From an uncultured Bacteroides sp. (lineage in GTDB: Bacteria; Bacteroidota; Bacteroidia; Bacteroidales; Bacteroidaceae), in contig CASENS010000070.1 in the NCBI GenBank assembly GCA_949289345.1, positions 1-64,000 of the forward strand: a stretch of 64,000 nucleotides of DNA, read 5' to 3'. Both the position numbers and the translations under genes were made by a program. The notes under the pieces were generated by a model. That model saw nothing but the letters and a program-made list of their open reading frames with translations. It was not told where the DNA came from and did not search any database. Positions 1 to 64,000 of the stretch are shown here, in pieces (positions within the stretch are counted from its first letter, which is position 1; each line of letters opens with the position of its first letter).

Positions 1-32
1 ATATAAATATATAATATATTATATATTTATAT
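1..32. repeat. Perfect AT-only palindrome
   Basis: The 32 bases equal their own reverse complement. The dyad contains no G or C. It could be a bidirectional terminator, a cruciform or simply low-complexity DNA; its left limit lies outside the window. Confidence 0.8.
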
Positions 33-256
33 ATATAATATTTTCAAATTCCGTATTTTCAAAATAAAACGCATAGTCCAAAAATAACTGTCACAACTGT
101 CACACTGTCACACTTTTACAAAAATTATAAAAAAAGCACGACATCCGGCACACCCACAGCACGCTTCATCCGCCTTCCGGACAGGAGGTTTCCCCAATGG
201 CCGGCATAAAGGGATGAAAGCAGTATCCTGCCCGCAAGAAAAAATACCGAAAATTA
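1..256. other. Intergenic region upstream of tkt
   Basis: No gene is visible here. Positions 1-32 are a perfect palindrome made only of A and T, and it may extend past the window edge. Positions 86-111 hold a short tandem repeat: two copies of AACTGTCAC and one of ACTGTCAC. The rest is AT-rich with no recognisable RNA gene. The tkt promoter follows at 257-288. Confidence 0.6.
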
Positions 257-288
257 TTTGTAATTTTACCGTCAGTTTCCTATCTTTG
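257..288 (+). promoter_or_regulatory. tkt promoter, Bacteroidetes type
   Basis: The -7 box TATCTTTG lies at 281-288 and a -33 TTTG at 257-260, 20 nt apart. This matches the Bacteroides consensus TTTG-N19-21-TAnnTTTG. The tkt ATG follows at 312, leaving a short leader. Confidence 0.8.
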
Positions 289-311
289 CAGACAAATTAA
301 AACCCATTGAT

Positions 312-2321
312 ATGAATGACAAAAAACTGATGAACCGCGCAGCCGACAACATCCGCATCCTGGCTGCTTCTATGGTGGAAAAAGCCAAGTCCGGACATCC
401 GGGAGGCGCCATGGGCGGCGCCGACTTCGTGAACGTGCTTTTTTCCGAGTTCCTGGTATATGACCCCGAAAACCCCGCATGGGAAGGGCGCGACCGCTTC
501 TTCCTCGACCCCGGCCACATGTCGCCGATGCTCTATTCGCAGCTGGCTTTGGCGGGCAAGTTCACGCTGGATGAGCTGAAAGAGTTCCGCCAGTGGGGAA
601 GCCCCACGCCGGGACACCCCGAACGCGACATCACGCGCGGCATTGAAAACACTTCCGGCCCGTTAGGACAGGGGCATACGTTTGCCGTAGGCGCCGCCAT
701 TGCCGCCAAATTCCTGAAAGCCCGCTTCGGCGAAGTGATGGGACAAACCATCTACGCTTACATTTCGGACGGCGGCGTGCAGGAGGAAATTTCGCAAGGA
801 GCGGGCCGCATAGCCGGAACGCTGGGACTGGACAACCTCGTCATGTTCTATGACTCCAACGACATCCAGCTCTCTACCGAAACAAAAGCCGTGACCGTGG
901 AAGATACGGCCATGAAATACGAGTCATGGGGCTGGAAGGTCATCAAGATTGACGGCAACGACCCCGACGCCATCCGTCAGGCACTGAATGAGGCTAAGGC
1001 CGAAAGCGAACGTCCCACGCTCATCATCGGACATACCATTATGGGAAAAGGCGCCCGCAAGGCCGACAACAGCAGCTACGAATCCAATTGCGCCACGCAC
1101 GGTGCCCCGCTGGGAGGCGACGCTTACATCAACACCATCAAGAGCCTGGGGGGAGACCCGGAGAATCCGTTCCAAATCTTCCCGGAAGTACAAGAACTCT
1201 ATGCACGGCGGGCTGCCGAATTGAAGGCCATCGTGGCCGAACGCTATGCCGCCAAGGCCCGGTGGGCTGCCGCCAATCCGGAACTGGCCGCCAAGCTGGA
1301 ACGCTTCTTCTCCGGCAAGGCTCCCGAGGTCAACTGGGCCGCTATCGAACAGAAAGCCGGCTCGGCCACCCGTGCCGCTTCGGCCACGGTGCTCGGCGCC
1401 TTGGCTACGCAGGTGGACAACATGATTGTGGCCTCCGCCGACCTGTCCAACTCGGACAAGACGGACGGTTTCCTGAAGAAGACACACGCTTTCCAAAAGG
1501 GCGACTTCAGCGGAGCGTTCTTCCAAGCCGGCGTGGCCGAACTGACCATGGCCTGCTGCTGCATCGGCATGGCCCTGCACGGAGGAGTCATCCCCGCATG
1601 CGGCACCTTCTTCGTATTCTCCGACTACATGAAGCCGGCTGTCCGCATGGCCGCACTGATGGAAGTTCCCGTGAAGTTCATCTGGACACACGACGCTTTC
1701 CGCGTGGGCGAAGACGGCCCGACGCACGAACCCGTGGAGCAGGAAGCGCAAATCCGTCTGATGGAGAAGCTGAAAAACCACAAGGGCGAAAACTCCATGC
1801 TGGTGCTCCGTCCGGCCGATTGTGAAGAGACAACCGTTGCCTGGCGCCTGGCCATGGAGAACGTAAAGACGCCTACGGCCTTGATTTTCTCCCGTCAGAA
1901 CATCAACAACCTGCCCGCCGGAAACGACTACGCACAGGTTGCCAAGGGCGCTTACGTAGTGGCAGGCTCGGACGAAAACCCCGACGTCGTGCTGGTGGCT
2001 TCCGGCTCCGAAGTGTCGACGTTGGTGGCCGGTGCCGAACTGTTGCGTAAGGACGGTGTAAAAGTGCGCATCGTGTCCGCTCCGTCCGAAGGGCTCTTCC
2101 GCACGCAACCCGCCGACTACCAGGAAGCCGTCATACCGGCCGCCGTCAAGAAGTTCGGCATGACCGCCGGATTGCCCGTCACGCTCGAAGGGCTGGTAGG
2201 CACGCAGAGCAAAATCTGGGGCTTGCCTTCGTTCGGCTTCTCCGCTCCTTACAAGGTGCTGGACGAAAAGTTAGGCTTCACGGCCGAGAATGTGTACAAC
2301 CAAGTAAAAGCGATTTTATAA
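312..2321 (+). CDS. tkt: Transketolase
   Basis: Thiamine-diphosphate enzyme of the non-oxidative pentose phosphate pathway that moves two-carbon ketol units between sugar phosphates in the cytosol. At 669 aa it has the full family length. The N-terminal TPP domain shows KSGHPGG near residue 26 and the diphosphate-binding stretch SDGGVQEE near residue 152, followed by FYDSND. The central pyrimidine-binding domain carries HDAFRVGEDGPTHEP near residue 457, and a C-terminal transketolase domain completes the protein. The start is fixed by the promoter at 257-288. rpiB begins 1 nt after the stop, so the two pentose phosphate enzymes should be co-transcribed. Confidence 0.97.
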   Translation: MNDKKLMNRAADNIRILAASMVEKAKSGHPGGAMGGADFVNVLFSEFLVYDPENPAWEGRDRFFLDPGHMSPMLYSQLALAGKFTLDELKEFRQWGSPTPGHPERDITRGIENTSGPLGQGHTFAVGAAIAAKFLKARFGEVMGQTIYAYISDGGVQEEISQGAGRIAGTLGLDNLVMFYDSNDIQLSTETKAVTVEDTAMKYESWGWKVIKIDGNDPDAIRQALNEAKAESERPTLIIGHTIMGKGARKADNSSYESNCATHGAPLGGDAYINTIKSLGGDPENPFQIFPEVQELYARRAAELKAIVAERYAAKARWAAANPELAAKLERFFSGKAPEVNWAAIEQKAGSATRAASATVLGALATQVDNMIVASADLSNSDKTDGFLKKTHAFQKGDFSGAFFQAGVAELTMACCCIGMALHGGVIPACGTFFVFSDYMKPAVRMAALMEVPVKFIWTHDAFRVGEDGPTHEPVEQEAQIRLMEKLKNHKGENSMLVLRPADCEETTVAWRLAMENVKTPTALIFSRQNINNLPAGNDYAQVAKGAYVVAGSDENPDVVLVASGSEVSTLVAGAELLRKDGVKVRIVSAPSEGLFRTQPADYQEAVIPAAVKKFGMTAGLPVTLEGLVGTQSKIWGLPSFGFSAPYKVLDEKLGFTAENVYNQVKAIL

Positions 2322-2322
2322 A

Positions 2323-2760
2323 ATGAAAACGATAGGAATTTGCTCCGACCATGCAGGCTACGCCCTGAAGCAATACGTGAAGCAGTGGCTCGAAGCCAAA
2401 GGCTGGGAATATAAGGACTTCGGCACCTATTCGCCGGAGAGTGTGGACTATCCCGACTTTGCCCATCCGCTGGCCCTTGCCGTAGAGGCCGGAGAGTGCT
2501 GTCCGGGCATCGCCATCTGCGGAAGCGGAAACGGCATCGCCATGACTCTGAACAAACATCAAGGCATCCGGGCGGCCCTTTGCTGGAGGGCGGACATCGC
2601 CGAGCTGGCGCGCCAGCACAACAATGCCAACGTGCTTGTCATGCCCGGACGTTTTGTCACCAACACAGAGGCGGACGCCATTATGGCAAAATTCTTCTCC
2701 ACTCCGTTCGAAGGCGGACGCCATCAACGGCGCATCGACAAAATTCCCGTGAAGGAATGA
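2323..2760 (+). CDS. rpiB: Ribose-5-phosphate isomerase B
   Basis: Interconverts ribulose 5-phosphate and ribose 5-phosphate. The 145-aa length and single LacAB/RpiB domain fit the family. It begins with the typical SDHAGY-type substrate loop (CSDHAGYALK) and carries the catalytic-cysteine segment ICGSGNG near residue 66, then GIRAALCW. The start is 1 nt after the tkt stop, so translational coupling is likely. A hairpin with a T-run follows at 2804-2849. Confidence 0.96.
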   Translation: MKTIGICSDHAGYALKQYVKQWLEAKGWEYKDFGTYSPESVDYPDFAHPLALAVEAGECCPGIAICGSGNGIAMTLNKHQGIRAALCWRADIAELARQHNNANVLVMPGRFVTNTEADAIMAKFFSTPFEGGRHQRRIDKIPVKE

Positions 2761-2803
2761 CACGCACCGTCACCCATCCTGTGGTGACGCGGACATAGAA
2801 AAC

Positions 2804-2849
2804 GGCAGTGTAGCGAACTTACAGACAAAATCGCTACCTGCCTTTTTTT
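2804..2849 (+). terminator. Rho-independent terminator after rpiB
   Basis: The arms GGCAGTGTAGCGA and TCGCTACCTGCC pair with one bulge and are followed directly by a run of seven T. A smaller hairpin (CGTCAC/GTGACG) lies just upstream near 2768-2788. Confidence 0.8.
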
Positions 2850-2916
2850 GTAAGACAAACGGCATGCGGCGAAACATTTTTCGGGCAAGCTTGGATGTTT
2901 TACGCTCAAATTACAC

Positions 2917-2924
2917 TATCTTTG
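2917..2924 (+). promoter_or_regulatory. purL -7 promoter box
   Basis: TATCTTTG, 44 nt before the ATG at 2969. It supports that start over the in-frame ATG at 2864, which lies upstream of the promoter. Confidence 0.75.
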
Positions 2925-2968
2925 CACAACAATTTCATGAAATCAATAACATTCTCAAATCATACGTA

Positions 2969-5900
2969 ATGATTGCTTTTTACAGAACCCCTCAGAAAAG
3001 CGTGATTGCCGTAGCGTGCGAACACGCCCTCTCGCAAGCAGACAACGACAAGCTCTGCTGGCTTTTTGGAGAAGCCACACCCGAAAATGAAGAAAACCTG
3101 AAAGGCTGTTTCGTAGGCCCCCGACGCGAAATGATTACGCCATGGAGCACAAACGCCGTGGAAATCACCCAAAACATGGGCATCGAAGGCATCCAGCGCA
3201 TCGAGGAGTATTTCCCCGTGGCAGATGAAAACGCCGGGCACGACCCCATGCTGCAACGCATGTACAAGGGGCTGGACCAGCAGGTATTCACAACCAACCG
3301 CAAGCCCGAGCCAATCCTCCACATCGAGGACCTGGAGGCTTACAACGAGCAGGAAGGACTCGCCCTCTCCAAGGAAGAAATAGAATACCTGAAGAAGGTG
3401 GAAAAGGACTTGGGCCGGTTGCTGACCGACTCGGAAGTCTTCGGATTCGCCCAAATCAACTCCGAGCATTGCCGTCACAAAATCTTCGGCGGTACGTTCA
3501 TCATTGACGGGGAGGAAAAGGAATCGTCCCTCTTCCAGATGATTAAGAAAACGACGCAGGAAAACCCCAACAAAATAATTTCAGCCTACAAAGACAATGT
3601 GGCTTTTGCCGCAGGACCGGTCATCGAGCAGTTCGCTCCCGCCGACCACTCCAAGCCCGATTACTTCCGGGTAACGGACATCGAGAGCGTGATTTCTCTG
3701 AAAGCCGAAACGCACAACTTCCCTACCACGGTAGAACCCTTCAACGGAGCTTCTACGGGCACGGGCGGCGAAATCCGCGACCGTATGGGTGGCGGCAAAG
3801 GCTCGTGGCCCATTGCCGGCACGGCCGTCTACATGACTTCCTATCCCCGCACGGACGAAGGCCGCACGTGGGAAGAACTGCTGCCCGTACGCAAATGGCT
3901 GTACCAGACGCCTGAACAAATATTGATTAAAGCCTCGAACGGCGCCAGTGACTTTGGCAACAAGTTCGGACAGCCGCTTATCTGCGGTTCGGTACTGACG
4001 TTCGAACATCAAGAAGCGACGAGCGACGAGCTACAAGCTACGAGTGAAAATCCCGTTTACGGTTACGACAAAGTCATCATGCTGGCAGGCGGTGTAGGCT
4101 ATGGCACTCGGAGAGATTGCCTGAAAGGGCATCCCGAAGCCGGTAACAAAGTCGTGGTGATGGGTGGCGATAACTATCGCATCGGCTTGGGCGGTGGTTC
4201 GGTTTCGTCGGTAGATACCGGACGCTATAGCAGTGGTATCGAACTGAATGCCGTGCAACGCGCCAACGCCGAGATGCAGAAACGTGCCTACAACGTGGTG
4301 CGCGCCCTCTGCGAGGAAGAAACCAATCCGGTGGTATCTATCCATGACCACGGCTCGGCAGGCCATGTGAACTGTCTCTCGGAGCTGGTGGAAGAGTGCG
4401 GTGGACTCATCGACATGAGCAAACTGCCCATCGGCGACAAGACGCTTTCGGCCAAGGAAATCATTGCCAACGAAAGCCAGGAGCGTATGGGACTCCTTAT
4501 TAAAGAAGACGCCATCGGACACGTAGCCAAGATTGCCGAACGCGAACGTGCCCCGATGTATGTGGTGGGCGAAACCACGGGCGACCACCGCTTTGCCTTC
4601 GAACAGGCGGACGGAGTACGTCCTTTCGACCTGGCCGTCAGCCAGATGTTCGGCTCTTCTCCCAAGACTTACATGGTGGACAAGACCGTGGAGCACCACT
4701 ACGCCATGCCCTCTTACGAGCTTTCCAAACTGCACGAATACCTCACCAATGTACTCCAACTGGAAGCCGTAGCCTGCAAGGACTGGCTGACCAACAAGGT
4801 GGACCGTTCGGTGACAGGCAAGATAGCACGCCAGCAATGTGTGGGCGAATTGCAATTGCCGTTAAGCGATTGCGGTGTAGTAGCTCTCGACTATCGGGGC
4901 GTGAAAGGCATCGCCACTTCGTTGGGACATGCTCCCCAAGCCGCTTTAGCCAACCCGGCTGCCGGCTCTGTACTCTCGGTGAGCGAAGCATTGACCAACC
5001 TCGTATGGGCACCGCTGGCCGAAGGATTGGACAGCGTGTCACTCTCCGCCAACTGGATGTGGCCTTGCCGTTCGCAAGAAGGTGAGGACGCACGCCTCTA
5101 CACCGCCGTCAAGGCATTGAGCGACTTCTGCTGCGCCCTGCAAATCAATGTGCCGACGGGCAAGGACTCCCTCTCCATGACCCAGAAGTATCCCGACGGG
5201 AGCAAAGTCATCTCCCCGGGCACGGTCATTGTCTCAGCGGGAGGCGAAGTGAGCGATGTGAAGAAGGTGGTATCGCCCGTCTTGGTCAACGACCCGAAGA
5301 CGACCCTTTATCACATCGACTTCAGCTTCGATAACTTGAAACTGGGTGGCTCGGCTTTCGCACAGACTTTAGGCAAAGTGGGTGACGAAGTACCTACCGT
5401 ACAAAATCCCGAATATTTCCGCGATGCTTTCCTGGCCGTACAGGAATTAATCCACAAAGGACTGATCCTTGCCGGACACGACATCTCAGCAGGCGGTCTC
5501 ATCACGACCTTGCTCGAAATGTGCTTCTCCAACATGGAAGGAGGCTTGGAAATCAACCTCGACAAAATCAAAGAAGGCGACCTCGTCAAAGTTTTATTTG
5601 CTGAAAATCCGGGCGTCGTCATCCAGGTAAGCAACAAGCACAAGGATGAAGTAAAGAAGATATTGGAAGAAGCCGGCATCGGCTACGTGAAACTGGGTAA
5701 GCCGACCGATGAACGCCACATTCTCGTGGAGAAGGACGGTGCTACTTATCAGTTCGGCATCGACTATATGCGCGATGTCTGGTACTCTACCTCTTATCTG
5801 CTCGACCGCAAGCAGTCGATGAACGGATGTGCCCAAAAGCGTTTCGAAAACTACAAGATGCAACCCATGGACCTCGCTTTCATGCCCGAATTCACCGGCA

Positions 5901-6703
5901 AGCTTTCGCAATATGGCATCAGCCCCGACCGCCGCACACCGACAGGCATCCGCGCCGCCATCATCCGCGAGAAAGGAACCAACGGCGAACGCGAAATGGC
6001 CTACTCGCTCTACTTGGCCGGCTTCGATGTGAAGGACGTGACCATGACCGACCTGGTGAGCGGACGCGAGACGCTGGACGATGTGAACATGATTGTATTC
6101 TGCGGCGGCTTCTCCAACTCGGACGTACTGGGCTCTGCTAAAGGCTGGGCAGGCGCCTTCCTTTTCAACCCCAAGGCAAAGGAAGCGCTGGACAAGTATT
6201 ACGCGCGTGAGGACACGTTGTCACTGGGCGTATGCAACGGCTGCCAGCTGATGATGGAGTTGAACCTCATCAATCCCACGGACAAGAAACGGGGACACAT
6301 GCTCCACAACGACTCGCACAAGTTCGAGAGCCGCTTCCTGGGTGTCACCATTCCGACCAACCGCAGCGTGATGTTCGGCTCGTTGAGCGGCAGCAAGCTC
6401 GGCATCTGGGTGGCTCACGGCGAAGGCAAATTCTCCCTGCCTTATGACGAAGACCACTACAACATCGTGGCCAAATATACCTACGAAGAGTATCCCGGCA
6501 ACCCGAACGGCTCGGACTATGCTACGGCAGCTATCGCAAGCCCCGACGGACGCCACCTGGCCATCATGCCCCACTTGGAGCGTGCCATCTTCCCCTGGCA
6601 GAATGCATACTATCCGGCCAATCGCCTGCACAGCGACCAAGTGACGCCTTGGATAGAAGCTTTCGTCAACGCCCGCAAGTGGATAGAGGAGAAGAAGAAA
6701 TAA
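2969..6703 (+). CDS. purL: Phosphoribosylformylglycinamidine synthase, fused large type
   Basis: Purine biosynthesis step 4: FGAR + glutamine + ATP gives FGAM. About 1244 aa, the single-chain form carrying both synthetase and glutaminase. The synthetase half shows SEHCRHK near residue 165 and the ATP-site segment ETHNFPT near residue 247. The C-terminal class I glutaminase domain carries the nucleophile in GVCNGCQ (about 1086) and a later HGEGKF / AIMPHLER segment for the rest of the triad. An ATG at 2864 is in frame but precedes the promoter, so the start is placed at 2969. A stretch near residues 349-362 (ATSDELQATSEN) is encoded by repetitive DNA at 4016-4044 and looks like an insertion. 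Confidence 0.96.
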   Translation: MIAFYRTPQKSVIAVACEHALSQADNDKLCWLFGEATPENEENLKGCFVGPRREMITPWSTNAVEITQNMGIEGIQRIEEYFPVADENAGHDPMLQRMYKGLDQQVFTTNRKPEPILHIEDLEAYNEQEGLALSKEEIEYLKKVEKDLGRLLTDSEVFGFAQINSEHCRHKIFGGTFIIDGEEKESSLFQMIKKTTQENPNKIISAYKDNVAFAAGPVIEQFAPADHSKPDYFRVTDIESVISLKAETHNFPTTVEPFNGASTGTGGEIRDRMGGGKGSWPIAGTAVYMTSYPRTDEGRTWEELLPVRKWLYQTPEQILIKASNGASDFGNKFGQPLICGSVLTFEHQEATSDELQATSENPVYGYDKVIMLAGGVGYGTRRDCLKGHPEAGNKVVVMGGDNYRIGLGGGSVSSVDTGRYSSGIELNAVQRANAEMQKRAYNVVRALCEEETNPVVSIHDHGSAGHVNCLSELVEECGGLIDMSKLPIGDKTLSAKEIIANESQERMGLLIKEDAIGHVAKIAERERAPMYVVGETTGDHRFAFEQADGVRPFDLAVSQMFGSSPKTYMVDKTVEHHYAMPSYELSKLHEYLTNVLQLEAVACKDWLTNKVDRSVTGKIARQQCVGELQLPLSDCGVVALDYRGVKGIATSLGHAPQAALANPAAGSVLSVSEALTNLVWAPLAEGLDSVSLSANWMWPCRSQEGEDARLYTAVKALSDFCCALQINVPTGKDSLSMTQKYPDGSKVISPGTVIVSAGGEVSDVKKVVSPVLVNDPKTTLYHIDFSFDNLKLGGSAFAQTLGKVGDEVPTVQNPEYFRDAFLAVQELIHKGLILAGHDISAGGLITTLLEMCFSNMEGGLEINLDKIKEGDLVKVLFAENPGVVIQVSNKHKDEVKKILEEAGIGYVKLGKPTDERHILVEKDGATYQFGIDYMRDVWYSTSYLLDRKQSMNGCAQKRFENYKMQPMDLAFMPEFTGKLSQYGISPDRRTPTGIRAAIIREKGTNGEREMAYSLYLAGFDVKDVTMTDLVSGRETLDDVNMIVFCGGFSNSDVLGSAKGWAGAFLFNPKAKEALDKYYAREDTLSLGVCNGCQLMMELNLINPTDKKRGHMLHNDSHKFESRFLGVTIPTNRSVMFGSLSGSKLGIWVAHGEGKFSLPYDEDHYNIVAKYTYEEYPGNPNGSDYATAAIASPDGRHLAIMPHLERAIFPWQNAYYPANRLHSDQVTPWIEAFVNARKWIEEKKK

Positions 6704-6709
6704 AGAGCA

Positions 6710-7243
6710 ATGAATATCTACCTCAAGTTATTCGCCATCTTCTGCAAAATCGGTATGTTCACCATTGGCGGAGGCTACGCCATGGTGCCCCTGATTGAAG
6801 ACGAGCTGATTGAAAAGCGGAAATGGGTGGCCAAAGAGGACTTCATCGACCTCATGGCCATCGCCCAATCCACTCCCGGCATCTTTGCCGTCAATATCGC
6901 CATCTTCATCGGGTACCGGTTGCGCGGTGTACGGGGAAGTGTCGCGTCCGCATTGGGCACGATACTTCCCTCGTTCGTTGTTATCTTAGCGGTGGCGCTC
7001 TTCTTCCGCAACTTCAAGGACAACCACGTAGTAGAAAGCATCTTCAAAGGCATCCGCCCGGCAGTGGTCGCCCTTATCGCCGCCCCCACGTTCAGCATGG
7101 CCAAGTCGGCTAAAATCAACAAATATAATATATGGATTCCTGTCGTGGCGGCCGGACTCATCTGGCTGTTAGGCTTCTCGCCCATCTGGATTATCATTGC
7201 CGCCGGCGTAGGAGGATATATTTACGGGAGACTCAAGAAATGA
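6710..7243 (+). CDS. Chromate transporter family protein, first half-size subunit
   Basis: A 177-aa membrane protein with a single CHR domain. It shows the family features FxxIGxxxxGGGYAM at residues 8-24 and AQSTPGIFAVN near residue 64, with about five to six hydrophobic segments. Short CHR proteins usually occur as adjacent pairs that together equal one full-length ChrA, and a second half follows here with an ATGA overlap. Known ChrA proteins export chromate; in gut anaerobes the real substrate is unproven. It lies 6 nt after purL and may share its transcript. Confidence 0.88.
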   Translation: MNIYLKLFAIFCKIGMFTIGGGYAMVPLIEDELIEKRKWVAKEDFIDLMAIAQSTPGIFAVNIAIFIGYRLRGVRGSVASALGTILPSFVVILAVALFFRNFKDNHVVESIFKGIRPAVVALIAAPTFSMAKSAKINKYNIWIPVVAAGLIWLLGFSPIWIIIAAGVGGYIYGRLKK

Positions 7244-7788
7244 TTTACCTGCATTTATTCTATACATTCTTCAAGATAGGCTTGTTCGGCTTCGGGGGAG
7301 GCTACGCCATGCTCTCCATGATACAGGGCGAGGTAGTGACCCGCTATGGCTGGCTCACCTCCCAGGAGTTTACCGACATCGTGGCCATCAGCCAGATGAC
7401 ACCGGGTCCCATCGGCATCAACTCGGCTACCTACGTAGGCTTCACCGCTACGGGCAACGTGTGGGGAGCCATCATCGCCACCTTTGCCGTAGTGCTGCCA
7501 TCGTTCATCCTGATGCTCACCATCAGCCGCTTCTTCCTGAAATATCAGAAGCATCCGGCCGTAGAAGCCGTATTCAGCGGATTGCGCCCGGCTGTAGTGG
7601 GTCTGCTGGCCTCGGCGGCATTGGTGCTGATGAACGTGGAGAACTTCGGCTCGCCCACCGAAGATACCCGCTCGTTCATCATCAGCGTCCTTATTTTCCT
7701 GGCAGCCTTTATCGGCACCCGCAAGTACAGACTCAACCCCATCGGGATGATTGTGGCATGTGGCGTGGCAGGATTACTGCTGTACTGA
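7240..7788 (+). CDS. Chromate transporter family protein, second half-size subunit
   Basis: A 182-aa membrane protein homologous to its upstream neighbour: FGFGGGYAMLSM near residue 15 and SQMTPGPIGINSATYVG near residue 50. The ATG overlaps the preceding stop (ATGA at 7240-7243), which argues for coupled synthesis of the two halves and supports this start over an in-frame ATG at 7132. Its 3' end overlaps the convergent methyltransferase gene by 15 bp. Confidence 0.88.
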   Translation: MIYLHLFYTFFKIGLFGFGGGYAMLSMIQGEVVTRYGWLTSQEFTDIVAISQMTPGPIGINSATYVGFTATGNVWGAIIATFAVVLPSFILMLTISRFFLKYQKHPAVEAVFSGLRPAVVGLLASAALVLMNVENFGSPTEDTRSFIISVLIFLAAFIGTRKYRLNPIGMIVACGVAGLLLY

Positions 7789-9213
7789 ATCCGCATCCTT
7801 CAGTTCGAGCCACACAACATTCTCCACATGATGCGTGTGAGGGAACATGTCTACCGGCTGCACGGCCTTCACGCGATACATGGCATCAAGCATCTGTAGG
7901 TCGCGCGCCTGGGTGGCGGGATTACAACTGACATAGACAATCCGTTCAGGCCGGGCAAACAAAATGACATTGACTACATCGGGATGCATACCGGCACGAG
8001 GGGGGTCGGTAATGATGACATCCGGACGCCCGTGCCGGTTGATGAAGTCCTGCGTCAGTATGTCTTTCATGTCTCCCGCAAAGAAAAGCGTGTTCCTGAT
8101 GCCGTTGATTTCAGCGTTTACCTTCGCATCCTCAATCGCTTCGGGCACATACTCAATGCCGATGACCTGGCGCGCCTGGCGTGACACAAAGTTGGCGATG
8201 GTTCCCGTACCCGTATAAAGGTCATAAACCAGCTCATTGCCCGTCAGTCCCGCAAAAGAACGGGCCACTTTGTACAACTTGTATGCCTGCCCTGAATTGG
8301 TCTGATAGAATGATTTGGGACCGACTTTAAACCGCAGCCCTTCCATCTCCTCAAAAATGTGGTCCGTTCCTTTAAACACCGACACATCGAGGTCGGTAAT
8401 GGTGTCATTCACTTTGTTGTTTATCACATAAAGCAGCGAAGTGATTTCAGGAAACGCGTCGGCCACGTATTGCAACAGTTTCTTAAACAAATCCATCTCT
8501 TCGTCACGCTCAATGCGGGCGACTAGAATAACCATCAGTCCGCCCGTGGAAGAAGTACGTACAATGAGATTGCGCAACATGCCTTCGTGCGTGCGTATGT
8601 TGTTAAAGGTATAATCATGAGCGTAAGCATAATCACGGACGGCATTACGGATGCGATTTGAAATGTCGTCCTGCAACCAGCATTTCTCAATGGCCAGAAC
8701 CTTGTCAAAAGCATTCGGGATGTGGAAGCCAACGGCATTCATCTGGTCGTACACAACATTCTCCCTCACCTCTTCGGACGTAAGCCAGCGCTTGTTTGAA
8801 AAGGTATATTCCAATTTGTTGCGATAGAATTCGGTCTTGTCCGAACCAAGGATGGGTGAGATTTCGGGAAGCTCAATTTTCCCGATACGCGTCAGGTTAT
8901 CCGTCACTTGTTTCTGCTTATACTTCAGCTGTTCCCCGTAAGGAAGCACTTGCCACTTACAGCCGCCGCACACACCGTAATGCCGGCAGAAAGGCACGGC
9001 ACGCACCGGTGAATACTGATGAAAATTCACGGCCTCAGCCTCGGCATAATGATGTTTTTTCCTCTTGATTTGAAGGTCCACCACATCACCAGGCACCACA
9101 TAAGGAACAAATACAACCATATCGTTAACCCTCGCGATGGCCTTTCCTTCGGCGGCCACGTCCGTAATGGTAACGTTCTCCAGCAACGGGAGTTCTTTTT
9201 TCTTTCTTGCCAC
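7774..9213 (-). CDS. rlmD: 23S rRNA (uracil-5-)-methyltransferase, RumA/RlmD family
   Basis: SAM-dependent methylation of uridine in rRNA. The 479-aa protein has an N-terminal TRAM RNA-binding domain (about residues 10-65) and a cysteine cluster CRHYGVCGGCKW (about 77-88) that with a later Cys would hold a 4Fe-4S cluster. A Rossmann methyltransferase domain follows (YDLYTGTGTIANF near 331; ITDPPRAGM near 403) with the catalytic cysteine in VSCNPATQARD. RlmD, RlmCD and TrmA-like members cannot be separated by eye. A -7 box lies at 9243-9250. Confidence 0.9.
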   Translation of the reverse strand: MARKKKELPLLENVTITDVAAEGKAIARVNDMVVFVPYVVPGDVVDLQIKRKKHHYAEAEAVNFHQYSPVRAVPFCRHYGVCGGCKWQVLPYGEQLKYKQKQVTDNLTRIGKIELPEISPILGSDKTEFYRNKLEYTFSNKRWLTSEEVRENVVYDQMNAVGFHIPNAFDKVLAIEKCWLQDDISNRIRNAVRDYAYAHDYTFNNIRTHEGMLRNLIVRTSSTGGLMVILVARIERDEEMDLFKKLLQYVADAFPEITSLLYVINNKVNDTITDLDVSVFKGTDHIFEEMEGLRFKVGPKSFYQTNSGQAYKLYKVARSFAGLTGNELVYDLYTGTGTIANFVSRQARQVIGIEYVPEAIEDAKVNAEINGIRNTLFFAGDMKDILTQDFINRHGRPDVIITDPPRAGMHPDVVNVILFARPERIVYVSCNPATQARDLQMLDAMYRVKAVQPVDMFPHTHHVENVVWLELKDADSVQQ

Positions 9214-9242
9214 TTCTGTTTTGTTTTGATAATTTCAGTCTG

Positions 9243-9250
9243 CAAAAATA
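9243..9250 (-). promoter_or_regulatory. -7 promoter box of the rRNA methyltransferase
   Basis: Reads TATTTTTG on the minus strand, 30 nt before the ATG at 9213. No clear -33 element. Confidence 0.6.
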
Positions 9251-9278
9251 CAACTTTTAATCGACTATGGGCGCGTCG

Positions 9279-10172
9279 TCAGTAAGAAATCGGACGCAAT
9301 CCGTTCCATGTACCCCGCCAAACAGCCACCGCCAAATCGGGACGCCCGTTCCTTAAGTGCCTTACCATTTTGACCGGCATCACGACAAACAGCAGATACA
9401 GGCAGGACAAATATTTAGTCATCCCCGGACAATTGCGCCGCGCGTACATCACACGAGCCCGACGCATATAGTATTCGCGCAGCGGACTTTGCCGGGTAAT
9501 TGTCCGACTTTCTTTATGATAAATCACTGCACGAGGCTCATAAAAAAGCTTATATCCGGCCTTCCGCATCCGGAGGCTCCAGTCGAATTCCTCATAAAAC
9601 AGGAAATAGCCCTCAAACATCGGCCCGACCCGTTCTATCACCTCACGACGTACCATCATGGCGCAACCATGCAGCACTTGCGTCTCCTTCGGACACAGGA
9701 ATTCATCCCGATGCGACGGGTCGAACGGACGGGTTGTATGCTTCAAAGTAACCGGAGTCAAATCATCATAGCCATAATATTGGAGTTCCCCCGGTCTGTA
9801 CAAGCTCTCTATACAAGGGGACACAGCCCCCCATTTTCCACACCGCAAACTATCGACCAAAGGTTGCAGCACCGGTCCCTTTATCACCACATCATTGTTC
9901 AAGAAAAAAAGGTATTTGCCTGTAGCCTTCTGAACTCCCAGATTATTACCGCCGGCAAAGCCCAGATTGCGTTCACTACGCACCAGCTTAACCACAGGAT
10001 AGCGTTCAGAAATACGCTCCACGTCATCTCCGGCAGAAGCGTTATCCACAACAATCATTTCGTAAGGATACGTCTCCCATTGCCGAAACGAAGCAATCAT
10101 TTCGCACGTATCGCGCCAGCCGTTGTAATTGATGGTAATAACAGATACCATATCCTTTAAAAATGAATCCAT
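9279..10172 (-). CDS. Glycosyltransferase family 2, rhamnosyltransferase-like
   Basis: A 297-aa GT-A fold enzyme expected to add a sugar to a lipid-linked glycan at the inner face of the membrane. It begins VSVITINYNGW, then VVDNAS (about 42), the GFAGGNN nucleotide-sugar segment (about 73) and a DxD-like FFLNNDV (about 91), with FYEEFDW near 190, all typical of WbbL-type rhamnosyltransferases. An alternative ATG at 10151 sits directly before VSVITIN, so the first seven residues are uncertain. It is separated from the other sugar genes by the first ATPase/nuclease cassette. Confidence 0.85.
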   Translation of the reverse strand: MDSFLKDMVSVITINYNGWRDTCEMIASFRQWETYPYEMIVVDNASAGDDVERISERYPVVKLVRSERNLGFAGGNNLGVQKATGKYLFFLNNDVVIKGPVLQPLVDSLRCGKWGAVSPCIESLYRPGELQYYGYDDLTPVTLKHTTRPFDPSHRDEFLCPKETQVLHGCAMMVRREVIERVGPMFEGYFLFYEEFDWSLRMRKAGYKLFYEPRAVIYHKESRTITRQSPLREYYMRRARVMYARRNCPGMTKYLSCLYLLFVVMPVKMVRHLRNGRPDLAVAVWRGTWNGLRPISY

Positions 10173-10206
10173 CTCCGTTTCAAGATATCCAAAAATTTAG
10201 AAACTC

Positions 10207-11100
10207 TTAAAACTTCTCAATTTCCTCTATACTCAATCCTGTAATTTTAGCTATCACACCTACGGCAATACCTTCCTGCTTCATCGCTTTAGCATTCTGG
10301 AGACGTTCCTCCGCACGACCTTCCGCACGACCTTCTTCACGACCTTCCGCACGACCCTCTTCGAGTCCTTCCAATTTGGCCGTGCTCAACACATCATTCT
10401 GTATCATAATGGCATTGATGTGTTCGTCATACGCATGCCGCTCTGCCTGCGACATGTCGTGATAGCATAGTTTCTCCCGCGCTTCAAGCAGACCGGGAGC
10501 CGTGGTATCAGGAGATATATCGCCCGTCTTCAGATACTGTATCCATTCCTCCAACGGAGTCTTGGCCACCTGATTGAATTCATTCACCCGAATCAGATAA
10601 TACTCCGGAAACACCTCTTCGGGAAGCTTTTGCACGATAGCCCCTTCTTCTTTAGCCGTAATCAACAGTTTGTCGTTCGTATGGACACCGATGAACTGGT
10701 TTTGCCCGTGATACAAATAATCATTGCCTTTACCCAAATCGAAATAAAGGATACTGATGGAATATACTTTTTTTACCTGCTGATAGGTGTCGCCCAACGA
10801 TATGTGCTCGGTGATGGCTTTGGCTGTCCCGTAAAGAATTCGTTCCAGATAATACAGTTCGCGGGTGTTTTGCACTTCCACAATGATGATTTCTCCCTTA
10901 CTGTTCTTCGCTTTAATATCTACCCGGTTGAATTTGTCATCCTGATGTAGCTGGTTGCTTTCACTTTCCAATATCTCCACTATCTGCGTCTTGTCATTGA
11001 AAAGCACTGTCAACAAACCTTCCAACACACCAAAATTCGCTTTGTCCCTCAACAGCCTTTTTATGGCCCAATCAAACCGTATATAAGTATTTCTTTCCAT
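10207..11100 (-). CDS. Rpn/PDDEXK_2 family nuclease (transposase-like), cassette 1
   Basis: A 297-aa protein of the Rpn/PD-(D/E)XK_2 family, often annotated as a putative transposase; characterised Rpn proteins are DNA endonucleases. The core lies at residues 1-110: FDWAIKRLL at the N-terminus, the acidic residue in RVDIKA (about 59) and the E-x-Q form of the active site in IIIVEVQN (about 73). A low-complexity linker of EGRAEGREE units (about 247-265) precedes a C-terminal ending ITGLSIEEIEKF that resembles a small HTH. It lies 52 nt downstream of the AAA-ATPase-like gene on the same strand, as in cassette 2. Confidence 0.8.
   Translation of the reverse strand: MERNTYIRFDWAIKRLLRDKANFGVLEGLLTVLFNDKTQIVEILESESNQLHQDDKFNRVDIKAKNSKGEIIIVEVQNTRELYYLERILYGTAKAITEHISLGDTYQQVKKVYSISILYFDLGKGNDYLYHGQNQFIGVHTNDKLLITAKEEGAIVQKLPEEVFPEYYLIRVNEFNQVAKTPLEEWIQYLKTGDISPDTTAPGLLEAREKLCYHDMSQAERHAYDEHINAIMIQNDVLSTAKLEGLEEGRAEGREEGRAEGRAEERLQNAKAMKQEGIAVGVIAKITGLSIEEIEKF
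10309..10368. repeat. In-gene 12-bp tandem repeat in cassette 1 nuclease
   Basis: Five consecutive 12-nt units of the type TTCCGCACGACC encode the EGRA/EGRE linker of the minus-strand nuclease gene. Whole-unit changes keep the reading frame. Confidence 0.75.
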
Positions 11101-11152
11101 AAATTGAATATATTCAGCAAAACAACTTTAACAAAATAGTACTAATTCTCCA

Positions 11153-12751
11153 TCAACCAACCGTTTTCCAATCCTCCACCGTCCCCGTCTCGGAAGAAAA
11201 ACTGACTCCTATCTTATACAACCGGCGGTTGTCCGACTCATAAGGCCGGGCATAACCTTTCTCCTCTATCTGGCGCAAGGCTTCGTCCGCCGTGCCGTCC
11301 AGCTTGAACTCGAAGATATAAATGTAATCGGGCGTCTCTACGATACAATCCACCCGTCCCTCGCTCTGTTCCTTCTCGGTATAAACCGTGTAGACACTGA
11401 TGAGACGGAATATCAGGTAGAACGTGTAGTGGAAATAGCGTTCACGCTCGCGCTCGTTCTCCTTGCGGCGCATCGTGTAAGGAATGTCGGCCAGGAAAGC
11501 GGTCAGCAGTTTGCGGAACGTATCGGGGGCACCTGCCTCCAAAGCATCGGCCACGTCCTGCACCCAACTTGTCACGTTCATTCGTTTGGGGTTCAAGTAA
11601 CTGGTCGCGGCCATGGTAACAAACCCGTTTTTCACCTCATCGTTGGGAAAGTCCAAAAGGAAAGTGCCGCGACGTAAGTTGTACGCTTTAATGGTCAGGT
11701 AACCGCTTTGGTAAATCATCGGCAACGGACGTTCCACATCCGCCTTGTAGTCCACGAACTCTTCCGGACGATAATAGCGTCCGGTCAGTTCATCCAAGTT
11801 TTCTCGAAAATGGTTCAGCAAACGAATCAGATAAGTAGGGGTACCGCTGCTGAACCAATAGTCACGCAACTCCTGTTTGGCAAAAGCATTCAACAGGCTG
11901 AACGGATTGTAAATGTCTGTCAAACTGGTACTGAAATGATAGCCGTCGTATTGCTGTTTCAGACCTTCTTTTATCCCAGCCACTGTAGTCCGATATTTTG
12001 AGGCCATGCTCTTTATCGGATCGGCGAAATAATGTTCCAACTCTTCCTGGGTGATACCGCAAAGCGTTTCATACCTTCCGTCCATGCTGATATCGTCCGG
12101 TTGGTTGAAGCCGCTGAACACACTCACCTGCGAGAACTTCGTCACGCCCGTCAGCAGCACGAAACGCAGGTCCTCGTCCGCAGCCTTGAACACCGAATAG
12201 AAACCTTTCAAGATTTCCCGATGACGGTCCTCCAGCAAACGCTCTTCTTCACCCACTTTCGTCTTATAGCCCGTGTCCAGCACGTCAAGTATCGGTTTGT
12301 CATACTCGTCAATCAGCACTACGCAGCGGCGACCATACTGTTTGTGTGCCTGGCGCAATACGTAGGCGAAGCGGTCGCCAAGGGTTTGAGGATTTGTGTC
12401 TTTCCCATAAATTCTTTCCAAAGACGCGACATACCCTTCCAGTTTCATTTCCAGGTTACCCGCCACCGTAAAATCCGTCCCGTTGAAGTCCATGTGAAAC
12501 ACCGGATACTCCGCCCACTCCGTTTCCAGCCGCTCGATGGCAAGACCCTTGAACAAGTCTTTCCTTCCTTGGAAATAACACTTCAGCGTAGAGACCAGCA
12601 GGCTCTTGCCGAAACGGCGAGGACGGCTCAGGAAATAAATATTTCCACTGGTCGCCAGTTGGTAGACCAAGGCGGTCTTGTCTACATAGACATAACCGTC
12701 TTCTATGAGTTTGTCGAAACTCTGAATGCCTATGGGATATTTCATCATCAC
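11153..12751 (-). CDS. AAA-ATPase-like protein with C-terminal PDDEXK_9 nuclease domain, cassette 1
   Basis: A 532-aa protein of the PF09820/PF08011 architecture, which is abundant in Bacteroidetes and has no established function. The N-terminal P-loop NTPase has the unusual Walker A SRPRRFGKSLL (about residues 41-51) and a clear Walker B VVLIDEYDKP (about 143-152). VLLTGVTKFS near 198 fits a sensor region. The C-terminal nuclease-like domain shows the acid in GRVD and the E-x-K in FEFKLDG; the Lys codon is at 11303-11305. The likely start is the second or third Met (MKYPIGIQSF). It is followed after 52 nt by the PDDEXK_2 gene, and a paralogous pair lies at 19.5-22.1 kb. Confidence 0.85.
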   Translation of the reverse strand: MMMKYPIGIQSFDKLIEDGYVYVDKTALVYQLATSGNIYFLSRPRRFGKSLLVSTLKCYFQGRKDLFKGLAIERLETEWAEYPVFHMDFNGTDFTVAGNLEMKLEGYVASLERIYGKDTNPQTLGDRFAYVLRQAHKQYGRRCVVLIDEYDKPILDVLDTGYKTKVGEEERLLEDRHREILKGFYSVFKAADEDLRFVLLTGVTKFSQVSVFSGFNQPDDISMDGRYETLCGITQEELEHYFADPIKSMASKYRTTVAGIKEGLKQQYDGYHFSTSLTDIYNPFSLLNAFAKQELRDYWFSSGTPTYLIRLLNHFRENLDELTGRYYRPEEFVDYKADVERPLPMIYQSGYLTIKAYNLRRGTFLLDFPNDEVKNGFVTMAATSYLNPKRMNVTSWVQDVADALEAGAPDTFRKLLTAFLADIPYTMRRKENERERERYFHYTFYLIFRLISVYTVYTEKEQSEGRVDCIVETPDYIYIFEFKLDGTADEALRQIEEKGYARPYESDNRRLYKIGVSFSSETGTVEDWKTVG

Positions 12752-12890
12752 GCTTTCGTTTTTTTTAAGATTATCGTTTCACAAAGAAACGAATTTATTT
12801 TGAGAATTACAAGATAACTGGAAAAATCTCACATATAATTAAAAAAGTGTAAATGACAAAATATGGAAGAAAAAAATCATAATTTATCTT

Positions 12891-12898
12891 TATATTTG
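12891..12898 (+). promoter_or_regulatory. -7 promoter box before the GT4 gene
   Basis: TATATTTG, 37 nt upstream of the ATG at 12936. It starts the plus-strand glycosyltransferase/flippase pair. Confidence 0.7.
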
Positions 12899-12935
12899 CA
12901 TGGATAGATAGAAAGAGACAATTAAAATAAAAACC

Positions 12936-14138
12936 ATGAATATACTATTTGTGTATCCTAACATACTATATCCCGAACGCGGAGGAACCGAACGGGTCAG
13001 CGACCTTTTGGCTAAAGAATTTACCCGAAGAGGGCATCAATGCTTTTACCTGCACGCCATCCGCGAAGAAGCACTGATGAACTATCCCTATCCGGCACAG
13101 CTTGCCTTTTTCCCGGACTCCACCAGAGGACTCACAGAAGCGAACGGCATCTTCTATCACGACTATATCATCCAACACCAAATTGACATCGTTATCAATC
13201 CTCATTTCGCACCCGATTTAAAACGTTCCGATTATTCGGACTTATGCCGGTATTCACAAGATATCAGACAAGTGAGCACCATTTGTGTGGTACATTGGAA
13301 TCCGGTTCTTTCCTACAGATGTATCTTTAATCACACCATGTTTTGGTGGGAACAAACACGATGGCAGAAAATAAAAGGTATCACCCGCTTGTTGAAAGTA
13401 CCTTTCCGGATACATACCTACAGGAAAAGGTTAAGGCTAAAATATGAAAGTTGTCTGGCTTGCACCGACAGGCTTTGCCTGCTTTCCCACAGATATATTC
13501 CCGAACTGGCCGGCCTTATGCCTCTTCCCCAAGGGAAGATAACAGCCATCAACAACCCCAACACCTATCCACAGCAGCCCACCGAAAGCTATGCCAAAAA
13601 GAAACGACTCCTGTATGTAGGTAGACTCGAATGGGTACAGAAACGGACGGACCGTTTAGTAAAGATATGGAAACGCCTCTACAAGCAGTTCCCGGACTGG
13701 GAACTGGTCATTGTGGGAGGCGGACCCTTAAAGCCTTACCTGGAAAACGAAGCACGGACTTTGGAGAGAGTCAGGCTCGTAGGTTATCAGAATCCGGAGC
13801 CTTATTACAAAGAAGCCAGCCTTTTGTGCCTACCCAGTGATTATGAAGGTTTTGGCATGGTCTTAATTGAAGCCATGACCTTCGGCACCATTCCCGTAGT
13901 ATTCAATTCGTATGCAGCGGCAGAAGATATCATTCAAGACGGAGAAAACGGGATTCTGGTTCCTCCACTTTCCATTTCCCGTTTTGCGCATGCTTTGGCA
14001 AGCCTTATGAGTGACGGGAAGAAACGGGAAAGAATGTCGCAGGCTTGCCGAGAGTCTGTCCGTAAGTTCGATATCCGGCACATCGGCGACGAATGGGAAA
14101 AACTGTTTGCCGAACTAAAAAGAAACGCTAACCGATAA
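12936..14138 (+). CDS. Glycosyltransferase family 4
   Basis: A 400-aa GT-B enzyme that should transfer a sugar from a nucleotide donor to a growing glycan on the cytoplasmic side. It starts with a Rossmann domain (ILFVYPNI...ERGGTERV). The GT4 donor-binding half shows LLYVGRLEWVQKRTDRL (about 227), then the E-x7-E region CLPSDYEGFGMVLIEAMTFGTIPVV (about 297-321), with both glutamates present. A flippase gene begins 3 nt after its stop, so the two are one operon. Donor and acceptor sugars cannot be told from sequence. Confidence 0.9.
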   Translation: MNILFVYPNILYPERGGTERVSDLLAKEFTRRGHQCFYLHAIREEALMNYPYPAQLAFFPDSTRGLTEANGIFYHDYIIQHQIDIVINPHFAPDLKRSDYSDLCRYSQDIRQVSTICVVHWNPVLSYRCIFNHTMFWWEQTRWQKIKGITRLLKVPFRIHTYRKRLRLKYESCLACTDRLCLLSHRYIPELAGLMPLPQGKITAINNPNTYPQQPTESYAKKKRLLYVGRLEWVQKRTDRLVKIWKRLYKQFPDWELVIVGGGPLKPYLENEARTLERVRLVGYQNPEPYYKEASLLCLPSDYEGFGMVLIEAMTFGTIPVVFNSYAAAEDIIQDGENGILVPPLSISRFAHALASLMSDGKKRERMSQACRESVRKFDIRHIGDEWEKLFAELKRNANR

Positions 14139-14141
14139 GCC

Positions 14142-15677
14142 ATGCCCCACGAATCACGCCTCCGGAAATCACTGCTCAACGCCAGGGTAAACTTGATTTT
14201 TTACTTCCTGTCCTTGTGCGTCTCCTTCTTTTCGAGGAGGATATTCTTGTCCGCATTGGGCGATGAATTCATGGGGCTGAGCGGCACATTAAGCAATTTG
14301 CTGAACTTCCTGAACCTTGCCGAACTGGGCATCGGTACGGCCATCGGCTATTTGCTGTACAAGCCCCTCTTTGCGGACGACCGTCAGAAAATCAACGAAA
14401 TCATCGCCGTATTCGGGTACATCTACCGGCAGATAGGCTTTATCATTTTGGGAGCCGGATGCGTACTGGCGTGTTTCCTCCCCTTGATATACCCCGACAC
14501 TCCGTTTTCCTACGGCGTCATCTATTTTGCCTATTTCTCCATGCTGGCTTCCTCCCTGTTCAGCTATTTCCTCAATTACAAACAGACACTGTTGGGAGCC
14601 GACCAGAAAAATTACGTAGTCACAGCCTACTACCAATGTATGATCATTGCCACGACTTTGCTGCAAATGGCCGTGGCTTATTACACCGGCAACTATTACC
14701 TGTGGCTGGCTTTAGGACTGACATGCAGCATCGCGTACACCATTCTCCTAAACTGGAAAATCAGGCAAGTGTACCCGTGGTTGGAAGGGAAAGTGTCGCA
14801 AGGACGGAAACTCTTCAAGGAATATCCGGAAGTGATGACCTACACTAAACAGCTCTTTATCCATAAGATAGCTGGTTTTGTACAGTTTCAGACCACCCCG
14901 GTTTTGGTATATGCGTTTGTGTCCCTAAAAACTGTGGCTCATTACGGAAACTACACCATCATCATTGATAAAATCACACTTTTTATCAGCAATTTACTCA
15001 ACAGCGCAGATGCCAGCGTGGGAAATCTGATAGCAGAAGGAAACCGGAACAAAATCTTGCAAGTGTTCTGGGAACTGCAGGAAATACGCTTCCTCATAGG
15101 CGGATGCGTGTCATTCGCGTTTTGGTTGCTGACCGAACCTTTCATCAGCCTATGGTTAGGTGAGGAATACTTGCTCCACCATTCCATCTTACTCCTGCTA
15201 ATCATTAATTCTTTTATCCATAACACCCGATGGTCCGTTGAACAATTCATTCGTGGATACGGACTGTTCTACGATATATGGGCTCCTTTTGCAGAAAGTC
15301 TGATTTATCTGACTGTAGCCATCATCGGCGGCTCCTTGTGGGGACTACCTGGAATTCTGTTAGGAAATACCATCAGCCTGCTCACTATTATCTGTATTTG
15401 GAAACCATATTTCCTCTATAGCAAAGGATTCAAACTACCCGTCCGGAAGTATTGGACCCGATATTTCCAGCATTTCTTTATCCTATTGCTAACCGGAGCC
15501 TGTTGCCGTTGGCTGCTTCCTCCCGAGCTATTCGCACCGGACAAGTCCTTTCTTCACTGGACGGCATACGCATTTGCCGTTACCTTGAGTTTTGTTTTTC
15601 TCTGTGCAATTTTGTTTTATGGCAGCTTTGCAGAGTTCCGAATTTTTGTGCATCGTTTCATCCGACACGCACATTGA
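14142..15677 (+). CDS. Wzx-like polysaccharide flippase
   Basis: A 511-aa polytopic membrane protein with about 12-14 hydrophobic segments, of the MOP/Wzx class that flips undecaprenyl-linked oligosaccharides across the inner membrane. The N-terminal pattern (RVNLIFYFLSL, then FLSALGDEFMGLSG and a second helix with LAELGIGTAIGY) is typical of Bacteroides and Firmicutes capsule translocases. It is co-oriented with the GT4 gene 3 nt upstream. No polymerase (Wzy) or chain-length protein is visible nearby, so the locus may be incomplete or serve a fixed-length glycan. Confidence 0.88.
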   Translation: MPHESRLRKSLLNARVNLIFYFLSLCVSFFSRRIFLSALGDEFMGLSGTLSNLLNFLNLAELGIGTAIGYLLYKPLFADDRQKINEIIAVFGYIYRQIGFIILGAGCVLACFLPLIYPDTPFSYGVIYFAYFSMLASSLFSYFLNYKQTLLGADQKNYVVTAYYQCMIIATTLLQMAVAYYTGNYYLWLALGLTCSIAYTILLNWKIRQVYPWLEGKVSQGRKLFKEYPEVMTYTKQLFIHKIAGFVQFQTTPVLVYAFVSLKTVAHYGNYTIIIDKITLFISNLLNSADASVGNLIAEGNRNKILQVFWELQEIRFLIGGCVSFAFWLLTEPFISLWLGEEYLLHHSILLLLIINSFIHNTRWSVEQFIRGYGLFYDIWAPFAESLIYLTVAIIGGSLWGLPGILLGNTISLLTIICIWKPYFLYSKGFKLPVRKYWTRYFQHFFILLLTGACCRWLLPPELFAPDKSFLHWTAYAFAVTLSFVFLCAILFYGSFAEFRIFVHRFIRHAH

Positions 15678-16297
15678 ATACCCGACCGCTATTTCCCGTA
15701 AGTAAGAATCTGTTAGCGGAGTGTTTTTATGGGAGATTTTTCCGTTGTAGAAGAATATAAAAACTCTGTGACTCCGTGTTTAAAACTGAAATCACCGTAT
15801 GTTTTGAACCAAAGGATAGTTAGTTTTACTTCAAAAGATAGTATGATTTGAAGCAAAAGAGTGTATGCTTTTTTATGGTTCATCCGACAAATGTGTATTT
15901 GTATAAATGGGAAAATGAATCCGCAAATTGCCAAGCGTAGGATGGAAAGCAAAGTAAACAAACTGCGATGCCCATTTCAGCTTGCTTCTATACCCATTTA
16001 AACTTACTTCTATAACGGTTGAAGCATAGCTTCATTTACGAAGACATTTTTTGGTGAAATGTGGACATTCAAAATGGGAATTTAGCCCCCTCCCTCCTCC
16101 CCCCATGGGGGAGGCTTTGAATACTAAGTAGAATACAATAGCTCCCCCACGGGGGGAGTTGAGGGGGCTTCTAAATTATCATTTAACAGAGTGTTTAGAT
16201 GGCGCACGATACTTTGGCAACCGTATTTTCACCTGCGTTCATCTGCGTTCCATTGTACACACATATGCATATAGCATAAATAAATAAATATGGGCAG
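15678..16297. other. Intergenic region after the flippase gene
   Basis: No convincing gene. A weak stem CCGCTA/TAGCGG (15686-15719) followed by T-rich DNA may end the flippase transcript. Positions 15790-15870 hold imperfect repeats of a TTTGAAnCAAAAGA type, and 15975-16020 two imperfect copies of CTTACTTCTATA. A GC-rich REP-like inverted pair lies at 16084-16169. An 82-codon minus-strand frame (15713-15961) has no recognisable features. Confidence 0.55.
16084..16169. repeat. REP-like inverted pair, copy A
   Basis: Two GC-rich units, 16084-16116 and 16140-16169, are in opposite orientation around an AT-rich centre. Each is itself a hairpin (CCCCCC/GGGGGAGG type) and begins AGCCCCCTCC when read inward. 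The same family recurs at 51204-51331, 53690-53725 and 53911-53942. Confidence 0.75.
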
Positions 16298-17376
16298 TTA
16301 CATATCCTTCGCAGGAAAGCATCGTGCATCGGCATCCGACGCCCAAACGGAATCGTACGAAAATCGCCTGATGGAGATGCGGAACATAAGAGAAATAAAC
16401 AGGTCGTAACAAGCAAACCAACGCCACTCCAAAAGCAATCCACCCAGCCAGTCTATTTTAAAAGCAAAGAACCGGCATCCTGTCCGCAAAAAATCGCCGG
16501 CCGCATCCGTCAATATGCTTACATGTTCAATACGCTCCTTCCGGCACACTTTATGGTATGGCTGATAGTCTGTCTTCAACGCCCGTTGAAAAGAACTGGC
16601 CAACATCACAATCATACTTACTCCTCCGGATGTGCCCCAAGTCTGCCGGATACGTCGGCCCATTTCCTTAAGAAGCAAAAATGTTTTATACTCTGACACG
16701 AAAGTCCTCAAATGCCCGTGCGACAGGGAATCAGTATAATGGACATACACATAATTCAACACCGGACGAATCCAAATATAATCACAAAAAAACAGATAAC
16801 GGAGCACGAACAACGTATCTTCATTAGAATGAACACCTTCGTCAAAACGAAGATGATGAACATCCAAAATCGACCTGTTGAAAATTTTACCCCACGGAGA
16901 TCCCCTAAGGCAAAACTCATAATCCGTAAAAAGTTCGCTGAAACGCCGATAGGGCAAATAGAGGTTCAAGGCAGCCCATCGCTCAACGGTTCGCCCCAAG
17001 AATTTACAGAATGATGTCCATGAACGACCAATCCCACTCCCGGATGGGCAGAAGCGTCTTCATAAAGGGCGTGCAAATAGCTTGGCAGGACATAATCGTC
17101 CGAATCGACAAACACCACATAGTGCCCTTTTGCAACGTCCAAGCCCTTATTACGGGCACAGCTGACACCCGCATTCGGTTGATGAAACACCCGCACCCGA
17201 TTGTCCTTCCCGGGATACTCATCGCAAATCTCCCCGCAACGGTCGGGACTGCCATCGTCTATCAGCAACAGTTCAAAATCCGTAAACGTCTGCGCCAAAA
17301 TACTATCCAAGCAACGTGCCAAATAAGGCTCGACATTGTAAACGGGAACAATAACAGATACTGCGGGATTTTTCAT
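16298..17376 (-). pseudogene. Glycosyltransferase family 2, frameshifted
   Basis: Two minus-strand frames together make one GT2 of about 345 aa. The first (17376 to 16966) holds the GT-A half: VSVIVPVYNVEPYLARCLDS, LLIDDGSPD, VFVDSDDYV with the DxD-type motif. It ends soon after GEPLSDGLP. The C-terminal half continues in another frame (16999 to 16298; RFSELFTDYEFCL, then GSPWGKIFN, SNEDTLF). Near 16966-16999 a 1-nt deletion (or 2-nt insertion) explains the break. The second frame alone could start only at a TTG. It follows an intact paralogue with an ATGA overlap, so it was the last gene of a three-GT operon. A sequencing error cannot be excluded. Confidence 0.75.
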
Positions 17377-18410
17377 TTTCCTCCTCCAAACATTTTTTTA
17401 AAGTGACTACACAACAAGAAACGCATCCAAACATCCACACAAGCATACCATCCGGTCCTTAGGAAGAAAGCCGTCACCTTATCCGCCTTGTAATCGGGAT
17501 TGAACCAGGCGGCTATCCACCCAGAATAGTCTGTACGCAACTGCTTCAGACTAGCAATACGCTCACGATAGCTTTTGTTTTCTTTTGAGGAATAAAGGAC
17601 CAACAGGACACGATGAAAGAATGCGCGAAGTCCCCTCCATGACTTATGGAACCTATCGGAAGGATATCCGGAAGATTGGACAAAACCGCTTACATAACCA
17701 TAATAAGCCCGAAATATGCACAACTCCTCGGCCAATGGCTTATAGGCTACAGACAAAGCGGTATCGGAATATCCTACACGGTACACATAGTTGGCGACAT
17801 CGCTTACCTTAATTAAAGAGACACGCTGTATATACTCAAATAAGAAAAATAAATCTTCCAATAAAGTTATGCCGACAGGAAAACGAAGTTGGTGCGACCG
17901 GATCAATTCATTAGAAAATAATTTAGCACAAGAGTAGCCAAAATCCTTATCTCCATAATCCAATAAAATACGAAACACTTCCCCACCATCTATTCTTGAT
18001 TCCCGCAGATGACAAAACACCGAATCACCATTCGGGTAAAGTTTATATACCGTATGGATGACCAAGCATTCCGGGTCGGAGTCTTGTAGACTATCATACA
18101 AGTCTTTCAAATAACCGGGCAATACGTAATCATCCGAATCCACAAAAGCAATGTATTCCCCTACAGCCTGTTCAAGCCCCAGGTTTCTCGCCGCGCTTAC
18201 CCCTTTGTTTTGTTGATGAAACACCCGAATCCGATTATCTCTTTTCGCATATTCCTCACAAATCTCCCCGCAACAGTCCGGACTACCGTCGTCTATCAAC
18301 AGCAGTTCAAAGTCCGTAAACGTCTGCGCCAAAATACTTTCAATGCATTGCGGCAGATACTTTTCGGCCTTATAAACAGGCACTATGACTGATATTAAAG
18401 GTGAAACCAT
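17373..18410 (-). CDS. Glycosyltransferase family 2
   Basis: A 345-aa capsule-type GT2. GT-A motifs: ISVIVPVYKAEKYLPQCIES at the N-terminus, LLIDDGSPD (about 37), VSAARNLGL (about 70) and FVDSDDYV (about 88). The C-terminal half has SCAKLFSN and EDLFFLFEY, matching the ED segment seen in many Bacteroides capsule GT2s. Its first 110 residues are close to those of the frameshifted neighbour, so the pair looks like a tandem duplication. The 5' end overlaps the upstream GT2 gene by 16 bp and the 3' end shares ATGA with the downstream one. Confidence 0.9.
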   Translation of the reverse strand: MVSPLISVIVPVYKAEKYLPQCIESILAQTFTDFELLLIDDGSPDCCGEICEEYAKRDNRIRVFHQQNKGVSAARNLGLEQAVGEYIAFVDSDDYVLPGYLKDLYDSLQDSDPECLVIHTVYKLYPNGDSVFCHLRESRIDGGEVFRILLDYGDKDFGYSCAKLFSNELIRSHQLRFPVGITLLEDLFFLFEYIQRVSLIKVSDVANYVYRVGYSDTALSVAYKPLAEELCIFRAYYGYVSGFVQSSGYPSDRFHKSWRGLRAFFHRVLLVLYSSKENKSYRERIASLKQLRTDYSGWIAAWFNPDYKADKVTAFFLRTGWYACVDVWMRFLLCSHFKKMFGGGK

Positions 18411-19462
18411 CTTTTTAATTTAACAGGTAAAACCGAAACATAATACGTCAGCCGGATATACCACTTAAAATAGACATATCCCGCCCGCACGGGCAACGCA
18501 TAGTGCAGGTTGCGCAACGCCAGTACCGGCCCTATCCGGAAACGAAGCAGAGCTTTCCGTGCCGGAAGGTATTTCTTAGCCCGGAATACCCGATAACTCT
18601 CGTAGCGAAACGCTTCATCGGCACAGTAATACAGAATTCGATCGAAATATTTAGCCTTCAGTGTCTCGAAGAATATATAGACCAAGCGGTTAGTCTGCAA
18701 GGCTGAATTGGCTACAATGAAGTCGAAGATGCAACCTAACACTATGACACGGCATTCTAAGTTTCGTTTAGATGGGGAACGCATAATTGAATTAAGTTGC
18801 ATGTAATAATAATAGGTAACCTCATTTAATACATACATTCGCTTAGCACAACAAGCCAACCGGAAAGACCACAAATCATCCTCATGCACAATACCTTCTT
18901 TAAAAAACAACAGATTAGCATTCATCCATTCCCTACGAACCAATTTATTCCACGCCATAACATACCACTTATCTTTCAGATAAGCTGAAAGTATCACTTC
19001 ATTAGCTTCATAGAAACCTGTAGAAAGCAACAAAGGAGGAACCCAATTATCGCCTCCAGTAACCTTGTAATTACCTATTACAAAATCCGCACAATATTGT
19101 AACGCTGGCTTTGCCAAATTCTCCATACTATCCAAAGGCAAATAATCATCACTATCCAAAAAATAAAGATAATCGCCCGTAGCGGTACGAATGCCCGTAT
19201 TGCGAGCCGCAGAGAGTCCTTTGTTTACCTCATGTTCCAGCATCCGTACCATCGTCCCCCGCGGATGTGCTGACACGACCTTACGGACTATCTCCATAGA
19301 GTTGTCCGGTGTGCAATCATTGACTACAATGACCTCCAAATCCTGCCACGTCTGATTGAGGACAGACAACAGGCTGCGCTCTATATAAGGAGCGACATTA
19401 TAAACAGGTATGATGACAGATACTTTCATGCTTCTTCCACTATCCATTTCTTTATGTTCCAC
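18395..19462 (-). CDS. Glycosyltransferase family 2
   Basis: A 355-aa GT2 and the first gene of the three-gene GT operon read leftward. Motifs: VSVIIPVYNVAPYIERSLLS (about 14), VIVVNDCTPDNS (about 44), GLSAARNTG (about 83), and DxD in YFLDSDDYLPL (about 100). MAWNKLVRREW (about 168) and EDDLWSF (about 194) sit where the acceptor half carries its conserved acid pair. A start at the internal Met before KVSVIIP (residue 12) is possible. The acceptor is unknown. Confidence 0.9.
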   Translation of the reverse strand: MEHKEMDSGRSMKVSVIIPVYNVAPYIERSLLSVLNQTWQDLEVIVVNDCTPDNSMEIVRKVVSAHPRGTMVRMLEHEVNKGLSAARNTGIRTATGDYLYFLDSDDYLPLDSMENLAKPALQYCADFVIGNYKVTGGDNWVPPLLLSTGFYEANEVILSAYLKDKWYVMAWNKLVRREWMNANLLFFKEGIVHEDDLWSFRLACCAKRMYVLNEVTYYYYMQLNSIMRSPSKRNLECRVIVLGCIFDFIVANSALQTNRLVYIFFETLKAKYFDRILYYCADEAFRYESYRVFRAKKYLPARKALLRFRIGPVLALRNLHYALPVRAGYVYFKWYIRLTYYVSVLPVKLKRWFHL

Positions 19463-19528
19463 ATCTGCGAGCTGAAATTCGCTTCCGTCTTGTAACGAAC
19501 AGGAAAACGAGTTGTTTTTTCCATCTCA

Positions 19529-20515
19529 TCACAAATTCTCCACTTCCTCCCTTGTCAACCCGGTAGCTTGAACAATCTGTTCCGCAGAAAGTCCCATTTT
19601 TTTCAGCTTACAAGCCGTGGACAAAAGGCTCTCTTTCCGGCCTTGTTCAAGACCTTGTTCAAGACCTTGCTCAAGACCTTGTTCCATACCTTTCCGCCGA
19701 CTTTCTTCCATGCCTCTTTGGAATTTCTCCTCCCATTCCCGTTGCATGTCCTCCTCTACAATACGGTTGACATAATACCTGTCCATCGCCTTGTCATAGG
19801 CGATACGGTTCTCTTCTGACAAATTGGCCACCGCGGCCAATTGTTCAAGACGCTTAAAGACCTGTTCCTTTAAAGCATCCGGCATTCTACTCCAATGGTT
19901 CATATTCTTCAATACATACATCAGTTTCTCATAAACGGTCTCACATGCAGCCAATTCCTTCGTGAAATAAGGGAACTGCAAATATATCTGACGAAAGTGG
20001 GGATTCACCACCTTACCGTTATCACGATCGGCTATCACCGTATCCGTACGGAACTTCGGTTCCAAGCCCTGTTCCTTAAAATTCATCAGAAAAACACCAT
20101 ACACAGAAGGCAGCTTATAACGTGTACCATAAGGGACAGGGCTTTCACGCAAGACCCCTCCCGGATACGGTTCGGACGGCAAAGCCACATCCGATGAGGA
20201 AGGCTTATCCATCTGACGGCTTATGGCACGACAGATATAATAAAGCGTACGGTCAAGAAAGTTCGCATGCCATCGGTTTTGCATCTCCACAATGATGTAC
20301 TCACCCGTTGACGTGCGGCAATACAAATCGTAAATAATGCCCGGATCGTGATGATTATCCGAACGGTCTTCCTTGTCAAGGAATGTTAAGTCCTCAATAT
20401 GATGTTCACCGGACAACAATTCATTCAACAGGGTAATCAAAAGTTCCTTACTGGCCGATTGCCCGAAGATTATCTTAAAACCTATATCTGTAAACGGATT
20501 TACAAAATGTGCCAT
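19529..20515 (-). CDS. Rpn/PDDEXK_2 family nuclease (transposase-like), cassette 2
   Basis: About 328 aa from the ATG at 20515 (AHFVNPFTDIGFK), the usual N-terminus of this subfamily; an in-frame ATG at 20542 would add nine residues. Active-site residues of the D...E-x-Q type are seen in GIIYDLYC (about 64) and YIIVEMQNRW (about 76). The C-terminus has a GLEQGLEQ linker encoded by 12-nt repeats and ends ATGLTREEVENL, parallel to the ITGLSIEEIEKF end of cassette 1. It begins 54 nt after the ATPase-like gene. Rpn proteins are linked to DNA cleavage and recombination; the role here is unknown. Confidence 0.82.
   Translation of the reverse strand: MAHFVNPFTDIGFKIIFGQSASKELLITLLNELLSGEHHIEDLTFLDKEDRSDNHHDPGIIYDLYCRTSTGEYIIVEMQNRWHANFLDRTLYYICRAISRQMDKPSSSDVALPSEPYPGGVLRESPVPYGTRYKLPSVYGVFLMNFKEQGLEPKFRTDTVIADRDNGKVVNPHFRQIYLQFPYFTKELAACETVYEKLMYVLKNMNHWSRMPDALKEQVFKRLEQLAAVANLSEENRIAYDKAMDRYYVNRIVEEDMQREWEEKFQRGMEESRRKGMEQGLEQGLEQGLEQGRKESLLSTACKLKKMGLSAEQIVQATGLTREEVENL
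19641..19688. repeat. In-gene 12-bp tandem repeat in cassette 2 nuclease
   Basis: Four 12-nt units of CCTTGTTCAAGA type encode the GLEQ linker on the minus strand. The fourth unit is diverged. Confidence 0.8.
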
Positions 20516-20569
20516 TATTCTTATGCTTACATATGTTATCAAAATAGAACCCGACCGCTTTCCGCGTGA

Positions 20570-22117
20570 TTATGCCATTTCTTCCACTATCCACTTCTCT
20601 ATGTTCCGCGTCTGCGAACTGAAGTTCACACCTATCTTATAAACCTTGCGGGTATCCGAACGGAATGGCAAGGCATACTGTTTTTCTTCTATCTGACGCA
20701 AAGCATCCTCGGCGGTGCCTTCCAGCATGAACTCCATCACGTAGACAAAGCGATTGGTCTGCAACACAAGGTCAATGCGCCCCTGCGAAGTATGGTATTC
20801 CGCCTTTACGTAGAAGCCTATCAGCCTGAAAACTATAAAAAGCACATTCTGGTAATGCAATTCCTGATCGCGTATCAGTTCGTAGGGAGTGTCGGCAAAG
20901 AAACTTTGCAAGCGATGGAAGAAAGCGTCTATTTCACCGCCCTCTATTTCCTCAACAAAATTTTCTATAAAAAATGCGGCCTTTTCTTTCTTAACAGAAG
21001 CATAACAAGGCAACAGAAAATCCATGAACCCTTCTTCCACCTCCTTATTCGGAAAGCCTAAGCGATAGGTCCCGAAACGTTTGTTATACCCCTGAATGGT
21101 CAAATAACCGCTTTGGAAAATAACAGGTAACGGCTCGTCATCGCCATATATACTATTCAGGACGTCTATTTTAGTAACAGCTTCAGCCATATCCTCCAAT
21201 CTGTAATGACTACGTTTCAATAATTCCACCAAATAGGTTGGAGTGCCGGTCTCGAACCAATAGCTGCCGAAATTTTGGGAGTCGAACGCGTTGAGCAAAC
21301 TAAAAGGATTGTATATTCCTTCAGAATTCTCCACAAAATGATATCCGTCATACTGTTCCTTCAAGTTGGCGCAGACCTCCTCGTACGTCATGCCCTGCGC
21401 TTCAGCCAGTTCATGAAGCTGTTCCTCCAAGTTAGCATGAATCTCCTCCTCCGTGATGCCACACAAAGTAACGAATCGCCTATCCATGGAAATATCCTTC
21501 AGGTTATTCAAGTCGCTGAACACACTCACCTTGCCGAACTTGGTCACCCCGGTCAGCAAAGCGAAGCGAATGTAACGGTCCGCCGTCTTCAACACACCGT
21601 AAAAAGGCTTCAGCATGGAGCGCAACTCTTCCTGCAAAGGCTTGTCGCCGATGGATTGAAGCAAAGGCTTGTCGTATTCATCCACCAAAACCACGACCGG
21701 GAAACCGGTTTTCACGTACGCACGCTCTATGACACCTTTGAAACGGAGAGACAACGAACGCTCATTTTCGTTCCTCCCGTAAACGTCCTCCCAAGCGGAA
21801 AGAGCTTCATGCAGGATGTTGTACAGGCTGTCCGTCGAGTCATATTTCTCGATGTTCAAATCCAAATGAAGTACCGGATAGGCCGTCCAGTCTTGCTCAA
21901 GCCGCTCCATGGCCAGTCCGCGAAACAACTCCTTCTTCCCTTTGAAGTATGCCTCAAGGGTTGAAATAAGCAGGCTCTTGCCGAAACGGCGAGGACGGCT
22001 GAGGAAATAATAAGTGCCACCCGTAACAAGCTTGTAAATTAATTCAGTCTTATCTATATAAAAGAAACCTCCCCGGCGAAGTTTCTCAAAGTCCTGAACA
22101 CCTATCGGATATAACAT
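20570..22117 (-). CDS. AAA-ATPase-like protein with degenerate PDDEXK_9 domain, cassette 2
   Basis: A 515-aa paralogue of the 11153-12751 product along its whole length. The N-terminus reads YPIGVQDFEKLRRGGFFYIDK, with Walker A SRPRRFGKSLL (about 39) and Walker B VVLVDEYDKP (about 142). VTKFGKVSVF follows near 197. In the C-terminal nuclease-like domain the acid is kept (GRID), but the expected E-x-K reads EFMLEG: the Lys is a Met (codon 20727-20729). The ATPase motifs are intact. A -7 box at 22147-22154 lies 30 nt upstream. Confidence 0.85.
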   Translation of the reverse strand: MLYPIGVQDFEKLRRGGFFYIDKTELIYKLVTGGTYYFLSRPRRFGKSLLISTLEAYFKGKKELFRGLAMERLEQDWTAYPVLHLDLNIEKYDSTDSLYNILHEALSAWEDVYGRNENERSLSLRFKGVIERAYVKTGFPVVVLVDEYDKPLLQSIGDKPLQEELRSMLKPFYGVLKTADRYIRFALLTGVTKFGKVSVFSDLNNLKDISMDRRFVTLCGITEEEIHANLEEQLHELAEAQGMTYEEVCANLKEQYDGYHFVENSEGIYNPFSLLNAFDSQNFGSYWFETGTPTYLVELLKRSHYRLEDMAEAVTKIDVLNSIYGDDEPLPVIFQSGYLTIQGYNKRFGTYRLGFPNKEVEEGFMDFLLPCYASVKKEKAAFFIENFVEEIEGGEIDAFFHRLQSFFADTPYELIRDQELHYQNVLFIVFRLIGFYVKAEYHTSQGRIDLVLQTNRFVYVMEFMLEGTAEDALRQIEEKQYALPFRSDTRKVYKIGVNFSSQTRNIEKWIVEEMA

Positions 22118-22146
22118 AACGAAATACGTTTAAGGGTTTACAAAAA

Positions 22147-22154
22147 CAAAGATA
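22147..22154 (-). promoter_or_regulatory. -7 promoter box of cassette 2
   Basis: Reads TATCTTTG on the minus strand, 30 nt before the ATG at 22117. Cassette 2 therefore looks separately transcribed from the asparagine-synthase-like gene upstream. Confidence 0.65.
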
Positions 22155-22187
22155 GTAAAAAAAAGATAACCACGCGCCATATCTTCC

Positions 22188-23975
22188 TTAAAAATCCACA
22201 TGCCTTCCTGCCACAAACTCTTCCCACCACACCGTCATCGTCAATAAATTGAAGTATTGCAAAGCCTGGTTCTGGCGAAACCAAAACCAAGTGTCAAGTT
22301 TACCCGACCGGACGTCGTAACCATCCAAAAAGTCCCGTACGGAAGTCCGATTTAGGTAATCATCCATAATGGACGAAGACAGCATAAAATCTTTCAGTCG
22401 TGCACGCCACACACCGTCCGCAAAAAACAAGGGCATTGGAGCAAATCCGCCCTGCTTGCGCCGGGAGGTTATGGCAGCCGGAAGCATAGGCTTGTAATGA
22501 TACTTCAACAGGAACTTAGAAACGGAATGGCCACGGGCCATAGCCCACAAGCTATCACTCTTACACTTCAAATTAACAGGCAGACGTTGCAGAAAAGCAT
22601 ACAGGCTACGGTCCATGAACGGATAAGCAAGACGGTTGCCAAACATACGCGCCATGGCAGAAGCTTTGTAAAGGATGACGCGGTCAATCACAATATCCAT
22701 GTCAGACAGCTTGGTATGCTGGTTATAAAGCGCATCGAAACTGCTGACATCGGCTATCGGAGCGGGAAGCGGACTGAAATCGGCATCGGGACGCTGCAAC
22801 AACCTACGCATCGCAGCATCCGTAAAACCAAAACGTTCTCCTTCCAACAAATGCAGTATCTTGTCCACATGGAAACGTATGCGCGAAAGTTTGCCTCCCT
22901 TGTCCGCCCACTCTCCTTTCAAGCATCTATAAAGAGTCCATAACAACGGAAGCCCTCCCATACGCGACGCCAAATAATACAGAGCGACTTCACGTCCGGA
23001 AGTACCGAAATACTGGTCGCTGCCGTCACCACCCATGATAACGGGAGGCTTGTCTTTACCCACCAGACGCATGGCACAATAGTTGACCATCAATCCGCCT
23101 TCCACAAAAGGCTCACCCAAGAAACGGACTATATCAGGCAGGAAACGTATCTCACTTCCATCTATCTCATACTCGTGGTGATTAGTACCAAACTCTTGCG
23201 ACATAATCCGTGTCAAAGGGAGTTCAGACCAGGTATCTCCCTTAAAACCTATGGAATAAGAGTCGACCGGTCCCGAATAGACTTTCCGCAAAGCTGCAAG
23301 ATTGGAACCGGAATCGTAACCGCCACTCAAAAGGATACCGACTCTGTCAGCAGTACCTATACGCCGACGAACGGCCGACTCGTGCAAACGGCCATACTCA
23401 TCGGCATAAGCATCCAAACTATCCTTCGAAGAACACGGCTGAGCAGAGAAATCCGACTCATACACATTACGGACAACGGATTTTCCACCCGATAATACCA
23501 AACTATACCCTGCTTCCAGCCGTGATATTCCCAGCAACGCAGAACGACGTGGGAGCATCAGCCCCCGCTGAAGAGCAGCCGAAAGGCTACAACGGTCAAG
23601 GACACAACCAGTATCCTGCGGCCAAAAGAAATGCAAACTTGTAGAAAAAGTCCCGTCATCCTGATAATAAACCGGCCAATGTGTGCCGTGCGCATCGCGC
23701 GCCACACCGCATAGACGCGGAGAAAAGTAAACAATCGTAAAGCAACCGTCCAATCGGGCAAAGGCTGTGACACCCCCGTTTTTAAACAAACCTGCCACCA
23801 AAGCGGCATTAGAAATACGCTTGTCATTGTCGCCAGCCAAGAGGACATCACGGTTGTAAACTACCCCCCAAAAGAACATCCGGACTTCGTCGTTCTGATA
23901 AAAGGATTCGGGAGTATCACCCTGTACTTGCGCTGTACGCCAATCATCCGCAAATGTCAGTTTTCCGTGTATCAT
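22188..23975 (-). CDS. Asparagine synthase-like protein lacking the glutaminase cysteine
   Basis: A 595-aa protein of the AsnB architecture: N-terminal Ntn-type glutaminase-like domain (about 1-180) and C-terminal ATP-pyrophosphatase domain. The ATP loop LLSGGYDSGSN (about 217) and MGGDGSDQYFG (about 314) are present. The N-terminus reads MIHGK with no Cys at position 2, so glutamine hydrolysis should not occur and ammonia or another amine may be used. Within a glycan region, amidation of a sugar acid is one possibility (inference). The membrane GT2 gene ends 51 nt upstream on the same strand. Confidence 0.85.
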   Translation of the reverse strand: MIHGKLTFADDWRTAQVQGDTPESFYQNDEVRMFFWGVVYNRDVLLAGDNDKRISNAALVAGLFKNGGVTAFARLDGCFTIVYFSPRLCGVARDAHGTHWPVYYQDDGTFSTSLHFFWPQDTGCVLDRCSLSAALQRGLMLPRRSALLGISRLEAGYSLVLSGGKSVVRNVYESDFSAQPCSSKDSLDAYADEYGRLHESAVRRRIGTADRVGILLSGGYDSGSNLAALRKVYSGPVDSYSIGFKGDTWSELPLTRIMSQEFGTNHHEYEIDGSEIRFLPDIVRFLGEPFVEGGLMVNYCAMRLVGKDKPPVIMGGDGSDQYFGTSGREVALYYLASRMGGLPLLWTLYRCLKGEWADKGGKLSRIRFHVDKILHLLEGERFGFTDAAMRRLLQRPDADFSPLPAPIADVSSFDALYNQHTKLSDMDIVIDRVILYKASAMARMFGNRLAYPFMDRSLYAFLQRLPVNLKCKSDSLWAMARGHSVSKFLLKYHYKPMLPAAITSRRKQGGFAPMPLFFADGVWRARLKDFMLSSSIMDDYLNRTSVRDFLDGYDVRSGKLDTWFWFRQNQALQYFNLLTMTVWWEEFVAGRHVDF

Positions 23976-24026
23976 ATCTCAAAAATGAATATAGTACGTC
24001 ATGGGTATCTGCAACGGCAAAAAAAA

Positions 24027-25202
24027 TCAGCTTCCCCCCACTCCGTGTCGTGTATGAATGAACTGTTTATTAGCTCCCCGTAAACGAAAAATATTAAGAA
24101 ACATTGCCCAAAACACATGAGGAATGGATAAAAGAGCCGACAACAAACGACGGTTACAGTAAGACGCAGGAATGGCCAACAGCAACGCCAGTACCAATAT
24201 GCCCCAAAGTGTCCACCACCTGATGTTCCAATCCGCGTAAATTACAGAAAACACAACCGCACCTAAAAACGTAAAGCCCAATAGCAACAGGCGGGGAACA
24301 ATATACTGCTGGAAGAGTTTGTCGCAAAAGTCCCACCGACGATGAAAGACTGCCTTTGGCAAATACTTGGTGAACATGCCGGCATAATGAAGCTGCGCCG
24401 AAATCCACCGCCGACGCTGACGGGAAAAATCAGACCGGCTCTGTATCTTTTCGTCGTAGACATAAGTTTCCTGCATGTAATGAAAACGCTTGCCCGCATA
24501 AAGCAAGCGGAGTTCCAATTCGCGGTCAAAACCTCCAACCGCTTTCATTTTCGCCATGACCGACCGGAAAAGCGGATAGCGGAAAGCCATTCCGGAACCT
24601 ATTAACGCCGCAGACATACCCACGTTAACATGGCCCAAGCGGAAGATGCTATTGTTGATTTCCTCACTTACAGCATCGAGCAAAGCCATGTCGTTGTTCA
24701 AATTCTTAGCTACACGATGAGTCTGTACAACCTCTACCGCAGAATTGGCAAAGACACGATTCAGTTCATCCAGGTAAGTAGGAGGTATCAGGTTGTCAGC
24801 ATCGAGCACAAGGGCAACGTCATAACCAGTCTCCAACACCTGCATGGCCGCATTAAGCGCTTTCACCTTAGTGCTCTGCCGGAAATGGACTTCTATCAGG
24901 CGGATGGGAAGAGCAGACAGGCGATTGTTAGTCTCAGCCTGCATGTGGTCGGAAATCACCACCGTATCATAAGAAGAGGCAGGATATTGCTGTTTCATGC
25001 AGGCGCGCACACACTCTTCTATCACTTCGTCTTCTCCATAAGCCGGTATCAAGACCGCGAAACGCAGCTTCCGCACTGTCGCAGGAGCTGACACGCAACG
25101 GAATTTCTTCCGCGAAGCGACACTATATACCAACAGATACAGCACGTTAGCGGCAAAGAGCACAAAAAAAGCCCAATCGACTATTTGAATAAGTATATAC
25201 AC
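24027..25202 (-). CDS. Membrane-anchored processive-type glycosyltransferase family 2
   Basis: A 391-aa GT2 with one N-terminal hydrophobic segment (residues 5-30) and two to three near the C-terminus (about 300-370), like bacterial hyaluronan/cellulose-type synthases. Catalytic features are FAVLIPAYGEDE (about 48), ALVLDADN (DxD, about 129), GGFDRELELRLL (about 225) and the QxxRW-like RQRRRW (about 262). The start is a GTG at 25202, and no later Met would keep the first membrane segment. A -7 box lies only five bases upstream, so the transcript may be leaderless. It heads an apparent operon with the asparagine-synthase-like gene. Confidence 0.87.
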   Translation of the reverse strand: MYILIQIVDWAFFVLFAANVLYLLVYSVASRKKFRCVSAPATVRKLRFAVLIPAYGEDEVIEECVRACMKQQYPASSYDTVVISDHMQAETNNRLSALPIRLIEVHFRQSTKVKALNAAMQVLETGYDVALVLDADNLIPPTYLDELNRVFANSAVEVVQTHRVAKNLNNDMALLDAVSEEINNSIFRLGHVNVGMSAALIGSGMAFRYPLFRSVMAKMKAVGGFDRELELRLLYAGKRFHYMQETYVYDEKIQSRSDFSRQRRRWISAQLHYAGMFTKYLPKAVFHRRWDFCDKLFQQYIVPRLLLLGFTFLGAVVFSVIYADWNIRWWTLWGILVLALLLAIPASYCNRRLLSALLSIPHVFWAMFLNIFRLRGANKQFIHTRHGVGGS

Positions 25203-25207
25203 GCAGG

Positions 25208-25215
25208 CAAAGATA
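25208..25215 (-). promoter_or_regulatory. -7 promoter box abutting the membrane GT2 start
   Basis: Reads TATCTTTG on the minus strand and ends five bases before the GTG at 25202. If it is used, transcription would start at or next to the start codon. Confidence 0.55.
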
Positions 25216-25255
25216 GGAAAAAGGATTGGATTTTATTAAAATCAGCAAACTGAAA

Positions 25256-25297
25256 ATACAAAAAACAGCCACCGAAAACAAGACATTCCGATGGCTG
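25256..25297 (-). terminator. Rho-independent terminator after eda
   Basis: On the minus strand CAGCCATCGG pairs with the TCGGTGGCTG side with one mismatch and is followed by a T-rich tract. It lies 36 nt past the eda stop. Confidence 0.75.
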
Positions 25298-25332
25298 CTC
25301 CCTTTAAACACCTTTAAACAAAATGAAATCTT

Positions 25333-26001
25333 TTACTTACGGGCTTCGGCAATGTAACCCAGCGCTTCCTTACACTTCTCTGTCACGTATGCCCAGTCCT
25401 CAGCCGCAACCTTGTCTTTCGGGAAGAGCTTGGAGCCCATACCTACACAGAACACACCTGCCTTAATCCAAGCAGTCAGGTTCTCTTGAGTAGGTTCCAC
25501 ACCGCCTGTAACCATCAGTTTAGACCACGGCATCGGAGCCAACATGCCCTTTACCAACTTCGGTCCAAGTACGTCACCCGGGAATATCTTGCATAAGTCG
25601 CACCCTACTTCCTGAGCGAAGCCTACCTCGGACACGCTGCCGCATCCAGGTGTATAAGCTACGAGACGACGGTTACAAACCTTTGCAATCTCAGGGTTGA
25701 ACAACGGGCCTACCACGAAGTTGGCGCCCAACTGGATATAAAGCGCAGCCGTAGCGGGGTCTACCACCGAACCTACACCCATGGCCATCTCCGGGCATTC
25801 CTTGGCCGCAAACTTCACCACTTCGGCAAACACTTCGTGAGCGAAATCGCCACGATTGGTAAATTCGAATGCGCGTACACCGCCTTCGTAACATGCCTTT
25901 ACCACTTTCTTTGCCACTTCCGCATCCTTATGGTAGAACACGGGAACCATGCCGGTGGAACCAATTTTGCTCAGCACGGCTATTTTATCAAACTTTGCCA
26001 C
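25333..26001 (-). CDS. eda: KDPG / 4-hydroxy-2-oxoglutarate aldolase
   Basis: Cleaves 2-keto-3-deoxy-6-phosphogluconate to pyruvate and glyceraldehyde 3-phosphate, the last step of hexuronate catabolism. The 222-aa TIM-barrel class I aldolase carries the catalytic Glu in FEFTNRG (about 46) and the Schiff-base Lys in LCKIFPGD (about 138), plus GVEPTQEN near 167. The start is a GTG at 26001; there is no better in-frame ATG. It lies 48 nt after kdgK and should be co-transcribed from the promoter at 27220-27227. Confidence 0.95.
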
Positions 26002-26007
26002 AATTTT

Positions 26008-26048
26008 ATTTATTTACGATTTGACAATTTACTATTTACGATTTACTA
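26008..26048. repeat. Short AT-rich direct repeats in the kdgK-eda gap
   Basis: The gap holds repeated TATTTACGATTT and ACTATTTACG-type units in direct orientation. I see no gene or terminator in it. Confidence 0.5.
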
Positions 26049-26049
26049 T

Positions 26050-27075
26050 TTATCGTTGTACGCGTCCGCTTGCATCGCCACCGGCCAACGCTTCTACCTC
26101 TTCAGCTGAAACAAGGTTGAAGTCACCATTGATGGTGTGCTTCAAGGCTGATGCAGCCACAGCGAATTCCAAAGCTTCGCCTTGGTTAGGTTTCGTCAAA
26201 AGACCGTGGATGATTCCGCCAGAGAAAGAGTCACCGCCACCTACACGGTCAATAATCGGATTGATGTCATAGCGTTTGGACTCGTAGAATTCCTCACCGT
26301 TGTAAATCATGGCCTTCCAGCCGTTGTGGGAAGCGGAGAAAGACTCACGCAATGTAGAAATGACATACTTGAAACCGAATTCCTTGGCCATGGCCATGAA
26401 GATTCCTTTGTAGCCTGCAGCATCCGTCTTGCCACCTTCCACGTCAGCATCGGGTTTGAACCCTAAGCAGAGTTCGGCATCTTCTTCATTGCCAATGCAC
26501 ACGTCGACATATTTCATCAGCGGTTTCATGATGGACTGCGCTTTCTCCTTTGTCCACAGTTTCTTGCGGAAGTTCAGGTCGACGGATACCGTCACGCCAT
26601 GACGCTTGGCGGCTTCACAAGCCAATCGGGTCAGTTCGGCAGCCTTGTCGGAAATGGCCGGCGTGATGCCCGACCAGTGGAACCAGTCAGCGCCTTCCAT
26701 GATAGCGTCGAAATCGAAGTCTGAAGGATCGGCCTCGGCAATAGAGGAATGAGCACGGTCGTAAATCACCTTACTGGGACGCATCGACGCACCCGATTCC
26801 AAATAGTAGATGCCCAAACGATCGCCTCCGCGGGCAATAAAGTCGGTCTTCACACCATATCTGCGCAATGCATTCAAGGCACATTGGCCAATCTCGTGCT
26901 TAGGCAGCTTCGTCACAAAGTAAGCGTCGTGTCCGTAGTTGGCACAGCTGACAGCCACATTGGCCTCGCCACCACCATATACCACGTCAAACGAATCTGA
27001 CTGTACGAAACGCGTATTGCCCGGAGTGGACAATCTCAACATAATCTCACCAAGGGTAACGATTTTCTTTCCCAT
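26050..27075 (-). CDS. kdgK: 2-keto-3-deoxygluconate kinase, PfkB family
   Basis: ATP-dependent phosphorylation of 2-keto-3-deoxygluconate to KDPG. About 341 aa from the ATG at 27075 (GKKIVTLGEIMLRL), a typical family start; an in-frame ATG at 27138 would add 21 unusual residues. PfkB features are VYGGGEANVAV (about 30) and the C-terminal DRVGGGDSFSGG (about 269) with the anion hole and catalytic Asp. It is first in a kdgK-eda operon and divergent from a LacI-type regulator, with operator-like dyads in the shared promoter region. Confidence 0.94.
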   Translation of the reverse strand: MGKKIVTLGEIMLRLSTPGNTRFVQSDSFDVVYGGGEANVAVSCANYGHDAYFVTKLPKHEIGQCALNALRRYGVKTDFIARGGDRLGIYYLESGASMRPSKVIYDRAHSSIAEADPSDFDFDAIMEGADWFHWSGITPAISDKAAELTRLACEAAKRHGVTVSVDLNFRKKLWTKEKAQSIMKPLMKYVDVCIGNEEDAELCLGFKPDADVEGGKTDAAGYKGIFMAMAKEFGFKYVISTLRESFSASHNGWKAMIYNGEEFYESKRYDINPIIDRVGGGDSFSGGIIHGLLTKPNQGEALEFAVAASALKHTINGDFNLVSAEEVEALAGGDASGRVQR

Positions 27076-27209
27076 AATCTTATTTTTAACTTTATAAATG
27101 ATGAATAATGAATTTCGTTTCAATTTATAATCTTCCACGCCACACTTCAGCTAAAAATCTGGAAACTTGCAGGATAATCATGACATAGATTTCAGTTTCT
27201 TCGCTTTCG

Positions 27210-27221
27210 TGTGCGAGCACA
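27210..27221. promoter_or_regulatory. LacI-type operator candidate overlapping the kdgK transcription start
   Basis: Dyad TGTGC-GA-GCACA, directly downstream of the minus-strand -7 box at 27220-27227. It shares CGAGCACAAA with the second site at 27291-27302. Confidence 0.55.
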
Positions 27222-27248
27222 AAGATACAACAATTTTTGGAATACAAA
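27220..27248 (-). promoter_or_regulatory. kdgK-eda promoter
   Basis: Minus-strand -7 TATCTTTG at 27220-27227 and a TTTG at 27245-27248, 17 nt apart (slightly short). The operator candidate at 27210-27221 overlaps the expected start of transcription. Confidence 0.65.
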
Positions 27249-27265
27249 AAATTATCATATATTTG
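27236..27265 (+). promoter_or_regulatory. lacI-uxaA promoter
   Basis: -7 TATATTTG at 27258-27265 with TTTG at 27236-27239, 18 nt apart. It diverges from the kdgK promoter; the second operator candidate lies just downstream. Confidence 0.6.
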
Positions 27266-27290
27266 TATCGAAAATATTAAGATTATTAGC

Positions 27291-27302
27291 GTGCACGAGC
27301 AC
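27291..27302. promoter_or_regulatory. LacI-type operator candidate in the regulator leader
   Basis: Dyad GTGC-ACGA-GCAC, 81 bp from the first site. It lies in the 5' leader of the regulator gene, which fits autoregulation. Confidence 0.5.
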
Positions 27303-27329
27303 AAAAAGGCTTCAAACGACCAAAGACAG

Positions 27330-28385
27330 ATGGGAAAAATAAGAATTAAAGACATTGCACGACTGGCCGACGTCTCAGTGGGAACCGTGGACCGTGTGCT
27401 GCACGGACGGAACGGTGTGTCCAAAGCCAGCAAACGGAAGGTGGAAGACATCTTGAAGCAACTGGATTATCAGCCCAACATGTATGCCAGCGCTTTAGCG
27501 TCCAATAAGAAATATACTTTCGCCTGCCTGTTGCCGCAACATGAATCCAGCGAGTACTGGACAGACGTAGAGACCGGTATCCGGAAAGCCATCGACACGT
27601 ACTCGGATTTCAACATCGAGGTTCTGACATCCCACTACGACCCCTACGACTATCGTTCGTTTGCCAAAGCGGCAGACATCGTATTGGCTCAAGAACCGGA
27701 CGGCATGCTGCTGGCACCCACCGCCCCGCAATACACCCGCCTGCTGACTGACGAACTGAACCGCCGTCGTACACCATATATATATATAGACTCTAACATA
27801 AAAGAGCAACCTGCCCTGTCTTTCTTCGGACAGGACTCACACCGCAGCGGCTACTTTGCCGCACGCATGCTGATGCTGCTGGCAGGCGGAAACGCTCGCG
27901 AAATAGCCATTTTCCGTAAGATAAACGAAGGTATAGTAGGCTCCAACCAACAGGAACGCCGTGAGATAGGTTTCCGGGAATACATGCGGCAGTACCACCC
28001 GCATTGCCAGATACACGAACTGGACCTGCATGCCAAACGCGACACGGAAGATACCCAAATGCTGGACGAATTCTTTGTGCAACATCCCGCACTGAAGAAT
28101 GGAATAACCTTTAATTCGAAAGCTTACATCATAGGGGAATACCTACAGAAAAAAGGCATGGCAGACTTCAACCTGATGGGTTACGACCTGTTGCAACGCA
28201 ATGTGGATTGTCTGAAACGGGGAAGCATCTTCTTCCTCATAGCCCAGCAGCCCGTACTGCAAGGCTTCAACGGCATCAAGACTTTGTGTGAACATCTCAT
28301 CCTCAAGAAAGAGGTACGGGGAGAATATTTCATGCCTATTGACCTGCTGACGAAAGAAAACATCGATTTTTATTACAACAGATAA
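27330..28385 (+). CDS. LacI-family transcriptional regulator of hexuronate genes
   Basis: About 351 aa from the ATG at 27330. The N-terminal LacI HTH reads KIRIKDIARLADVSVGTVDRVLHGR, followed by the hinge region (SNKKYTFACLL) and a periplasmic-binding-protein-like effector domain (GQDSHRSGYFAARML near 170; MGYDLLQRNVDCL near 290). An in-frame ATG at 27237 would place the start inside the promoter. Its neighbours point to control of kdgK-eda and uxaA, most likely in response to a sugar acid such as KDG or a hexuronate (inference). uxaA follows 30 nt downstream. Confidence 0.9.
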   Translation: MGKIRIKDIARLADVSVGTVDRVLHGRNGVSKASKRKVEDILKQLDYQPNMYASALASNKKYTFACLLPQHESSEYWTDVETGIRKAIDTYSDFNIEVLTSHYDPYDYRSFAKAADIVLAQEPDGMLLAPTAPQYTRLLTDELNRRRTPYIYIDSNIKEQPALSFFGQDSHRSGYFAARMLMLLAGGNAREIAIFRKINEGIVGSNQQERREIGFREYMRQYHPHCQIHELDLHAKRDTEDTQMLDEFFVQHPALKNGITFNSKAYIIGEYLQKKGMADFNLMGYDLLQRNVDCLKRGSIFFLIAQQPVLQGFNGIKTLCEHLILKKEVRGEYFMPIDLLTKENIDFYYNR

Positions 28386-28415
28386 ATATGATTAATTAAT
28401 CAATTATAACTAACG

Positions 28416-29906
28416 ATGGAAACAAAATATCTGAAAATCAATCCGGCCGACAACGTAGCCGTAGCTATTGTAGCCCTGTCCGCCGGAGAAAAAATCAACG
28501 TGGACGGAAAAGAAATCACGCTGAATGAGGACATCCCGGCCGGACACAAGTTTGCACTAAAAGACTTATCCGCAGGCGAAAACGTCATCAAATACGGTTA
28601 CCCCATCGGTCACACCCCCGAAGCCAAGAAAGCGGGCGACTGGATGAACGAACATAACATCAAGACCAACCTGGCCGGTTTGTTAGAGTACACGTACAAT
28701 CCCGTCAACGCAGACTTGGACATCCCCGACAAAGGCCTGACTTTTAAAGGATACCGTCGCAAGAACGGAGACGTAGGCGTACGCAACGAGATATGGATTA
28801 TCCCTACCGTAGGTTGTGTTAACGGCATTGCCAATCAGTTGGCCGAAGGCCTGCGGAAAGAGACGGGAGGCAAAGGCGTAGACGCCATCATGGCTTATCC
28901 GCACAATTACGGCTGTTCACAACTGGGCGACGATCATGAAAACACGAAGAAAATTCTACGCGACATGGTGCTGCACCCCAATGCAGGCGCTGTGCTGGTG
29001 GTAAGTCTGGGCTGCGAGAACAACCAACCGGACGTGTTCCGCGAGTTCCTGGGCGAATATGACCATGACCGTGTAAAATTCATGATTACGCAAAAGGTAG
29101 ACGATGAATATGAAGAAGGAATGGCATTGCTTCGCGAACTATATGCCAAAGCATCGCAGGACATACGCACGGATGTGCCGTTGAGCGAACTGCGTGTCGG
29201 GCTGAAGTGCGGCGGTTCGGATGGTTTCTCAGGCATCACAGCCAACCCGCTGCTGGGTATGTTCTCCGACTTTCTTGTGGCACAAGGCGGCACGACCGTA
29301 CTGACCGAAGTACCCGAGATGTTCGGCGCGGAAACCATCCTGATGAACCGTTGCCGCACACGCGAACTTTTCGACCAAACCGTAAAGCTGGTAAACGACT
29401 TCAAAGAATACTTTCTGAGCCATGGTGAACCCGTAGGCGAAAATCCTTCACCGGGCAACAAGGCCGGCGGTATCTCAACTTTGGAAGACAAGGCATTAGG
29501 CTGCACACAGAAGTGTGGAAAGAGCTATGTAGAAGGCGTCATGGCTTATGGAGACCGCCTCAAAGTGAAAGGTTTGAACCTGCTTTCCGCCCCCGGCAAC
29601 GACTTAGTGGCTTCTACCGCCCTGGCTTCCTGCGGCTGCCACATGGTGCTCTTCACCACAGGACGCGGCACACCTTTCGGAACCTATGTGCCCACAATGA
29701 AGATTTCCACCAACTCCAACTTAGCCAAACACAAACCTGGCTGGATAGACTTCAATGCGGGTGTCATCCTCGAAAACGAACCGATGGAGAAGACCTGCGG
29801 ACGTTTCATCGATTACGTCATCCGTGTGGCAAGTGGCGAACAGGTGAACAACGAGAAGAAAGGGTATAAGGAAATAGCCATTTTCAAAAACGGAGTGACG
29901 CTGTAA
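28416..29906 (+). CDS. uxaA: Altronate dehydratase
   Basis: Dehydrates D-altronate to 2-keto-3-deoxygluconate. The 496-aa protein has an N-terminal SAF domain (about 10-80, EDIPAGHKFALKDL) and the C-terminal UxaA domain, with GYRRKNGDVGVRNEIWIIPTV near 108, HNYGCSQLGDD (about 170), LGCENNQP (about 194) and late CGCHMVLFTTGRGTP. The conserved Cys/His residues fit an iron-dependent dehydratase. Altronate is supplied by UxaC/UxaB, which are not in this window. It lies between the LacI regulator and an NhaC-type transporter. Confidence 0.94.
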   Translation: METKYLKINPADNVAVAIVALSAGEKINVDGKEITLNEDIPAGHKFALKDLSAGENVIKYGYPIGHTPEAKKAGDWMNEHNIKTNLAGLLEYTYNPVNADLDIPDKGLTFKGYRRKNGDVGVRNEIWIIPTVGCVNGIANQLAEGLRKETGGKGVDAIMAYPHNYGCSQLGDDHENTKKILRDMVLHPNAGAVLVVSLGCENNQPDVFREFLGEYDHDRVKFMITQKVDDEYEEGMALLRELYAKASQDIRTDVPLSELRVGLKCGGSDGFSGITANPLLGMFSDFLVAQGGTTVLTEVPEMFGAETILMNRCRTRELFDQTVKLVNDFKEYFLSHGEPVGENPSPGNKAGGISTLEDKALGCTQKCGKSYVEGVMAYGDRLKVKGLNLLSAPGNDLVASTALASCGCHMVLFTTGRGTPFGTYVPTMKISTNSNLAKHKPGWIDFNAGVILENEPMEKTCGRFIDYVIRVASGEQVNNEKKGYKEIAIFKNGVTL

Positions 29907-29911
29907 ACACC

Positions 29912-31204
29912 ATGCAAGAACCTACCCGAAAGCCTCAAGGCAGCTGGTGGGCGCTGAGTCCGCTGGTCGTGTTTCTGTGCCTTTATTTAGTGACTTCCAT
30001 CTGCATGAACGACTTCTACAAAGTACCCATCACAGTGGCCTTTGTGTTTGCTTCGTGCTATGCCATAGCCACCACGCGCCGCCTGAAACTCGACCAGCGC
30101 ATCTTCCGCTTCTCCATCGGAGCCGGCAACAAGAATATCCTGCTGATGATATGGATTTTCATACTGGCCGGCGCCTTTGCGCAGAGTGCCAAACAGATGG
30201 GAGCCATTGACGCCACAGTCAACTTGACGCTACACGTCCTGCCCGGTAACCTGTTGCTGGCGGGTATATTTCTGGCTTCTTGCTTCATCTCCTTATCTAT
30301 AGGAACCAGCGTGGGCACTATTGTCGCCTTGACGCCTGTGGCCGTGGGCCTGGCGGAAAAAACCGGCGTAGACTTGGCTTACATGACGGCTATTGTAGTA
30401 GGCGGTTCGTTCTTTGGCGACAATCTGTCTTTCATATCCGATACCACCATTGCCGCCACACGCACACAAAACTGCTCCATGAAGGACAAGTTCCGCGTCA
30501 ACTCCCGCATCGTCATGCCCGCCGCCTTGCTGGTAATGGCCTTTTATGTAATCCAAGGGCTGTCCGTCCAGGCACCGCCCCAGACTGAGCCAATCGAATG
30601 GGTGAAAGTGCTCCCCTACCTCATCGTATTAGGAACGGCCATTGCCGGCATGAACGTATTGCTGGTTCTGGCGTTAGGCATTCTGTCTACCGGATTCATC
30701 GGTCTTTTCACGGGCATGTCGTTCTTCGACTGGTTCGGCACCATGGGTGAAGGTATCATCGGTATGGGCGAGCTCATCATTGTCACCCTGCTGGCGGGAG
30801 GCATGCTGGAACTGATACGCTATAACGGCGGCATAGACTTCATCCTCTATCACATCGGAAATCACATCAAAGGCAAACGGGGAGCCGAACTGAGCATCGC
30901 CGCCTTAGTGAGCATTGCCAACCTTTGCACCGCCAACAACACCATCGCCATCATCACCACGGGACCCATCGCACGCAACATCGGCCGACATTTCCAGCTC
31001 GACCGCCGCAAAGTAGCCAGCATACTGGACACTTTCTCGTGCTTCGTGCAAGGCATCATCCCCTATGGTGCCCAGATGCTCATCGCCTCCGGCCTGGCAG
31101 GCCTGTCTCCGCTCAGCATCATCGGCCACCTTTACTATCCTTTCTGTATGGGAATCTTCGCCCTGTTGTCCATCCTGCTCAGATATCCGCGGAAATATTC
31201 ATAA
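29912..31204 (+). CDS. NhaC-family transporter
   Basis: A 430-aa polytopic membrane protein of the NhaC ion/organic-acid antiporter family. It has about 11-12 hydrophobic segments, GTSVGTIVALTPVAVGLAE (about 132) and the signature VGGSFFGDNLSFISDTTIAATRTQ (about 169-192). The family is best known for Na+/H+ or malate/lactate-coupled exchange. It starts 5 nt after uxaA and so probably belongs to the same operon, suggesting it moves a hexuronate, its product or a compensating ion (inference). No solute-binding partner is seen. Confidence 0.85.
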   Translation: MQEPTRKPQGSWWALSPLVVFLCLYLVTSICMNDFYKVPITVAFVFASCYAIATTRRLKLDQRIFRFSIGAGNKNILLMIWIFILAGAFAQSAKQMGAIDATVNLTLHVLPGNLLLAGIFLASCFISLSIGTSVGTIVALTPVAVGLAEKTGVDLAYMTAIVVGGSFFGDNLSFISDTTIAATRTQNCSMKDKFRVNSRIVMPAALLVMAFYVIQGLSVQAPPQTEPIEWVKVLPYLIVLGTAIAGMNVLLVLALGILSTGFIGLFTGMSFFDWFGTMGEGIIGMGELIIVTLLAGGMLELIRYNGGIDFILYHIGNHIKGKRGAELSIAALVSIANLCTANNTIAIITTGPIARNIGRHFQLDRRKVASILDTFSCFVQGIIPYGAQMLIASGLAGLSPLSIIGHLYYPFCMGIFALLSILLRYPRKYS

Positions 31205-31208
31205 TATT

Positions 31209-31240
31209 TTTGGTCATTTCCAGAAATATGCATACCTTTG
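31209..31240 (+). promoter_or_regulatory. rpsP promoter
   Basis: -33 TTTG at 31209-31212 and -7 TACCTTTG at 31233-31240, 20 nt apart; 60 nt leader to the ATG at 31301. Confidence 0.75.
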
Positions 31241-31300
31241 CGCCCGCTATTACGAGATAGTAGCATATTCAAATCATTTTTAATAAACTAAAAAACATTT

Positions 31301-31858
31301 ATGGCAACAAAAATCAGATTGCAAAGACATGGACGTAAAGGCTATGCTTTCTACTCCATCGTTATTGCCAACTCGAGAGCACCACGTGATGGTAAATTTA
31401 TTGAAAAACTGGGTACTTACAACCCCAACACAAATCCTGCCACAGTAAATTTGAATTTTGAACGTGCATTGAAATGGGTGATGACCGGTGCGCAACCTAC
31501 TGACACCGTACGCAACATCCTTTCCCGTGAAGGCGTTTATATGAAGAAACATCTTTTGGGCGGTGTAGCGAAGGGCGCATTTGGCGAAGCAGAAGCCGAA
31601 GCTAAATTCGAAGCTTGGAAAAACAACAAGCAGAAAGGTTTGGAAGATTTGAAGAATAAGAGCGAAGAAGCCAAGAAGGCCGCAGCCAAAGCACGTCTTG
31701 AAGCAGAGCAAAAAGTAAACGAAGCCAAAGCCAAAGCGCTGGCTGAGAAGAAAGCCGCTGAAGAAGCCGCAAAAGCTGCTGAAACAAAAGCCGCCGAAGA
31801 AGCTGCCGCAGCTGCCGACGCTCCTGTAGTTGAAGCAGAAGCTCCCGCAGCCGAATAA
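31301..31858 (+). CDS. rpsP: 30S ribosomal protein S16 with long charged C-terminal tail
   Basis: Small-subunit assembly protein. Residues 1-85 form the conserved S16 domain ([20 protein letters not shown], then [13 protein letters not shown]). The remaining roughly 100 residues are an Ala/Glu/Lys-rich extension with repeated AAEEA/EAKAK units, probably helical. Typical S16 is about 80-90 aa; the long tail is a known Bacteroidetes trait. Transcribed alone from 31209-31240 and ended by the hairpin at 31897-31927. Confidence 0.96.
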
Positions 31859-31896
31859 TCGATACGGATACATTTAGTGCAAATATGAATGAAAAG

Positions 31897-31927
31897 AGGG
31901 TGTGCCACACAGGCATGCCCTTTTTTT
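31897..31927 (+). terminator. Rho-independent terminator after rpsP
   Basis: AGGGTGTGCC pairs with GGCATGCCCT (one G-T wobble) around a five-base loop, followed by seven T. Confidence 0.85.
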
Positions 31928-32042
31928 AAATCGAGGGACTGATAAATTCCCATCTATAAAACAGCCTGTGTTTTTGGGGTTATAACCGTGACCTTATCAC
32001 AAACTTATCCGTTTCATATTTCCCAAATTCGGCTTTTATATC

Positions 32043-32050
32043 TAAATTTG
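32043..32050 (+). promoter_or_regulatory. -7 box abutting the YigZ-family gene start
   Basis: TAAATTTG ends five bases before the ATG at 32056, so a transcript from here would be leaderless or nearly so. Confidence 0.5.
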
Positions 32051-32055
32051 CCCCC

Positions 32056-32661
32056 ATGAATGGAGATACATATAAAACCATAGCCGCACCTGCCGAAGGC
32101 ATCTATACCGAGAAGCGAAGCAAATTCATTGCCATCGCTCTGCCTGTGAGGACAGTGGACGAGGTAAAAACGCACTTGGAGACGTATCAGAAGAAATACT
32201 ACGACGCACGTCACGTATGCTATGCCTATATGTTGGGAGCTGAGCGCAAGGACTTCCGGGCAAATGATAACGGAGAACCTTCCGGTACGGCAGGACGTCC
32301 CATCCTAGGACAAATCAACTCAAACGAACTGACAGATATTCTGGTCATCGTTGTGCGCTATTTTGGAGGCATCAAGTTGGGAACCAGCGGACTGATTGTA
32401 GCTTATAAGACAGCGGCGGCCGAAGCCATCGGTTCCGCACAAGTGGTAGAACGCACAGTAGACGCCCAAGTGAGCTTTTGGTTCGAATATCCGTTTATGA
32501 ACGATGTAATGCGCATCGTCAAGGAAGAAAGTCCGGAGATTGTGGCACAAGGCTATGATACGGATTGCAGCATGACACTCCGAATCCGTGCTTCCATGAT
32601 GCCGAAACTCCGCGCAAGGCTGGAGAAAGTGGAAACTTTACGGTTTGAAGAAGAGAATTAA
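32056..32661 (+). CDS. YigZ/IMPACT family protein
   Basis: A 201-aa member of the YigZ (UPF0029/IMPACT) family, with an N-terminal IMPACT domain (RSKFIAIA near 20; DARHVCYAYMLG near 52; NDNGEPSGTAGRPIL about 71-85; VVRYFGGIKLGTSGL about 101-115) and a C-terminal DUF1949-like domain. Family members are linked to translation regulation, but the bacterial role is unsettled. The start follows the Bacteroidetes -7 box directly; there is no earlier ATG. A restriction-enzyme-like gene follows after 24 nt. Confidence 0.9.
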   Translation: MNGDTYKTIAAPAEGIYTEKRSKFIAIALPVRTVDEVKTHLETYQKKYYDARHVCYAYMLGAERKDFRANDNGEPSGTAGRPILGQINSNELTDILVIVVRYFGGIKLGTSGLIVAYKTAAAEAIGSAQVVERTVDAQVSFWFEYPFMNDVMRIVKEESPEIVAQGYDTDCSMTLRIRASMMPKLRARLEKVETLRFEEEN

Positions 32662-32685
32662 GTTTTATCCCCTACCTGAATAGAT

Positions 32686-33774
32686 ATGTTTACAGCTACT
32701 AAAAGAGAATTGGGCGAAGTGTATGCATTCTTCCGCTTGCTGGCGGACGGAAGTGTAAGCATGGGAACACCCGATGGCCTCAAAGACGAAGACACCCGTT
32801 GGCGCGTGGCGCTTGTCCAACGTGAAGAGCATGACGGCACTCGTTGCTATTACATAGAAGAAGAGCATATTCGTGTGGTGACAGATGATAAAGAGCCTGC
32901 ACTATTTCCACGAGCCGACTTCGATAAAGCGGCCCGCATGATATTGGACTTGCTCCGAAATACGACGGACGAAAAAGTGGAAGTACCCGATGCACTGGAA
33001 GGCTTCCTGGATGCTGTACGCATCTATGACCTCGAAGCGAAGACCGATGACCGGACTGACTTTAAAGTGGCATTTTGGGATATCGAGGCACCGCTTTCAG
33101 GCTTTAATGTACGATGCCGCCTCAGCCCGATGAACCCTTTATTGGACGGAGGACGGACAGCTAACCTCAAACTGGAACAAACCGGCGTGAGGTTTGCCGT
33201 TCCTACGGTAAATAAGATTAACGCTCTGCCCGAATCACCCGACGAAGTGGCCGAACGCATGCGGATGATAGAACGTCTGGGCGGTACACTGAAATACAAC
33301 GATGTGGCCGACCGCGTGTTCCGTTGCAACCTTTTGATGATAGACCTGCACTTCCCCCGCATGCTGGCCGAGATGGTGCGCCTCATGCATCTGGAAAGCA
33401 TCACCCGTGTGCCTGAGCTAACTGAGCGAATCAAAGAAATCAATCCCTTAAAGATAAAAGACGAACTGATACAGAAACATCGGTTTTATGAATACAAGAT
33501 GAAGCAATTTCTCCTCGCCTTGGCTTTAGGCATGCGTCCCGCCAAAATATTCAACGGAACGGATTCGGCCGTAGAAGGAATACTGCTGGTGAACGGACAG
33601 GGCGAGGTGTTATGCTATCATCAGTCAAGACGAAAGGTTTTCGAAGATTTTCTGTTCCGGAATTCCCGCTTCGAGAAAGGCCCGTTGGAAAAAGACAAGT
33701 ATGGTTTTCTGGAACGTGAAAACGGGACGTGGTATTTCAAGCTCAATGCAAAAATCGGGTTGGTGAAGCGATGA
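32686..33774 (+). CDS. HpaII-like type II restriction endonuclease family protein
   Basis: A 362-aa protein that I recognise as RE_HpaII-like from its N-terminus (ATKRELGEVYAFFRLLADG), the central TVNKINALPESPDEVAERM and VFRCNLLMIDLHFPRMLAEM, and the length close to HpaII. Members cleave at CCGG. The expected nuclease core may lie around FWDIEAPLSGFNVRCRL (about 129-145), where I see an Arg in place of a clear catalytic Lys; this placement is tentative. No cytosine methyltransferase is encoded in the window, so it is not an ordinary linked R-M pair. It sits between core genes with short gaps, which suggests long residence rather than recent arrival. Confidence 0.68.
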   Translation: MFTATKRELGEVYAFFRLLADGSVSMGTPDGLKDEDTRWRVALVQREEHDGTRCYYIEEEHIRVVTDDKEPALFPRADFDKAARMILDLLRNTTDEKVEVPDALEGFLDAVRIYDLEAKTDDRTDFKVAFWDIEAPLSGFNVRCRLSPMNPLLDGGRTANLKLEQTGVRFAVPTVNKINALPESPDEVAERMRMIERLGGTLKYNDVADRVFRCNLLMIDLHFPRMLAEMVRLMHLESITRVPELTERIKEINPLKIKDELIQKHRFYEYKMKQFLLALALGMRPAKIFNGTDSAVEGILLVNGQGEVLCYHQSRRKVFEDFLFRNSRFEKGPLEKDKYGFLERENGTWYFKLNAKIGLVKR

Positions 33775-33805
33775 AGAAAAATCAGGATTAAAAAACATAA
33801 CATCT

Positions 33806-34369
33806 ATGAACGAAGTATTGAAAAACATGGAAGCGCGCCATAGCGTACGCGCTTACACAGACCGCCAAGTATCAGCTGAAGATTTGGATTTGATTTTAAA
33901 AGCCGCTACGTATGCGCCAAACGGCATGCATTTAGAGACATGGCACTTTACAGCCATTCAAAACGCAACCCTGCTGAACGAATTGAACGAAGCGGTAAAA
34001 GGCGCTTTTGCCAAAAGCGACGAACCTCGTTTGAAAGAACGCGGACACAGTTCCGCTTATTGCTGCTATTATCACGCCCCAACACTTATCGTTGTATCCA
34101 ACGAGCCGACCCAATGGTGGGCAGGCATGGATTGCGCCTGTGCGTTGGAAAACATTTTCCTGGCCGCCCGCTCTTTAGGCATCGGTTCATGTTGGATTAA
34201 CCAGGTTGGACAGACGTGTGACGACCCCGAGGTACGTGCCTTTCTAACCCGGTTGGGCGTGCCTGCAAATCATAAAGTCTACGGATGCGCCGCCTTGGGC
34301 TATGAACCCGAAGGCACACCGGCCAAAGAAAAAAAAGTAAAAAACGGAACAATAACCATCATCCGCTGA
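33806..34369 (+). CDS. Nitroreductase family protein
   Basis: FMN-dependent oxidoreductase of 187 aa. The N-terminus NMEARHSVRAYTDRQVSAEDL is the usual FMN-phosphate Arg segment, with YAPNGMHLETWHF near 33 and the C-terminal CAALGYEPEG (about 165). Cysteines around residues 71-112 (YCCYYH, DCACALEN) are more numerous than in NfsB. It probably uses NAD(P)H to reduce nitro or quinone compounds; substrate unknown. It lies 31 nt after the HpaII-like gene on the same strand. Confidence 0.9.
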   Translation: MNEVLKNMEARHSVRAYTDRQVSAEDLDLILKAATYAPNGMHLETWHFTAIQNATLLNELNEAVKGAFAKSDEPRLKERGHSSAYCCYYHAPTLIVVSNEPTQWWAGMDCACALENIFLAARSLGIGSCWINQVGQTCDDPEVRAFLTRLGVPANHKVYGCAALGYEPEGTPAKEKKVKNGTITIIR

Positions 34370-34432
34370 TGTTTCTTTTTGTCCGATGAAAAATACTCAA
34401 GCCATCAAGACACCTATTCCAATGGAAATTCG

Positions 34433-34440
34433 TATTTTTG
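34433..34440 (+). promoter_or_regulatory. proS -7 promoter box
   Basis: TATTTTTG, 48 nt before the proS ATG at 34489; -33 not obvious. Confidence 0.6.
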
Positions 34441-34488
34441 CGGGCTGTTTGGATACAAGAAATAAACAACTTAAAAACATAGAATACA

Positions 34489-35982
34489 ATGGCAGTAGAA
34501 CTGAAAGACCTTACCAAACGCAGTGAGAATTACTCTCAGTGGTATAATGAATTGGTAGTCAAGGCCGACCTCGCTGAACAATCGGCCGTGCGTGGATGTA
34601 TGGTTATCAAGCCTTACGGATACGCCATTTGGGAGAAAATGCAACGCCAACTGGACGATATGTTCAAAGAAACCGGCCATGTGAACGCTTATTTCCCCCT
34701 GCTCATTCCCAAATCATTCCTCAGCCGTGAAGCCGAACATGTCGAAGGATTTGCCAAGGAATGCGCGGTAGTCACCCACTATCGGCTGAAGAACGACCCC
34801 AATGGAGGCGGTGTCGTCGTAGACCCGGCCGCCAAACTGGAAGAAGAACTGATTATCCGTCCGACTTCCGAAACCATTATCTGGAACACATATAAGAACT
34901 GGATTAACTCCTATCGTGACCTGCCTATCCTGTGCAACCAGTGGGCAAACGTATTCCGTTGGGAAATGCGCACCCGGCTGTTCCTCCGCACCGCCGAGTT
35001 CCTGTGGCAAGAAGGACACACCGCCCATGCCACAAAAGAAGAAGCCGAAGCCGAAGCCGTACGGATGCTGAACGTATATGCCGATTTTGCCGAAAAATAC
35101 ATGGCCGTCCCCGTCATCAAGGGAGTAAAATCAGCCAATGAACGTTTCGCCGGAGCATTGAACACCTATACCATCGAAGCTATGATGCAGGACGGCAAAG
35201 CGTTGCAAAGCGGAACATCCCACTTCCTGGGACAGAACTTCGCCAAAGCATTTGATGTACAGTTCGTCAACAAAGAGAACAAATTGGAATACGTATGGGC
35301 CACGTCATGGGGCGTATCCACCCGACTGATGGGAGCTTTAATCATGACACATTCCGATGACAACGGACTGGTACTGCCTCCGCATCTGGCACCGATACAA
35401 GTCGTCATCGTCCCCATTTACAAAAACGCTGAAATGCTGGCCAAGATAGATGAGAAAGTTTCCGGTATCGTCAACCGTCTGAAAGCCATGGGCATCTCCG
35501 TGAAATATGACAACGCGGACAACAAGCGCCCGGGCTTCAAGTTTGCCGATTACGAGGTGAAAGGAGTGCCCGTACGCCTCGTCATAGGCGGACGGGATTT
35601 GGAAAACAATACCGTCGAAGTAATGCGCCGCGACACACTGGAAAAAGAAACCCGCTCATGCGACGGCATCGAAGAATACGTAAAGAACCTGCTTGAAGAC
35701 ATCCAAAACAACATCTATCAAAAAGCGTTGGCCTACCGGAACAACCGCATCACAACGGTAGACACTTATGATGAATTCAAGGAAAAGATTGAAGAAGGCG
35801 GATTTATCCTGGCACATTGGGACGGCACAACCGAAACCGAGGAGAAAATAAAAGAAGAGACCAAAGCCACCATCCGCTGCATCCCGTTCGACACATACGT
35901 ACCCGGCGACAAGGAACCCGGCAAGTGCATGGTGACAGGCAAGCCCTCCGCATGCCGCGTAATCTTTGCCCGCTCCTACTGA
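34489..35982 (+). CDS. proS: Prolyl-tRNA synthetase, archaeal/eukaryotic type
   Basis: Charges tRNA(Pro). The 497-aa class II synthetase lacks the bacterial editing insertion and has the C-terminal zinc-binding-like domain, i.e. the ProS3 type common in Bacteroidetes. Motif 2 lies in [31 protein letters not shown] (two overlapping parts, about 149-179) and motif 3 near [13 protein letters not shown] (about 276). The anticodon-binding domain follows, ending with [18 protein letters not shown]. The ybaK product at 41.5 kb is a candidate for clearing Cys-tRNA(Pro) made by this enzyme. Confidence 0.97.
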
Positions 35983-36145
35983 TGCCAGACTGACAGTTAG
36001 TCCTAAAGCCAAACTGAGGACAATGCAGATGATACGGAAAGTAAACATCACTCCCGTTTCATCTGCATTATCTATTATAAGTAGATGGACACAATTAGTT
36101 TATATAATACACGGGATTTTAGTTTTTGTCAAAACATTTCCACCA

Positions 36146-36200
36146 ACCGGAGAAACACCGGACTTTCACCGGAAAAACACCGGACTTTCACCGGAAAAAC
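36146..36200. repeat. Five 11-bp tandem units carrying CCGG
   Basis: Units begin at 36146, 36157, 36168, 36179 and 36190. Each reads ACCGGA followed by four variable bases and C. The middles alternate GAAA, CTTT, AAAA, CTTT, AAAA, so the array is also two 22-bp copies plus one extra unit. Confidence 0.9.
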
Positions 36201-36201
36201 G

Positions 36202-36278
36202 CTTAACTATTTCCCCTATAAACAATTAAGTGTTACCTTCGAAATACTTAACCAATTCGGAAGGAACAGTTAAGTGTT
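36202..36278. repeat. Alternating CTTAAC / TTAAGTGTT motifs
   Basis: CTTAAC at 36202 and 36247 and TTAAGTGTT at 36226 and 36270 alternate in orientation with starts 24, 21 and 23 bp apart. They could be binding sites for one protein; no regulator is adjacent. Confidence 0.5.
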
Positions 36279-36556
36279 TTCAACAATCATAAACGCCTGA
36301 AAATCAGCAGTATTCTGGAACCACATCGGATTACGGAGAAATTTGGCCGTCCGTTTTATACATTTATTTGCATTCTATTTAATAGAAGGCAAATAAATAT
36401 TAATACATATTGTCAAAAAATCGCACTTAGATGATGGCCTGTGGCGGGAATATACTTTGTTAAACAGAGGTACCTATTCGATTTCGTGCGTGGATACTTA
36501 TAGTATAAATTTTGTTCACTTACTTAGTTACTTATAAAATAAAACGGCACACAGTT

Positions 36557-38197
36557 ATGAAACTTCTTTGGATAGATCTCAACAGTTCGTATGCCCACGC
36601 CTCACTGGCACTTCCAGCCCTGCACGCCCAAATGACGGATGACACAGCTATGGAATGGGAAGTAGTTTCAGCCACCATCAACGAAAACATCGGGATGGTG
36701 GTGGAACAAATATACCGCAAGAGGCCGGACATCGTAGCAAGTACGGCATGGCTCTTCAACATAGAAGTGCTGATGCACATCCTAGTACGGGTAAAAGCCT
36801 TGCTGCCAGCCTGCACCGTAGTGTTGGGAGGGCCGGAATTTCTGGGTGATAACGAACGCTTCCTGCGCACCAATCCCTTCGTGCAATGTGTGTTCAGAGG
36901 CGAAGGCGAAGAGTCGTTCCCCCTGTGGATGAAACATCGGGACATGCCCGGACGCTGGAGCGAAATAGCCGGCTTGTGCTACGTGGACAATGAAGGGACG
37001 TACCACGACAACGGGACAGCACGGGTGACGCGTTTTGCCAGACTGACCCCGCCTGAACAAAGCCCTTTCTTCAACTGGAGCAAACCTTTCGTCCAATTAG
37101 AAACCACACGGGGATGCTTCAACACATGTGCTTTCTGTGTAAGCGGAGGTGAAAAGCCGGTGCGGACTCTATGCATCGAAGCCATCCGCCGGCGCTTGGA
37201 CAACATCCGTGCCCACGGCATACGGAACGTGCGTGTGCTGGACCGCACCTTCAACTACAACACCCGCCATGCCAAAGCTTTGCTCGAGCTATTCCGTACC
37301 TACCATCCTGACATCCGTTTCCACTTGGAGATACACCCCGCTTTACTGGACGAAGAACTGAAGGAGGAACTGAGCCGGCTCCCATCGGGTCTGCTGCACT
37401 TAGAGGCGGGCATCCAAAGCCTCCACGAAGACGTGTTGCAGGCAAGTCTTCGCAAAGGAAGCCTCAAAGCCTCGCTCAACGGATTACGTTATCTCTGCTC
37501 TCTGCCCAACATGGAGACCCACGCCGACCTGATAGCAGGCCTGCCCCACTATAGGCTCGAACAAATCTTTGAGGACGTACGTACGCTGGCCGGATACCGT
37601 GCAGACGAAATCCAGTTGGAGTCACTCAAGCTTCTGCCCGGTACCTTCATGCGCCTTCATGCAGCCGAGTCAGGCATTTGCTACTCACCCTACCCTCCCT
37701 ATGAAGTGCTGCGCACGGACGCCATTGATGCAGACGGACTACAGACGGCCCGCCAACTCTCCCGCCTGTTGGATGCCTATTACAACACGCCCGCATGGCA
37801 AGAAGTCACCCGCCGGCTGATAGTGGACGAACCGGATTTCCTGCACCAGTTCCTGGCTTACTTGACAACAGGCAATCTGATAGACCAGCCCATGAGCCTA
37901 GAGAAAAGGGGCATCGTGCTCTATGCCTATTGCAAGCAGGCACATCCAGGTTTCGCTCCGGAAGTCACCCGCGCCTGGATAGAAGCAGGTATGTCACTCA
38001 AAAAAGAACCGGCCGAGCATGTACAAACCAAACGCCTTGCACCTCCTGCCCGGTGGCAAGTAATGCAAGGCGTATATCACTCCGACCTCCGGCTTTGTTT
38101 CCTGCCTTTGGGAAATCCGGAAGAAGGTCATGGATGGTGGTATGGATTCGAATCGCAGATACAGAAAGCGGAGCCCGTGTTCAAGGCACTATCCTGA
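36557..38197 (+). CDS. B12-binding domain radical SAM protein
   Basis: About 546 aa from the ATG at 36557 (KLLWIDLNSSYAHASLAL). The N-terminal cobalamin-binding Rossmann domain covers about 1-140 (VVLGGPEFLG; FRGEGEESF). The radical SAM core carries CFNTCAFC (a C-x3-C-x2-C cluster motif, about 193) and a TIM-barrel. The C-terminal region matches the DUF4080-like extension common with this type. Class B enzymes of this kind methylate or rearrange unreactive carbons; the substrate is unknown. An in-frame ATG at 36512 lies in AT-rich leader and is less likely. It converges with the GH105 gene with a 2-nt gap. Confidence 0.88.
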   Translation: MKLLWIDLNSSYAHASLALPALHAQMTDDTAMEWEVVSATINENIGMVVEQIYRKRPDIVASTAWLFNIEVLMHILVRVKALLPACTVVLGGPEFLGDNERFLRTNPFVQCVFRGEGEESFPLWMKHRDMPGRWSEIAGLCYVDNEGTYHDNGTARVTRFARLTPPEQSPFFNWSKPFVQLETTRGCFNTCAFCVSGGEKPVRTLCIEAIRRRLDNIRAHGIRNVRVLDRTFNYNTRHAKALLELFRTYHPDIRFHLEIHPALLDEELKEELSRLPSGLLHLEAGIQSLHEDVLQASLRKGSLKASLNGLRYLCSLPNMETHADLIAGLPHYRLEQIFEDVRTLAGYRADEIQLESLKLLPGTFMRLHAAESGICYSPYPPYEVLRTDAIDADGLQTARQLSRLLDAYYNTPAWQEVTRRLIVDEPDFLHQFLAYLTTGNLIDQPMSLEKRGIVLYAYCKQAHPGFAPEVTRAWIEAGMSLKKEPAEHVQTKRLAPPARWQVMQGVYHSDLRLCFLPLGNPEEGHGWWYGFESQIQKAEPVFKALS

Positions 38198-38199
38198 CC

Positions 38200-39558
38200 T
38201 CAGCGGGCGCGCTGTTCGTATTCCACAGACGCCATAATGAAAGAGCCAATAGCTTTGCCTTCATTCTCCACTACACGCACATCCTTGCCACAAAGGTAAT
38301 AATTGACAGTGCCCGTACGTGAAGGGTCTTTGGCCGGTCCCAGTCCCGCTGAAGCGCATGTCTGCACAATGTCGATGCCTCCGTCCTCCCGCTCACGGAT
38401 AAAGGTCTTCAACAAGCCTTGATAAGCTTTCTCAGCCACAGGCATATAGACCTGCGCATCCAGCAGTCCTAAGCGGATACCCTTCAAGTAGGCGTAGGTG
38501 AAGATACTCGACGCAGACGCCTCCAGATAATTGGGTGCGGTACCTACATTATACACCTTATTATATATAGTATCTCCTTTGCCATCGCCCGTCACGGAGG
38601 CATCGTATTGCAGCAGCTGATACCATACACCCGAAGCGGGGTCCTGCCAACGCTTCAAGCCTGCAGCCACTTGTTGCAGAATAGCGACTAAATCCGGATA
38701 GTCAGAATGTTCCTTAGGCATATATTCCAACACATCCACCAATGCGGCAAAATACCAGCCCATACCCCGTGCCCAAAACTCCGGACTGCATCCCTTATGA
38801 GGCCCGTCCTTGCGTGCCCAGAAAGAGTTTTCATCCTCTGGAGTGGCCGACCAGGCGTGATAGTTCAGCTGCCTGTCCGCATCGTAAGTATAGTGATTGA
38901 TGGTTTTGAACTGCAAGGCGATGTCTGTCCAGCTATCCACATTGTCAATGCTATCCGCAGCGCCAAAGGCGTGTTGCCAGGCGGCATAAATAGTAGAACC
39001 CATATACAGCCCATCCAGCCACATCTGATTGGGATAAGTAGCTTTGTGGAAGAAGCCACCCGCACCGGGCAATCCCTCGGCTATGCGGCTATGTTCATAC
39101 TTTAACTTATTACGTATCAGATTGGCCGCTGTACGATAACGGTTGGCATCGGTCTCGTTACCTTTCCGCTGTTCCTCATTATATAAAGTAAAGAAGACGT
39201 TGCCGGCCGGAAGGTCATCAATGTTACTGGGGCGCAAGGCTGGCTTTCCCTTTGCGTTCAGAATAGTATCGCCATGAGATGTAGTACTGTTGTCGGCAAA
39301 AGCCTTCACGGCGTCATAATAAGCGGTCTTTTCAGGATAGAGCGTCCATGCCTTCAGCACTGCATTAGCCACAAGACCGGATACATAGTCCCATGCCGCA
39401 CTGTCCAGTTCCGTCTGATGGTGGCGGTTGCAATAAAAGTCCACTAAACCATGGGATTCGACCATTCGTTGTGAATAAGGTTTGTCTTCGGCTGTCTTGT
39501 TGCCGGTGGCGCAACCTACCAAACCCACCGCAGCTGCCAGTAATAAGAGTCTCTTCAT
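38200..39558 (-). CDS. GH105 unsaturated rhamnogalacturonyl hydrolase, lipoprotein
   Basis: A 452-aa protein with a lipoprotein signal (AAAVGLVGC, Cys 16), so it is probably anchored to a membrane on the periplasmic or outer face. The rest is an (alpha/alpha)6 barrel of glycoside hydrolase family 105/88. It shows QMWLDGLYMGS (about 179) with the catalytic-type Asp, EFWARGMGWYFAALVDVLEYMP (in two halves, about 263-284), and a late GTVNYYLCGKDVRVVENEGKA in segments. These enzymes release 4,5-unsaturated galacturonate from pectin fragments made by lyases, which feeds the KDG pathway encoded at 25-31 kb. A -7 box is at 39605-39612. Confidence 0.9.
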   Translation of the reverse strand: MKRLLLLAAAVGLVGCATGNKTAEDKPYSQRMVESHGLVDFYCNRHHQTELDSAAWDYVSGLVANAVLKAWTLYPEKTAYYDAVKAFADNSTTSHGDTILNAKGKPALRPSNIDDLPAGNVFFTLYNEEQRKGNETDANRYRTAANLIRNKLKYEHSRIAEGLPGAGGFFHKATYPNQMWLDGLYMGSTIYAAWQHAFGAADSIDNVDSWTDIALQFKTINHYTYDADRQLNYHAWSATPEDENSFWARKDGPHKGCSPEFWARGMGWYFAALVDVLEYMPKEHSDYPDLVAILQQVAAGLKRWQDPASGVWYQLLQYDASVTGDGKGDTIYNKVYNVGTAPNYLEASASSIFTYAYLKGIRLGLLDAQVYMPVAEKAYQGLLKTFIREREDGGIDIVQTCASAGLGPAKDPSRTGTVNYYLCGKDVRVVENEGKAIGSFIMASVEYEQRAR

Positions 39559-39604
39559 AAGATAAAAAGTGTGTGTATGTTCATAAAAAGATATGTATGC
39601 TGTG

Positions 39605-39612
39605 CAAAGATA
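39605..39612 (-). promoter_or_regulatory. -7 promoter box of the GH105 gene
   Basis: Reads TATCTTTG on the minus strand, 46 nt before the ATG at 39558. Confidence 0.65.
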
Positions 39613-39697
39613 CTATTTTTCCATTTCCATACACTTCCTGCAAGGCACAAATTTCACTTTTCAACCGACGGGAATGGCAGGAATGACCGACAATCCG

Positions 39698-40663
39698 TTA
39701 CTCCGGTTGCAACTCGTTGGCGGAAGACGGCAATTGTTTCCATCCCTCGCCAAAAGCATCGTAAGCGTCGGTCACCACCACAAAGGCACGAGGGTCGGCT
39801 TCCTTTATCTTCAGTTTCACACCCGCCACTTCCTTATAACTCACGACAAGGAAAAGCATTTCCTTTTCCGCACCGGTATAGAGGCCGCTGCTCTTAATGC
39901 AAGTGGCCGTACGGTCGAGTTCTTTCAATATATAATTGTGCAACTCCGTCAGACGCTTATCGCTGATGACAAATATCAGCTTATCATTCTTGGAGCCATT
40001 TATCGTATAAGCAATGACACGGGAAATGATGAATATGGATATCAACGAATAAAATGAAAGATACAAAGCGGGTTGCGCCATGTCTTCAGCACTGCCGATG
40101 CCCAGCCCTATTACCACAAGTCCGAAACAAACCACAGCACCGTCCACCAACAAGATAGCGCGGGAGAAACGGATGTGACAATACTTCTGCAACAACATGC
40201 CCACAATATCGCTGCCGCCCGTAGTAGCCTGGTTGCGGATGACAAGCCCAGTCCCGGCTCCGATGATGACCGCCCCGATGACGCAGGTCAGCATCAGATG
40301 GTCCGACAGGTTCATACATCCGCCCAGCAGCTGTGCGGGATCCAACGCCTCAAGCGCCTCACGCGTGGGATAAACCAAGCGTGACAGCACATTCATCAGC
40401 AAAGGGGTAATCAAAGCGGCTGCAATGGTGCGCGTACCCAACTTAGCTCCCAGCAGCACGACGGAAAGGATGAGCAACGGCACGTCGAACATATAGCCGA
40501 ACGTACCCACCTGAATGGAGGGAAACAAGTTGTGAAGCACAATGCTGGCACCATACACACCGCCCGGCACAATGTTATAAGGATTGATGAAAAACACGAA
40601 ACCCGATGCCAAGATGAGGCATCCCAGCAAGATATTTGCCCATGCGCATAAAGTATTCTTCAT
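39698..40663 (-). CDS. YitT-family membrane protein (DUF161 + DUF2179)
   Basis: About 321 aa from the ATG at 40663 (KNTLCAWANILLGCLILASG). Five to six membrane segments with GGVYGASIVL and ATTGGSDIVGMLLQK (about 147), the YitT hallmark. A soluble C-terminal DUF2179 domain of about 100 aa follows. Function is not established for the family; transport is only a guess. An in-frame ATG at 40798 would add 45 residues across the promoter and the next gene's end. A -7 box lies at 40686-40693. Confidence 0.88.
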   Translation of the reverse strand: MKNTLCAWANILLGCLILASGFVFFINPYNIVPGGVYGASIVLHNLFPSIQVGTFGYMFDVPLLILSVVLLGAKLGTRTIAAALITPLLMNVLSRLVYPTREALEALDPAQLLGGCMNLSDHLMLTCVIGAVIIGAGTGLVIRNQATTGGSDIVGMLLQKYCHIRFSRAILLVDGAVVCFGLVVIGLGIGSAEDMAQPALYLSFYSLISIFIISRVIAYTINGSKNDKLIFVISDKRLTELHNYILKELDRTATCIKSSGLYTGAEKEMLFLVVSYKEVAGVKLKIKEADPRAFVVVTDAYDAFGEGWKQLPSSANELQPE

Positions 40664-40685
40664 TGGATATTCTATTTTTATGCGG

Positions 40686-40693
40686 CAAATATA
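40686..40693 (-). promoter_or_regulatory. -7 promoter box of the YitT-family gene
   Basis: TATATTTG on the minus strand, 23 nt before the ATG at 40663. Confidence 0.55.
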
Positions 40694-40709
40694 CAAATAT
40701 TTCCGGACT

Positions 40710-41489
40710 TTACCGCATACCGCGCGCTTTATAGATGCGTTCCTTGGCGTCATTAATCTCCTGAAGCTTCTCTTCGGCAGCCCGGCGGATGTCTTCACCC
40801 AGTGTAGCCACCTTGTCGGGATGATGCTTCAAGGCCAATCGGCGATAAGCCGCACGCACCTCGGCATCGGTAACGTCGGGAGTTATCTCGAGCACTTTGT
40901 ATGCGTCTTCCAGTGAATTGCCGCGCAGGTTGAGCATCGAGTCCACTTCCTTGTCCGATAATCCCATGGACAAAGCCACTTCCTTCAACGCGTCAATCTC
41001 CGCCTGGCACACGTTACCGTCGCTCTGCGCTATCTTTGCCAGGAAATCCAGCATCTGCAAACGTTGCTCGTACGTCAGATTGGCGGCTATCTGCGCTCCG
41101 CATTCGTGAATGGTGTTGCGGAAAGCCATCGGGTTGGAGCGCTCCATCTGTTTGCGTTGCTCAAAGAGGTTCAGCAATATCTGCTCGCCCTGGCTCACCG
41201 CCGCCTCACCAAAGTTGGCACGCAGGAAACGACGCACGAACTCCATCTCGCTGTGCATGATGCGCCCGTCGGCACGGATGATGTACGAAGCCATGACGAG
41301 CATGGCAAACAAGAAACTGTTGCGTTGCCCCTCGTACGAAGTGGCGGTGTCGCCGTAACTGTCAACGGAAGCGTTGCCCGCATTTGAAGCATTCTCCAGC
41401 AGCGAGCCTATGGCGTATCCTGCCAAAGCGCCCAAAGGTCCCATCGCCATAAAACCGACGATGCCTCCTATCCATTTTCCTAATCCCAT
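40710..41489 (-). CDS. TerB/DnaJ-domain protein (DjlA-like)
   Basis: About 259 aa. The N-terminal glycine-rich hydrophobic stretch (GLGKWIGGIVGFMAMGPLG) may sit in or at the membrane. A central TerB-like helical domain (about 60-180; two DG-type repeats IIRADGRIMHSE and AQSDGNVCQAE) is followed by a C-terminal J domain with the HPD signature in LKHHPDKV (about 230), needed to stimulate DnaK. The architecture is that of DjlA co-chaperones. An ATG two codons earlier (41495) is equally possible. Confidence 0.87.
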   Translation of the reverse strand: MGLGKWIGGIVGFMAMGPLGALAGYAIGSLLENASNAGNASVDSYGDTATSYEGQRNSFLFAMLVMASYIIRADGRIMHSEMEFVRRFLRANFGEAAVSQGEQILLNLFEQRKQMERSNPMAFRNTIHECGAQIAANLTYEQRLQMLDFLAKIAQSDGNVCQAEIDALKEVALSMGLSDKEVDSMLNLRGNSLEDAYKVLEITPDVTDAEVRAAYRRLALKHHPDKVATLGEDIRRAAEEKLQEINDAKERIYKARGMR

Positions 41490-41524
41490 AATCAATATAT
41501 TTTCGTTAAAGTATATGCGTTGAA

Positions 41525-42004
41525 TTAAAACAACCGGCAGACTTCCGCCCCCACTTCACGTATCAAATCCTGAGGATTAAGTTTCAGCTGCAGACCGCGC
41601 TGCCCGGCACTGATGTAGATGTATGGGTGCTCTAAGCAGGTCTGGTGGATGTAAGTGGGAAACGTCTTTTTCATGCCGATGGGCGAACAGCCGCCACGGA
41701 TGTAACCCGTGAGGGGCAGCAGCTCCTTCACGTGGATAAGGTCGCACTTCTTGTTGCCACTCACCTTGGCCGCCAGTTTCAAGTCCACTTCGTGCTCGCC
41801 GGGAATGACGCAGACGAAATACCCCGTTTTGTCACCCTGCAACACCAGAGTCTTGAATACACAATCGATGTCCTCACCCAGTTGTTCGGCTACATGAGGG
41901 GCACTCAAGTCATTTTCGTCTACCTCGTACGGTATCAGTTCATAGGCAATCTTTGCTTTGTCCAGCAGGCGCGCCGCATTGGTTTTGTTTATCTTTGTCT
42001 TCAT
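41525..42004 (-). CDS. ybaK: Cys-tRNA(Pro)/Cys-tRNA(Cys) deacylase YbaK
   Basis: A 159-aa single-domain trans-editing enzyme that hydrolyses Cys-tRNA(Pro). It has the conserved Lys in CVFKTLVLQGD (about 50) and the loop GGCSPIGMKK (about 104-113). Its presence fits a genome with a ProRS (34.5-36.0 kb) that lacks an internal editing domain. It follows uvrA on the same strand across a 140-nt gap that holds a hairpin array. Confidence 0.92.
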   Translation of the reverse strand: MKTKINKTNAARLLDKAKIAYELIPYEVDENDLSAPHVAEQLGEDIDCVFKTLVLQGDKTGYFVCVIPGEHEVDLKLAAKVSGNKKCDLIHVKELLPLTGYIRGGCSPIGMKKTFPTYIHQTCLEHPYIYISAGQRGLQLKLNPQDLIREVGAEVCRLF

Positions 42005-42049
42005 TCTTTCCTATCTTCTCAACTATATTCTGATGAATTGTTTCCTGTC

Positions 42050-42132
42050 GTGGGTTATCCCCACTAAGGTAGTGGGTCATCCCCACTAACGGTGGTCGGA
42101 CATCCCGACTGGCGTTGGGGGCTTTCTCCCAC
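42050..42132. repeat. Array of four small inverted repeats with about 22-bp period
   Basis: Hairpins start at 42050, 42072, 42095 and 42116: GTGGG-TTATC-CCCAC, GTGGG-TCATC-CCCAC, GTCGG-ACATC-CCGAC and a variant GGGG...CCC. In the third unit both arms change together, so pairing is kept. It lies between uvrA and ybaK. Confidence 0.8.
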
Positions 42133-42144
42133 TGAAACGCCGCT

Positions 42145-44985
42145 TCACGGCTTCAGCCCCAGTTCCTCTTTCAAGAATAGGGCCGTGTACCCCTTCTTAC
42201 TCTCCGCAACTTCCTCAGGCGTACCCGCAGAAAGGACTTCGCCTCCTCCCCGTCCTCCTTCAGGACCCATGTCGATGATGTAGTCCGCCATCTTGACAAC
42301 GTCCATGTTGTGCTCGATGACAATGACCGTATTTCCTTTGTCTACCAAGCGGTTCAGCACATTCATCAGCACGCGGATGTCCTCAAAGTGCAAACCCGTG
42401 GTAGGTTCGTCCAGGATGTAGAGTGTTTTGCCCGTATCGCGTTTGGAAAGTTCCGTGGCCAACTTCACGCGCTGGCTCTCGCCACCGGAGAGGGTTGTAC
42501 TGGGCTGCCCCAGTTTGATGTATCCCAAACCGACTTCCTGTATCACCTTTATCTTGTTCAATATCTGGGGCACATTTTCGAAAAACTCCACGGCACGGTT
42601 GATAGTCATATCCAGCACATCGGCAATGGACTTGCCTTTATAGCGCACTTCTAAAGTCTCGCGATTATAACGCTTGCCATGACACACTTCGCAAGGCACG
42701 TAAACATCGGGTAAGAAATTCATCTCAATGGTCTTGTAACCATTTCCCTGACAGGCTTCGCATCGCCCTCCCTTCACGTTGAACGAGAAGCGTCCGGCCT
42801 TGTAACCGCGAATCTTGGCCTCTGGCAAGCCAACAAATAAATTGCGAATATCGGCAAAGACGCCCGTATAGGTAGCCGGATTCGAACGGGGCGTGCGTCC
42901 CAAAGGAGACTGGTCGACATTCACCACCTTATCTATATACTCCAATCCTTCAATGCTGTCGTAGGGCAAGGGATCTTGTAAGGAGCGATAGAAACGCTGG
43001 GACAGGATGGGCTGAAGCGTCTCGTTTATCAAAGTGGACTTGCCGCTTCCGGATACACCCGTGACGCATATCAACTTGCCTAAGGGAAACTCCACATCGA
43101 CATGCTTCAGGTTATTGCCGCATGCGCCATGCAGCCACAAACTGTGTCCGTTGCCCTTGCGGCGTTCTTTGGGCACTTTGATGGCCTGTTCGCCATTCAA
43201 GTATCGCGAGGTAAGCGTATGCGTCCGCAGCATTTCTTGAGGCGTACCGGAAAACACCACTTCACCTCCCAAACGTCCCGCCTTGGGACCCATGTCTATC
43301 ACGTAATCGGCCGCCAACATCATGTCGCGGTCATGCTCTACCACAATCACCGTATTGCCTATGTCACGCAACTCCTTCAGAGAATGAATCAGGCGTTGGT
43401 TGTCCCGTTGGTGTAGACCAATGCTCGGCTCGTCCAATATGTAAAGTACGTTCACCAGTTGCGAACCAATCTGCGTGGCCAGGCGGATGCGTTGGCTCTC
43501 ACCTCCGGAGAGGCTGACCGAACTACGGTTAAGCGACAGGTAATCCAACCCTACATCGAGCAGGAATTTCAGACGGGTACGTATCTCCTTCAGTATCTCC
43601 GCGGCAATCTGACGTTGTTTGTTATCCAAATATTCGTCCACATGTACTAACCAGTCATACAATTCATTGATGTCCATCGTGGCCAACTGGTAGATGTTCT
43701 TATCATGGATGCGGAAAGAGAGAGCTTCTTTGTTTAGACGGGCGCCATGACACTCAGGACACTCGGCAGTACGGGCAAATTGTTCGGCCCATTTTTGCGC
43801 CGTGGCCGATGCATCCCGGTCCTGCTGCATCTGTATGTATTTCACTACGCCCTCATACGTTGTGAAATAATCGGCAGCCCCACCAATCAGAGAACTTTTG
43901 ATGTGGATACGCTCGTCGGCCCCGTATAGCACCTCATCGATAGCCTCATCGGGAAGTTCCTTCACCGGAGTCTTCAAATTGGCTTCGTATTTCTCCAACA
44001 GAGCGTCTATCTGCCAGAATATCATGCTGTTTTTATATTTACCCAAAGGCACCACCGCTCCGTCATAGATGGACAACTCGCGGTCGGGTATCACCTTATT
44101 TATATCTATTTGACTTACCACGCCCAGCCCCTTGCACTTGGGGCAGGCTCCCTGGGGAGAATTGAAGGAAAAATTGTGCGGAGCCGGTTCCTTGTAGGAC
44201 AAACCTGTTACGGGGCACATCAGCCGCTTGCTGTAATGGCGCACTTGGCCTGTCTTCATGTCCAATATCATCATCAGCCCGTCTCCTTGACGCATGGCCG
44301 TGGCCACACTATCTTTCAAACGGATATCATCCTTGTCGGCCACCACTAACTTGTCTATCACCACTTCCACATCGTGATTTTTGTATCGGTCCAGCTTCAT
44401 ACCGGGGATGGCTTCTTTCACTTCACCGTCCACCCGCACGTACAGGTAGCCCTTTTTCCTCACTTGCTCGAAAAGCTCCTTATAATGTCCCTTGCGGTTG
44501 CGCACCAACGGCGCCAGAAGGTAGATGCGTTTTCCTTTGTATTCTTTCAATATCAAGTCCAGTATCTGCTCCTCAGTATACTTCACCATCTTTTCGCCGC
44601 TTAGGTACGAGTAGGCCACGCCTGCCCGCGCAAAGAGTAAACGCAGGTAGTCGTATATCTCTGTCGTGGTGCCCACGGTAGAGCGAGGATTCTTATTGGT
44701 CGTCTTCTGTTCGATGGAAATGACAGGACTAAGTCCCGTGATTTTGTCCACATCGGGACGCTCCAGATTACCCAGAAAATTGCGTGCGTAGGCCGAAAAA
44801 GTCTCAATGTAACGTCTTTGGCCTTCGGCAAAAATAGTGTCGAAAGCCAAAGAGGACTTCCCGCTTCCGCTCAATCCGGTAATCACCGTCAGGCTTCCCC
44901 GAGGAATGTGCGCGTCAATGTTCTTCAAATTGTGCACCCGCGCACCGTATACATCTATGTATTCCGTTTCGTCTTGTTGCTGCAT
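42145..44985 (-). CDS. uvrA: Excinuclease ABC subunit A
   Basis: DNA damage recognition ATPase of nucleotide excision repair. About 946 aa from the ATG at 44985 (QQQDETEYIDVYGARVHNL); an in-frame ATG at 45063 lies within an inverted repeat and is unlikely. Two ABC modules: Walker A GLSGSGKSS (about 33) and GVSGSGKST (about 636), signatures LSGGESQR twice, and two Walker B LDEP segments. The second zinc module is intact (CEAC...CEVC). In the first, the usual CPxC reads CPVT, so one zinc ligand is missing while the later CPKC is kept. UvrB is not in the window. Confidence 0.96.
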   Translation of the reverse strand: MQQQDETEYIDVYGARVHNLKNIDAHIPRGSLTVITGLSGSGKSSLAFDTIFAEGQRRYIETFSAYARNFLGNLERPDVDKITGLSPVISIEQKTTNKNPRSTVGTTTEIYDYLRLLFARAGVAYSYLSGEKMVKYTEEQILDLILKEYKGKRIYLLAPLVRNRKGHYKELFEQVRKKGYLYVRVDGEVKEAIPGMKLDRYKNHDVEVVIDKLVVADKDDIRLKDSVATAMRQGDGLMMILDMKTGQVRHYSKRLMCPVTGLSYKEPAPHNFSFNSPQGACPKCKGLGVVSQIDINKVIPDRELSIYDGAVVPLGKYKNSMIFWQIDALLEKYEANLKTPVKELPDEAIDEVLYGADERIHIKSSLIGGAADYFTTYEGVVKYIQMQQDRDASATAQKWAEQFARTAECPECHGARLNKEALSFRIHDKNIYQLATMDINELYDWLVHVDEYLDNKQRQIAAEILKEIRTRLKFLLDVGLDYLSLNRSSVSLSGGESQRIRLATQIGSQLVNVLYILDEPSIGLHQRDNQRLIHSLKELRDIGNTVIVVEHDRDMMLAADYVIDMGPKAGRLGGEVVFSGTPQEMLRTHTLTSRYLNGEQAIKVPKERRKGNGHSLWLHGACGNNLKHVDVEFPLGKLICVTGVSGSGKSTLINETLQPILSQRFYRSLQDPLPYDSIEGLEYIDKVVNVDQSPLGRTPRSNPATYTGVFADIRNLFVGLPEAKIRGYKAGRFSFNVKGGRCEACQGNGYKTIEMNFLPDVYVPCEVCHGKRYNRETLEVRYKGKSIADVLDMTINRAVEFFENVPQILNKIKVIQEVGLGYIKLGQPSTTLSGGESQRVKLATELSKRDTGKTLYILDEPTTGLHFEDIRVLMNVLNRLVDKGNTVIVIEHNMDVVKMADYIIDMGPEGGRGGGEVLSAGTPEEVAESKKGYTALFLKEELGLKP

Positions 44986-45025
44986 ATATAATGATAATTT
45001 AACGGTCAAGAGTAAATGGTAACTG

Positions 45026-45083
45026 AATTCCCCTCCTTCTGGGAGGTTGCTCTCCCCAGACAACGGGGGAGCAAGGAGGAAAT
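45026..45083. repeat. GC-rich nested inverted repeat upstream of uvrA
   Basis: Outer arms AATTCCCCTCCTT and AAGGAGGAAATT, inner arms TTGCTCTCCCC and GGGGGAGCAA. It resembles the REP-like family at 16.1, 51.2 and 53.7 kb but is a single complex unit between the divergent uvrA and GT2 genes. Confidence 0.65.
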
Positions 45084-45200
45084 TGGTTCATCTATTCAGT
45101 TACACACGCCAAATCCCTATTTACCCGCAAAGGTCTGAAAAGTTTTGCAATGTCGCAAGAGAAAATAGGAGTAGGTGTACGGTATATGCGAGAAAAACAT

Positions 45201-45208
45201 TACTTTTG
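45201..45208 (+). promoter_or_regulatory. -7 promoter box of the Dpm1-like GT gene
   Basis: TACTTTTG, 42 nt before the ATG at 45251. Confidence 0.55.
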
Positions 45209-45250
45209 TGGCATAAGTTGCATCACACAGTCAACATCTATCTATTTATT

Positions 45251-46009
45251 ATGAATATACAAACAGCCGATAGTATAGTTATCATCCCCACGTACAACGA
45301 ACGGGAGAACATCGAACGCATCATCCGAGCCGTGTTTGCCTTGGAGCATGGCTTCCATATATTGGTCATCGAGGACGGCTCGCCCGATGGCACGGCCAAC
45401 ATCGTCAAGAATTTACAAAAGGAGTTTTCCGAACGTCTATTCATGATAGAGCGTCAAGGCAAATTAGGATTAGGCACGGCCTATATAACCGGATTTCATT
45501 GGGCTTTGGAGCATGGCTATGAATACATCTTCGAGATGGACGCAGACTTCAGCCACAACCCGAATGACTTGCCCCGCCTGTACAAGGCATGCGCCGAAGA
45601 GGGTGCCGACCTAAGTATCGGCTCGCGCTATGTAAGCGGAGTGAACGTGGTAAACTGGCCTATGGGACGCGTACTGATGTCCTATTTCGCATCCAAATAT
45701 GTTCGCCTCATCACGGGATTGCCCATACATGACACCACGGCAGGCTTCGTGTGCTATCGGCGCCGCGTGTTGCAGACCATCCAGCTCGACCATATCCGCT
45801 TCAAAGGATACGCCTTTCAAATAGAGATGAAGTTTACCGCCTATAAATGCGGCTTCCGGGTGCAGGAAGTGCCCGTCATCTTTATCAATCGCGAACTGGG
45901 CACCTCGAAAATGAATTCAAGCATCTTTGGCGAAGCCGTGTTTGGCGTTATCCGCCTGAAGTGGAACAGTTGGTTCAAGAAATATCCACAAAAGAAAGAA
46001 GAAATATGA
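45251..46009 (+). CDS. Polyprenol-phosphate mannosyltransferase-like GT2
   Basis: 252 aa of the soluble Dpm1 type: it makes polyprenyl-phosphate-linked mannose (or another hexose) for later transfer outside the membrane. N-terminus SIVIIPTYNERENIERII, then VIEDGSPDGT (about 40), GLGTAYITGF (about 72), DxD in FEMDADFSHNP (about 96), and IGSRYVSG near 122. No membrane segments follow, unlike DPMS of the GtrB type. The longer frame from 45047 crosses an inverted repeat and the promoter and is rejected. pyrC starts with an ATGA overlap. Confidence 0.92.
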   Translation: MNIQTADSIVIIPTYNERENIERIIRAVFALEHGFHILVIEDGSPDGTANIVKNLQKEFSERLFMIERQGKLGLGTAYITGFHWALEHGYEYIFEMDADFSHNPNDLPRLYKACAEEGADLSIGSRYVSGVNVVNWPMGRVLMSYFASKYVRLITGLPIHDTTAGFVCYRRRVLQTIQLDHIRFKGYAFQIEMKFTAYKCGFRVQEVPVIFINRELGTSKMNSSIFGEAVFGVIRLKWNSWFKKYPQKKEEI

Positions 46010-47355
46010 AACGTACACTTATCCATAACGCTCTCATTGTCAACGAAGGAACAACCACACAAGGTTCTGTTGTCATTACCGACCAAGGCACTATTTCCGA
46101 AATTCTGATTCACGGGAAGCCTCTCTCTGCTCCTTGTGACGAGACGATAGACGCTACGGGATGCTACCTGCTACCCGGTGTCATAGATGACCATGTACAC
46201 TTTCGCGACCCGGGTTTGACCTATAAGGCCGACATTCTGAGCGAAAGCCGGGCGGCCGCTGCAGGTGGTGTAACCAGCATCATGGACATGCCCAATACCG
46301 TTCCCCAGACCACGACATTAGAAGCATTGGAGCAAAAGTTCTCCCTGCTGGACAAACAATGCATGGTAAACCATTCGTGCTACTACGGCGCCACGAATGA
46401 TAACAGCACAGACTTTACCAGCTTGGACAAAACCCGTGTATGCGGTGTCAAGCTCTTCATGGGTTCCAGCACCGGCAATATGTTGGTGGATCGTTTAGAC
46501 AGCCTCCGCAACGTATTCGGGGGAACCGACTTGCCTATAGCCGCCCATTGCGAGAACACGGCCATCATCCGCAAAAACATAGAGAAATACCAGGCTCAAT
46601 ATGCCGATGAGGAAGATGTGCCCGTAAGCAAACATCCCAACATACGCTCTTCGGCCGCCTGCTATGCCTCTTCCCGCTTGGCCGTCCAATTAGCACGTGA
46701 AACCGGAGCACGCCTGCACCTGCTCCACCTCTCCACCGCCCGCGAGACCGGACTGCTGGAAGCCGGCCCCGTGGAAGGCAAACAGATTACAGGAGAGGCT
46801 TGCGTTGCTCACCTGCTGTTTTGCCAGACAGATTACCGCACGCTGGGCGCACTCATCAAATGCAATCCAGCCATAAAGAGCAAAACGGATAGAGAAGCCC
46901 TGCGCAAAGCCATCAATCAAGACGTGATAGACGTTATCGCCACCGACCACGCCCCACATCTGATAACCGAAAAGAAAGGCGGCGCATTGAAAGCCATGTC
47001 GGGGATGCCCATGGTACAATTCTCTCTTGTAAGCATGCTCCAACTGGCGAGCAAAGGCATCTTCACCCTCGAAAAAGTAGTGGAGAAAATGTGCCACGCA
47101 CCCGCACGCCTCTTCGCCATACATGGACGAGGTTTCATCCGCGAAGGATACCGGGCCGACTTGGTGCTTGTCCGCCCCGAATCGCCCTGGACGCTGGACA
47201 AAAGCCTTATCCTAAGCAAGTGTGGTTGGAGTCCTTTGGAAGGACATACTTTCGATTGGCACGTGGAGCGCACCATTATAAACGGACACACAGTATATGA
47301 CGGACACCAAGTAGACGAAAGCTACCGGGGAGAAGCACTTAAGTTTGAACGATGA
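46006..47355 (+). CDS. pyrC: Dihydroorotase, type I
   Basis: Pyrimidine biosynthesis: carbamoyl-aspartate to dihydroorotate. The 449-aa amidohydrolase has the metal-binding DDHVHFRDPG (about 62-71), the substrate segment MPNTVPQT (about 96) and the late IATDHAPH (about 309-316) with the catalytic Asp. Type I (zinc, about 430-450 aa), not the shorter E. coli PyrC type. Its ATG overlaps the stop of the GT gene and its stop overlaps the next start (ATGA at 47352-47355), so it sits inside an operon. Confidence 0.95.
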   Translation: MKRTLIHNALIVNEGTTTQGSVVITDQGTISEILIHGKPLSAPCDETIDATGCYLLPGVIDDHVHFRDPGLTYKADILSESRAAAAGGVTSIMDMPNTVPQTTTLEALEQKFSLLDKQCMVNHSCYYGATNDNSTDFTSLDKTRVCGVKLFMGSSTGNMLVDRLDSLRNVFGGTDLPIAAHCENTAIIRKNIEKYQAQYADEEDVPVSKHPNIRSSAACYASSRLAVQLARETGARLHLLHLSTARETGLLEAGPVEGKQITGEACVAHLLFCQTDYRTLGALIKCNPAIKSKTDREALRKAINQDVIDVIATDHAPHLITEKKGGALKAMSGMPMVQFSLVSMLQLASKGIFTLEKVVEKMCHAPARLFAIHGRGFIREGYRADLVLVRPESPWTLDKSLILSKCGWSPLEGHTFDWHVERTIINGHTVYDGHQVDESYRGEALKFER

Positions 47356-48242
47356 ACCGATTTACTTACTCTCTCCGCGAAGTAACACCCTACATCAACT
47401 GGATATACTTTTTCCATGCATGGGGAGTCAAACCAGCCTCCATCCATTCGCCCGAAGCGGAAGAGCTACGGACAGACGCCTTGGGTATGTTGGATGAACT
47501 GGAGGGACACCTCAGCGTGAAAAGTCTTTGCCGACTATGCCAAGCCTATACAGAGGGGGACAATCTGATATTGGACGGGATTATTTTTCCCTTATTGCGC
47601 CAGCAGATTCCTCAGGCTTACGGAGAGCCTCACCTCTGTCTGAGTGACTTCGTGCGCCCACTTGCTTTGGGCAAGCCTGACACAGTAGGCGTGTTCGCCA
47701 CTTCAGTCTCCGGCAATTTCGAATGCGGGGATGACCCCTACCGAAAGCTTTTAACACAAACGTTGGCTGACCGTCTGGCAGAAGCCGCTACGGAAAAGAT
47801 GCATGAACATGTGCGCCGCATCATCTGGGGATATGCTCCCGATGAGCATCTGAACATTCCGTCCCTGCTGGCGGAGAAATTTCAAGGCATACGCCCGGCG
47901 GTAGGCTATCCTTCATTACCCGACCAGTCTGTAAATTTCCTAATAGACAGACTGCTCGACATGAAGCAGATTGGCATCACCCTGACCGAAAACGGAGCCA
48001 TGAATCCCTCGGCCTCCGTCAGTGGGCTGATGTTGGCTCATCCGGCCGCACGTCACTTCAGCATAGGCCCCATCGGGCGCGACCAACTGGAAGATTATGC
48101 CCGACGCCGGGACATCCCCATAGAAAGAATGAAAAAATTTCTGGCCTCCAATCTAAAATCGTGTGATTTTGCAGATACCGAAAACGACAAATTACAAGAA
48201 ACAAAGCTATGGACAGAGCAGAGCAAACCTTCATCGGCTTGA
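47352..48242 (+). CDS. Stand-alone MetH reactivation (AdoMet-binding) domain protein
   Basis: 296 aa that match only the C-terminal activation module of cobalamin-dependent methionine synthase (Met_synt_B12). Seen: FFHAWGVKP at the N-terminus, GIRPAVGYPSLPDQS (about 180-194), ITLTENGAMNPSASVSGLML (about 214) and HFSIGPIGRDQLEDYARRR (about 238). In E. coli MetH this module binds AdoMet and re-methylates oxidised cob(II)alamin. A separate chain suggests a split MetH whose catalytic part is encoded elsewhere. It overlaps pyrC by 4 bp and the sigma factor gene by 34 bp. Confidence 0.88.
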   Translation: MNRFTYSLREVTPYINWIYFFHAWGVKPASIHSPEAEELRTDALGMLDELEGHLSVKSLCRLCQAYTEGDNLILDGIIFPLLRQQIPQAYGEPHLCLSDFVRPLALGKPDTVGVFATSVSGNFECGDDPYRKLLTQTLADRLAEAATEKMHEHVRRIIWGYAPDEHLNIPSLLAEKFQGIRPAVGYPSLPDQSVNFLIDRLLDMKQIGITLTENGAMNPSASVSGLMLAHPAARHFSIGPIGRDQLEDYARRRDIPIERMKKFLASNLKSCDFADTENDKLQETKLWTEQSKPSSA

Positions 48243-48694
48243 TAAAGGAATACGAACGGGTCATCTATAAGGTATGTTACCTGTATGCCACCGTCAACGC
48301 ACCCTTAGATGACCTTTACCAAGAAGTGGTGCTGAACTTGTGGAAAGCCTACCCGCATTTTAGAGGCGAATGCAAGCCGTCCACATGGATATACCGCATT
48401 GCGCTGAACACGTGCATCAGTTTCATGCGAAAGGGAAAAAATATCCCAGAAATCGTCCAATTGACGCAAGAGGCCGACCGCTCGGAAGAAGATGACGAAA
48501 CGCAAATTATGCTGCGCCAGCTCTATCGTTTGATAAATCGTCTGGGAGGACTGGAGAAGTCTATCATCCTGCTCTATCTGGAAGAAAAAAGCTATGAAGA
48601 AATAAGCGAAATCACAGGATTGACCGTAACCAATGTGGCCACCAAACTAAGCCGCATCAAAGAGAAACTGCGAAAAATGAAAAAGGAGAACTGA
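48209..48694 (+). CDS. ECF RNA polymerase sigma factor
   Basis: A 161-aa sigma-70 family protein with region 2 (LDDLYQEVVLNLWKAYPHFRG, in two parts, about 33-53; TWIYRIALNTCI) and region 4 (KSIILLYLEEKSYEEISEI, then VTNVATKLSRIKEKL) and nothing between them but an acidic linker. It starts inside the MetH-activation gene (34-bp overlap). The next gene, 1 nt later, encodes a membrane protein that may be its anti-sigma partner. Target genes are unknown. Confidence 0.92.
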   Translation: MDRAEQTFIGLIKEYERVIYKVCYLYATVNAPLDDLYQEVVLNLWKAYPHFRGECKPSTWIYRIALNTCISFMRKGKNIPEIVQLTQEADRSEEDDETQIMLRQLYRLINRLGGLEKSIILLYLEEKSYEEISEITGLTVTNVATKLSRIKEKLRKMKKEN

Positions 48695-48695
48695 C

Positions 48696-49328
48696 ATGGA
48701 ACTGGATGAATTGAAGAAATCGTGGCAAACATTAGACTGGCAATTGCAAAAGCGGAATATCATCTCCGAAGAACAAGTGGCCGAACTAATAGAAAGCTAC
48801 AAGCACAAGATGAACCGCCGTCTGGCAGGCCTGATGGGTATGCAACGTGCCTCGCTAAGCATTGGTCTGCTGGTACTCATCGGCTTGATGTGCATCGGAC
48901 TTTCACTCCCCGCCTGGTGTGAAGAAACAGAGACCAGATTGAAAATAAGCATTTTCCTCCTGTTCCTGGGGCTGACTGTGCTTGGAGGAGGATATTGGGA
49001 TTGGCGCACCTATACTTATATACAGCGGACACGTGTGGATCTCATGCCCATAGCCGAAGTGAACCGGCGCATCGTCCGTCTGCGCCTGTGGACACGCCAC
49101 GAGGTAATAGCCGTCAGCATATGGGTTTTCCTTTTTTGCGGTCTCTATTACTGGGTCATGGAATTCTATCGGTTGCCTTTTACGGCACAAGCGGTCATCG
49201 CAGGCGTGTTCCTCCTGTTAGAAGCCTGCATCATCTATCTGCTCTATAAGAAGCTTATATACAGACATCTGAATCAAATCAAAAAAGACATAGAAGACTT
49301 AAAAGACATATGCATCGAATCACATTAA
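48696..49328 (+). CDS. Membrane protein, possible anti-sigma partner
   Basis: 210 aa, not assigned to a named family. The N-terminal cytoplasmic part (MELDELKKSWQTLDWQLQ, then an amphipathic stretch to about 45) is followed by four hydrophobic segments (about 52-72, 84-100, 138-155, 165-185) and a short charged tail. Its position 1 nt after an ECF sigma gene and the soluble N-terminal helix fit a membrane anti-sigma factor, but no ASD motif is obvious. It overlaps the next gene by 19 bp. Confidence 0.7.
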   Translation: MELDELKKSWQTLDWQLQKRNIISEEQVAELIESYKHKMNRRLAGLMGMQRASLSIGLLVLIGLMCIGLSLPAWCEETETRLKISIFLLFLGLTVLGGGYWDWRTYTYIQRTRVDLMPIAEVNRRIVRLRLWTRHEVIAVSIWVFLFCGLYYWVMEFYRLPFTAQAVIAGVFLLLEACIIYLLYKKLIYRHLNQIKKDIEDLKDICIESH

Positions 49329-50482
49329 TCCTTATCCTGTTCCTGTTTCTGCCGGACATATACATTTATTTTGTCTACCTTTTGCGCAGAACCAAACGGC
49401 GCTGGCTGCTTTGGGCTTATTGGACTCCTACTCTTCTGCTCACCGCCGCCTACATTTACTACCTCTATCTGGGCGGAGCCAACGCCATGTCACACAATGC
49501 GCAAGCCATCGGCTTCCTGGCCATCCTGACGCTTTTGCTGGCGGCTCCCAAGACCCTCTTCATGTTCTGCTCCTTGGTTGGAATGGGGGTACGTTTAGCC
49601 TTCCGAAAATGTCCGCTCACCCCCTTCACGCTCGTAGGACTACTGCTGGGCCTTGTCAGCTTCGGCAACATCCTTTACGGCTCCACCGAAGGCATCCGCC
49701 ATTTCCAGGTAAAGGAAGTGACCTATCAATCAGCCCGTTTGCCAAGAAGTTTCGACGGATATCGAATCGTGCAATTATCCGACATACACATAGGCAGCTG
49801 GGTGGGGAAAGAAAAGGACATCGAACAAATGGTAAACCTGACCAACTCCCAAAAGGCCGACCTCATCGTCTTCACCGGTGACCTTGTGAACCAGCAAAGC
49901 CACGAGTTGGAGGGATTTACCTCCATCCTTTCCCGCCTCCACGCACCGGACGGGGTGTACTCCATTCTGGGTAATCACGATTATGGCACCTATTACCGCT
50001 GGGCAAACAGCCAGGAAGAGGCCGACAATCTTCAACACCTCAAAGACCTGCAACAAGGTATGGGTTGGAAGATGCTGAACAACGCCCATACCATCCTGCG
50101 TCACCGGGGGGACAGCATCGCCCTCATCGGTGTGGAGAACGATGGAGAACCCCCTTTCTCCCAACACGCCGACTTGCCCCAAGCCACTCAAGGAACTCAA
50201 GGAATGTTCAGCATCCTGCTGAGCCATAACCCCACGCACTGGCGCCGCCAGGTACTGCCCGAGTCAGACATTGACCTTATGCTGTCCGGCCACACGCACG
50301 CCATGCAGATGAGCCTCTTTGGCCGCTCCATCGCTTCGTTAAGATATCCCGAATGGGCAGGCATGTATTATGAAGGCGCGCGCGCCCTCTACGTCAATGT
50401 AGGCATAGGCTACGTGGGACTACCCTTCCGCTTTGGAGCCTGGCCGGAAATTACGGTGATAACGCTGAAACGCAGTTCGTAA
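49310..50482 (+). CDS. Membrane metallophosphoesterase, YkuE-like
   Basis: 390 aa. Four hydrophobic segments in the first 130 residues are followed by a calcineurin-like phosphoesterase domain with all metal motifs: VQLSDIHIGSW (about 156), FTGDLVNQ (about 184), LGNHDYGTY (about 221), LLSHNP (about 302) and LSGHTHAMQ (about 325). The catalytic domain probably faces the periplasm. YkuE-type members hydrolyse lipid or nucleotide phosphoesters; the substrate here is unknown. Last gene of the GT-pyrC-sigma operon; a CGTCTTG/CAAGACG stem lies just past its stop. Confidence 0.87.
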   Translation: MHRITLILILFLFLPDIYIYFVYLLRRTKRRWLLWAYWTPTLLLTAAYIYYLYLGGANAMSHNAQAIGFLAILTLLLAAPKTLFMFCSLVGMGVRLAFRKCPLTPFTLVGLLLGLVSFGNILYGSTEGIRHFQVKEVTYQSARLPRSFDGYRIVQLSDIHIGSWVGKEKDIEQMVNLTNSQKADLIVFTGDLVNQQSHELEGFTSILSRLHAPDGVYSILGNHDYGTYYRWANSQEEADNLQHLKDLQQGMGWKMLNNAHTILRHRGDSIALIGVENDGEPPFSQHADLPQATQGTQGMFSILLSHNPTHWRRQVLPESDIDLMLSGHTHAMQMSLFGRSIASLRYPEWAGMYYEGARALYVNVGIGYVGLPFRFGAWPEITVITLKRSS

Positions 50483-50483
50483 A

Positions 50484-50511
50484 CGTCTTGTCCATGGTCT
50501 TCGGCAAGACG
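50484..50511. terminator. Possible bidirectional terminator hairpin
   Basis: A 7-bp stem CGTCTTG/CAAGACG with a 14-nt loop between two convergent genes. There is no T-run, so it is a weak call. Confidence 0.35.
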
Positions 50512-50514
50512 CCA

Positions 50515-51195
50515 TCATAGTTCGTTCATCATATTGGCCACCACGCTGCCGTCGAACAGATGCACCGTGCGATTGGCAAAGCCGGCATCGTGTTGCGAGT
50601 GGGTCACCATCACTACCGTCGTGCCCTGGCGGTTGAGTTCGGTCAGCAGGTCCATCACCTCCTTACCGTTCTTCGAATCGAGGTTACCCGTAGGCTCGTC
50701 GGCCAGGATAAGTTTGGGATTGGTCACCACGGCACGGGCGATAGCCACACGTTGCTGCTGACCGCCGCTGAGTTGCTGTGGCAGGTGCTTGGCGCGGTGA
50801 CTGATGTTCATACGCTGCAGCAGTTCGGTCACCATGCGCTTGCGTTCGGCCGCCTTGATGCCCAGATAAGTCAAAGGCAACTCCACGTTCTCGAACACGT
50901 TCAGTTCGTCTATCAGGTTGAAGCTTTGGAACACGAAGCCTATCTTACCCTTGCGCACCCGCGTACGCTCCTTCTCCTTCAGCGTGGCCACTTCCTCTCC
51001 CAACAGCCGGTAGCTGCCCTCGGTGGGATTGTCCAGCAGGCCCAATATATTCAATAAGGTGGACTTGCCGCAGCCCGACGGCCCCATGATGGCGACAAAC
51101 TCGCCTTCTTTCACTTCCAGGTTGACGTGGTTCAATGCCACGGTTTCTACTTCCGACGTACGGAATACTTTGCTGATGTCGTTAATCTCAATCAT
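50515..51195 (-). CDS. ABC transporter ATP-binding protein, MacB/LolD type
   Basis: 226 aa from the ATG at 51195 (IEINDISKVFRTSEVET); an in-frame ATG seven codons earlier overlaps a REP-like repeat. Complete motifs: Walker A GPSGCGKST (about 38), Q-loop VFQSFNL, signature LSGGQQQR (about 139) and Walker B LILADEPTGNLD (about 159). This subfamily pairs with FtsX/MacB-type permeases that move lipids, peptides or lipoproteins without a channel through the membrane. The cognate permease gene lies directly upstream on the same strand. Confidence 0.93.
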   Translation of the reverse strand: MIEINDISKVFRTSEVETVALNHVNLEVKEGEFVAIMGPSGCGKSTLLNILGLLDNPTEGSYRLLGEEVATLKEKERTRVRKGKIGFVFQSFNLIDELNVFENVELPLTYLGIKAAERKRMVTELLQRMNISHRAKHLPQQLSGGQQQRVAIARAVVTNPKLILADEPTGNLDSKNGKEVMDLLTELNRQGTTVVMVTHSQHDAGFANRTVHLFDGSVVANMMNEL

Positions 51196-51203
51196 AGTTA
51201 ATA

Positions 51204-51331
51204 AGCCCCTCCCCAACCCTCCCCCCGAAGGGAGGGAGTTTGAAAGTGAGGCGGTAATTAAATGGTTAATATTATATCTTATAAGAATTCATCCGTTCAC
51301 CTCCCCCATCAGGGGGAGGAAGGAGGGGGCT
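51204..51331. repeat. REP-like inverted pair, copy B
   Basis: Units 51204-51240 and 51299-51331 face each other (AGCCCCTCCCC... and its inverse). They fill the gap between permease and ATPase genes; the right unit overlaps the permease stop codon. Confidence 0.75.
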
Positions 51332-53645
51332 ACTCCGCCTTGATACTCTCCACGGGATTGGCGTTCGCAATGCCCCACGTACGCCACAGCACGCAGCCCG
51401 TGATGAGCGCCAGCAGGACAAGAGCCGTCAGCACATACATCGGCCAGCCGGCGGGCACTTGCGTGGAGAACATGTCCAGCCACAAGTGGTTGACGTAGAC
51501 CGCGGCGAGGATGCCTATCAGTACGGCGGGAGCCGCCACGACAAAGATGTCGCGTCCCAACAGTTCCAATATGCCGGATGCTTCGGCGCCGTTCACCTTG
51601 CGGATGGCTATCTCCTTACTGCGGCGCTGCACTTCGTCGGCGGTGTAGCCCAAGAGGCCCATCAGCATGATGACAAACATCACGAGGCCTGCCACGACGG
51701 TGGCGTTGCGGAACACGCGGACGGCGTTATACATATTGTCACGTATCTGCGGCATGGACAGGATGTCGATGGTCTTGTCGGGATACGCCTCGGCCACCGC
51801 CTTCTGCAACTTCAGCAGGTTGTCGCCGAAAGGCTCTTTCAGCTTGAAGGTGGCTACGTAGTTGACCCACTGGGCACCGAAGCCGATGTAGGGCATCTGC
51901 GGCGTGTAGTAGCTCTGTATCTGGAAGTCCTTCACCACACCCACCACTTTGGGAGTCATGCCCATGGTGTGTACCACCTGTCCCACGGCATTGTCCGCCG
52001 TCCAGTGCAGGCGCTTGGCAAAATCCTCGTTGATGACGACCTCGTCCCGGTTGCGGGGCATGCGGCCCTTCAGCATGGTCATACCCATGAGGGAAGCGTA
52101 GTTCTCCGTTATCATGTCGAAGCGGGCGGAGAAGATGCTCTCGCCGCTCTCGTTGTTTATCATCGTGCCGCTGTAGCCCTGCAATGGGTCGCCCATGGCG
52201 CCGGCCACGTCCTCCACGTAGGGCAGGCTCTTGAAGAAGGTCACAAAGTTCTTGCTCTGCTCGTCCGAGTTGTTGCCGAGACTGGTCAGCGCTATCCGGT
52301 CGGCGGTGAAGCCCATGTCCTTGTTCATGACGTATTGGTATTGCAGCATAATCATCCCCATCAGTCCGCAGATGAAGGCCACGCCCCCGAACTGCACGAA
52401 CAGCAACGGGCGCTTCCAGCCCTTCTTGCCTTCCGTATAGCGGCGGAACACTTGCGTCACGGGGATGCGGGCAAACAGCTGGCCGGGCAGCACGCCGCCC
52501 ACCACGAAGAGCAGCAGCACCGTCAGTACCGGCACCCACAGGCGGTCCCACGTGAAGAGGTTGCGGAGCTTTGTAGCCGCCGTGTCCTCCACGAAGTCCT
52601 GGAAACCAACCATCAGCAAGACCATCACCACCACCGCCAACAGGACGATGACCGCCGTCTCCAGCAGGAACATGCCGAATATCGTCCCGCTGTTGGCACC
52701 ACTGCACTTGTGCACGCCCACCGCCTTGGCACGGCGCGACAGGCTGGAGACACTGAGCAGGACATAGTTCAGCGCGGTGATGAAGAGGATGCTCAAGCCC
52801 AGCACCAGCATGATGACCTTCATGCGCGCCACTTGGTCATAACTCCGGTACGTGTCGCGCAAGGGAGCCACCCGGATGTTCAGGTCGAAGCCGTCCTTCC
52901 CGCGGTCGGGCATCACCTGGGAGATGAGGTCGTCGATGCGGGCGTTCAGTGCCTCCACATCCGTACCGGGCTTCAGACGGACGTATTGCGGGTAGGAGTC
53001 GCCCCCGTCCCACGAATAGTTCAGTTGCGTTTTCGCCCATGAGGGAGGCATGGACACGATGGCGTCCGCCTTCACCGTGGTGTTGTCCGGCAGGTCGGCA
53101 TACGTGCCGCGCACCGTCAGGTCGCGTTCGTGGTTATAGTTCAGCGTCTTGCCGATGGGGTTCTCACCGCCGAACAGACGCTTGGCAAACGACTCGCTCA
53201 AGTAGATGACGTGCGGTTGCTGGAGGTCCCGCACGGGATTGCCGCTCAGCACCTCGACGCCCATCGTGCTGAAGAACAGTGAGTCGGCGCAGAGCTTCGG
53301 CTCGTCAAAACGGACGTTACCCTTGTACAAAGGAGCCTTCATCAAGAAGAAGTTGGTACACGTGCCCGCCTCCACCTGGTCGGGGAAGTACTCCAGGATG
53401 GCACCTACCGTAGGCCCCATGTTCTGCTCCTGCCAGTCCAGCTTCTCCCCTTTGATGACGTATTGCGTCCACACCTGGTAGATGTCGTCATAGTCGCGGA
53501 AACACGTGTCGTAGCTCTGTTCGTAGGCCACACGGGCAAAGAGCAGCACGCTCATCGCCAACGCCAGCCCCAGCGAGCACACCTTGAAGAGGTTGCTACC
53601 CGCCGCGTGGCGCAAAGTCTGGATAACGTAGTAAAGTTGCTTCAT
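51330..53645 (-). CDS. ABC transporter permease, FtsX/MacB type
   Basis: 771 aa. The N-terminal membrane helix (about 20-40) is followed by a large periplasmic MacB_PCD-like domain (about 45-265) and three FtsX helices (about 277-410). A second periplasmic domain (about 450-640) and three more helices complete the double FtsX layout. This is a mechanotransmission-type exporter subunit. No -7 TAnnTTTG box is seen upstream; instead a -24/-12 sigma-54 site lies at 53743-53758 with paired palindromes at 53813-53850. The gene is visibly GC-rich. Confidence 0.92.
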   Translation of the reverse strand: MKQLYYVIQTLRHAAGSNLFKVCSLGLALAMSVLLFARVAYEQSYDTCFRDYDDIYQVWTQYVIKGEKLDWQEQNMGPTVGAILEYFPDQVEAGTCTNFFLMKAPLYKGNVRFDEPKLCADSLFFSTMGVEVLSGNPVRDLQQPHVIYLSESFAKRLFGGENPIGKTLNYNHERDLTVRGTYADLPDNTTVKADAIVSMPPSWAKTQLNYSWDGGDSYPQYVRLKPGTDVEALNARIDDLISQVMPDRGKDGFDLNIRVAPLRDTYRSYDQVARMKVIMLVLGLSILFITALNYVLLSVSSLSRRAKAVGVHKCSGANSGTIFGMFLLETAVIVLLAVVVMVLLMVGFQDFVEDTAATKLRNLFTWDRLWVPVLTVLLLFVVGGVLPGQLFARIPVTQVFRRYTEGKKGWKRPLLFVQFGGVAFICGLMGMIMLQYQYVMNKDMGFTADRIALTSLGNNSDEQSKNFVTFFKSLPYVEDVAGAMGDPLQGYSGTMINNESGESIFSARFDMITENYASLMGMTMLKGRMPRNRDEVVINEDFAKRLHWTADNAVGQVVHTMGMTPKVVGVVKDFQIQSYYTPQMPYIGFGAQWVNYVATFKLKEPFGDNLLKLQKAVAEAYPDKTIDILSMPQIRDNMYNAVRVFRNATVVAGLVMFVIMLMGLLGYTADEVQRRSKEIAIRKVNGAEASGILELLGRDIFVVAAPAVLIGILAAVYVNHLWLDMFSTQVPAGWPMYVLTALVLLALITGCVLWRTWGIANANPVESIKAE

Positions 53646-53689
53646 AATATATAAATAACTAATCAGATTTACTTTATACTGAATAATTC

Positions 53690-53725
53690 AGCCCCCTCCC
53701 TGCGGGGGAGGGATGGGGAGGGGCT
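53690..53725. repeat. REP-like unit in the exporter leader
   Basis: AGCCCCCTCCC, a short loop and the GGGGGAGGG / GGGGAGGGGCT side form a strong hairpin. It lies between the sigma-54 promoter and the permease ATG, so it would be in the mRNA leader. Confidence 0.7.
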
Positions 53726-53742
53726 TCTCCCGTCTACCTCTA

Positions 53743-53758
53743 TGCCAAAACCGTGCCA
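53743..53758 (-). promoter_or_regulatory. Sigma-54 (-24/-12) promoter of the FtsX-type ABC exporter
   Basis: The minus strand reads TGGCACGGTTTTGGCA. Against the consensus TGGCACGnnnnTTGCw it differs at one position, and the invariant GG and GC are kept at the right spacing. It lies about 100 bp before the permease ATG, and no TAnnTTTG box is seen in that leader. Confidence 0.75.
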
Positions 53759-53812
53759 AACGGGCAACACGCACACTATCAGCCCCTTGCGGAAACACGA
53801 CCCGCGCCCGTA

Positions 53813-53850
53813 TGTCCAATTATTGGACACCGGCGTCCAATTATTGGACA
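53813..53850. promoter_or_regulatory. Tandem activator sites (UAS) for an NtrC-like regulator
   Basis: TGTCCAATTATTGGACA at 53813-53829 has perfect 8-bp arms. At 53834-53850 the same 17-mer recurs with one changed base. Centres are 21 bp apart (two helical turns) and roughly 60-85 bp upstream of the -24 box, the usual place for enhancers of sigma-54 activators. The likely binder is encoded at 55011-56342. Confidence 0.75.
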
Positions 53851-53910
53851 GGTACGCTCCGCCACCCTTGCGGCGGACGAATGATTATACTTTCTCAGCG
53901 GTAGTAACAG

Positions 53911-53942
53911 AACTCCCCTACTCCCCGGGGAGGAAGGGAGTT
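53911..53942. repeat. REP-like unit near the HU-like gene
   Basis: ACTCCCCTACTCCCC and GGGGAGGAAGGGAGT form a hairpin of the family seen at 16.1, 51.2 and 53.7 kb. Confidence 0.6.
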
Positions 53943-54028
53943 CGGGTTGAAATGCACAAATTCATTCCGCATGAAGTATAATTATCGCTTTAGGCAAATA
54001 TCCCATCATCCGTATGGAATGGAGTTCA

Positions 54029-54110
54029 TATTTCAGCTTGAATAAAAAACTATTCAAGGTGGAATAGAAAAATATTCCACATGGAATATAAAACTATTCA
54101 ATGTGGAATA
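54029..54110. repeat. Four 16-bp dyads at exactly 22-bp spacing
   Basis: Dyads begin at 54029, 54051, 54073 and 54095. The third, TATTCCACATGGAATA, has perfect 7-bp arms; the others vary at one to three arm positions. Flanks between the last three are A-rich and alike. It looks like an operator array 100-180 bp before the HU-like gene. Confidence 0.8.
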
Positions 54111-54176
54111 TAAACTCAATCCAATGCCATTTACATAGTTTAACCTGAAATGGAATAGAAATATGACCTAAATGAG

Positions 54177-54184
54177 TAACTTTG
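54177..54184 (+). promoter_or_regulatory. -7 promoter box of the HU-like gene
   Basis: TAACTTTG, 25 nt before the ATG at 54209. Confidence 0.65.
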
Positions 54185-54208
54185 TACATATACTAAAGTA
54201 GAAGAGAC

Positions 54209-54967
54209 ATGGCACAGTACAAGAAACGTGTGGAATGGAACGTGCGCCTGCAACGCTGCAACGTAGGCACGCACAAAGGCGAGTGGCAACCGTGGGTGGT
54301 GCTGCGGGGCACAGCCACACTGGACGACCTGGCCCGGAGGGTACAGGCATACGGGGCGGGAGGCATGTTCAACGCCGAACAGGTGGCGCTCGTGGGGCGG
54401 CTGCTGATGAAGGCCGCCACGGACATGCTGACGGAAGGCTTCGCCGTGGACACGCCCCTGGGACGGCTGACGCCCGTGGTGCGCGGCATGTGGGACTTCC
54501 ACCGCATTGACCCGCAGGCACGGGCGCAGAACCGGGCGGACGTGTCGTTCAGCACGGGGCCGATGCTGGCGGAGGCGCTGGACAACCCGCTGTTCCGCGA
54601 GACGGACCGCATTGTGCAGGGGCCGATGGTGTACGACGTGTTCGACCTCGGCAGCGGCACGCACGGCGAACGGCTGACGCCCGGCGGACACGTCTTCCTG
54701 CGGGGACGCCACCTGCTGATGAACGGCGACCTCCCCCAACGGGGCGTGGAGCTGCTGGACGCCGACACGGAACGGGTGGCGCACCGCTTCAGCGCGGACG
54801 AGGTGGCGGGCTACATGAACTCGCGCACACGCATCGCCCTCGTCCTGCCCGCCACGCTGCCCGCAGGCCGCTACCGCCTGGCGGTGACCACGCAATGCAC
54901 CACCGGCCCGCGCCCGCTGACCTACGCCAACCGCACGGTGGACGCAAAAGTGCTGCAGGCGGGATAG
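54209..54967 (+). CDS. HU-like DNA-binding protein with DUF4469-type C-terminal domain
   Basis: 252 aa. Residues 1-125 resemble the HU-related domain found in Bacteroidales proteins such as Bvu_2165 (YKKRVEWNVRLQ, DDLARRVQ, GRLLMKAATDML). The C-terminal 100 residues resemble the Ig-like DUF4469 domain (VFDLGSGTHGERLTPGGHVFL, split here as two strands; LVLPATLPAGRYRLAVTT). Such proteins are numerous in Bacteroides; their role in nucleoid structure or regulation is not established. It is separated by 43 nt from the sigma-54 activator gene and, like it, is visibly GC-rich. Confidence 0.78.
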   Translation: MAQYKKRVEWNVRLQRCNVGTHKGEWQPWVVLRGTATLDDLARRVQAYGAGGMFNAEQVALVGRLLMKAATDMLTEGFAVDTPLGRLTPVVRGMWDFHRIDPQARAQNRADVSFSTGPMLAEALDNPLFRETDRIVQGPMVYDVFDLGSGTHGERLTPGGHVFLRGRHLLMNGDLPQRGVELLDADTERVAHRFSADEVAGYMNSRTRIALVLPATLPAGRYRLAVTTQCTTGPRPLTYANRTVDAKVLQAG

Positions 54968-54985
54968 ACATTCCGATTAATTCCG

Positions 54986-54993
54986 TACATTTG
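54986..54993 (+). promoter_or_regulatory. -7 promoter box of the regulator/kinase operon
   Basis: TACATTTG, 17 nt before the ATG at 55011. Confidence 0.6.
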
Positions 54994-55010
54994 CACCCAC
55001 AACATCAGAT

Positions 55011-56342
55011 ATGAAGAAACCCGGTTCCATACTCATCGTAGACGACAACCGCAGCGTGCTCTCCGCCCTGCAACTGTTGCTGAAGCCCGTCTTCGGCCGC
55101 GTCGTCACACTCAACTCGCCCGTCACCCTGCCCGCGATGCTGCGCCAGGAAGCGTGGCAGGTGCTGCTGCTGGACATGAACTTCGGCGCGGGCGTCAACA
55201 ACGGAGGCGAAGGGCTATACTGGCTGCACGAGGTGAAACGCCTCTGCCCCGCCCTGCCCGTAGTGCTGTTCACGGCATACGCCGACATCGACCTCGCCGT
55301 GCGGGGCATCAAGGAGGGGGCGGCGGACTTCGTGGTGAAGCCCTGGGACAACCGGCGGCTCATCGACACCCTCACCGCCGCCGCACGCCCCGCGGACAAA
55401 GCCCCTGCGACACAGCGGAAGGAGCCAGCGATGTTCTGGGGCGAAAGCCCGGCCATGCGTGAGCTGCGGCGGCTGGCGGAAAAGGTGGCGCCCACCGACG
55501 CCAACATCCTCATCACCGGCGAGAACGGTACGGGCAAGGAGATGCTGGCACGCGAACTGCACGCCCTCTCCGGCCGGCGGGACACGGAGATGGTGACCGT
55601 GGACATGGGCGCGCTCACCCCCAGCCTGTTCGAGAGCGAGCTGTTCGGACACGTGCGGGGAGCCTTCACCGACGCCCACGCCGACCGTCCGGGCAAGTTC
55701 GAAGCCGCCCACCGGGGCACACTCTTCATGGACGAGATAGGCAACCTGCCCTACCCCCTGCAGGCCAAGCTGCTCACCGCCCTGCAGCGGCGCAGCGTGG
55801 TGCGTGTGGGCAGCAACACCCCCGTCCCGGTGGACATCCGCCTCATCTGCGCCACCAACCGCGACCTGGCACGCATGGTGACCGCCGGCGAGTTCCGCGA
55901 GGACCTGCTCTACCGCATCAACACCATCCACCTGGAGATACCGCCCCTGCGCGAACGCCCCGAAGACATCGTCCCCCTGGCACGCCTCTTCACCGCCCGC
56001 TTCGGACAGCGCTACGGCCGCCCGGACATCAGCCTCAGCGCGGAAGCGGAACAGAAGCTGCTGCGCCACACGTGGAAAGGCAACGTCCGCGAGCTGGAGC
56101 ACGCCATCGAGAAGGCGGTCATCATCAGCGACGGCGCACGCGTCGCCCCCCAAGCCTTCCAACTGCAAGCCCCTCCACAGCCCGACGCCGACACGCCGCA
56201 GGCCTCCACCCTGGAAGAGATGGAGATACAGATGATACGCCGGACGCTGGACGCCTGCGCGGGCAACCTCTCCGCCGTGGCCGCCCAACTGGGCATCAGC
56301 CGCCAGACGCTGTACAACAAGATGAAGAAATACGGACTCTGA
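55011..56342 (+). CDS. Sigma-54-dependent response regulator, NtrC family
   Basis: 443 aa with receiver, AAA+ and Fis-type HTH domains. The REC domain (about 5-125) has VDDN, the phospho-acceptor in LLLDMNFG (about 48) and VVKPWDN. The AAA+ domain (about 145-380) has Walker A GENGTGKE (about 168) and Walker B TLFMDEIGNLP (about 235). The sigma-54 contact loop reads GAFTDA where most activators have GAFTGA. The HTH lies at the C-terminus (AVAAQLGISRQTLYNKM). The kinase gene follows after 14 nt. Paired palindromes and a -24/-12 promoter before the ABC exporter make that operon the likely target. Confidence 0.93.
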   Translation: MKKPGSILIVDDNRSVLSALQLLLKPVFGRVVTLNSPVTLPAMLRQEAWQVLLLDMNFGAGVNNGGEGLYWLHEVKRLCPALPVVLFTAYADIDLAVRGIKEGAADFVVKPWDNRRLIDTLTAAARPADKAPATQRKEPAMFWGESPAMRELRRLAEKVAPTDANILITGENGTGKEMLARELHALSGRRDTEMVTVDMGALTPSLFESELFGHVRGAFTDAHADRPGKFEAAHRGTLFMDEIGNLPYPLQAKLLTALQRRSVVRVGSNTPVPVDIRLICATNRDLARMVTAGEFREDLLYRINTIHLEIPPLRERPEDIVPLARLFTARFGQRYGRPDISLSAEAEQKLLRHTWKGNVRELEHAIEKAVIISDGARVAPQAFQLQAPPQPDADTPQASTLEEMEIQMIRRTLDACAGNLSAVAAQLGISRQTLYNKMKKYGL

Positions 56343-56356
56343 ACCTCCCCGCCGCC

Positions 56357-57667
56357 ATGAAACGCCGCCTGCACATCCTCCTGCAATCCTACCCGCTGTG
56401 GGTCACGCTCACCCTACTCTCGACAGCCGCCGCCACGGCCGCATGGACACTCTCCACATATGGCATGGCCATTCCCCTCAGCCTGCTTGCCCTGTACGCC
56501 TTCAGCCGGCAAGTGCGGCTCCACCGGCAATACGCCCGCCAAGCCCTCTTCCTGCTGGACGCCATCGCCAACGACGACTACAGCGTGCGCTTCGGCGAGA
56601 CCGGCCTTCCGGAAAGCGACCGCCTGTACCACCGCGCGCTGAACCGCGTGACGCAGATATTGGGGCAAGTGAAGAAGGAAACCGCCCAGCAGGAAAAGTA
56701 CTACGAACTCATTCTGAACTGCGTCAGCACGGGCATCGTGGTGCTGGACAGCCGGGGCTACATCTACCAAAAGAACAACGAGGCACTGCGCCTGCTGGGC
56801 ATGGAGATACTGACGCACACCGGCCAGCTGGCCCGTGTCGACGCCCGCCTGCCGCAACTGCTGTCCGGTTGCCGTCCGGGCGACAAACTGCAGACCAGCT
56901 TCACCAACGAACGGGGCACAACCCACCTCTCCATCCGGGTGAGCGGCATCACCATCCGCGACAAGTCTTTACGCATTGTGGCCCTGAACGACATCAACCA
57001 CGAACTGGACGAAAAGGAAATAGACTCCTGGATGCGGCTGACACGGGTGCTGACGCACGAAATCATGAACTCCGTCACCCCCATCACCTCGCTGAGCGAC
57101 ACCCTGCTGACACGCATGGAAGAGAAAGACGAACTGCGCCAGGGCTTGCAGACCATCAGCGAAACGGGGAAGGGACTGATAAAGTTTGTGGAACGGTACA
57201 GACAGTTTACCCACATTCCTACACCCGTCCCCACGCTGTTCTACGTAAAAGGCTTCATCACCCGCATGGTACAACTGGCCCGTCACCGTTTCCCGGACAC
57301 ACACGCCGACTTCCGCATTGACATCCGCCCGGACGACCTCATCCTGCATGCCGACGAGCACCTCATCGCCCAGGTGATGACCAACCTGCTGGCCAATGCG
57401 CTGCAAGCCCTCGCCACCCAGGCGGACGGACGCGTCAGCATCCGTGCCTGTTGCGGTGAGGACGAAGCCGTGGTGATAGAAGTGGCCGACAACGGCCCCG
57501 CCATCCCGCCCGACGTGGCACGACACATCTTTGTCCCCTTTTTCACTACGAAAGAGAACGGCAGCGGCATCGGACTGAGCATCTCACGCCAAATCATGCG
57601 CCTGTCCGGCGGCAGTCTGACGTACCTGCCCGGCAAGGAAACCACCTTCGTACTACGCTTCGAATAG
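56357..57667 (+). CDS. Sensor histidine kinase, NtrB/NtrY-like
   Basis: 436 aa from the ATG at 56357. Two close N-terminal membrane segments (about 12-50) leave almost no periplasmic loop, so the signal is probably sensed in the membrane or cytoplasm. Then comes a PAS-like domain (about 115-220), the H-box in VLTHEIMNSVTP (about 233), N-box NLLANALQAL (about 345), DNGPAIP and GSGIGLSISRQIM (about 399). It is the cognate kinase of the upstream regulator. It converges with the ABC-2 permease gene with a 15-nt gap. Confidence 0.92.
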   Translation: MKRRLHILLQSYPLWVTLTLLSTAAATAAWTLSTYGMAIPLSLLALYAFSRQVRLHRQYARQALFLLDAIANDDYSVRFGETGLPESDRLYHRALNRVTQILGQVKKETAQQEKYYELILNCVSTGIVVLDSRGYIYQKNNEALRLLGMEILTHTGQLARVDARLPQLLSGCRPGDKLQTSFTNERGTTHLSIRVSGITIRDKSLRIVALNDINHELDEKEIDSWMRLTRVLTHEIMNSVTPITSLSDTLLTRMEEKDELRQGLQTISETGKGLIKFVERYRQFTHIPTPVPTLFYVKGFITRMVQLARHRFPDTHADFRIDIRPDDLILHADEHLIAQVMTNLLANALQALATQADGRVSIRACCGEDEAVVIEVADNGPAIPPDVARHIFVPFFTTKENGSGIGLSISRQIMRLSGGSLTYLPGKETTFVLRFE

Positions 57668-57682
57668 CATGCGGTCCGGCCG

Positions 57683-58813
57683 CTACACCCGCTTCCTGTA
57701 GGTCATGGCAGCCACGAGGCAGAGCGTCAAGGCGAAACCGGACAACGCCGCGTATTGTACCCAAAGGTCGGCCATTGTGGCGCCTTTCAGGTAAACGGAC
57801 CGCATGATTTCGATGAAATAGCGCGGCGGAATGGCATAAGTGACGCACTGCGCCCAATAAGGCATGGAAGCGATAGGCGTAAACAGCCCGCCCATCAGTT
57901 GGAAGATGACGATGAAGGCAAACATCATGAATATGCTCTGCAGGATGGTGGCCGACCGGTTGGCGATGAATACGCCCAGACCAGACATGACGAGGCTGAA
58001 CAGGATGGCGGCCAGATAGATGTTCGCCACATTTCCCTCCGGCACAAGTCCATAGACCAGCCAGCCGATAAGCATCCCCACCGTGACGACCAGGATGCCT
58101 ACCACCCAATAAGGTATCAGTTTCGACAGGACGAACTCCAGCCTGCCCACCGGCGTGACGTTCATCGCCTCGATGGTTCCTGTCTCTTTTTCGCTCACCA
58201 GGTTAAGGGTGGGCAGGAAGCCGCAGATGATGATGAGCAGCACCACCATGAGGGCGGGTATCATGTAATTGCGGAAGTCGAGCGTCGGGTTGTACAGGTT
58301 GACCGTGGCCGGTTCGGGCAGTGACAGGCTGACGCCTTGCTCCGCCTGCCACCGGGAGAGCGAACCGGCTATGGACATCGTGGCGTATCGCGCGCCAAGC
58401 ATGCCTTTGGTGGCATTCACCCCGTTGGCCTTCAAGTCCAGCCCGGGTTTCCTTCCGTTCGTCAAATCCTTGAAATAATCCTTGGGGATGGTGACAATGG
58501 CATCCGCCCCACCCTCCTCAATCTGCCGGAACGCTTCCCCGTAACTGGAATGACAGCCCTTCACGGACAGGTATTCGGAGGCATCCATATCCGCTATGAT
58601 CCGTCGCGACAGTTCCGTACGGTCGTTGTCCACCACGGCCACACTCACATTCTTCACATCAAGTGTCGCCACAAGGGGGATGATGAGCATCACCAGGATG
58701 GGCATGGCCACAATCAGGCGGGGAATGATGGGGTTGCGCTTCATCAGCAGCACCTCTTTCCTGAGCAATATCTTCAGTATTCTTCCATTCATAGTCACGT
58801 TACTTTTTGACAT
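57683..58813 (-). CDS. ABC-2 type permease, YbhR-like
   Basis: 376 aa. One N-terminal helix (about 30-50) is followed by a large extracytoplasmic domain (about 55-180) and five C-terminal helices, the layout of YbhS/YbhR/YhhJ drug-efflux permeases. LNLVSEKETGTIEAMNVTP (about 206-224) is the family's coupling segment. The start at 58813 overlaps the upstream permease by 14 bp; an ATG at 58792 (NGRILKILLRKE) is a good alternative. It forms a heterodimer candidate with the next gene and is the last gene of the efflux operon. Confidence 0.88.
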   Translation of the reverse strand: MSKSNVTMNGRILKILLRKEVLLMKRNPIIPRLIVAMPILVMLIIPLVATLDVKNVSVAVVDNDRTELSRRIIADMDASEYLSVKGCHSSYGEAFRQIEEGGADAIVTIPKDYFKDLTNGRKPGLDLKANGVNATKGMLGARYATMSIAGSLSRWQAEQGVSLSLPEPATVNLYNPTLDFRNYMIPALMVVLLIIICGFLPTLNLVSEKETGTIEAMNVTPVGRLEFVLSKLIPYWVVGILVVTVGMLIGWLVYGLVPEGNVANIYLAAILFSLVMSGLGVFIANRSATILQSIFMMFAFIVIFQLMGGLFTPIASMPYWAQCVTYAIPPRYFIEIMRSVYLKGATMADLWVQYAALSGFALTLCLVAAMTYRKRV

Positions 58814-59849
58814 TGAACTTCTTTATGGCCAACGCCAGTACACACAGCGTCATGCCCGCCAGCACCCCTACTTCCGTCAGCACGTACCCTACGGGAAGCT
58901 GCTGGATCATCAGCACCCGCATGGCCGAAATGTACCAGCGCGCGGGAATGGCGCACGAAATCCATTGCAGGAACAGCGGCATATTCTCCACCGGGAAAAT
59001 CATGCCGGACAACAGGACTACCGGAATCATGAACATCACACCGGAAACCAGCAGCGCCGAAACCTGCGTGGAGGCAATCGTGGAAACAAGCAGTCCCAAC
59101 GCCAAGGCCAGGATGACATACAGGATGCTTACCCACACCACGTTGATGACGCTCGCCGAAAAAGGTATGCCCAACAGGGTATAGCTCAGCACAAGCGCCA
59201 ATGTCAGGATGACGCACGACAGCAGGAAGTAAGGTACCAGTTTTCCCAGAATAATGGTATGGGGACGGACCGGGGAAACCAGCAGCAGGTTCATGCTGCC
59301 CGTCTCCTTCTCGCTGACAATCGAAACGGAGGTCATCATGGCACAGATAAGGATGAATATCATGCCCATAATGCCGGGCACAAAATTATACGCGCTTTTC
59401 AGCTGCGGGTTGTAAAGCGTGTCCGTCACCACCTGTACGCCTGCCGCGCCGCTGTTGATGACACTTTCAAGATAGGCCGTGGATGTCTGTGCCATGGTCG
59501 TGTTGGAAGCGTCCGCCACAATCTGACACTTCAGCTTCCCGTCTTCCGTGCGGAACACGACAGCGGCGTCCGCAACCCCTTTCCGCAAACGGTTTTCCGC
59601 TTCACTATAGGATACAATACCCTCGAACGTAAAGTAGGAATTGGCGCGTAATCGGTCTAACAGCCGCCTGGTCTCGTCCGTGTGCCGTTCTGCCACGGCG
59701 ACTACCTTCACATTGTTGACCTCTGTGGATATGGCGAAGCCGAACAGCAACAGCAGGACCACAGGCATCACCAGCACGACGGTTATCGTGCGGAAATCGC
59801 GCAGGAGGTGCAACACCTCTTTCTTTATGAGTGACCGGAATATGGACAT
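58800..59849 (-). CDS. ABC-2 type permease, YbhS-like
   Basis: 349 aa with the same plan as its neighbour: N-terminal helix (about 22-42), extracytoplasmic domain (about 45-170) and five helices. It has the segment VSEKETGSMNLLLVSPVRPHT in two parts (about 178-198). It should pair with the 57683-58813 product to form the membrane channel served by the two upstream ATPases. It starts 24 nt after the second ATPase gene. Confidence 0.88.
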   Translation of the reverse strand: MSIFRSLIKKEVLHLLRDFRTITVVLVMPVVLLLLFGFAISTEVNNVKVVAVAERHTDETRRLLDRLRANSYFTFEGIVSYSEAENRLRKGVADAAVVFRTEDGKLKCQIVADASNTTMAQTSTAYLESVINSGAAGVQVVTDTLYNPQLKSAYNFVPGIMGMIFILICAMMTSVSIVSEKETGSMNLLLVSPVRPHTIILGKLVPYFLLSCVILTLALVLSYTLLGIPFSASVINVVWVSILYVILALALGLLVSTIASTQVSALLVSGVMFMIPVVLLSGMIFPVENMPLFLQWISCAIPARWYISAMRVLMIQQLPVGYVLTEVGVLAGMTLCVLALAIKKFNVKK

Positions 59850-59873
59850 ACTTACTGAAATTAAGGATTAAAC

Positions 59874-60617
59874 TCAATCTCCCCTTTTCGCGTCTTTGGC
59901 CACTATCCTGAACACTTCGTCCATGGTGTCTGCCCGATACTGCCGTTTCAGGCCGTCCGGACTGTCCAAAGCCTTGACACATCCATCCACCATGATGGAG
60001 ATGCGGTGGCAATATTCGGCTTCGTCCAGGTAATGGGTCGTGACGAAAATGGTCATGCCTTCCGATGAGGCACGGTAAATCATTTCCCAGAACTTACGCC
60101 GCGTGACCGGGTCAACCCCACCCGTCGGCTCATCCAGAAAGACAATCTCCGGCGCGTGGAAAGTGGCTGCCGTGAACGCCAGCTTCTGCTTCCAGCCGAT
60201 AGGGATCTCTTTCACCAAGACATGCCGCAGGTCTTCCATGCCCAGTGTTCTGAACACATCATCAGCCTTTTCCTTTATCTGTCGGGAAGACATGCCGTAA
60301 ATGGTGGCGAAAAGATTCAGATTCTCCCACACGGTCAGGTTCTCGTAAAGGGAGAACTTCTGGCTCATGTAGCCGATGTGCCGTTTGATTTCCTTCGCCT
60401 GGCGGAGGATGTCGTAACCCGCCACGGTGCCGCTTCCCGATGTGGGATAGCTGAGCCCGCACAACATGCGCATGGCTGTTGTCTTGCCTGCGCCGTTTGC
60501 CCCGAGGAAACCGAATATCTCGCCACGGCGGACTTGCAGGGTGATACGGTCCACGGCGGTGAAACTTCCGAATTTCTTCGTGAGGTCCCTGATTGCTATT
60601 ACAGTTTCCTTATCCAT
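59874..60617 (-). CDS. ABC transporter ATP-binding protein of the efflux operon, second ATPase
   Basis: 247 aa. Walker A GANGAGKTT (about 38), Q-loop YMSQKFSLYENL (about 83) and Walker B IVFLDEPTGGVDP (about 156) are intact. The signature position reads IGWKQKLAF instead of LSGGQ. In E. coli YbhF two ATPase halves are fused and one half has a changed signature; here they are separate genes overlapping by 8 bp. It probably forms a heterodimer with the 60610-61524 product, in which one ATP site is altered. Confidence 0.9.
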   Translation of the reverse strand: MDKETVIAIRDLTKKFGSFTAVDRITLQVRRGEIFGFLGANGAGKTTAMRMLCGLSYPTSGSGTVAGYDILRQAKEIKRHIGYMSQKFSLYENLTVWENLNLFATIYGMSSRQIKEKADDVFRTLGMEDLRHVLVKEIPIGWKQKLAFTAATFHAPEIVFLDEPTGGVDPVTRRKFWEMIYRASSEGMTIFVTTHYLDEAEYCHRISIMVDGCVKALDSPDGLKRQYRADTMDEVFRIVAKDAKRGD

Positions 60618-61524
60618 CGTTCTTAGCCAATTTTATAAACAGGTCTTCTATGTTTCCTCTTGCCGGATAAATCCGTACATCCGTCAGGCCGTCTTGCCGG
60701 ATCCTGCGGGTGGCGTCGTCCGGGTCGAATCCGTCGTCCGTGACGATATGCAATGTCGCGCCGAAGGTGTAACAGTCCTTTACGCCGGGGAGGCCGCGCA
60801 AGGCTTCGAGCAGCGGATACATTTCCTTTGCCGAGGCGTTGTACAGGTTCTTGTCCAATCCTTCAATAAGTTTTTCCGGCGTGTTCACATCCAGGATCCT
60901 TCCTTTGTCAATCAGGGCGATCCGCTCGCACCGTTCGGCCTCGTCCATGTAGGAGGTGGACACAAGGATGGTGATGCCCTTTTCTTTCAATGTGGCCAGC
61001 ATGCCCCAGAACTCGCTTCGCGACACAGCGTCCACGCCGGTGGTGGGTTCGTCCAACAGAAGCACCTTGGGGCGGTGTATCAACGCGCAGCTCAGGGCCA
61101 GTTTCTGCTTCATTCCGCCAGACAAGGCTCCTGCCATGCGGTCGGGGAATTTCTTCAGTTGACCGAAAATCGGGGCTATCAGGTCAAAATTGTCTTTCAC
61201 GTCCACGCCGAAGAGCGAAGCGAAAAAGTGCAGGTTCTCGCTGACGCTGAGGTCGGGATAGAGGGAGAACCGTTCCGGCATGTAGCCTATCTCCGGACGC
61301 AGTCTCCGGTAATCCCTCACCACATCCAGTCCCGCGATTGTGGCCGACCCCTCATCGGGATCAAGCAGGGTGGTCAATATGCGGTACAGCGTGGTCTTAC
61401 CCGCACCGTCAGGCCCGATAAGCCCGAACAGACTTCCTTCGGGTACGGAAAGCGTCACGCCGTCGAGGGCGGTGAGTTTCCCGTACCGCTTCGTGAGGCG
61501 TCTGATGTCTATGATGCCGTTCAT
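60610..61524 (-). CDS. ABC transporter ATP-binding protein of the efflux operon, first ATPase
   Basis: 304 aa. Walker A GPDGAGKTT (about 38), Q-loop YMPERFSLYPDL, canonical signature LSGGMKQKL (about 137) and Walker B VLLLDEPTTGVD (about 157). The C-terminal 80 residues (YNASAKEMYPLLEALRGLPG...) form a small regulatory tail common in ABC-2 drug exporters. Its start overlaps the HlyD-family gene by 4 bp. Confidence 0.92.
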   Translation of the reverse strand: MNGIIDIRRLTKRYGKLTALDGVTLSVPEGSLFGLIGPDGAGKTTLYRILTTLLDPDEGSATIAGLDVVRDYRRLRPEIGYMPERFSLYPDLSVSENLHFFASLFGVDVKDNFDLIAPIFGQLKKFPDRMAGALSGGMKQKLALSCALIHRPKVLLLDEPTTGVDAVSRSEFWGMLATLKEKGITILVSTSYMDEAERCERIALIDKGRILDVNTPEKLIEGLDKNLYNASAKEMYPLLEALRGLPGVKDCYTFGATLHIVTDDGFDPDDATRRIRQDGLTDVRIYPARGNIEDLFIKLAKNDG

Positions 61525-62408
61525 AACCGGACTTCCCCATATTGGCCCAATTTCAACCTGCCGTCGTTCCGGACCGCTATCTTGACGGCATATACAAGAT
61601 TAGCCCTCGAATCCTGTGTCTGGATGGACTTGGGCGTGAATTCGCTTTCTTGTGCTATCCACACGATTTTGCCGGGATACTCATACTGCTCATCGCCGCC
61701 AAAATCAGCTATGACCGTCACCTCCTGGCCGATGCGGATATGTGCCAGTTGGGAAGCCGTAAAGTAGCTGCGGAAATAGATGTCGTCCAGATTCGCCATC
61801 TTGAAAAGCGGTCTTCCCGGTGTGGCGTATTCGCCCTGTTCGGCATATTTCTGCAAGACAATCCCGGTTATCGGTGCCGCGATGATGCTCTTGCGTATCT
61901 GCTCCTCTATCTGTTCCTTTTGGTATTGCAAGGCGGAAGCGCTTTCCGTGATGGAGCTGCGGTTCTTGTCAAGGGTGGAAAGCAGCCCTTCCAGTTGTCC
62001 GCGCAGGGTACGGAGTCGGGCGTTCGCGTCATCGCTCTGCTTCCGGGTGGCCGCACCGTCTGCCAGCAGGCGGGCGATGCGGTCGCATTCATGCTGCTGA
62101 TGGGCGATTTGTGACCTGAGTGCCGCCGCTTGCGCCGCAATGTCGGGCGATGATTTCTCGGTAGCCGACTGCTGGCTCTGCAATTGTCGCTGCCGGAGCG
62201 CGAGCATGACTGTATCCACCAGTCCGACCTGTTGTCCGCTGATGACGCTGTCACCTTCTTCAACAGTGAACGACACGAGTTTTCCGTCGGTTTCCGATGA
62301 TACGGTCACCGTGTTTGCCTCGAAAATGCCGGTGGCGTCATACTTCTCTTTGTGCTGGCAGGAAGTCATCGCCATAAGTACTGTGGTGAGTAAAACAATC
62401 TTTTTCAT
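61521..62408 (-). CDS. HlyD-family periplasmic adaptor, lipoprotein
   Basis: 295 aa with a lipoprotein signal (LMAMTSC, Cys 17). Layout of YbhG/HlyD adaptors: split biotinyl-lipoyl domain (VSSETDGKLVSFTVEEGDSV about 36-55 and IAAPITGIVLQKYAEQGEYA about 175), a long coiled-coil hairpin (about 70-165) and a beta-barrel domain (IRIGQEVTVIADFGG). It links the inner-membrane ABC pump to the TolC-like channel encoded just upstream. ATGA-type overlaps join it to both neighbours. Confidence 0.9.
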   Translation of the reverse strand: MKKIVLLTTVLMAMTSCQHKEKYDATGIFEANTVTVSSETDGKLVSFTVEEGDSVISGQQVGLVDTVMLALRQRQLQSQQSATEKSSPDIAAQAAALRSQIAHQQHECDRIARLLADGAATRKQSDDANARLRTLRGQLEGLLSTLDKNRSSITESASALQYQKEQIEEQIRKSIIAAPITGIVLQKYAEQGEYATPGRPLFKMANLDDIYFRSYFTASQLAHIRIGQEVTVIADFGGDEQYEYPGKIVWIAQESEFTPKSIQTQDSRANLVYAVKIAVRNDGRLKLGQYGEVRL

Positions 62409-63694
62409 TGGTTCAGCGTATATTTAAGTTGGTAAATACTTTGCAGGAGTCTGATTTCATGATAGGACGCATTCAGGCGGGCTTGTTTTTCGTCTGTCAG
62501 CTTGGTCAGCAGGGCGGTAGCGTCTATCACCCCATTGTCCAGTTGCGATTCGGCCGCTTTCCGCACATTCTCGCGCAACCGCACGATCCGGCCGTTTTCC
62601 TCCATGACGGCTTTCAGTTCGTCTATGCGGTCCAGTTGCGAGCGGGTCTTCAGGCGGGTGTTGAACAGGAACACGTCACGCTCTACGGCGATGTGGTCCG
62701 ACGCGAGACGCAGTTTCCGCCTGTCATTCTTCGTATGATAGAAAGCGCCTATGTTCCACGACACTTTCACGCCGGCGAGTATGTTGAAGGACGGGTCACG
62801 GTTCATCATGCTCGCGAAGTAATCGAAGCCCGGATATCCGTAGTAGGCTTGGGCGAACAGTCCTATTTTGGGCATGGTATTCGCCGTTATGCTTGCGGTT
62901 TTCGCTTCGTTGGCCAGCAGCCGTGCCTCGAATTGTTTCAGTTCAGGGCGGTCGGGCGTCAGGTCATGTGGAATGGAGGCGTCCGGCCTCACCAGTTCCT
63001 GCCCCACAAGGCTTCTCCCTGTAAACAGTTCAAGCACCTTGCGGTAGCTTTCCGAAGCGCTTTCCGCCTGGATGAGTTGTTGTTTGCCGCTCAGGTATTG
63101 GGCCTCCACCATGTCCACGTCGCTTTGCATGGCCGTTCCGTTCTTCCGCATGGCCCGCAGTTTGTCAAGATTGCTTTGGAGCAAGGCCTGCATGTTTCGG
63201 GTTTGTTCTATCTGTTCGTCCATAAGCAGGATGCCGAAGTACAGCTCTTCGACCCGCTCACGGATGGCATAAAGCCGGACATCCATGGCCGCCTTCCGTT
63301 CCGCGTCCTCGGCACGTTCTATCTTCCGTTTCGTTTTCGATTCCCCGCCGTCCCATATGTTCTGGCTGATGTCCGCCCCCACTTTGTATTGCCACTCGTC
63401 CAGTCCCGACAGGGTCGTGCCGGTCCGGCTGATGATGTCGGCCAGTGATTGCGGGAAGGAAGGCGTCTCGTTCTGCACGGTTCCCTGCCCGTACACGTTG
63501 ATTTGCGGCAGCCAGCTTTTGTGGATGTCCGACAGGTTCACCTCCCGGGTCTGCTCCAACAGGTCATATTTCCGGATGAGCGGATAGTTGTCTTGTGCCA
63601 GCGTGACGCATTCCTCCAATGTCACTTGGGCGGAAAGATGAAATCCGGCTGACAGTGACAGCGCCAAAAGCAAATACATTCTCAACATAATCAA
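62405..63694 (-). CDS. TolC-family outer-membrane efflux protein
   Basis: 429 aa. A signal peptide (YLLLALSLSAGFHLSAQ) is followed by two TolC/OEP repeats of long helices (VTLEECVTLAQDNYPLIRK near 25-43; KDNRRKLRLASD type segment near 325). It forms the outer-membrane duct of the tripartite exporter. The start could be 63694 or the second Met at 63688. Its first codons overlap the TetR gene's stop by 4 bp. Confidence 0.88.
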   Translation of the reverse strand: MIMLRMYLLLALSLSAGFHLSAQVTLEECVTLAQDNYPLIRKYDLLEQTREVNLSDIHKSWLPQINVYGQGTVQNETPSFPQSLADIISRTGTTLSGLDEWQYKVGADISQNIWDGGESKTKRKIERAEDAERKAAMDVRLYAIRERVEELYFGILLMDEQIEQTRNMQALLQSNLDKLRAMRKNGTAMQSDVDMVEAQYLSGKQQLIQAESASESYRKVLELFTGRSLVGQELVRPDASIPHDLTPDRPELKQFEARLLANEAKTASITANTMPKIGLFAQAYYGYPGFDYFASMMNRDPSFNILAGVKVSWNIGAFYHTKNDRRKLRLASDHIAVERDVFLFNTRLKTRSQLDRIDELKAVMEENGRIVRLRENVRKAAESQLDNGVIDATALLTKLTDEKQARLNASYHEIRLLQSIYQLKYTLNQ

Positions 63695-64000
63695 TGGATT
63701 TTAAGTTTGTTCAGGATGGTTTCCACATTCTCTTTCTTACGCATCGCCAGAAAGTCGTCATAGTTCCTATAAGCATCCCCTATCGCGCCGTAAACAATGG
63801 GGGCTGCCATAAACGGAAATACGTTGAGCGACACGATGTCAATCAGCAACATCCGCGCGTCGACCTGGCGGCAAAGCCCCTTGGCGGCATATTCGTCAAT
63901 CTCACATTGAAGGTTACCCAAGAGGGTGTTCACAAAGTGCAGTGCGCCCAGTTTCATCATTTCAATGTGTTCCGGACGGGTAAGCACTTCGTTTACGATG
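63691..64000 (-). CDS. TetR-family regulator, C-terminal part (cut by window edge)
   Basis: Only the last roughly 102 codons are inside the window; the reading frame is open to base 64000. The helical ligand-binding region (IVNEVLTRPEHIEMMKLGALHF, two helices; VDARMLLIDIVSLNVFPFM) resembles the C-terminal domain of TetR regulators found at the head of Bacteroides efflux operons. The HTH part lies outside, so the family call rests on context and helical pattern. It probably represses the whole operon. Confidence 0.7.
   Translation of the reverse strand, partial: IVNEVLTRPEHIEMMKLGALHFVNTLLGNLQCEIDEYAAKGLCRQVDARMLLIDIVSLNVFPFMAAPIVYGAIGDAYRNYDDFLAMRKKENVETILNKLKIH

Follow-up and report, generated by a model that had tools for sequence, protein, structure and literature searches.

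The window, that is, the whole stretch of 64,000 nucleotides analysed here, lies on contig C70 of a 3.44-Mb genome in 126 contigs, and carries two ATPase-then-Rpn gene pairs on the minus strand, 9 kb apart. In pair A, a 532-aa protein with an AAA-ATPase_like (PF09820) and a PDDEXK_9 (PF08011) domain (ATPase A, 11153–12751) is followed across a 52-nt spacer (11101–11152) by a 297-aa PDDEXK_2/TIGR01784 nuclease (Rpn A, 10207–11100). In pair B, a 515-aa protein with the same two domains (ATPase B, 20570–22117) precedes a 328-aa PDDEXK_2 nuclease (Rpn B, 19529–20515) across 54 nt (20516–20569), a gap measured from the ATG at 20515; a longer Rpn B frame starts at a TTG at 20542. Pfam assigned PF09820 and PF08011 to both ATPases and PF12784 to both Rpns (85.2 and 147.8 bits, cut-off 27.4), and the two Rpns also matched TIGR01784 (85.9 and 89.8, cut-off 52.1). 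The same-strand order at both places, the gaps of 52–54 nt and the domain assignments given by an earlier sequence-only reading of this DNA were thereby all confirmed.

Glycosyltransferase genes of groups 1 and 2 and an asparagine-synthase-like gene, as assigned by Pfam, surround the pairs. A 511-aa protein encoded at 14142–15677 has a flippase-like look but no Pfam match. As had been stated before, both families consist of accessory genes present in several copies, and this genome holds four PF09820 and seven PF12784 genes. Besides the two window ATPases, one on C21 sits at a contig end with its downstream side unreadable, and the fourth, on C79, has no Rpn within the 7.3 kb examined around it.

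The two ATPases are 45% identical over 526 residues. Both carry the P-loop SRPRRFGKSLL, as previously noted, but it is not the unusual motif it had been taken for: SRPRRFGKS was found in 162 of 172 distinct family ORFs of at least 450 aa, and LSRPRRFGKSLL in 148, so by these counts the motif is a hallmark of the ATPase family, ordinary rather than unusual. A Walker A motif with R in place of G was already reported for DUF1703 in 2007 (Knizewski et al., PMC1913061). In the excerpted texts of that paper and of a report on the Cardinium expansion (PMC6387759), DUF1703 proteins likewise have both domains, the RPRRFGKS Walker A motif and multicopy expansions, and the same excerpts give no established role for the family. 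ATPase A keeps the catalytic Lys of the PD-(D/E)XK motif (E-F-K). ATPase B differs from the DUF1703 pattern in that Met464 (ATG at 20726–20728, minus strand) replaces the catalytic Lys at the E-x-K position, giving E-F-M, while Lys occupies this place in 161 of the 163 family ORFs that could be scored (the motif was unreadable in 9 of the 172). The nuclease of ATPase B is therefore probably dead or altered, and a base-calling error is also possible. Sequence searches against solved structures returned nothing for ATPase A, and for Rpn A nothing beyond noise from the repeat tail.

Rpn A and Rpn B are only 22% identical. The repetitive linkers pointed out earlier proved to be 12-nt tandem repeats, with 3.9 copies of the E-G-R-A type in Rpn A (10310–10356, minus strand) and 4.3 copies of the E-Q-G-L type in Rpn B (19641–19692, minus strand). 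The last 160 residues contain between 3 and 21 [EKQ]G motifs in complete Rpn A homologues and between 3 and 11 in Rpn B homologues. Rpn toxin-antitoxin nucleases (RpnL/RpnS), as described in the excerpted text of a 2023 preprint (Zhong et al., PMC10327210), are multicopy and carry, near the C-terminus, hypervariable four-residue repeats whose coding units are 12 nt long; the same text agrees with the earlier statement that Rpns are nucleases tied to phage defence. The PDDEXK_2/TIGR01784 domain, the 12-nt-encoded C-terminal repeats and the multicopy state are all shared by the window Rpns, whose linkers are, to judge from sequence, the four-residue repeats known from these nucleases.

E. coli RpnS starts 8–20 residues before the repeats, according to the same excerpts (PMC10327210). 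In Rpn A, all 30 loci, the window's among them, have an internal ATG at Met232 (M-I-Q-N-D), about 12 residues before the repeats and thus at a comparable place, but the adjacent residues are conserved as well; this ATG might open a putative RpnS-like frame of 66 aa (10207–10407, minus strand). Unlike the Rpn toxin-antitoxin nucleases, Rpn B shows no conservation of an internal start at the single position tested, where 1 of 15 scored codons is ATG and the others are GTG (6), GTA (3), TTG (2), CTG (2) and CTT (1), with 1 of 16 unscored.

The pairing itself had been considered conserved, a claim that failed when homologues were inspected. For each protein, the 29 best-matching loci besides the window's were taken from about 300–400 genomes of the family. 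An ATPase lies upstream of 0 of 29 Rpn A homologues (L031 has one 1 kb downstream) and of 1 of 29 Rpn B homologues, a contig-edge locus with a truncated Rpn; an Rpn lies downstream of 0 of 29 ATPase A homologues, with one convergent case (L088), and of 0 of 29 ATPase B homologues. With an HMM built from 58 Rpn proteins, an Rpn was found directly downstream in none of 68 close or same-genus ATPase homologues (58 plus the 10 same-genus loci L013–L022; downstream flank at least 336 nt, median 1500). Among ATPase loci of named genomes, 1 of the best 80 of 557 had an Rpn in its flanks (L176, from an uncultured Phocaeicola), 72 of the 80 having a called downstream gene.

Adjacency was also compared with chance on a modest scale, in 12 same-genus genomes picked by ATPase number or contiguity before any pair search, and here too the result did not favour a conserved pair. 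Same-strand ATPase-to-Rpn pairs numbered 1 vs. about 0.3 expected under uniform placement, this being the one tandem among 147 ATPase rows, and pairs of any orientation closer than 3 kb numbered 4 vs. 1.34 expected (one ATPase-to-Rpn, one reverse and two divergent). Eight further genomes, including G311 and G235, which were selected because each had already shown a tandem pair, gave 6 pairs closer than 3 kb vs. 0.64 expected (ATPase-to-Rpn 2, reverse 3, divergent 1). Over the 20 genomes, such pairs were ATPase-to-Rpn in 3, Rpn-to-ATPase in 4 and divergent in 3 cases. The pair counts are based on 147 of 157 ATPase and 69 of 71 Rpn matches in the 12 genomes, and on 73 of 87 ATPase and 45 of 53 Rpn matches in the 8; unlisted rows and weak fragments, one of them beside the counted G311 pair, were omitted, and two-piece genes were merged.

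Among the open-licence papers listed in literature searches, no title or abstract opening referred to an ATPase–Rpn pairing. An Rpn protein and DUF1703 fragments are mentioned for one Cardinium genome, not as a pair, in the excerpted text of PMC12039267, and Rpn genes that adjoin an ATPase, as in the window, are not described in the excerpts of PMC10327210. Given that the relatives almost never adjoin, the data argue for shuffled spare defence-type genes rather than for a conserved two-gene machine. The reading that we prefer, with a probability of about 0.7, is that the ATPases and Rpns are independently spreading accessory single-gene families that came to adjoin in a variable glycan-synthesis region, and that they do not constitute a conserved two-component system.

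A purely accidental co-localisation within a hypervariable glycan region, without any shared history, would overlap with this reading for pair A alone. It fits the multicopy state of both families and the diverse neighbours of the ATPases: a Pfam scan of 69 downstream and 70 upstream neighbours found no partner family with more than 3 members, the commonest being the ATPase itself downstream (3 of 69) and polysaccharide export SLBB/Poly_export upstream (3 of 70), in a census that omits four loci with gene-caller failure, two at which the ATPase itself was taken, and two very long neighbours. It also fits the distances in the 12 genomes, where 24 Rpns lie within 30 kb of ATPases vs. 13.4 expected, but 39 lie within 100 kb vs. 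44.6 expected, with no excess, indicating that the proximity is in part due to accessory genes clustering locally. However, two same-order pairs only 9 kb apart, together with the ATPase remnant described below, point to a common local history, at least for pair B, and make pure chance rather unlikely.

Same-order pairs do recur elsewhere, namely at G009 and G311, which are orthologous (95% and 90% identical), at G235 and at L176. Spacings in other same-order pairs are 11, 33, 60 and 61 nt and do not support the conserved spacing proposed earlier. Counting window pair A, window pair B with L176 (possibly one origin), G009/G311 and G235, same-order pairs arose independently at least four times, perhaps five, which speaks against the single-gene reading. 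So do the two tandem pairs of the window's own genome, which among four ATPases and seven Rpns are far above chance (2 vs. a uniform expectation of 0.012, although this number restates the finding and does not test it independently).

The B-type pair has relatives at L176 (62% and 61%) and, as fragments, at L146, where an ATPase 3′ end is followed by a truncated Rpn. L176, on a Phocaeicola contig, is an array of an ATPase end, an Rpn, an ATPase and a second Rpn, of which the junctions are identical at 145 of 147 bases and the second Rpn is without roughly its first 155 residues. As this pair type is seen in the window, at L176 and in truncated form at L146, the ATPase-then-Rpn order may be partly inherited in the pair B subfamily. 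An ATPase directly adjoins 3 of 22 further Rpn B-type loci (identity 43% or higher, with wide flanks obtained for 21 of them), vs. about 1–2% per gene expected from the ATPase densities of four such genomes, an excess that again stands against the single-gene reading. The ATPase is upstream at L146, and broken ATPases are downstream at L263 and L264, which come from one genus and are perhaps not independent; the majority of Rpn B relatives lack a neighbouring ATPase.

At the junctions, DNA similarity to homologues starts at the Rpn start codon and stops at or before the ATPase stop, and upstream of ATPase A it extends for about 60 nt. None of the BLAST matches to the junction stretches (126 and 130) in 288 non-window loci spans both genes. 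In Bacteroides promoters the -7 element has the form TAnnTTTG. Such a box occurs in the 100 nt before the start of 55 of 70 Rpn genes (shuffle mean 4.3) and of 252 of 336 ATPase genes (shuffle mean 19.7), mostly 20–55 nt upstream, the shuffles preserving base composition only. These frequencies far exceed the shuffles and suggest that the Rpn and ATPase genes usually each carry their own promoter-type box. ATPase B has a -7-type box (TATCTTTG, 22147–22154, minus strand) 37 nt upstream, and the exact box is absent from both spacers. For the putative RpnS of Rpn A, an internal promoter was not found, with a box within 100 nt upstream in 0 of 30 loci.

The box is missing from 4 of 6 paired Rpns vs. 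14 of 95 unpaired ones (Fisher P 0.009; the six include two 90% identical orthologues), a difference that suits a shared transcript and counts against the single-gene reading. Since the window Rpns lack the box that 81 of 95 unpaired Rpns have, it is plausible that they are read from the ATPase transcript. On this point the earlier interpretation has some support; the conserved pairing on which it drew does not. Such co-transcription would not be specific to ATPases, as the box is also missing more often from unpaired Rpns close behind any same-strand ORF (7 of 27, vs. 7 of 68 others).

A facultative operon would go further: an Rpn that lands behind an ATPase would lose its promoter and be co-expressed, and the ATPase would gate or aim the Rpn nuclease. 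The four or five independent same-order pairs with gaps from 11 to 61 nt, the missing boxes of paired Rpns and the duplicated ATPase–Rpn junction of L176 are what such an operon would leave, but the pairing is rare (the single tandem in the 12 genomes and the single locus of the 80), reverse and divergent neighbours are equally common, and the pair partners come from different subfamilies. Box loss behind other same-strand ORFs and the missing catalytic Lys of ATPase B also weigh against this model, which we regard as unlikely.

Directly 3′ of Rpn B, an ATPase 3′-end remnant was detected (19426–19494, minus strand), consisting of about 21 matching codons and then GCA TGA. The 21 residues encoded by 19432–19494 are 71% identical to the C-terminus of ATPase B, the nearest among 169 family ends, and at the DNA level the remnant is a 64-nt, 81% identical copy of the ATPase B 3′ end. 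Its local alignment score is 68 vs. a maximum of 27 in 300 shuffles, which again preserve base composition only, and apart from it nothing ATPase-like was found in the 64 kb beyond the two ATPase genes. Rpn B is thus placed between two ATPase 3′ ends, the intact one upstream and the remnant downstream. The remnant stop overlaps the likely ATG of the next glycosyltransferase gene (ATGA, 19426–19429), indicating that an ATPase probably once abutted that gene. A similar candidate behind the Rpn of L146 (E 5e-4, best reversed control 5e-3) was rejected, as its score of 16 fell below the shuffle maximum of 24.

With L176 as a model, the simplest reading of the remnant would be decay of an ATPase–Rpn–ATPase array, and insertion of the Rpn would be the bolder one. 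Rpn regions show tandem duplication and no target-site duplications in the excerpts of PMC10327210, which favours array decay over insertion. In the bolder version, the 3′ ends of DUF1703 ATPase genes would repeatedly serve Rpn B-type genes as sites of integration or recombination, with the ATPase left intact upstream and the displaced old end downstream as a direct repeat; this seems quite improbable. The position of Rpn B between the two ends, the first L176 Rpn with ATPase sequence on both sides (an end upstream, a gene downstream), and the ATPases abutting 3 of the 22 other loci are consistent with it; nevertheless, there is a single clear remnant, L263 and L264 have the ATPase downstream only, most Rpn B relatives are far from any ATPase, the preprint's Rpn arrays are ascribed to tandem duplication, and array decay gives the same picture without homing. 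If it were true, ATPase arrays would be a docking and amplification platform for Rpn toxin-antitoxin nucleases, and the remnant a visible footprint of movement by supposedly non-transposing Rpn genes.

Recent duplication of one pair was rejected, given that the ATPases are 45% but the Rpns 22% identical, and that direct repeats of at least 24 nt between the pairs are confined to coding sequences. A search of 9200–23000 for the terminal inverted repeats of an insertion sequence found no inverted repeat pair of at least 24 nt (12-nt seed). Phage or plasmid carriage was likewise not favoured: viral contigs hold 2 ATPase relatives but no hit to Rpn A or Rpn B, in searches with one protein per Rpn that can detect only close relatives. 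In the phage collection, 31 records have a relative of ATPase B and 4 of Rpn B, and in the plasmid collection 63 have a relative of ATPase B, 17 of Rpn B and 19 of Rpn A. Of three plasmid records with close Rpn B copies, two carry SusD/TonB or glycan genes and the third is unannotated; none has an ATPase relative within 6 kb.

Gabija and PARIS are multi-gene ATPase/nuclease defence systems. In both, which are also named in the excerpted text of PMC10952713, an ATPase stands beside a nuclease as in the window pairs; in contrast, the window type has no conserved pairing and no credible PADLOC match, the best (E 0.0004) being to the repetitive tail of Rpn B. Membership in a defence system was rejected on this PADLOC result. 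A conserved two-gene ATPase–Rpn system is further contradicted by the absence of one fixed order and orientation among neighbouring pairs.

Under the preferred single-gene reading, each Rpn would act alone, the full-length protein cutting DNA and its C-terminal helical tail of variable four-residue repeats controlling or restraining the nuclease, by analogy with E. coli work. Each ATPase would be, judging from its domains, a DUF1703-family PD-(D/E)XK nuclease that works on its own under ATP control, with ATPase B probably nuclease-dead. Pair B would be the leftover of an ATPase–Rpn–ATPase arrangement whose second ATPase has decayed to its last ~21 codons, and in both window pairs the ATPase transcript may cover the Rpn.

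The observation is thus real and its cause mostly ordinary; both pair members belong to known families, and the residual interest is carried by the remnant and the alternating array. This reading guards against announcing a gene pair that lacks conservation as a novel defence system, and it connects the repetitive linker with a hypervariable feature already known from Rpns. The remnant behind Rpn B, together with the alternating array elsewhere, also offers a tangible clue to the way in which copies of Rpn and DUF1703 genes spread.

The number of PF09820 matches, which mark the ATPase genes, was 43 in the 3.8 Mb of the same-genus genome G005, and was zero in 25 of the 60 same-genus genomes. 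An orthologous ATPase-Rpn pair was retained in two same-genus genomes (loci L143 and L145), with a conserved spacer of 60-61 nt that contains TATCTTTG/TACCTTTG.

In the window, the glycosyltransferase gene behind Rpn B, the nuclease gene of the second pair, is listed with a GTG start at 19462, while the alternative ATG at 19429, giving a protein of 344 aa, is more likely the start; the part of the frame upstream of this ATG is a remnant of an ATPase 3′ end (19426-19494, minus strand). This gene apart, a family 2 glycosyltransferase on the minus strand at 16298-17376 is apparently split in two overlapping frames, 16298-16999 without a Pfam match and 16966-17376 matching Glycos_transf_2, and is probably a broken gene. 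A relative adjoins it at 17373-18410 (71% over 300 nt).

The intergenic region between converging genes carries a G/C-rich inverted repeat at 16085-16170 (GCCCCCTCC...GGAGTTGAGGGGGC), which we take to be reminiscent of the dispersed palindromes of Bacteroides, together with imperfect 22-nt tandem repeats at 15797-15872 and 15971-16014. Rfam gave no match anywhere in the window, this inverted repeat included.

Truncated Rpn genes were also found beside ATPases. The second Rpn of the ATPase-Rpn-ATPase-Rpn array of an uncultured Phocaeicola (L176; CALUPA010000193.1, 2857-3372) is without the N-terminal nuclease half, and a similar Rpn at L146, directly behind an ATPase end, is without the first ~174 residues. 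Both could be antitoxin-like tails, or could reflect decay.
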